Shown piece after piece: positions 1-24,001 of a stretch of 24,001 nucleotides of DNA. The stretch spans positions 1 to 24,001 of the IMG/VR virus record IMGVR_UViG_3300027320_000052; one strand, 5' to 3'. The position numbers and the translations under genes were made by a program. Numbering within the stretch: the first letter of the stretch is position 1; each line of letters begins with the position of its first letter. The notes below the pieces were generated by a model. It searched no databases, was not told the DNA's origin, and saw nothing but the letters and a program-made list of their open reading frames with translations. This DNA comes from a virus.

Positions 1-33
1 AAAACCCGCACAGCCAATGCTGGAGCGGTTTGA
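1..33 (-). terminator. Possible terminator downstream of the tRNA end
   Basis: After the tRNA 3' end, the minus strand can fold as AAACCGC with GCGGGTTT (one bulge) around an inner CAGC-ATTG-GCTG hairpin, ending in TTTT at the window edge. If real, it would be the host terminator for the tRNA gene, which would mean bases 1-50 are chromosome. The fold is imperfect and the edge cuts it. Confidence 0.3.
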
Positions 34-50
34 GGGGCTGTAGAGAGGAG

Positions 51-95
51 AGCCGACGACGAGACTCGAACTCGTGACCTATCGATTACGAATCG
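51..95 (-). other. tRNA-Thr(CGU) 3' fragment: phage attachment site (att)
   Basis: On the minus strand, the 45 nt give the 3' part of a tRNA: three bases of the anticodon stem 5' strand, loop TTCGTAA (anticodon CGU, Thr), complete 3' strand TCGAT, AGGTC, T-arm ACGAG-TTCGAGT-CTCGT, acceptor strand CGTCGGC and discriminator T. The acceptor 5' strand (expected GCCGACG) and D-arm are absent upstream, and the anticodon stem stops matching after three bases (TTGCGA where ATCGA would pair). So tRNA identity begins at about 95, the probable crossover edge. No CCA follows. This is what is left when a phage integrates into a tRNA 3' end. Confidence 0.75.
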
Positions 96-128
96 CAAAA
101 CGGACTCTGATTATTAGCAACTTACAAA

Positions 129-148
129 GGTGTTGCGCGGGTGTTGCG
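129..148. repeat. Tandem 9-bp repeats beside the attachment core
   Basis: GGTGTTGCG occurs at 129-137 and again at 140-148, an 11-bp period, close to one helical turn. It lies 34 bp from the tRNA fragment. Such paired direct repeats near a tRNA attachment core are typical arm-type integrase or excisionase sites; that role is inferred. Confidence 0.45.
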
Positions 149-168
149 TTTTAAGGGCGATATAGGCA

Positions 169-202
169 ACAAAAACGCCCCGACTTTTTAGGGTTCGGGG
201 CG
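169..202 (-). terminator. Intrinsic terminator closing the late operon
   Basis: On the minus strand, an 8-bp perfect stem (CGCCCCGA paired with TCGGGGCG) around an 11-nt loop (ACCCTAAAAAG) is followed by TTTTT. It stands about 45 bp after the last stop codon. It ends the minus-strand unit before the attachment site. Confidence 0.85.
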
Positions 203-246
203 TGTTGATTGCTGTTTAATTTAGAGTCAGAATTGGAGGGGGTGAC

Positions 247-438
247 CTAAATGTCTAACCCGTTTTGCTTATAGAATTCCGACCCTGCATCTGGGTTGGT
301 GTAGGACAAGCGGACATACTCTTTTTCAGTTTTTGTCAGAGACCGTTTGAGGTCATTCTCATAGTCTTCGATGGCCTCCTTGATTTCGGATTCTGTCTCA
401 CCGATGTCTTCGCTGAAGTCTGCTGGAAATCCACTCAT
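247..438 (-). CDS. Small acidic protein, last gene of the operon
   Basis: 63 aa, start overlapping the stop of the giant gene as ATGA. The composition is strongly acidic and helical (DFSEDIGETESEIKEAIEDYEND), then a mixed, more basic and aromatic C-terminal part (RSLTKTEKEYVRLSYTNPD). No family was recognised. Tight coupling to the ejection protein suggests a dedicated chaperone, inhibitor of one of its enzymatic modules before packaging, or assembly factor; this is inference from order and charge only. An intrinsic terminator follows about 45 bp downstream. Confidence 0.6.
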   Translation of the reverse strand: MSGFPADFSEDIGETESEIKEAIEDYENDLKRSLTKTEKEYVRLSYTNPDAGSEFYKQNGLDI

Positions 439-3400
439 TGTTTTGAATAATTAAATACGCCGTTGTCCAAAGAAAGTCTAATGATTTCACGGCCATTGGC
501 GGCTTGGCCTTCCACATGCGCTTTTGATTTGTTTACAAACGAAACCCAATCGCTTGAAGTTCCTTTTCCTTTAAATTCCTTGAGGAAATTTTTTGTTAAA
601 TCCAGAGATGAGTGACCGACGGCCTCGTTCTTGATTGCGTTCCATGTCACCCAATGCAGCCCACCTGGATCGGCGTGGTTGCCAAGGTAGGCTTGTAGAT
701 CCGGCGAGGCATTGATGGCGGCTTGCGCGGCCCTGTCGATGCCGTTGTAGAGGGCGAGGCTGAATGCAGGGTTGTCGTTCTCGATGGTGCCGTAGTTTGC
801 GTAGATGCCAATCGGGTCTTGTGGAATCCGCTTCGCATCGCCTGTGTATTGGAAGTAGTGCTGGTGCGTTGGGGAGCCTGTAGCCTGCATGACTGGGTCC
901 ATGTAGAGGTCAACGAAACGCCAGCGGTCCAGCACGGTACCCTTGATGCCGAATGTGAGGCCAATGAATCCCTGCACTTTGTTTTTGATGCCTGTGGCAC
1001 CGTGCCCGAGGCTATTAAACTTGGAGCGCATATCGATGGCGGAATCGGTGGCATACAGGTCTGACACTTGCTTCCAGCGACCGTTGTGGTTCTTCAGCAT
1101 CAGATAGAAAGAATTTGCGTTTGATGTGGCGTTGTTGCCGAGCTTTCCGTATTCCCCTTTGGTAGCTGTTCGGGCTTTGCCCACGATGGTTTTCCATTGT
1201 TCCTTTTTGAGTTTGAAGGTTCCATCAAGGGAGTTTTGAATTTGCTGGATGACCTCCGGCTGCAAGACAAGCCGCATCCACAGAGCCTCCTGATCAAGTG
1301 GCGGGAGTTGTTTGGAGAGCGTGCCCCATAGGTGGTGCAGTGCCGTGACAAACTCGGTGGGCTTTTCACCGATGACTTGGCGCATTTCGACAACGCTATC
1401 GAGCCCCGCCATCGCGGCATCCCGCGTGCCTGAGACCGTGCGCGGCCCATGGAATCCGCCATCCAGTAGGGCGATGAAATCCTTTGGCCGCTTGAGCATC
1501 ATGTCGATGCCGCTCGGAGGGACAAGGATGTTTTTGGTGACGCCGGCGTCTCGCATGATTTCAGCGTATCCCTTGGGATCCGTAAATTTCAAAGGGTCGT
1601 TGGTAATTACTTCAGTTGCCTTGTTTACTTGTTCAATAGCGGCTACGACCTTAGCCCTGTCTTTTGCCGCTTCGCCGATGAAATCCTTGTTGCCGAGAGA
1701 GAATTTTGATTTTGCGAGTTGATAATTTGGAAGGGGAAGGTCGAAGTCTCCTGGCTGAAATTTCACTTCGGTATTATCGCGCAGCTTCGGAGTGATGCCC
1801 TCCTTTTGCTTGCCTTTTTTATCCAGCACAGGCTTGCCTTTGTCATCGAAAAGTTTCTCACGAATCATCACGCGGACGATAGGCACCGACTTCGCTTGAG
1901 GGATTGTCTTGGGCAGGGATTTTGCTGCCGTGGTAAAAAGCTGCGTCATCGAACCCGCCGGCATCTCGATGCCTTTGTCCGGCACCGCATCCGGCATGGC
2001 TTGGCCTTGGGGTGGTCTTGTTGTTCCTGACACAAAAATGTCATCTGGGTTGTCAGTGAGCCAAAGTTTTTTCCCATTGATTTCCGTGACTTTTGGATTC
2101 CTTAAAAAGGCTTCGACCACTACAGGGTTTGCGGGCTCGTTTGTTTTACTTGCGGCAACACGAAGGCGATCTCCAAGGTCTTTGGGGATCTTGTTTGCGA
2201 TCTCGTCGAAATAATCTCCCAAGCTCTCAATGTCGTCTACATAGCTGGAATTGAATTCTGGCAATTCAGTAGAGTCTGCAAACCCATCCACCTTTAATCC
2301 GCTATCCATTCTGCCTGAGAGCTCTCGCATGACATCATTTGCCGAATCTACTGCGGACTGAGTAGAGTCAATTTTGTTAGATGCGTAGCCTTTTGCCGAC
2401 TCGACATTATCGGTGAAAGAAAACCCACCTCGAGACAGACCGGAATTTCTTGCCCTATATTTCAGATCAAATTTTTGGCCCTTAAAGTCAGGGCTCCCAT
2501 GATAAACTGGGCCAACCAATCCATTCCGTTTAGCTTCATCCGGCGTGATTGTGATATCCGGCATCGCTTGGCCTTGGGGATTGTATAAGGCGTCTTCTGT
2601 GGCTTTGGGTAATGATATGAGCCGGTCTCGAGAGTAGCCGGAAAGATCATTCATGTCAGTGATTGGAGATAATGACAGCTCGTCACCCATTTCGTGAGCT
2701 CCCCACATGCGATCTCCGTCGGACCAACGGCGGGCGACATCGAGGGCGCTGGATGGTTGTTCGCCGTGTTTCCTTAAAAAGGAACTCAACTGCCGATCTG
2801 TCATTTGTTCGATAGGCTTTAGATGTTTTGCATCCGGCATCGCTTGGCCGGTTGGCAGGTCTCTGGACAAGTCTGGAAGGGGGGTGGGGATTTCGGGGAG
2901 GAGGTTGTTGTTGGCCTTGTCGTAGTCGAAGTGGAAGCCTTGGCGTCCAGTGCCTACGGCGGCGTCTACGCGGTCGAGGCGGAACTGCTTGATGGCGCTG
3001 CTGGGGCCAGCGATTTTGCCGCTGAAGGGGTTTGCGCCTCGATTCATTTGGGTCGCGATGCCGATGAGGGAGTTGATGGCGTCGCGGCGTTTCTCGTCCA
3101 TTTTGTTGGAGCCTGGAAGGTCGTTGCGGTGGTTTTCCATCCACTGCTTGAGGTCGGCCTCGATGAGCTTGATGTCGTTGTTGTAGAGACGGCCGATGAT
3201 CGGGTCGCCGGCGTTGATGGCTTTGATGGCGCGGTTGCGGAATTGTGTGAGGTCTAGGACGGAGGCGAGGAGGTTGTTTTTTCCGCTGAGTTCCCATCCC
3301 CAGGGGATGACTTCGCGGGTGATGGCTTCGAGGTTGCCGAGGCGGTTGACTCGGAAGGCGCCGGTGTCTCCGCTGCCGATGGCGTGGTAGCGGACCTGCA

Positions 3401-6395
3401 TGCTCTCGCCGGATGCTGCGGCGGCCTCGAACTGGCGAGCGAAGCCGCGTTGGTGTTGCGCGAAGCCGTTTAGGAAATCAAAGGTGGGCGGGAGGATGCG
3501 GCCTCGCACGGTGACGCGGCCGTCGGCTGTCTTCTTCGGGCCGAGTGCAGGATTGCTACGGTCGATCAACTTGGATCCTACAAGGGATTTGACCTGTTGC
3601 TGGCGCTTGAGTGTCTCGGCGGTGATGTCGGTCTGTTCGCGGAAGACGGCCTGTCCGGTGGCTGGGTCGATGCGGGCAAATTCATTGGCCATGACGCCGC
3701 TACCGTAGTCGTGGAAGGTGACTTGGGGATTGTTTGCGAGGTCGGTTGCTCGGCCTGTAGGGGCTACGCGCACGCCTCGGGCTTGGGTCTGCTCTGGGTG
3801 GTTGATCCAGTTGCGGTAGTTGTTGAGGTATTGGTCGAGCTGTTTTTTGAGGACAGGATCGGTCGCTAGGATGGGGTTCGCCTTGAAGAGCGGGTCCGGC
3901 TGGCCGGTGACGGGGTCGATGCGGACGCCGGAGATCGAGAGGGCGTTGGCTTGGGCTCCGAGGAAGTTCTCCATGCTGCCGAGCCATGATCCGTCTGCTG
4001 GGAGGTGGCGGCGGATGCCGGCAAAGTCCATCGATTGGCTGGCTTGACGGAAGTCCTCGGCAAAGATTTCGTCTCGCGCCCAGTCGAGGGGATCCATGTC
4101 GCCTCGGAGGAGGCCAGATTGGCCGAGCTCGTCCATCTTCGCGGTGATTGCGGCAGGAGTGACGGGGAAGTTTTGCCCAGGGAATTTGGCTGCATTTTCG
4201 TTTTGGATCATGGCGGTCGCGTATTCGCGGCCACGGGCTTCCACGCCGACTTGGGTATAGCGGCGGGTGGTGAAGGAGCGAATGGTATCGGCTTGGGCGC
4301 TGCCGAGGGCTCCGCTCTTGAGCAGGGCGTGCCCGAGTTCGTGCGGCACGATGCCGTCGCGTTTGGCGTCGAGGTTGACAAAGACACGGGCCTTTTCTCC
4401 TGGGGCGGCTTGGACGTAAAGTCCAGCAGCGCCTGCTCCGCCGAGGGCTTGGGTATTAGAATCAAAGTCTGCTTTTCCCAGCGGAACGAAATCCACCTTG
4501 TCGCGGAAGAATCCCTGCATGGCGGCGAGGTCGCCGAGTTGTTGCGTGGAGTAGGTCTGAATTGTTTTGGTGACATCGCCGCCGGCGAGCTCGACATCCA
4601 TGAGCATGCGGGCGGTGTCAAAGGCGCGGGACTCGGCGCGGCGTTGCTCGAGGCCGGTGAATCGGCCACCGGCTCCGCCTACGGCTCCAAATCCAACGCC
4701 GAGGCCAAGCATGTTGGCGGCGGCTTTTTCTTCGTCGGCATTGAGGGCGAGGGCAACGAACGGCGCGTTGGCGACGGCGCCCTTGACCGCTCCGGTGGCG
4801 ACGGCAGAGGCTCCGCGCACGCTTTGGACGATAGCGGGGGATGCCAGTGCGTCGGCGATGGCGCGGGTCTGCTTGCCGAGTCGCGGGTCGGCAGCAAGCC
4901 GAGCGGGGGTGGACTCGATGGGGCGAAATCTGGTGGGGTTCTCGAGAGCTTCGCGTACCAAGGACAGCTCGGAAAATGCCTCGAGCTTGGTGGCGACGGA
5001 GACTTGCGCGATGTCGTCAAATCCCTCGCCGGCATCCGAGGCAACGCGCAGGATCGTGGCCGTGGGGCCAGAGATTTTCTGGACCGTGCGCAGGACACCG
5101 AGACCCGCTCGGTAGCCTATGTAAGCGCCGCCGATGATCTTGGCCGCGTCCTGTGCTTGGGAGACTCCTGGTATATCGCTATCCAAACCGAATACACCTC
5201 CACCGATGCCGCCAGCGGCAGACCACTTTGCCATCTTGATCTGGTTTTCTGGCGTGATCTTTGTGCCTTTTTGGATGATCTCTTGGAATTTTGCGGCACC
5301 AGTTTCCATGCCAGCGATGCCTTTGGCTGCGGCACGGTCAAGCACGCGGGCTGCTCTAGCACCGCCAGCTTTAGTGAGACGGGAGAGGCCAAGCGTCTTT
5401 GCGCCAGCGCTCAGAGGGACGCCCATTGTGGCGATGTTGGTCGGCTCAAGAAGGCCGCCAGCCAGCTCCGAGGTGGCCTGCATGGGTTGCTCTGTTTGAT
5501 TGCGACCTGTGGTGATGCGGGTGATAAATTCGGTGGGGGCGGTAGTAGATGCGACCCACTCTTCAAGTTCTTTCTGCCGTGAGCGCTCCATGAAAAATCG
5601 GTCGAATTCTTCGTCCTTGAGGTCTTCTTCGGTGACGGCGCGAACAGATCGGCCTTGCCCTGCTGCGATTTGTTGCTCTCCAGCGAGCACCTCTGCATCC
5701 GAGCGAAGATGCCTGTTCCGTAGGAGAGGGTATACAAACTCGCCCGTTTGCTCGTCGCGGCCGATAGGCACTTGGGCACTCGTCTGTCGGATCCAGCGAG
5801 TCACATCGTTGGTGTTGCGCCAAGATTTCTTGGCAATGGCTTTCATTGTCGCAGGGGATCTTGCGAGAAATTCGCCTGAGTCATCCGATATTTCGTGGAT
5901 CGTATCGCCGATGGTTTGCAGGAAGCCTTGAGCGCCCGTCGCCGCGTTTTCGAGCAGCCCTGGTATTTTCCCTTGCGATTTCAGTCTGGCCTTGAGTTGC
6001 TTGGCCTCGAAGTATTCGTCGCGGGTCGGAATGTAGGTCGGGTCGTCGTAAACGGAGGCGACTATTTTTTGATCGATTTCGTCGGGCGTAAATTTTGGGA
6101 CGCTTTGATCGTAAAAATCAAGTTCTTCTGGAGTATAAGCTCGGCCCGCCTCGAGTTTTGCGACGGGTCCCATAGCGGGACCGCGAGACGGCTCTGGAAT
6201 GGAAAAAGGAGTCCCGTCCCCGACGGCCAACTCGGGTGAGCCTGTTGCTTCAGGCGCTGTTGGTGCGCTTGCTACGGGGGCAGCAGAGGCGGTGCGGGAA
6301 GTTTCTGGATTCTCGACCGGCAGCTCGGCGGCCGCCATGGCATCGAGTTCCTCGACAGTGTATTTCCTATCGGGGGAGAGAGTAAGTTCGGCCAT
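435..6395 (-). CDS. Giant polyvalent ejection protein with zincin and ADP-ribosyltransferase-like modules
   Basis: 1986 aa. The N-terminus carries three copies of a short motif (YTVEELD 12-18, YTPEELD 87-93, FTPDEID 102-108) in a Pro/Ala-rich region. Glycine-rich hydrophobic stretches near 415-434 and 558-578 could insert into membranes. A zincin motif HELGH (685-689) in VPHELGHALL suggests a metallopeptidase. Three GQAMPD repeats (1183, 1275, 1464) delimit a 92-residue and a 189-residue segment; the second has VYHGS (1297-1301) and GGFSFTDN with AKGYA (1323-1338), like the ADP-ribosyltransferases in polyvalent proteins. The C-terminal 400 residues are helical with a GIKNKVQGFIGLTFG-type segment and ETW/DRW end. 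Such mosaics are packaged and injected with phage DNA to disarm the host. Individual module functions are motif-based inference. Confidence 0.8.
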   Translation of the reverse strand: MAELTLSPDRKYTVEELDAMAAAELPVENPETSRTASAAPVASAPTAPEATGSPELAVGDGTPFSIPEPSRGPAMGPVAKLEAGRAYTPEELDFYDQSVPKFTPDEIDQKIVASVYDDPTYIPTRDEYFEAKQLKARLKSQGKIPGLLENAATGAQGFLQTIGDTIHEISDDSGEFLARSPATMKAIAKKSWRNTNDVTRWIRQTSAQVPIGRDEQTGEFVYPLLRNRHLRSDAEVLAGEQQIAAGQGRSVRAVTEEDLKDEEFDRFFMERSRQKELEEWVASTTAPTEFITRITTGRNQTEQPMQATSELAGGLLEPTNIATMGVPLSAGAKTLGLSRLTKAGGARAARVLDRAAAKGIAGMETGAAKFQEIIQKGTKITPENQIKMAKWSAAGGIGGGVFGLDSDIPGVSQAQDAAKIIGGAYIGYRAGLGVLRTVQKISGPTATILRVASDAGEGFDDIAQVSVATKLEAFSELSLVREALENPTRFRPIESTPARLAADPRLGKQTRAIADALASPAIVQSVRGASAVATGAVKGAVANAPFVALALNADEEKAAANMLGLGVGFGAVGGAGGRFTGLEQRRAESRAFDTARMLMDVELAGGDVTKTIQTYSTQQLGDLAAMQGFFRDKVDFVPLGKADFDSNTQALGGAGAAGLYVQAAPGEKARVFVNLDAKRDGIVPHELGHALLKSGALGSAQADTIRSFTTRRYTQVGVEARGREYATAMIQNENAAKFPGQNFPVTPAAITAKMDELGQSGLLRGDMDPLDWARDEIFAEDFRQASQSMDFAGIRRHLPADGSWLGSMENFLGAQANALSISGVRIDPVTGQPDPLFKANPILATDPVLKKQLDQYLNNYRNWINHPEQTQARGVRVAPTGRATDLANNPQVTFHDYGSGVMANEFARIDPATGQAVFREQTDITAETLKRQQQVKSLVGSKLIDRSNPALGPKKTADGRVTVRGRILPPTFDFLNGFAQHQRGFARQFEAAAASGESMQVRYHAIGSGDTGAFRVNRLGNLEAITREVIPWGWELSGKNNLLASVLDLTQFRNRAIKAINAGDPIIGRLYNNDIKLIEADLKQWMENHRNDLPGSNKMDEKRRDAINSLIGIATQMNRGANPFSGKIAGPSSAIKQFRLDRVDAAVGTGRQGFHFDYDKANNNLLPEIPTPLPDLSRDLPTGQAMPDAKHLKPIEQMTDRQLSSFLRKHGEQPSSALDVARRWSDGDRMWGAHEMGDELSLSPITDMNDLSGYSRDRLISLPKATEDALYNPQGQAMPDITITPDEAKRNGLVGPVYHGSPDFKGQKFDLKYRARNSGLSRGGFSFTDNVESAKGYASNKIDSTQSAVDSANDVMRELSGRMDSGLKVDGFADSTELPEFNSSYVDDIESLGDYFDEIANKIPKDLGDRLRVAASKTNEPANPVVVEAFLRNPKVTEINGKKLWLTDNPDDIFVSGTTRPPQGQAMPDAVPDKGIEMPAGSMTQLFTTAAKSLPKTIPQAKSVPIVRVMIREKLFDDKGKPVLDKKGKQKEGITPKLRDNTEVKFQPGDFDLPLPNYQLAKSKFSLGNKDFIGEAAKDRAKVVAAIEQVNKATEVITNDPLKFTDPKGYAEIMRDAGVTKNILVPPSGIDMMLKRPKDFIALLDGGFHGPRTVSGTRDAAMAGLDSVVEMRQVIGEKPTEFVTALHHLWGTLSKQLPPLDQEALWMRLVLQPEVIQQIQNSLDGTFKLKKEQWKTIVGKARTATKGEYGKLGNNATSNANSFYLMLKNHNGRWKQVSDLYATDSAIDMRSKFNSLGHGATGIKNKVQGFIGLTFGIKGTVLDRWRFVDLYMDPVMQATGSPTHQHYFQYTGDAKRIPQDPIGIYANYGTIENDNPAFSLALYNGIDRAAQAAINASPDLQAYLGNHADPGGLHWVTWNAIKNEAVGHSSLDLTKNFLKEFKGKGTSSDWVSFVNKSKAHVEGQAANGREIIRLSLDNGVFNYSKQ
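1989..2006 (-). repeat. GQAMPD linker repeat 3
   Basis: 18 bp coding GQAMPD within PQGQAMPDA (residues 1464-1469), with one base different from the other two copies. It closes the ADP-ribosyltransferase-like segment and opens the long helical C-terminal part. Confidence 0.85.
2556..2573 (-). repeat. GQAMPD linker repeat 2
   Basis: 18 bp coding GQAMPD within PQGQAMPDI (residues 1275-1280). It marks the border between the 92-residue segment and the ADP-ribosyltransferase-like segment. Confidence 0.85.
2832..2849 (-). repeat. GQAMPD linker repeat 1
   Basis: 18 bp coding GQAMPD within PTGQAMPDA (residues 1183-1188 of the giant protein). It is identical at DNA level to repeat 2 and differs by one base from repeat 3. 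It marks the left border of a 92-residue segment. Confidence 0.85.
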
Positions 6396-7233
6396 CGGGA
6401 TTTAGTATTAATTTTTGACCACCAGGATAAATGCGAACAGGGGGTAGCTGCTGGGATTGCGCGGGGGCGGCTTGAGGTTGGGCGGCCTGCTGTGCTGGCG
6501 CTTGGGACGGAGCGGATCCGGTCATGCCTTCGATGCGGGACTTGGCATCGAGGAGGTATTCCTTCCAGATCGTGTCGTTCTGGTGCAGGCGGGGGCTCAT
6601 GCCTTTGAGGAATTTCAATTCGTCCTGGGAGACGGGCTTGAGGAATTTGGTGAGCTCAAGCACGTCGTTATTGACGAGTCGCTCGAGTTCGGCGCGTTGG
6701 GCAGATCGTTGCTCATTGAATCCGCCGGCATCCAGCATTTCGCCGGCCGTGCCGTCGAATTTTCCTACAAGAGGCTCTATGTTGACATAACCTTTTGCTT
6801 TGGGGTTTGTGTATTTGTTGATTTTGTCGAGGACGAGGCTCTTGCGCGTGTTGAGCTCGGCTTGTTCCTTCGCCTTGGCGATGGTCTCTTGCTCTAGCTT
6901 GCCGATATCGAGTTGGGTTTTGCGTGCCGACAACTGAGCTGCGGATGCTTCCGCTTGAGCTTTTGGCGTGGACTGCTCGATGAGGCGGGTATTGAAGGTC
7001 TCAACGAATTCAGCAGCAGCCTGCGGGGTGTATTGGATGCCCTGCTTCATGTTTCGCAGGAGTTGCTTTTGCGAGTCCGGCAGTCGAGCGAAATCCTCGT
7101 CGGATTGCACGACGATGCTGCCAAAGTCAAAGCTGTTGCCTTTGGATGCCTTGGGAGGCGGTTGAGGCACGGCGCCGCCGATATTGTAGTTCTCCGCGAA
7201 GGTGATGAGGTCGGTGGATTGGGGGGCGTCCAT
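6367..7233 (-). CDS. Probable internal virion protein with coiled coil
   Basis: 288 aa from MDAPQSTDLITF at 7233 (an open extension to 7389 lies inside the previous gene). Residues about 75-140 are a charged coiled coil (AQAEASAAQLSARKTQLDIGK onward), followed by a mixed helical region (ELTKFLKPVSQDELKFLKGM) and a Pro/Gln/Ala linker (APSQAPAQQAAQPQAAPAQ) that leads to a small conserved-looking tail (PVRIYPGGQKLILNPDGRTYSLPR is a GGQ-then-NPDGRTY ending often seen in peptide-tail modules). It overlaps the start of the giant polyvalent gene by 29 nt. A partner of that protein in the internal core or ejectosome is likely. Confidence 0.65.
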   Translation of the reverse strand: MDAPQSTDLITFAENYNIGGAVPQPPPKASKGNSFDFGSIVVQSDEDFARLPDSQKQLLRNMKQGIQYTPQAAAEFVETFNTRLIEQSTPKAQAEASAAQLSARKTQLDIGKLEQETIAKAKEQAELNTRKSLVLDKINKYTNPKAKGYVNIEPLVGKFDGTAGEMLDAGGFNEQRSAQRAELERLVNNDVLELTKFLKPVSQDELKFLKGMSPRLHQNDTIWKEYLLDAKSRIEGMTGSAPSQAPAQQAAQPQAAPAQSQQLPPVRIYPGGQKLILNPDGRTYSLPR

Positions 7234-7238
7234 AATGA

Positions 7239-7739
7239 TTATTTGACGTACTGGTATTGGACACCGCCGGCAGGGTTGGCCTGCTGGGCTGGTGGGGTAT
7301 AAGGCTGCTGATTTGCCGGCACTTGGTTTTGAAGTTGGGCTTGGGTTATACGGTTGTTTTGCGCGTTGTATTGCACCCCATACATCCATTGCTTGAGGTC
7401 GTGATCCATGAGGGAATCTGCCGTGGAGACGATGCCTTGACGCTTGCCGAGGGGCATGGAGTCGAATTTGTCGATGGTGTCTTGAGAGATAAGATTACTG
7501 CCGTCGGATTTTTTGATGCCTTTGAGCATGTCGAACTTGGCGTTGGCGCCGTCCGAGGCGATGCGGTTTTCTTGAGATTTCTGCATATTATTGCTGACCA
7601 TGCCCATTGCTGTATTGAATGAGGAGGTGAGGGAGTTCGTCATATTCTCCGTCCCGCGAGCGCGGATGGCGGCGGCGTTATTGGATCCTGCGGCGTAGAT
7701 TTCGGCGGAGCGGTCGGTGACGGTGGGGGCGTATTGCAT
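7239..7739 (-). CDS. Probable internal virion protein
   Basis: 166 aa from the ATG at 7739; the frame extends far upstream, but only as an Arg/Pro-rich shadow of the TfuA gene. The protein is helical and Ala/Asn/Ser-rich (EIYAAGSNNAAAIRARG, NSLTSSFNTAMGMVSNNMQ), then turns into a Gln/Pro tail (PANQQPYTPPAQQ, ending GGVQYQYVK). This composition and its place among the Gln-rich 742-aa protein, the 288-aa coiled-coil protein and the giant polyvalent protein suggest one of a set of ejected internal proteins, as T7 has gp14, gp15 and gp16. The stop is five bases before the next start. There is no catalytic motif. Confidence 0.65.
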   Translation of the reverse strand: MQYAPTVTDRSAEIYAAGSNNAAAIRARGTENMTNSLTSSFNTAMGMVSNNMQKSQENRIASDGANAKFDMLKGIKKSDGSNLISQDTIDKFDSMPLGKRQGIVSTADSLMDHDLKQWMYGVQYNAQNNRITQAQLQNQVPANQQPYTPPAQQANPAGGVQYQYVK

Positions 7740-7744
7740 TTTAT

Positions 7745-8758
7745 TTAGGGGGTCAGGAGTTGGGTGTTGAGGGTAAGTGCTACGAGATCCATGGATGCGC
7801 CGGTGGCATTGTGCCAATCGCGGGCGGCTTGGCGCAGGGCTTCGCGTTGGGCGTGGGTGTACCACTGCTCGTCCGTCCACTTGTGCTTGGCCATCCACTC
7901 TTCGGCTGCGGATGTTGTAGAGATACCGAGGCGATTCCACATGCGGGTGCTGGCGGCGTAGATGTCTTCGGCGCTGGCGACGATGCCGAGGCACTGCGCG
8001 AGTTCCGCGATAAGGCAGAGGTCGGTGGAGGCGTCGCGGTCGGCGTGGCTGGCGTAGTGGTGGAGGCGCTTGCCATCGCCCACAGGAAGATCGTTTGAGA
8101 GTAGGGCCGTGAGATTCGCCGTGTGGATATGCTGCGGGATGTCGCGGAGCTGTGGAGCGGCAACGTGCTGGGCGTGCCGTATCGCTTCCTCGGCATCGAG
8201 CGCCTTCTGGTCGCGGTAGTTGTCTTTGAGCAGGTCGGCTATAGCTCCCAGGTCTCGGCGGAGGCGAGGCCAACTGCGCTCGACGTAGTAGATCGAGCGG
8301 GCGGCGGCGAGCAGGCTAGGCAACTCGGCGGCGGCGAGCAATCCATCGGCGACAAGGCACTCGGCAGTGGCGCGGATGTTGACGATAGGGATCGAGATGG
8401 CTCGGTAGCCATCCTCGCCGTGGCCGTGCGCGAGCGCGACATCGGCATCGTCCGTGCAGGATTCGTCGGCATACCAACCGGCGATGATTCCGACCGGCTC
8501 GGCTCCGTAGCGAGCGCACTCCACAGCACGGAGCGCCCCGAGGCTTCCTGCCCCTATCACTCGGCACCCTCGCTCGAGGGCGAACAGGATTTCCTTGTGC
8601 CAGGGAGAGAGGCTTTGGTGAAAGAGTCCGTCGATAAGGATGAGCGTATCCGGCCCCTCTGTGGCAGCGGCGGCGATGTCGCCTTGCTGGGCGGGTGGCC
8701 GTAGGTCGGCATCGGCGGGGATGTTGCTGGGGCGTGTGGGGCCAAGGAAGATTTTCAT
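7745..8758 (-). CDS. tfuA: TfuA-like protein, partner of YcaO
   Basis: 337 aa. Family marks in order are FLGPT (4-8), PPAQQGD (21-27), LIDGLF (41-46), WHKEILFAL (53-61), GAGSLGALRAVE (69-80), DDADVALAH (103-111) and VNIRAT (126-131). This is the TfuA core known from trifolitoxin and thioamitide clusters, thought to enhance YcaO thioamidation, possibly by delivering sulfur. The C-terminal 170 residues are helical and less conserved, rich in Arg, Ala and Trp (QREALRQAARDWHNATG). The start overlaps the YcaO stop as ATGA, so the two are made together. It is followed five bases later by a virion gene. No sulfurtransferase or ThiF-like gene is nearby, so sulfide would come from the host. Confidence 0.9.
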   Translation of the reverse strand: MKIFLGPTRPSNIPADADLRPPAQQGDIAAAATEGPDTLILIDGLFHQSLSPWHKEILFALERGCRVIGAGSLGALRAVECARYGAEPVGIIAGWYADESCTDDADVALAHGHGEDGYRAISIPIVNIRATAECLVADGLLAAAELPSLLAAARSIYYVERSWPRLRRDLGAIADLLKDNYRDQKALDAEEAIRHAQHVAAPQLRDIPQHIHTANLTALLSNDLPVGDGKRLHHYASHADRDASTDLCLIAELAQCLGIVASAEDIYAASTRMWNRLGISTTSAAEEWMAKHKWTDEQWYTHAQREALRQAARDWHNATGASMDLVALTLNTQLLTP

Positions 8759-10014
8759 ACGAGGCGGGCGCGGGGTCCGCGCTGAGAATAGTCAAATTTA
8801 TATCCCTCCAGAGTGGGGACGATCACTCGCACCACGGAGCACGGGTAGTCGTGGCTGAACTCATAGACGAGCGGTTCCGGTATGCCTGCGGCATCGAGCG
8901 CGGCACAGAGGGTGTCTATGTCGGCCTCGAAGGTATCGCTGGAGCGGTCGGCGTGGGCGTTGGCCGACGTGATCGGGTGGCGGTAGAGTTGCGCCAGCAT
9001 GGCGGAGTTATCCGCCGCCTTTACCTTCTCGAAGCGTTCGTGGAGAAAATCGTCGCGGGATCCAGCAATCCAGACGGCGCGAGCTTGGATGGTCTCGGTG
9101 AGAGCGCGGGCTTGGGCTACGGCGGGGTCGAGGTGTGCGGCGTAGCCTTTATTGATGCCGTGGCCGTTCTCGCAGTCGATGAGGTAGCAAATGTAGGTGG
9201 GGATCCCAATGTCGCTGGTGACATCGAGGAGGATAGGAGTCACATCGGCATCGCGGATGGTACGGACGAGGCGGGCGACGGTACGGTCGGTCACGGTATC
9301 TAGGTCCACTCGGGGAGATGCGGCGCAAGCTCCCTCATAGGTTCTGCCGAGACCATCGGAGAGCGTAGCGGATCCAGAATAAGCCACCGCATTTTTACCC
9401 TGGGCGATAGCGGTCGCATCTCGCTCGATACACTCGTAGAGCCCCCCAGCGACCGCCTCGGCATAGGTATTGCCAGAGGAGAGGCCGTTCGAGGTCGAGG
9501 CCCATGGGGTCGCCGCAAGAGGGAGTCCGGCTGGGTGCCTTGCTTGGAGAGAGATAGCGCAAGCTGGGACGTAGCGGGCCTTGCCGCTTTGCAATCCATA
9601 GACCTCTACCCAAGGTTGAGGGATGTGGGCATCGACTACGGCTCCAGAGAGGAGCGGGAGACGTGTCTCCGCAGCGTCGCCGAGCTGCGCGGCGGTAGCC
9701 ATGATCGAGCGCACAGGAGCGGTCTCACCCACATGGCGCTCGAAGCCCTCCATCATGGCCGAGCATTTCGCTGCGGCAGGAGTAGCTCCTTTGCCGCTAT
9801 CCACCGCGAGCACGATGGCGTCGGGGCGGATGCACTGGGCCACACAGATCCCGATCCGGTCGAGGCCGGTGATCTCAGCCAGGCGCGTGATGCCTGCGGC
9901 GTGGAAGTATGGGCGCATACGAGCGAGCGTCTGCTCGGGTGTGCAGGCGCGTTGGGCTCCGTCGATGCGGACCTTGGTTACTTCCAGGCGATTTCCAGCG
10001 AACGTAGTAGGCAT
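8755..10014 (-). CDS. ycaO: YcaO-domain peptide-backbone thioamidase (TfuA-associated type)
   Basis: 419 aa from the ATG at 10014; the frame is open to 10077, but that adds a His/Pro-rich stretch inside the upstream gene. YcaO proteins use ATP to phosphorylate a peptide amide oxygen; with TfuA partners they install thioamides (in archaeal McrA and in thioviridamide-type RiPPs). All three YcaO nucleotide/Mg motifs look intact: SAMMEGFER (residues 85-93, Glu89 and Glu92), AGGLYECIERD (189-199, Glu194 and Glu197) and ALTETIQAR (304-312) followed by GSRDD. SGKGATPAAA (73-82) precedes the first. The end lacks the PxPxP tail of azoline-forming YcaOs and reads GPRARLV, which agrees with the thioamide class. 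It is coupled to TfuA by ATGA and embedded in the late virion operon. Confidence 0.9.
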   Translation of the reverse strand: MPTTFAGNRLEVTKVRIDGAQRACTPEQTLARMRPYFHAAGITRLAEITGLDRIGICVAQCIRPDAIVLAVDSGKGATPAAAKCSAMMEGFERHVGETAPVRSIMATAAQLGDAAETRLPLLSGAVVDAHIPQPWVEVYGLQSGKARYVPACAISLQARHPAGLPLAATPWASTSNGLSSGNTYAEAVAGGLYECIERDATAIAQGKNAVAYSGSATLSDGLGRTYEGACAASPRVDLDTVTDRTVARLVRTIRDADVTPILLDVTSDIGIPTYICYLIDCENGHGINKGYAAHLDPAVAQARALTETIQARAVWIAGSRDDFLHERFEKVKAADNSAMLAQLYRHPITSANAHADRSSDTFEADIDTLCAALDAAGIPEPLVYEFSHDYPCSVVRVIVPTLEGYKFDYSQRGPRARLV

Positions 10015-12206
10015 CGGGTAATAAATCTGCGGACGGGTGTGGTGATACGGGTGGCGATAGCTGGGCCGTACTGGCAATAGAGGCGGATCGTTCGGTCGCT
10101 GGCGCTACGCAGCATCGCACGGCGGTAGAGCATCCAGCGCGAGGTCGATGTACCGAAAGCTGCACGGGCGACCCAGCACGCTGCTGCGGCCGCTCCGATG
10201 ACAGCACTCGCTCCAATGGCGGAACCTTGTAGGCCCATATTGGCAGCATCGCTGCTGGCCTTGGCCCCCATGTAGGCTGTCTGGAGGCTGGCGTTGTTGT
10301 TTTGGACCGTGTTCCAGCGGGAATCGAGCATCGAGGCATTCACTCCAGCCACATTTCCCGCCATTTGCGTAGCGTTGTTGTAGGTGTTTCCGATCATCTG
10401 TCCACTTTGACCAAGTGTGCCTTGACCAATGCCGAAAGCGGGATTTACTGCTCGCATGGTCGGATCGGTAGCGATATTGGCTTGAGCTATATTCAGACCA
10501 ATCCCAGCTGCGTTTTGGTAGGCTCCCGCTTGTTGCCCATAAAGATTCGCAGACTGCCCTAACTGTGTCATAGCATAGTTGCCACGCGATATTTGCGAGT
10601 TAATGTCGTTTTGGTTTGCGTTTTGCAGGAAGGCTCGATTCATCTCGACCTGGCGTTGGTTGGCGTCTTGGTTAGCCAAACTGCTTTGTTGGTCATATCC
10701 CGCTTGACTGAGCGCTTGCGATTTTGCGGCATCGTAGGATGCCGCAGAGGCCCCTTGTTCAAACTGGGCATTACTGAGGCCGAGTTGCATGTTTGTATTT
10801 TGGTTTGCAAGACCAGCTTGCAAGGCTCCTTGTTGTTGGAACTCCTGCGCCCTCGCGTTAGCAGCTTGGTTGAGTTGTCCAGCTTGAAGACCAGCTGATT
10901 GATTTGCCAATGCCGCTTGTTGCGCGAGTTGGGCGTTAGATTGCCCCAAAGATAGCCCTGCCTGTTGGTTTGCCAGAGCTGCTTGCATCGCCATCTGGGC
11001 GTCTTGAGAACCGGCTCGGAAACTAAAATCTTGGTTTGATAGTCCGGCCTGCTGGGCATACCCCGCCTCGGCAATAACCCGTTGTTGCGCGTTTTGGTTG
11101 TCTGTGAGTCCGGCTTGCTGAGCGAACTGAGCGTTTTGCATGGCCCGAGATTGCGCGACCGATTGATTGGACAAAGCGGCTTGCTGGGCACGTCCGGAAT
11201 TAGAATCCTGTCTGCCCATGTAGGCTTGGTTTGCTGCTTGCTGTATGCCAGTGGACTGCTGTAGCGCTCCGCTTGCAAATGAGCGTCGCTCGTTTTGTCG
11301 TTGAGTTGCGTAGCGGTCGCGGTTGAGCATTTCGCCTGCAAGCGCTGAGTTGCCTGTTGCCATGCCTCGGGCAGCGAATCCCGAGCGAGCAGATTGAGTG
11401 GCATCGCGCTGTTGTTCCGCCGAGAGAGAGCGCCCTTGCGCTAGTTCTGCTGCGGCTTGTTGCTGGAGTTGGCCTGATAGTCCACCTCCGCTGGCTTCGC
11501 GCATGAGGGCGTTTTCCGCTGCGCTGGCTTGGATGTCGCTGGAGCGCACATCTTGCACTCGACCGACTCGGGCAGATTGCATAGGCCCAACACCAGATAC
11601 CCGCGTGCCTGCCACGCGCTCTGGGGTTCCAGTAGAAGCTGCTTGCACATTTGCTACAGCTCCAGCTTGAGCGGCATTGATTTGTTGAGCGCGGATTTCT
11701 GCTGGGCTGTAACCTCGCGGCCCACTCACATCAGCGACAGGACCGGCTTGCGCTGCTTGCATACGACCTATATCAGAGACTCTCGCCGCCGAGACTTGAT
11801 CGGCTCGTTGCCCCATGGCGCTGGCTCCCAGGCTGGCAATCTGCCCATCAAGCGCTGTAGGCCCTTGAGCAAATTGTTCTGCATTCTGACTTAGATCATT
11901 GGCTCTAGTGGCGACCCCACCGATACGATCTCCTGCCGCAATGAGATTCTCAGTTTGTCCCGCAGCACCTTCCAGAGCCTTATTGGCATTATCTGTGTAA
12001 TCATTATTTAGTATTCCAGAAAGCTTAGAAATCGTCCCAAGCTGAAGCGCTTCCAGTTTTGGGTAGGCTTTGATCTGCGCTTCCAGTTGTTTATTGTATT
12101 GAGTTATGGCTGATCGGTTAGCTTGAGCCATGAGCGCCCCGTAGTCCACGGGTTGCGCTTGTGGAGGTGATGCTTGTTCCTTGGGCTTTGATGGACTTCC
12201 ACCCAT
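9978..12206 (-). CDS. Ala/Gln/Asn-rich virion protein, probable internal or ejected protein
   Basis: 742 aa from the TAATG-coupled ATG (MGGSPSKPKEQ); the frame runs open further up to 12278, but that is inside the previous gene. The N-terminus MGG-PSKPK followed by VDYGALMAQA and a helical segment is familiar from phage internal or tail-tip proteins. Residues about 150-540 are low-complexity Ala/Gln/Asn/Ser with recurring LANQ, QQAGL and AQ units, probably helical or extended rods. The C-terminus (about residues 680-742) has a hydrophobic Gly/Ala segment, then CWVARAAFG with a basic tail resembling the CWVARE-VYG ending of many phage proteins. It overlaps the YcaO start by 37 nt. An ejection or needle role is inferred. 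Confidence 0.7.
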   Translation of the reverse strand: MGGSPSKPKEQASPPQAQPVDYGALMAQANRSAITQYNKQLEAQIKAYPKLEALQLGTISKLSGILNNDYTDNANKALEGAAGQTENLIAAGDRIGGVATRANDLSQNAEQFAQGPTALDGQIASLGASAMGQRADQVSAARVSDIGRMQAAQAGPVADVSGPRGYSPAEIRAQQINAAQAGAVANVQAASTGTPERVAGTRVSGVGPMQSARVGRVQDVRSSDIQASAAENALMREASGGGLSGQLQQQAAAELAQGRSLSAEQQRDATQSARSGFAARGMATGNSALAGEMLNRDRYATQRQNERRSFASGALQQSTGIQQAANQAYMGRQDSNSGRAQQAALSNQSVAQSRAMQNAQFAQQAGLTDNQNAQQRVIAEAGYAQQAGLSNQDFSFRAGSQDAQMAMQAALANQQAGLSLGQSNAQLAQQAALANQSAGLQAGQLNQAANARAQEFQQQGALQAGLANQNTNMQLGLSNAQFEQGASAASYDAAKSQALSQAGYDQQSSLANQDANQRQVEMNRAFLQNANQNDINSQISRGNYAMTQLGQSANLYGQQAGAYQNAAGIGLNIAQANIATDPTMRAVNPAFGIGQGTLGQSGQMIGNTYNNATQMAGNVAGVNASMLDSRWNTVQNNNASLQTAYMGAKASSDAANMGLQGSAIGASAVIGAAAAACWVARAAFGTSTSRWMLYRRAMLRSASDRTIRLYCQYGPAIATRITTPVRRFITRCLLRSLEIAWK

Positions 12207-12556
12207 TACGATAGCCTCACTTTCTGAGCCAGCGTATTCCACCGGTAGGCATGGATGCGGAAAGTATTGCGGCGGCACCAGGCGGCCCAGGGTTGAGGGC
12301 GGGTGGCCACTCGGAGGAACTCGGCGATGGGGTTGGCGTGCCCAGTCGCGGCGGCGAGCGGGACGAACCAGGCGTTGGGGGGCAGGTTGTGGGTCATGGT
12401 ATTAGTCTCGGGGTCGTAGTGGGATTCGTGGGCGAGGAGGAAGACGGATGGCGTGGAAAAAACAAGACCATGGCGCAAATGCCAGCCGAGGATCTCCTCG
12501 AAGGGCTCCGTGCTGTGCTCGCGCTGCCACGCGATGGCTTTGTCAAAGGGGGTCAT
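12206..12556 (-). CDS. Orphan 116-aa protein
   Basis: 116 aa from the ATG that overlaps the fibre stop (TAATG); the frame extends upstream to 12637, but that part lies inside the fibre gene and is unlikely to be used. Rich in Trp (6) and His (8), it has no membrane segment or signal. Notable segments are FEEILGWHLRHGLVFSTPSVFLLAH, which is longer and partly hydrophobic, and RPQPWAAWCRRNTFRIHAYRW. No family was recognised. Its place between a tail fibre and a virion protein suggests a fibre-assembly chaperone or small structural part. It also sits two genes upstream of the YcaO gene and is one possible small substrate, but nothing in it looks like a RiPP leader-core. Confidence 0.65.
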   Translation of the reverse strand: MTPFDKAIAWQREHSTEPFEEILGWHLRHGLVFSTPSVFLLAHESHYDPETNTMTHNLPPNAWFVPLAAATGHANPIAEFLRVATRPQPWAAWCRRNTFRIHAYRWNTLAQKVRLS

Positions 12557-14550
12557 TATGCGCCACCGAAAAATATAACATTCAACACTTTGGGGTTGGC
12601 TTCGACGCTGTTGTAACCCGTGCAGAGGATCTCGCAAAAAGTTGCTTGTTGCGTGGTCGGGCTGATTGATAGCGCGTCTGGATTCACCGCGCTTGAAATG
12701 CCGCTCGCTACAGACACATAGTCTGTTGTTGTAAATGTACTTGAAAAATAGACGCGATACTTTCCAGGCGCAAATTTTCCAACTTTTGAAATGTTAAACT
12801 TTCGCAAAACCCTAGCCACTTTTATGATTTGAGTTGTAATTCCTGAGGCGGGGATAGTTGCTCCAGATATAGTGAAGTCGAATGTGTTTGCAGTCGCGCC
12901 AGATACAACCCACGTCCCATTTAGATAATTGTGAGGGGATACTAAATCGATACCAGTTGTTTGGGAAAAAGTCACAAAGTCACCATCTAATACCCCGTGG
13001 GCTGTTCTAGTGACGCGCATCACCGTATCGCTCACTTTGGAAAATGTAGTGCCACTTACAGGCAGATCAGTGATACTGCCATTGACTGAACACCACCCCG
13101 ACGCAAATTGGTTCGATCCGTTCTGTAGTTTAGCCGCCGTGATCGTGCCATCCCCGATCTTCGCTGCTGTCACAGCCCCATCGGCGATCTTTGCCGTTGT
13201 CACATTGCCATCGGCGATCTTCGCCGTTGTCACATTGCCATCCGCGATCTTCGGGGTCGTGACGGCTAGGTTATTGATCGCAGTAGTGGCAGATACATTG
13301 GCGCTGCCGTTGAATGCAGTCGTCGTGCCGATCACATCGCCCGTCAGAGCTATTGTGCGAGAGGTAGTCAGCGAGGACGCCGAGCCCGTGATATTGCCCG
13401 TGATAGTACCGGCAGAAAAATTTCCCGACTCATCTCTTACGACGATGGTATTAGGCGTCGATACGCTTGTGGCCGCATCTAATTTCGATTTGTCTGTGGA
13501 CGCCATAAATCCAGCACTCGAAGACGTCGCCGCCGTATGCGTGTGATTGCCTTCAGCCAACGTGCCTGCCGTTGTCCCAATATTTAGCGCAGCCGCACTA
13601 CCGATGCCTAGATTCGTGCGTGCAGCAGCAGGCGTAGTAGCGCCGGTGCCACCATTGGCTACGGCCACCGTGCCACTCACATTCGTAGCAGTGCCAGTGA
13701 GATTGGCCGTGATCGTTCCAGCCGCAAAATTGCCTAACCCATCACGAGCCACCACTTCGTTTGCGGTATTTCCAGAGGTGCCAAAGCTCGCCCAGGATGG
13801 AGGAGCCGCGCCATTTGTTCTCAGCACTTGCCCAGGCGTGCCAGCCGAGAGCATTTGAGTCGTTCCACCCGCAGATTGATACGGCACCGTCCCAGCGCTA
13901 CCGCCAGTCAAGTTGGTAGCATTCGTGGATGTTGCGGAGAGTGTTTGCCAGCTTGGCGCAGCGGCCGGTCCATTCGAGGTCAGCACCGAGTTAGCCGAGC
14001 CGATGCCTATTTCGTCCACCTTGCCAGTGGCATTGCTGTGAAAGACCTTCCACACTCCCGCCGTGTGGTCGCTGGCAGAGGTCATGCTGTGCGATTGAGC
14101 GTGCAGGCCCGTATGCGTGTGGTTGCCCTCCGATACCGTACCGGCCGTGGTGCCTGTGTTGAGAGTGGCGGCATTACCCAGGCCGAGATTCGTGCGAGCG
14201 GTAGAAGCATTCGTCGCTCCCGTGCCTCCATTAGCTACGGCCACCGTTCCACTCACATTCGTGGCCGTGCCAGTTAGATTAGCGGAAATGGTATTGGCTA
14301 CAAAGTTGCCACTAGCATCACGAGCGACGATGGCATTGTTTTGCCAAAGCGGCGTGGCCGTGGTGGCAGAGTTCGAGACCTTGCCTGCGGTGGCGATAGT
14401 CGCCAGCTTGGTATCGGCGATGGCCGCACCGGTTGCAATATCGGCGTTGGCTATATTGGTGACGCTGGCGGAATCGACCAGTTGGTGGAGCGCGGCCGGA
14501 GTGACGAGATCGCCATTTATGAATGTTTTGCCTTTGGTTACGTTTGCCAT
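12556..14550 (-). CDS. Long repeat-built tail fibre
   Basis: 664 aa. The head (MANVTKGKTFINGDLVTPAALHQLV) is a typical virion-anchoring segment. It is followed by two copies of a block of roughly 58 residues (TGTATNVSGTVAVANGGTGAT, ARTNLG, GTTAG, EGNHTHT), near residues 88-145 and 281-338. Next come four decapeptide repeats (ADGNVTTAKI type, near 431-473) that should form a triple beta-spiral or similar shaft. The C-terminal part holds an AHG module (TAHGVLDGDFVTF, ANTFDFTISG) and a beta-rich tip ending VIFFGGA, the likely receptor-binding end. No intramolecular chaperone domain is seen. Its stop overlaps the next start as TAATG. Confidence 0.85.
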   Translation of the reverse strand: MANVTKGKTFINGDLVTPAALHQLVDSASVTNIANADIATGAAIADTKLATIATAGKVSNSATTATPLWQNNAIVARDASGNFVANTISANLTGTATNVSGTVAVANGGTGATNASTARTNLGLGNAATLNTGTTAGTVSEGNHTHTGLHAQSHSMTSASDHTAGVWKVFHSNATGKVDEIGIGSANSVLTSNGPAAAPSWQTLSATSTNATNLTGGSAGTVPYQSAGGTTQMLSAGTPGQVLRTNGAAPPSWASFGTSGNTANEVVARDGLGNFAAGTITANLTGTATNVSGTVAVANGGTGATTPAAARTNLGIGSAAALNIGTTAGTLAEGNHTHTAATSSSAGFMASTDKSKLDAATSVSTPNTIVVRDESGNFSAGTITGNITGSASSLTTSRTIALTGDVIGTTTAFNGSANVSATTAINNLAVTTPKIADGNVTTAKIADGNVTTAKIADGAVTAAKIGDGTITAAKLQNGSNQFASGWCSVNGSITDLPVSGTTFSKVSDTVMRVTRTAHGVLDGDFVTFSQTTGIDLVSPHNYLNGTWVVSGATANTFDFTISGATIPASGITTQIIKVARVLRKFNISKVGKFAPGKYRVYFSSTFTTTDYVSVASGISSAVNPDALSISPTTQQATFCEILCTGYNSVEANPKVLNVIFFGGA
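13118..13262 (-). repeat. 30-bp tandem repeats encoding fibre shaft decapeptides
   Basis: Within the fibre gene, four near-identical 30-bp units encode TTAKIADGNV-type decapeptides (with the variants ADGAVTAAKI and GDGTITAAKL). The DNA of the middle units is almost identical, which suggests recent unit duplication and a shaft length that can change by slippage or recombination. Confidence 0.7.
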
Positions 14551-14556
14551 AGAGAG

Positions 14557-16452
14557 TTAGTTAAGGGTACGAGTGTTGGCGGCGGCGTATTGTGATTGCG
14601 TGGACTCCACTGAGATTTTGCGTAGCACGGGTCTCCCCGTGATCGTGCGGAACCGCAGATCGACGGAGGTAGCCTTGCATCGCATCGGCGCCTTAAGCGT
14701 GTAGTCCTCCGCCTCGTCGCTAGTGTTAGCGAGGGCCGCGACTTGAAAGTCATTATCAAAGTCCACCGTGACCGCATCGAGCGCACAGGAGGACTCCGGC
14801 GCAAGGAGGACACTCGCCTTCGAGCGCACAATCCTCTTCGCATCCAGCGTGCCGAAGGCGTAGCTGCGAGTTTGCAACAGACCATCGACGGGCGTGTAGG
14901 CGTCGTCCGTATTTGCATAAGGCACATCGTCGCCACGTTCATTTTCGTCGAGGAGGAATAACGTGCCACTGCGTGCTGCCGTGTGGAGGCGGCGTTGTTT
15001 GTTGAAATCCGCCACGATCAGCTCATCTAGGGCCACCGAATACGAGTCCTTCGACTCCCATTGTTGGTTCAGCGCATTCCAGATGAACATCGCGTTATTG
15101 TTGAGCGCGCTGTCGCCTATCGGCACAGCCAGGTAGTAGCGGTTCGCCCACCACTTAGCCGTCGCCTTGTATACTTGCGTCGGGTTGATCTCTTCCATCT
15201 GGTCCGAGATAGTGTCCGAGAGCGGCTGAGTATTTGCGCGGAGTTTTAGATCGAGCTGGGTATCCAGCCGGTAAACTCCCGAGTCCGATAAAAAAAAGAC
15301 AAACTGCCCCGCCGTCACTATCGACCGCCGAGCCACGCACCCGATCTCGTCCGTGAGGAGAGTGATGCGACTCACCGCCGCATCCACCGTGAACTCCGTC
15401 GCATTCGCATTCGACACATCGGCCAGATTGGCAAGCCAGATCGAGTTGCGCATAAATATGAGCGCCTGCCCCTCCACCCACGGATGCAGCGCCACCAGGT
15501 AGTCGTTGCTGCCTTGGTTGGCGCGGAAGGATTGGAAGAAGGGATCGTAGAGGTCGGGGTCCAGCACATCGCTGATCGCCACCGTATCGCGGCCGTCGGG
15601 GATCCACAGGCGGTTGCCAATGTAGGCCGCCCAGCCCACCGAGCGCATCCCCTTGTACGTTGCGTGCGCGGGCGGTATGCCGCCCTCCGCTTTTTGAAAG
15701 TGAGTTGTCGACCCGTCCCACCAGAGCGGAGGCTTGACCCGCCGCACCGTTGCCCCACCGGACGAGAGGGTGCCACTAGGCACAGCAACCGTAAAAGCAT
15801 TTGCCGTCACAGGATTGATCACATCGAATTCATGGCCGGCAAATGCCGCCTCATCGCCATTTTCAATCCGCACACGCATACCGGCAGAGTATCCATGAGC
15901 CGCAACATTTACCGTCGCAGCCGTTCCAGAGACCACTATGCCAGCAGTGTTCACCTCACCCCACCCAGGCAGAGTGGCATCCGCCTCGCGCAGCAGATAG
16001 AACCGGTTGAATGCTTGTATGCAAGTCGCTTGGTCGCTCTGTTCCAATAGCTCTTGGATCGACGCTCCTGGGAACGAGAGATTGATCTCCTCGATATTAG
16101 CCACATCTTGCCGGTACAGAAACGCCGACGACGGCCCGCACAGGACAATGTATTCATTCGCGTCGAAATAGTTGGGCGACGAAAAAACGCCACTCGCTAG
16201 GATGCCCCCCGAGTACGAGGTTCGGATTTTTGCATTTGCGTCGAGGATAAATGGCAGCACCAGTGGTTGTGCTCCAGACGAGATCTCATCGCCCAGCCGC
16301 TTCGCGCCCTTGCGCGTCTGCGCGACACCTCGGTCCAGCCGCATATTTTCGCACCGCTGCACCATCCCTGGCTGGAGCTGGAGCGGGTTGAGCCGCGACG
16401 CCATGCCGATGAATCCGGCATCTCCTTCTACTATGGGTTGGTCGTCGAGCAT
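14557..16452 (-). CDS. Tail nozzle-like beta-propeller protein
   Basis: 631 aa. The N-terminal stretch (GFIGMASRLNPLQLQPGMVQ, then AENM-like ENMRLDRGVAQTRKGAKRL) is the classic opening of phage tail nozzle/tubular-B-type proteins. The body has propeller-like strands, including YIGNRLWIPDGRDTVAISD, FLSDSGVYRLD and WWANRYYLAVPIGD, then MFIWNALNQQWESKD. In podoviruses this protein forms the distal tube of the short tail. Residues about 172-238 hold an inserted AHG-type beta module (AAHGYSAGMRVRIENGD, VTANAFTVAVPSG) that also appears in the next gene. It starts at the promoter-like element, and its stop is six bases before the fibre start. Confidence 0.8.
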   Translation of the reverse strand: MLDDQPIVEGDAGFIGMASRLNPLQLQPGMVQRCENMRLDRGVAQTRKGAKRLGDEISSGAQPLVLPFILDANAKIRTSYSGGILASGVFSSPNYFDANEYIVLCGPSSAFLYRQDVANIEEINLSFPGASIQELLEQSDQATCIQAFNRFYLLREADATLPGWGEVNTAGIVVSGTAATVNVAAHGYSAGMRVRIENGDEAAFAGHEFDVINPVTANAFTVAVPSGTLSSGGATVRRVKPPLWWDGSTTHFQKAEGGIPPAHATYKGMRSVGWAAYIGNRLWIPDGRDTVAISDVLDPDLYDPFFQSFRANQGSNDYLVALHPWVEGQALIFMRNSIWLANLADVSNANATEFTVDAAVSRITLLTDEIGCVARRSIVTAGQFVFFLSDSGVYRLDTQLDLKLRANTQPLSDTISDQMEEINPTQVYKATAKWWANRYYLAVPIGDSALNNNAMFIWNALNQQWESKDSYSVALDELIVADFNKQRRLHTAARSGTLFLLDENERGDDVPYANTDDAYTPVDGLLQTRSYAFGTLDAKRIVRSKASVLLAPESSCALDAVTVDFDNDFQVAALANTSDEAEDYTLKAPMRCKATSVDLRFRTITGRPVLRKISVESTQSQYAAANTRTLN

Positions 16453-16482
16453 CTAGTTGTAAGTATGCGGGAGCGTGTCAAG
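16451..16482 (-). promoter_or_regulatory. Promoter-like element, copy 2
   Basis: This lies between the endolysin stop and the tail nozzle ATG. On the minus strand it reads CTTGACAC, CTCC, CATACT, then TAGAT running into the ATG, matching copy 1 (21722-21753) at 25 of 32 positions with identical spacing. The start codon lies within or just after the element, so transcription starting here would give a very short leader. A phage-specific promoter, host promoter or operator are all possible. Confidence 0.45.
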
Positions 16483-16993
16483 CCCCTCTCGGGTGGATGC
16501 GGATAAAGTTTCGCGCGATGGATTTTGGTCGCGTCTTGCGCCAGACCCCATCACCCGTCGCGCTATCGCGATCCCCTCGCCCATTCGTGTTGCCCTCGAT
16601 CGTGATGAGCTTGTCGTCCGCATCGAACTCCACGATCCCGACGTGAGAAAAATCAAATACCACGATATCGCCAGGGTGCGCCTGCGCCGTGTCGGGGTGG
16701 ATGGATACCGTCTTCGGGCGGGCTTTGGCCCAGTCGAGAAAACCATACGCCAGCGCCGTCTTCGGCCGCCACTGGTCCGGCGTCGAGACTTGCAGCCCCA
16801 GCCAACCCGCCACACCAGGCTCCGCCAGCCACTTCGACACGCACCAATCCACAAAGGCCGCGCACCAAGGCCAATCGTCGGGCGCAAGATTCGTCGCCCG
16901 CTGGAAAGCGCGGATTGCGTTGCCGCAATTATTCCCGCCCTCCTCGCGAGTCCCGATCTGCCTCGCAGCTACGGCAACGAGTCGGTCAATCAT
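16478..16993 (-). CDS. Endolysin, CHAP/NlpC-P60-type peptidoglycan hydrolase
   Basis: 171 aa, a single catalytic domain. The motif WPWCAAFVDWC puts the nucleophile at Cys44, HPGDIVVFDFSHVGIVEF supplies His117, and TIEGNTN (residues 131-137) supplies the polar third residue; this order and spacing are those of CHAP-type amidase/endopeptidases that cut peptide bonds in peptidoglycan. The N-terminal MIDRLVAVAARQIGTREEGGNN also fits that family (usually written A-QIG-EE-GNN). It has no signal peptide, so it depends on the upstream holin-like protein for access to the wall. It is coupled to the lipoprotein gene by ATGA. The GCTTGACA of the second promoter-like element overlaps its stop codon. Confidence 0.85.
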   Translation of the reverse strand: MIDRLVAVAARQIGTREEGGNNCGNAIRAFQRATNLAPDDWPWCAAFVDWCVSKWLAEPGVAGWLGLQVSTPDQWRPKTALAYGFLDWAKARPKTVSIHPDTAQAHPGDIVVFDFSHVGIVEFDADDKLITIEGNTNGRGDRDSATGDGVWRKTRPKSIARNFIRIHPRGA

Positions 16994-17157
16994 TTGGAAG
17001 ATGTCGGCATCGGTAGCTCATAACACAGGGTGCCGTAGTCGGTACGCAGGCACACAGAAGGGTTGCCGTAGCCCCCCGCGCACCCGCTTAGAAGCAGGGT
17101 CAGGAAGCCAGCGAAGACGCTCAGGATGATGATGAGGGCGTTAGATTTTGGGCTCAC
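16990..17157 (-). CDS. Small lipoprotein, candidate outer-membrane spanin or exclusion protein
   Basis: 55 aa from a GTG start inside the previous gene. Residues 1-22 form a signal peptide (basic start, then ALIIILSVFAGFLTLL) followed by the lipobox LSGC with Cys26 as the lipidated residue. The mature part is only 30 residues, has two further Cys and ends PMPTSSK; it is not strongly Pro-rich as in Rz1. In a lysis cassette such a lipoprotein is often the outer-membrane half of the spanin, but no inner-membrane partner with a long periplasmic coil is present. The stop overlaps the endolysin start as ATGA. A superinfection-exclusion lipoprotein is the alternative. Confidence 0.6.
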   Translation of the reverse strand: MSPKSNALIIILSVFAGFLTLLLSGCAGGYGNPSVCLRTDYGTLCYELPMPTSSK

Positions 17158-17311
17158 GGCGGAAGACCTCGATGAGTCCCAGCACCGCGATCACGGCGCT
17201 AGAGATGGCGTTGAGTTGCGCGGGGTCGATGGCGTAGCCGCAGAGTCCTGCGAGTATCGCCAGACCGCGAAAGGTGGACGGCTCTTTTAATCGTTGGAGT
17301 AGTGTGTTCAT
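17141..17311 (-). CDS. Small membrane protein of the lysis cassette
   Basis: 56 aa starting MNTLLQRLKEPSTFRGLAIL and ending FRREPKI. Two hydrophobic segments (about residues 15-28 and 34-50) flank a short polar turn (IDPAQ). It resembles the small membrane proteins that sit beside endolysins in many prophages, sometimes annotated as holins. With the 61-aa protein just upstream it could form a holin-antiholin or holin-pinholin pair. It overlaps the next gene (GTG start at 17157) by 17 nt. The roles are inferred from context. Confidence 0.6.
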   Translation of the reverse strand: MNTLLQRLKEPSTFRGLAILAGLCGYAIDPAQLNAISSAVIAVLGLIEVFRREPKI

Positions 17312-17322
17312 GGGGTGGGGTT

Positions 17323-17357
17323 GGGAGTTTTAAGGTTAAAGTTTTAAGTTTTAAGTT
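17323..17357 (-). repeat. AT-rich 7-bp period repeat before second lysis gene
   Basis: On the minus strand the gap between the holin-like stop and the next start reads AACTTAA twice, then AACTTTA, ACCTTAA and AACTCCC, an imperfect heptamer array. The remaining bases before the ATG are C-rich (CCCAACCCCACCCC). There is no Shine-Dalgarno sequence. It may unwind easily or act as a spacing or regulatory element; it could also be neutral replication slippage. Confidence 0.5.
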
Positions 17358-17543
17358 TCATTCCTTCGGCGGCACGTCCCACTTTCGGAGGATGACGATG
17401 AAGGATGCGATACCCACCGCGCAGCCGATGATGAGCGAGGAGACGCGCAGCCACGCCTCGATCTCCGGCAACAACGAGACCGTGATCCCGCTCGCCGTAG
17501 CGAGCAAGCCGGTCAGAGTGGCGTTGAAGTGTTGGTGGTCCAT
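17358..17543 (-). CDS. Holin-like small membrane protein
   Basis: 61 aa with two predicted membrane segments (about residues 6-25 and 33-52), a short charged turn between them (PEIEAWLR) and a charged tail (LRKWDVPPKE). This size and topology match class II holins, which form the inner-membrane lesion that releases or activates the endolysin. It is the first gene of the lysis cassette, directly after the fibre gene with no gap, and an endolysin lies about 370 bp downstream. No family signature was recognised, so the call rests on size, topology and context. Confidence 0.6.
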   Translation of the reverse strand: MDHQHFNATLTGLLATASGITVSLLPEIEAWLRVSSLIIGCAVGIASFIVILRKWDVPPKE

Positions 17544-19121
17544 TTAGCTGAGGGCGGCGGCGAGTTGGGCTCCGGTGGTTGCAACCGTGCTCGCTTGCGC
17601 GAGGCGGTCCGTATTGAGTAGGTCGGTTTTCGCTTTGATCGCGGCGACATCGCTGTTGGCTGGCGCTGTGTAGGCGCTGCCTGCGAGGCGGCTGCTCACC
17701 GTGGCATCGAGGTTCGCCAGTTTGGTGCTGTTGGAATCCATCTCCTGCCGGATGGCTGTGACTGTAGGTGCTGCGCTCGGAGCCGTATACCCACTTGTTG
17801 CTAACCGTGTGCTCACGGCGGCGTCCACCCGAGCGAGTTCGGTAGATAGCTCCGATCTCACAGCGGCGGCATTGGCAACGGCGGTCGGCGGTGTTGTCGG
17901 GGCTGTGTAGGCGCTCGTTGCGAGTCGGCTCGATACCGTGGCGTCCAGATTAGCGAGCTTTGTGCTGTTGCTATCCATCTCGGCGCGGATTTGGACGGCT
18001 GTCGGAGCGTTGCCTGCGCCAGAGATTGGCGAGTCAATGCGGGCCAACTCCACGGCTAACTCGGCGCGGATCGCGGCGGCGGTGAGGACTGCCGTGCCGG
18101 TGGTGGCGTCCGTCAAGACTCCCAGACTAACCGAAGACGGGCTCGGCACTCGAAGCGTGCCGACATTGGCTCCGCTGGCGTAGGTAGTGCCAAATCGCAC
18201 GTCGGCAGGGGAGGCTTGGCCGAGGTTATTATCGGCGGTGAACATATCGACATACGTTGACGATCCGTTGAGAGCATAGCGGGTCTTGGCAACCAATGGC
18301 GCGGGACTCATTCGGAATTTCGGAGAAGAAACTGCCGCCATTCCATTGGCTGCCGAGATGAGCGATCCGCTCACTATAACGACCGCCAATACGTTGGTTG
18401 ATGAGATTCCGTTTGCCATATTCGTGGCCGTGATGTCGCCCGATGACGTTATTGATCCCGTCGAGGCATTAAATACTCCTGCCAATACGTTGGCATTGAT
18501 CGTTGAGGAGTTGAGGATTAATGATCCCGTCGAGGCATTATAAATGCCATAGCCACCACCAGTCGCCGCGCCTGTAATAGTGCAGCCTGTAGTGGTTATT
18601 GAGCCTCCGAGGGTATTGCGTATTCCGTGCGAAGTGGCATCATAAGTCCCGCCTGTAATGGTGCTACTATTCACCGTCACCGATCCGCTCGTGCCAGAGT
18701 TGCTGATGCCACCGTTATTTCCCCCGAACACTGACCCGTTGGAAAATGTGACGCTTCCATTTGCCTCATTGCCTATTCCTGCCAAATACCCAGCCGAGGC
18801 AGTTACCCCACTGCAAATGACCTGCCCTGTTGAGGTGTTCCGTATTCCGCCAGTGACGCTTCCCGGCACAATCGTTCCGGAAGTCATTTGTATGATACCC
18901 GTGCTGGAGTTACTGATACCCCATGAGTCAGAGTTAAACGTGCCGCCACGGACATCGCTCGATGCCGTTAAATTAACCGTGCCTGCTCCTGTATTGCCTA
19001 GTCCGTAAGCCCCGAAGCATTGCCTCCTGCAATGGTTACCCCAACTCCACTCAGAGTTCCCGACGACGAAAATAAAATAGACCGAGTCGCTCCAGTAAAA
19101 GCCGAACCTACCGCACGGCAA
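17544..19121 (-). CDS. Beta-helix tail fibre, C-terminal part (after frameshift)
   Basis: The open frame begins at 19121, but its first 40 or so codons are an out-of-frame reading of the upstream part; meaningful sequence starts near GAYGLGNTGAG at about 19010. It continues with right-handed beta-helix coils of the form GI-N-STG-I, repeated about ten times down to about 18280, then a connector (YVDMFTADNNLGQ, DVRFGTTYA). The C-terminal shaft has repeats of the type IRAEMDSNSTKLANLDAT with SSRLA and YTAP, which are typical of phage fibres. Such proteins form trimeric adhesins. The stop abuts the holin-like start (TAAATG). No separate start fits the true beginning of this part, which supports a disrupted or frameshifted single gene. 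Confidence 0.7.
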   Translation of the reverse strand: MPCGRFGFYWSDSVYFIFVVGNSEWSWGNHCRRQCFGAYGLGNTGAGTVNLTASSDVRGGTFNSDSWGISNSSTGIIQMTSGTIVPGSVTGGIRNTSTGQVICSGVTASAGYLAGIGNEANGSVTFSNGSVFGGNNGGISNSGTSGSVTVNSSTITGGTYDATSHGIRNTLGGSITTTGCTITGAATGGGYGIYNASTGSLILNSSTINANVLAGVFNASTGSITSSGDITATNMANGISSTNVLAVVIVSGSLISAANGMAAVSSPKFRMSPAPLVAKTRYALNGSSTYVDMFTADNNLGQASPADVRFGTTYASGANVGTLRVPSPSSVSLGVLTDATTGTAVLTAAAIRAELAVELARIDSPISGAGNAPTAVQIRAEMDSNSTKLANLDATVSSRLATSAYTAPTTPPTAVANAAAVRSELSTELARVDAAVSTRLATSGYTAPSAAPTVTAIRQEMDSNSTKLANLDATVSSRLAGSAYTAPANSDVAAIKAKTDLLNTDRLAQASTVATTGAQLAAALS

Positions 19122-19621
19122 CCCGTGAGTGTGGTCGAGGCCGTCCCACTCACCGACAACGCTGCCGTTGATCCCGCCATGATGAATGCGCCAGTGATGT
19201 CGAAGTTAGCCGTAAGCGCGAACCCGCCGCCTGTTGCGATAGTCAGAGGCGTATTTACAAAAGTGAGGAGCGCACCCACTCTACGAGCCGTGCCAGTGGT
19301 CGCAGTTCCTGCGTTGATAGCTTGAAAATATGTTCCAACCGTGTTGGCAACCACTACGGCGGTTCCTGCGTTGGAGCCAGCCGCAATGCAGTTTGCCGTG
19401 AGCGCAAAGTTGGTCGTGCCGACCGATACGATTTGGTAAATTTGTCCAGCGATAAACGATCCGCTGGTGTCCACGGTCGAGCCTGTAAGGTCAATGGATT
19501 GATCGAGTGCGACGGTAAATCCGTTCGCGTAGACGGTGTCGTTGAGAGATGGCACTACGCCACCTGTCCATGTTCCCGTTGCGCTCCAGTTCCCGCTTGC
19601 GGCTGCTTTTATGACGGCCAT
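18998..19621 (-). CDS. Beta-helix tail fibre, N-terminal part (before frameshift)
   Basis: 207 aa before a stop at 18998. It opens with GNWSATGTWTGGVVPSLNDTV, the start of a beta-solenoid-type module common in phage fibres and surface proteins, continues through SFIAGQIYQIVSVGTTNF (another recurrent fibre module) and then enters a parallel beta-helix rich in S, T, G and A. The helix breaks off at NASGLTD, but the same repeat pattern continues without a gap in the -1 frame. This is therefore most likely the first third of one fibre gene of about 692 aa (17544-19621). The start lies one base after the upstream stop and has AAAGGA seven bases before it, one of the few plausible Shine-Dalgarno sequences here. 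Confidence 0.7.
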   Translation of the reverse strand: MAVIKAAASGNWSATGTWTGGVVPSLNDTVYANGFTVALDQSIDLTGSTVDTSGSFIAGQIYQIVSVGTTNFALTANCIAAGSNAGTAVVVANTVGTYFQAINAGTATTGTARRVGALLTFVNTPLTIATGGGFALTANFDITGAFIMAGSTAALSVSGTASTTLTGCRAVGSAFTGATRSILFSSSGTLSGVGVTIAGGNASGLTD

Positions 19622-19622
19622 A

Positions 19623-19904
19623 TTAAAATCCTTTCGAGTTGATGAATTTTTGAAGTGCTGCTTGCACCTCGCTTACGGCAAGCCGCTCGGCAGCGTCTGC
19701 CGAGGCCAGTGAGCCGAATAAAATAGTGCGACCATGATCCTGCGCGGCAATGCAATCGTCGGCCTCAAATCGGATGGGCGTCAGGGTGAGGACAACCGAG
19801 GCGTCCGGTTGGTCTGGCGCTTCGTAGCGTCCAGAGACGGCCAACGTCATGGCGTAGCGGTCGTAGGATTTGCCGTCGATTTGGAGTGGTGTGGTAGCGT
19901 TCAT
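19623..19904 (-). CDS. Conserved-looking small phage protein
   Basis: 93 aa when started at MNATTPLQ. The frame is open further upstream to 19985, but that stretch overlaps the previous gene and is Pro/Lys-rich, so the ATG four bases after the previous stop is preferred. The pattern GKSYDRYAMTLAVSGRYEAP, then a strand-rich middle and an amphipathic C-terminal helix (VSEVQAALQKFINSKGF), is similar to small proteins I associate with phage tail-fibre clusters. No catalytic motif is seen. A role as a structural or assembly subunit is inferred from position. Confidence 0.6.
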   Translation of the reverse strand: MNATTPLQIDGKSYDRYAMTLAVSGRYEAPDQPDASVVLTLTPIRFEADDCIAAQDHGRTILFGSLASADAAERLAVSEVQAALQKFINSKGF

Positions 19905-19908
19905 AGGT

Positions 19909-20274
19909 TTATGCGTAAGTGAGGTTTGTTTTGTTTGAAAAAGCGCCGGTGGCGGTTTGAGTCGCGGTGGCGTCGCCCGCCGCATTGGTCGTAATGCGGT
20001 AGATTGTCCAGGCGGTGGCGTTGTCCGCCGAGCCAGAGTTTGGGATGTCCGACTCAGCCAGACGGCCGATGTAAAGGTAGTTGCCGCTCACGGCGGCGGA
20101 AAAAAGGTAAGCCTCTGCCGCACCGCCCGCGCCAAGCGAGAAGACCGTGCCGCTTGCATCTTTGCTGAACAGGATGCGGTCGGGGAGGTTAATGGCCAAC
20201 TCCCCCACAGCGAGTTGCTGTGCGGTCGGCACTCGGCCTGCGACGGAGGTCCGCTTGGTCAGTAAGGTGGGCAT
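19909..20274 (-). CDS. Small virion or fibre protein
   Basis: 121 aa. Residues 1-48 repeat the fibre head module seen in the preceding gene (KRTSVAG, P, then GELAINLPDRILFSKDASG). Residues about 56-120 hold a second beta module (YLYIGRLAESDIPNSG, then WTIYRITTNAAGD) of a kind scattered through phage tail genes. The two modules together suggest a small exchangeable fibre or tip subunit. The start at 20274 follows a pyrimidine-rich leader just after the internal terminator, and no Shine-Dalgarno sequence is visible. The stop is four bases before the next start. Confidence 0.65.
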   Translation of the reverse strand: MPTLLTKRTSVAGRVPTAQQLAVGELAINLPDRILFSKDASGTVFSLGAGGAAEAYLFSAAVSGNYLYIGRLAESDIPNSGSADNATAWTIYRITTNAAGDATATQTATGAFSNKTNLTYA

Positions 20275-20292
20275 GGTTTAAAAAAAGAGAGG

Positions 20293-20345
20293 AAAAAAAG
20301 GGGCTCCGTAGCGGTGGCGCGGACGAGCCGCACCACCGCACGGAG
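20293..20345 (-). terminator. Strong intrinsic terminator inside the tail cluster
   Basis: Read on the minus strand, a long hairpin (CTCCGT + GCGGTGG + T + GCGG, loop CTCGT, returning as CCGC + G + CCACCGC + T + ACGGAG, with one bulged T and one possible G-T pair) is followed by CCCC and seven T. The stem is about 18 pairs. It stands in the 80-bp gap between the coiled-coil fibre gene and the next gene, so it should lower or stop transcription entering the downstream fibre, lysis and cargo genes unless antitermination acts or another promoter is used. Confidence 0.75.
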
Positions 20346-20354
20346 GGGGAGGGT

Positions 20355-21125
20355 CTAGAAGCTGCCGCCGTCGATTTCTGCTTCGATAGCGTCGAGACGC
20401 GAATCGAGAGAATTTTCGGCTGCTGTGGCGCGTGAAATCTCGCTGTTCAGCGAGCTGGTCACTGCGGACACGGCTGCGGCACGATCCGTGATCTCGGTGG
20501 CAAGATTCGCGGCCACAACGCCTTCAGCGGCGGTCGCACGCGAGATTTCGCTCGAGAGGTTCGATGTCAAGGTGCTGTCAGCACTGGTGCGAGCGGAAGT
20601 CTCGGTAGCGAGATTGGCTGCAACGGTGTTGATATTACCTTGGAGGGTCGTGTCGGCTGCGGCACGGTTTGTGATCTCGCTTGCAAGGTTCGCGGCGATG
20701 ACACCTTCAGCGGCAGTCGCCCGATTGACCTCTGTGGTCAATGCGCTGGAGGCGCTGGTGGCGAGGGAGGTGATGGCACCATTCAAAGTGCTGTCTGCGC
20801 CTTGGAAGGCAGTGACGATTTCGCTCAACGAATTGAGCGCCGTGGCGTCCACATTTGTCAGGACATTGTCGATGCGAATGCCAAGAGCACCTTCAGCTGC
20901 GACTGCACGGGAAGCCTCTGCTGAGACTGCCGATGTGCGTGAGCTGCTCTCGCTGGCGAGGGCTGCTGCGGTCGCGTAATGGGCACCACCGATTGGCACT
21001 ACGGCAGAGCCGTCGCCAATGTACAAGATGCCGTCGATTTTGTTGTAGGCTGGCTCGCCCGAAAGCAAGCTGGAGGGGGCTCCGGCTGCGCCGGTCAAGC
21101 GCCGTTTGATTCTTAGATTTGCCAT
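20355..21125 (-). CDS. Coiled-coil tail fibre protein
   Basis: 256 aa. Residues 1-47 form a small beta module (IKRRLTGAAGAP, then GEPAYNKIDGILYIGDGS) common at the head of phage fibre proteins, where it contacts the virion. Residues about 50-248 are a long helical array of near repeats such as SEISRATAAEGVVAANLATEI, with Ala/Thr/Ser-rich heptads, typical of a trimeric alpha-helical shaft. It ends in IDGGSF. The same N-terminal module occurs in the next gene (19909-20274), so the two are partial paralogues. There is no receptor-binding tip, so it may be a linker to the other fibres. A strong terminator follows immediately. Confidence 0.75.
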   Translation of the reverse strand: MANLRIKRRLTGAAGAPSSLLSGEPAYNKIDGILYIGDGSAVVPIGGAHYATAAALASESSSRTSAVSAEASRAVAAEGALGIRIDNVLTNVDATALNSLSEIVTAFQGADSTLNGAITSLATSASSALTTEVNRATAAEGVIAANLASEITNRAAADTTLQGNINTVAANLATETSARTSADSTLTSNLSSEISRATAAEGVVAANLATEITDRAAAVSAVTSSLNSEISRATAAENSLDSRLDAIEAEIDGGSF

Positions 21126-21164
21126 ATATTATTTAGGGGGGTTGTTGTATCTGCGGGGTTAGTC

Positions 21165-21437
21165 CTAAAACTCACCGCCGTCCGAATCGGCGACGATGGG
21201 GATGTAGGAAAGTGTGTCGGGGTCCCAACGGTGCGGGACATTGTTATCAGCCGAAAAATAAATGCGGGCCACGACGCCCACTTGCGGGAAGTCGGCGAGG
21301 GTCGAAAAACGCTGCACGTCGTCGAAGTCGTCGGGGATCAGATCGCTGGAAAGCTGGCCCGAGGAATCGAGCTGCGCGACCTGAGCGGTCGAGCTGATCA
21401 TGCTTCCGGTGAGGGGGTCAAAGGAGATTTGCGACAT
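21165..21437 (-). CDS. Small fibre-associated virion protein
   Basis: 90 aa. The N-terminal part (FDPLTGSM, AQVAQLDSSGQL) leads into a module with the pattern FPQVGVVARIYFSADNNVPHRW, which resembles the short beta module in phage fibre proteins that usually reads like GKIYVA-D-N-TYRW followed by Y-I. The protein ends in DGGEF; the next gene ends in DGGSF. It starts inside the upstream stop (TAATG). It probably belongs to the fibre or baseplate-like complex with its neighbours. Function beyond structure cannot be read. Confidence 0.6.
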   Translation of the reverse strand: MSQISFDPLTGSMISSTAQVAQLDSSGQLSSDLIPDDFDDVQRFSTLADFPQVGVVARIYFSADNNVPHRWDPDTLSYIPIVADSDGGEF

Positions 21438-21721
21438 TAGAAAGGGGGATACTGGATGAAGGAGGTTTGAAGCTGGGCATTGTCGGTGGTAGGAACGCCA
21501 CCGAAATAAGTCATCTTGATGCGGGCGACGGCGGTTCCGCTAAAGCTGTATTCCGTGTAGTCGGTGTTGTTCGTGGACCCGACTTTGAAGATTTGGAATT
21601 TGTCGTAGAGTGGTAGCGCAAAGCCTGTGGTGACTCGCAGAGCCCCATCTGGCGTGGCTTGCACGGGTTGCACTATGCCAGCGGAACTGCGGGCGGCGAT
21701 CTGAATGGTGGGATTACTCAT
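21437..21721 (-). CDS. Small virion protein, hypothetical
   Basis: 94 aa, beta-rich, without membrane segment or signal peptide. The segment PVQATPDGALRVTTG followed by aromatic and Thr/Gly-rich strands recalls small structural proteins found in phage fibre regions, but I cannot name a family. It is the first gene after the promoter-like element and its stop overlaps the next start as TAATG, so it opens a coupled group of small virion genes. Its leader is A-rich with no Shine-Dalgarno sequence. A head-tail or fibre decoration role is inferred from position only. Confidence 0.6.
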   Translation of the reverse strand: MSNPTIQIAARSSAGIVQPVQATPDGALRVTTGFALPLYDKFQIFKVGSTNNTDYTEYSFSGTAVARIKMTYFGGVPTTDNAQLQTSFIQYPPF

Positions 21722-21753
21722 ATCTATTTTTTATTATGGAGGAGGGTGTCAAG
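21722..21753 (-). promoter_or_regulatory. Promoter-like element, copy 1
   Basis: The 39-bp gap before the gene starting at 21721 reads, on the minus strand, CTTGACAC, then CTCC, then CATAAT, an A-run and TAGAT just before the ATG. The same layout recurs at 16451-16482 before the tail nozzle gene (25 of 32 positions identical). TTGACA resembles a sigma70 -35 box, but CATAAT lies only 8 nt after it, so a classical 17-bp promoter is not obvious. It could be a host promoter with a poorly matched -10, or a phage-specific promoter or operator. No Shine-Dalgarno sequence is present. Confidence 0.45.
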
Positions 21754-21760
21754 TGGGGGG

Positions 21761-22699
21761 TTAGTTGAAGCGAGCAGTCCAAGTGCGCACCTCGCCCTTG
21801 CGCAGCCAGGCGTCGTCCATGCGTTGCTGTAAGATGCCCTCAGCACGGGCGAACTGGAAGTTAGCCTTGTCCGTCTGGCCGTCCTCCGAAAGTGTCTCCG
21901 CGAGGGCGTAGAATTTCAGATAGTCGGAAAGGAACGAAGGCACGCGGTAGCGGCGCCAGTATTCCGAATCGCTCGGAAGGTTGCCGGTCGTGGCTTTGCG
22001 GGCGACATAGCAATCGCCGGTCGTGTTGTAATACACGACATCTCCGGCAGAGTAAGCGGCACCGGCAGAGTACTCGTCCGTCGTGAAGCGCGGCTGCGGA
22101 AGAAGGAACTGCACCCACACATTGCCCGTCTCGCTTGTCGCGTCGGTGAGCAGCACACGGTCCTCGTTAAGCAGATACCGCACCTTGCGGGCATAGACTC
22201 CGCTCGTCGGGTCAGCGTCCCATATAGCCATGATCTCGCCGATGGGAGAGAAGTTATCTTGGTCAAACAGGATGTAGGGAATCTCGGCGTCGTTATTTGT
22301 GGAAACCGCATAGGTCGCCGAGGCACGGGAATCCCACGCGACATTCACCGCCGTCTCGACCGAGAGCACATCGCCGTTGTTATTTGTCGTGATCTTCTTC
22401 ACACGCCACAGCAAGTCGGTCGTCTCCGAGTTAGCCGGAGCACGGCCAAAAAAGGCAACGGTGCCGACATAATCGGAGAGGTAGGTGTAGCCAGTAACAA
22501 ACCAAGCCGAGCCATTCGGGGTGCGTTCCTCGGTGAGATAAATTTCCGGCCAATCGAAGAACGTCCACGATGTCGCGGCAGCGGTAGTCAAATACTCCGC
22601 CAGAGCCGTCGCCTGCGAATCCATGAGCGTCTGCGCGGGATCAATGCCCATGCGGGAGATCACGCCATCACGAATGGATTTGTAAGAGGTCGTCCTCAT
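21761..22699 (-). CDS. Virion structural protein, probable head-tail adaptor, with carbohydrate-binding-like insert
   Basis: A 312-aa protein directly after the portal and translationally coupled to it by an ATGA overlap. Position and the N-terminal helical part (residues 1-50, with a SWTFFDWPEIYL segment) suggest the connector or tail-tube protein that docks under the portal, comparable in role to T7 gp11. Residues about 215-250 (AYSAGDVVYY, CYVARKATTGNLP, then YW) look like the small aromatic module of CBM5/12 chitin-binding type that many phage structural proteins carry. The last 60 residues are helical (FLSDYLKFYALAETL). The adaptor role is inferred from position; the module call is from motif spacing (GD-V, Y-A, P, W). 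Confidence 0.6.
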   Translation of the reverse strand: MRTTSYKSIRDGVISRMGIDPAQTLMDSQATALAEYLTTAAATSWTFFDWPEIYLTEERTPNGSAWFVTGYTYLSDYVGTVAFFGRAPANSETTDLLWRVKKITTNNNGDVLSVETAVNVAWDSRASATYAVSTNNDAEIPYILFDQDNFSPIGEIMAIWDADPTSGVYARKVRYLLNEDRVLLTDATSETGNVWVQFLLPQPRFTTDEYSAGAAYSAGDVVYYNTTGDCYVARKATTGNLPSDSEYWRRYRVPSFLSDYLKFYALAETLSEDGQTDKANFQFARAEGILQQRMDDAWLRKGEVRTWTARFN

Positions 22700-24001
22700 T
22701 GTTGCGGGGATTGTTGCTGCATTTGCTCGGCGACCTTTTGGAGTCCAGGCTGGGCGCCGACGCGGCCGATCTGGGCGTTCTGTTGTTGCTGTAACTGGAA
22801 GGAGAAAGACTCCATGCGGGCGGTGAGCATGGCGGCGAAGATTTGATCCTGCTGGAGGCGCTGCTGGATAGCCGGATTGCTCTGGATGATGTTTTGCAGA
22901 GTCTGCAAACGGAGTTGGAAATTTTGGCCCTCGCTCTTGAGCGGTGGCTCGGCGCCGGCGGCAATCTTCGTAAACTGCACCTGCTCGTCGTCCATCTCCT
23001 GCTGGCTGGCGGCATCCGCATCGCGGACAAGCAGGCCGGCGAGATTCGGATCGATGGATCCGAAGAGGAATTTGACAAGACCTGCGCGGTCGATGACGCC
23101 TTCCGTATCGAGAGGGATGAGCTGGGTGAGCCCTTGCATTTTGATCTTCAGAGCCTCGGAGTCGAGGGTGCGGGCGTCGAAGTCGAGGCGCAAATCGTAC
23201 TTACCCTGGATATCCTGGCGGCTTGCGCGGAATGGGGTGGGCAGGCCGCCGGCGACGCGGACGAACTGGATATCGTCGAGGTACTGCTGACACAGCTGGA
23301 AGGTCTGGCCAAGGATGAGTGCCATGTCGGCGAGCCAAGTATCAACGAGATCCTGCTGGGCGAGGAGCGCCCGCTGGGGTGCCATGTCGGCACGGGGGAT
23401 GCCGAAATACTCGTCAACGTCTCGCCGAGTCGCCGCCTCGATCTCAATCGTGCCCATGTCATTTGCAGGTGGGGCCATCCATTGGAATTCGCCTGGTCGG
23501 CGCTCGGGGAGTTGTTTTGCCGGCCCGAGGACGATGTCCATCTTCCCGCGATTGGCGGGGACTTTGAGCGGGGGCAGAATAGTGAGCGAGGCGCGGTCGC
23601 TGCGGTAATCGCGCTGGACCTTGATCTCGCTCTGCTGAGTGGCGACGAGCTCTGGCACGCCTCGGGACTCGATGAGAGGGCGAGAGGTGCGCTCGAGCGG
23701 CAACTCAACAAAGGGGTAGTGGCCGTGCTCGTAGCCCATGGCCTCTGATTTGGCGACACGGTCCACGACGCTCGGCTGGATGTGGGTGCACCAGACCTCC
23801 ATAGCGCCGATCTGCTCGTTCCATTTCTTCTGGTAAACGCGCCAGACCTCGATCATATCCCGCTCGTCGGAGAGCAGGAGGGAGTCGGTGACGCGGTACA
23901 TGTTCCGAGCGTTGCGTCGGTTGACGCCGGTGTGCTTGACGGCCTCCTCGATCCAGCGTGGGTCGTAGTCTTCGGTGATCTCGCGCTCGCGGAGCTCGTC
24001 C
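22696..24001 (-). CDS. Portal protein (5' end beyond window)
   Basis: This is the C-terminal 434 residues of a podovirus-type portal, the dodecameric ring at the capsid vertex through which DNA passes. The frame stays open to the window edge, so the first ATG visible (23901) is internal and the true start lies outside. Recognisable parts are a GVPELVATQQSEI stretch followed by a basic segment and ILPPLKVP, which matches the middle of portal proteins, then a YFGIPRADM segment and a Gln-rich C-terminal tail (about the last 90 residues, ending QQQSPQQ) that is probably coiled coil. The stop overlaps the start of the adaptor-like gene by ATGA. No capsid gene lies between portal and adaptor, so the capsid gene must be upstream of the portal. 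Family assignment rests on recalled sequence pattern, not on a search. Confidence 0.85.
   Translation of the reverse strand, partial: DELREREITEDYDPRWIEEAVKHTGVNRRNARNMYRVTDSLLLSDERDMIEVWRVYQKKWNEQIGAMEVWCTHIQPSVVDRVAKSEAMGYEHGHYPFVELPLERTSRPLIESRGVPELVATQQSEIKVQRDYRSDRASLTILPPLKVPANRGKMDIVLGPAKQLPERRPGEFQWMAPPANDMGTIEIEAATRRDVDEYFGIPRADMAPQRALLAQQDLVDTWLADMALILGQTFQLCQQYLDDIQFVRVAGGLPTPFRASRQDIQGKYDLRLDFDARTLDSEALKIKMQGLTQLIPLDTEGVIDRAGLVKFLFGSIDPNLAGLLVRDADAASQQEMDDEQVQFTKIAAGAEPPLKSEGQNFQLRLQTLQNIIQSNPAIQQRLQQDQIFAAMLTARMESFSFQLQQQQNAQIGRVGAQPGLQKVAEQMQQQSPQQ

Follow-up and report, generated by a model that had tools for sequence, protein, structure and literature searches.

Two gene starts about 5 kb apart in a viral DNA of 24,001 nucleotides (the window, meaning the whole stretch analysed) are preceded on the minus strand by similar sequences, which raises the question of whether these form a regulatory element and, if so, what reads it. 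The two copies, CTTGACACGCTCCCGCATACTTACAACTAGAT (16482->16451) and CTTGACACCCTCCTCCATAATAAAAAATAGAT (21753->21722), agree at 25 of their 32 positions, as the preliminary description of this DNA had reported. The pattern common to both was confined to 16451-16482 and 21722-21753 within the window and occurred in none of 100 dinucleotide shuffles, and a 16-base core, allowing at most 3 mismatches, was seen twice in the window where 0.11 occurrences were expected. Bare 25/32 matches are frequent, with 23 pairs on one strand of the window versus 0-3 in Markov sequences; this surplus is presumably for the most part repetitive coding sequence. Because such a match is common in the window, the case for the element rests on its relatives.

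Comparison with those relatives retained the first part of the proposed 32 nt and removed the last. The 16451 copy ends in the A and T of that gene's own ATG, and at the 21722 site TAGAT is replaced by AACGAT or AACGAC in most relatives; the trailing TAGAT part of the match therefore appears to be incidental, and the real element is the first ~21 nt, TTGACA-N8-CATA(A/C)T. Site A consists of the upstream TTGACA box (21747..21752), an 8-bp C-rich spacer, CCCTCCTC (21739..21746), and a -10-like CATAAT box (21733..21738) that stands 11 nt before the ATG (21721-21719) of gene A (21437..21721), the first gene after the site, which encodes 94 aa. In site B, the TTGACA box (16476..16481) overlaps the TGA stop codon (16478-16480) of the upstream endolysin gene, which has a CHAP domain (16478..16993), and is followed by the 8-bp spacer CGCTCCCG (16468..16475) and a -10-like CATACT box (16462..16467) 9 nt before the ATG of gene B (14557..16452), which encodes a 631-aa virion structural protein with a weak match to phrog_3287. 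All of these natural sites and genes are on the minus strand, as is the 312-aa gene upstream of site A (21761..22699), whose product is likely a neck or head-completion protein, a role assigned by position only. The portal gene (22696-23901) was used as a query for relatives.

Viral contigs contained exact matches to CTTGACACNCTCCNNCATA in 29 stretches, about 20 of which are relatives; in these the element precedes the same two genes, and several carry both copies about 5 kb apart. Gene B and portal searches added more than 100 further loci, and TTGACA-N8/9-(C/T)A(T/C/G/A)A(A/C)T recurred upstream of the relatives of genes A and B. TTGACA-N8/9-NANAAT is fitted by 103 of the 108 distinct upstream sequences, which represent five kinds of gene start; sites belonging to a single gene family are related by descent, and some records, several in number, may be incomplete. 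Over the 103 sites, five positions of TTGACA are invariant and the remaining one is conserved at 98%; the second box keeps A2 and T6 without exception, A4 in 99% and A5 in 89%. The spacer is 8 bp in 84 sites and 9 bp in 19. The second box lies 5-12 nt before the ATG and never closer than 5 nt, and TTGACA lies 26-32 nt before it. A scan for TTGACAN{7,10}HANAAT gave 36 matches in 22 records and none with the reversed control; the 8-9 spacing was enriched on the late strand only, and counts at 13-14 spacing reflect these sites again, read through into their own A-rich tails.

The element was also found in different surroundings. What lies upstream of the site B box varies among phages; at site A of one relative (G012), another gene occupies the place of gene A and the element is retained; and elsewhere it is present before non-homologous late genes with differing upstream genes. 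In fuller genomes, three further kinds of gene start (C, D and E) carry it. It precedes gene C, located after the terminase, and in G013 and G019 it precedes a gene of the internal-virion region. When a loose form of the element was sought 5-13 nt before ORFs of at least 45 aa in 13 genomes, 32 of 34 occurrences were at these late starts; the element was not found at early gene starts. A regulatory role had been proposed from the two copies alone, to be abandoned if relatives held no more of them; many copies are present in relatives and fuller genomes, and about 100 distinct natural sequences, before late genes only, support that role. As putative late promoters, the two-box units offer a pattern by which late transcription units can be marked in genomes of this kind.

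A database-wide scan was made for CTTGACA-N9-TATAAT-N5-8-ATG, with an N12 control. On contigs of at least 55% GC with an ORF behind the site, the N9 pattern gave at least 22 matches versus 1 for the control, and all of the high-GC matches inspected are members of this phage group. On contigs below 55% GC, where an ORF of 100 aa or longer was required, the N9 pattern gave at least 12 matches versus 10, i.e., chance; many of the low-GC N9 TATAAT matches without an ORF were rejected as ordinary promoters out of register (TTGACA-N17-TATGAT). Among the matches listed and inspected, the TTGACA-N9 arrangement before genes thus appears to be restricted to this phage group. Named relatives are only distant (Phage C75C1, 33% in the portal), and the exact motif was not found in them; Phage C75C1 has one loose TTGATT-N7-TATAAT before its portal gene, which was left out of the counts. 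The group is uncultured, mainly freshwater, with genomes of about 41 kb. Direct terminal repeats measure 127 bp in G001, G002, G010, G015 and G016, 113 bp in G009 and 283 bp in G019, and repeats of exactly 127 bp are a k-mer signature left by the assembler on ~41-kb genomes that are circular or terminally redundant.

Both hexamers resemble those of σ70 promoters, with TTGACA near invariant and a (C/T)ATAAT-like second box fixed at A2 and T6 over the 103 sites. The σ70 spacer is normally 16-18 bp, ~17 bp, whereas the spacer here is 8 or 9 bp, and a -10-like hexamer (A2..T6) at N16-19 occurs in just 0-1% of the 103 sites. The distance from TTGACA to the ATG is too short for a normal -35, as transcription would start inside the gene. 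A canonical σ70 -10/-35 promoter was thus ruled out by spacing, and the earlier idea of a host sigma factor holds for the boxes, which are σ70-like, but not for the 8-9 bp spacer, which is unfit for σ70. The sites do not fit the GG at -24 and GC at -12 of σ54 promoters, the invariant GG being missing because the fourth box position is A in 103 of 103 sites. The TGn of extended -10 promoters is practically absent from the main class, in which the spacer end is C-rich.

One lineage carries a natural swap at site B, CATTTTGGCGCGGTGATATTATAGAAGTAG-ATG, which is an extended -10 (TGA-TATTAT) without TTGACA. In L488, a contig of this lineage, site A keeps TTGACA-N8-GATAAT. Whole-record scans found one TTGACA-type site in each of two contigs with the site B variant; the site in the second contig has no gene assignment. 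A changed trans factor was ruled out as the source of the variant, since in L488 TTGACA persists at site A. The swap to TGn at site B, with TTGACA kept at site A, suggests that the second box is a -10 and that TTGACA and TGn are alternative supports for it.

The two elements are probably late promoters, at which host polymerase is engaged through the -10 and a phage activator or antiterminator acts on TTGACA. The host RNA polymerase holoenzyme would read (C/T)ATAAT as the -10, and transcription would start 5-8 nt past it, at or just before the ATG, so that the mRNAs of whole structural-gene blocks would be leaderless or nearly so. A -35 is missing at the normal distance. The TTGACA box, which precedes the -10 by 8-9 bp and lies at about -27 to -21, may instead be the binding site of an activator or loading-type antiterminator that the phage encodes and that would confer late specificity. 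The second box never lies less than 5 nt from the ATG, as expected if the start codon is at or after the transcription start. In the window and in G002, most late genes have no Shine-Dalgarno site, in keeping with starts that are leaderless or nearly so.

The late-promoter model has to account for the choice of box, since TTGACA is the exact consensus of sigma region 4 and an unrelated activator need not choose it. The element sites are common to two lineages, type I and type II, with different early modules, so that the reader of TTGACA should come either from the host or from a phage gene that both lineages have; as activator this leaves gene C, Z81, a further gene common to both or a factor of the host. 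The search for a polymerase, sigma or activator gene called for by the preliminary description turned up small candidate activators, but neither a T7-type polymerase nor a convincing sigma. Gene C, encoded near the terminase, is a small HTH_17/MerR-like protein present in 12 of 12 near-complete relatives. Z81, an 81-aa zinc-finger-like protein with no Pfam match and with an invariant C-x2-C...W.DHPG...C (W-x-DHPG), is likewise present in 12 of 12 near-complete genomes; its gene lies at L173:16328-16573 (G002 36228-36473), shortly before the terminase in G002. Against both, gene C of type II phages starts without the motif, and the AlphaFold model of Z81 is of modest confidence, with no PDB fold match. 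We hypothesize that gene C and Z81 are the best candidates for activators at TTGACA, and a phage-encoded extra factor, rather than σ70 alone, is the more likely partner of the element. No MotA or AsiA relative was recognised in the proteins scanned. An early 274-aa HTH protein gave a poor AlphaFold model.

Known systems share parts of this arrangement. In T4 middle promoters, a TGCTT-like MotA box replaces the -35 at 12 ± 1 bp from the -10 (PMC2988021); these are alike in combining a host -10 with a phage-specific box in place of the -35 (sigma appropriation), but both the box sequence and the 8-9 bp distance differ here. The site of AlpA of P. aeruginosa, GGGACGN5GGTA, lies between the -10 and the -35, with -25 to -22 critical, and AlpA promoters keep the -35 (PMC7969949). 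The position of TTGACA fits that of an activator or antiterminator box, around -25 to -22, in AlpA and lambda Q promoters; here, however, there is no -35, the hexamer about 9 to 4 nt before TTGACA being variable and not TTGACA-like, and the reader of TTGACA is putative. AlpA is a predicted winged-helix protein, whereas the candidate gene C is HTH_17/MerR-like. Late promoters of Thermus phage P23-45 belong to the extended -10 class, with Gp39 displacing sigma region 4 (PMC7403470). Its middle and late promoters likewise rely on the -10 without a -35, and the site B variant is also an extended -10, whereas most sites here are without TGn and have the TTGACA box. None of the AlpA, MotA and P23-45 systems has TTGACA at 8-9 bp, and no description of a short-spaced TTGACA/-10 architecture was found in open PMC papers. 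Textbook promoter hexamers at a distance beyond textbook sigma factors are kept in about 100 natural sequences; if the late-promoter model is true, they would represent a new mode of activation for phage late genes and leaderless structural-gene mRNAs in uncultured phages.

Both boxes could instead be contacted by a sigma factor, either an unusual host or phage sigma or a remodelled one, forming a two-box promoter of new geometry. The match of both boxes to σ70 hexamers, with TTGACA almost invariant, speaks for this, as does a weak σ70 region-4-like HTH that an early type I protein contains and that narrowly passed the cut-off in one genome. Type II genomes with the motif do not have that protein, no convincing sigma factor was found in the proteins scanned, and known sigma spacing is ~17 bp. 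Genes of other phages show no enrichment of the motif in front of them, nor was it found in the rest of the only MAG with a relative, a GTDB delta-proteobacterial MAG (Erken bin-6818) that may not be the host. The relative in question is a 9-kb contig (L205) at 58.5% GC versus 62-66% for sampled contigs of the MAG, a gap that means it may be mis-binned, and no gene B relative was found in 97 related genomes. We consider this sigma explanation unlikely. It is quite unlikely that a bacterial-type polymerase uses the hexamers 8-9 bp apart through a phage-rebuilt or replaced sigma whose region 4 reaches about one helical turn closer; to our knowledge, no holoenzyme has such a reach. The preliminary description had also named a phage polymerase, and a ~23-bp promoter of a single-subunit (T7-like or divergent) enzyme would agree with the length of the element, its place just before genes, as in T7-class promoters, and its specificity to this phage group among the matches inspected. 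That proposal gained nothing from the search for such an enzyme: PF00940 had no match in 12 near-complete relatives, some of which may be incomplete records, while the T7 control matched at 1e-109, and no large polymerase-like early gene was found in the five genomes with ORFs listed. The alternation of 8 and 9 bp and the extended -10 swap also fit a bacterial -10 and not a rigid site, and we give this origin scarcely any credence.

Two further explanations involve no promoter. A boundary sequence kept for module exchange by recombination would suit the change of sequence upstream of site B and the replaced gene behind a retained element in G012; it is very unlikely, as it leaves unexplained the σ70-like boxes, the narrow distance to the ATG, the fixed hexamers around a loose spacer and the extended -10 substitution. 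The element might also act in the mRNA, as a leader or context for initiation without a Shine-Dalgarno site, given that the late genes generally have none and that their leaders in this phage group are often C-rich, then A-rich; the A-rich tail and some of the spacer may contribute to initiation. Other late genes, however, have such leaders without TTGACA or a -10 box, and fixed hexamers with a varying spacer are the signature of a DNA-protein contact, so that a leader function in place of a promoter is also highly improbable. The late-promoter model is our preferred reading.

A different element, aaaaaaacaCTTGACACnCnCATAAA, was observed in the early region of all seven type II genomes, on the strand opposite to the late genes (oriented coordinates G001 32683, G007 7831, G010 32080, G014 38734, G015 39779, G016 31045 and G018 36235). 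It contains a TTGACA box with no consistent -10 at N8/9 or N17, is followed by a GC-rich inverted repeat and an A/T tract, and is possibly a terminator or operator. Within the phage structural cassette, the window also carries a YcaO gene (8755-10077, minus strand; PF02624, 2e-60) paired with a TfuA gene (7745-8758, minus strand; PF07812, 7e-34). Such a pair is typical of thioamide or azoline peptide modification, and of the 12 other genomes in the comparison, 3 have relatives of it (G002, G016 and G018). Other cargo in the same region of relatives comprises a PAPS-reductase-domain protein (PF01507) and a SET-domain protein (PF00856), at L190:1524-2597 (G010), at about 22136-23287 of G001, where the assignment is by sequence resemblance only, and at L172:13621-14016 (G002).
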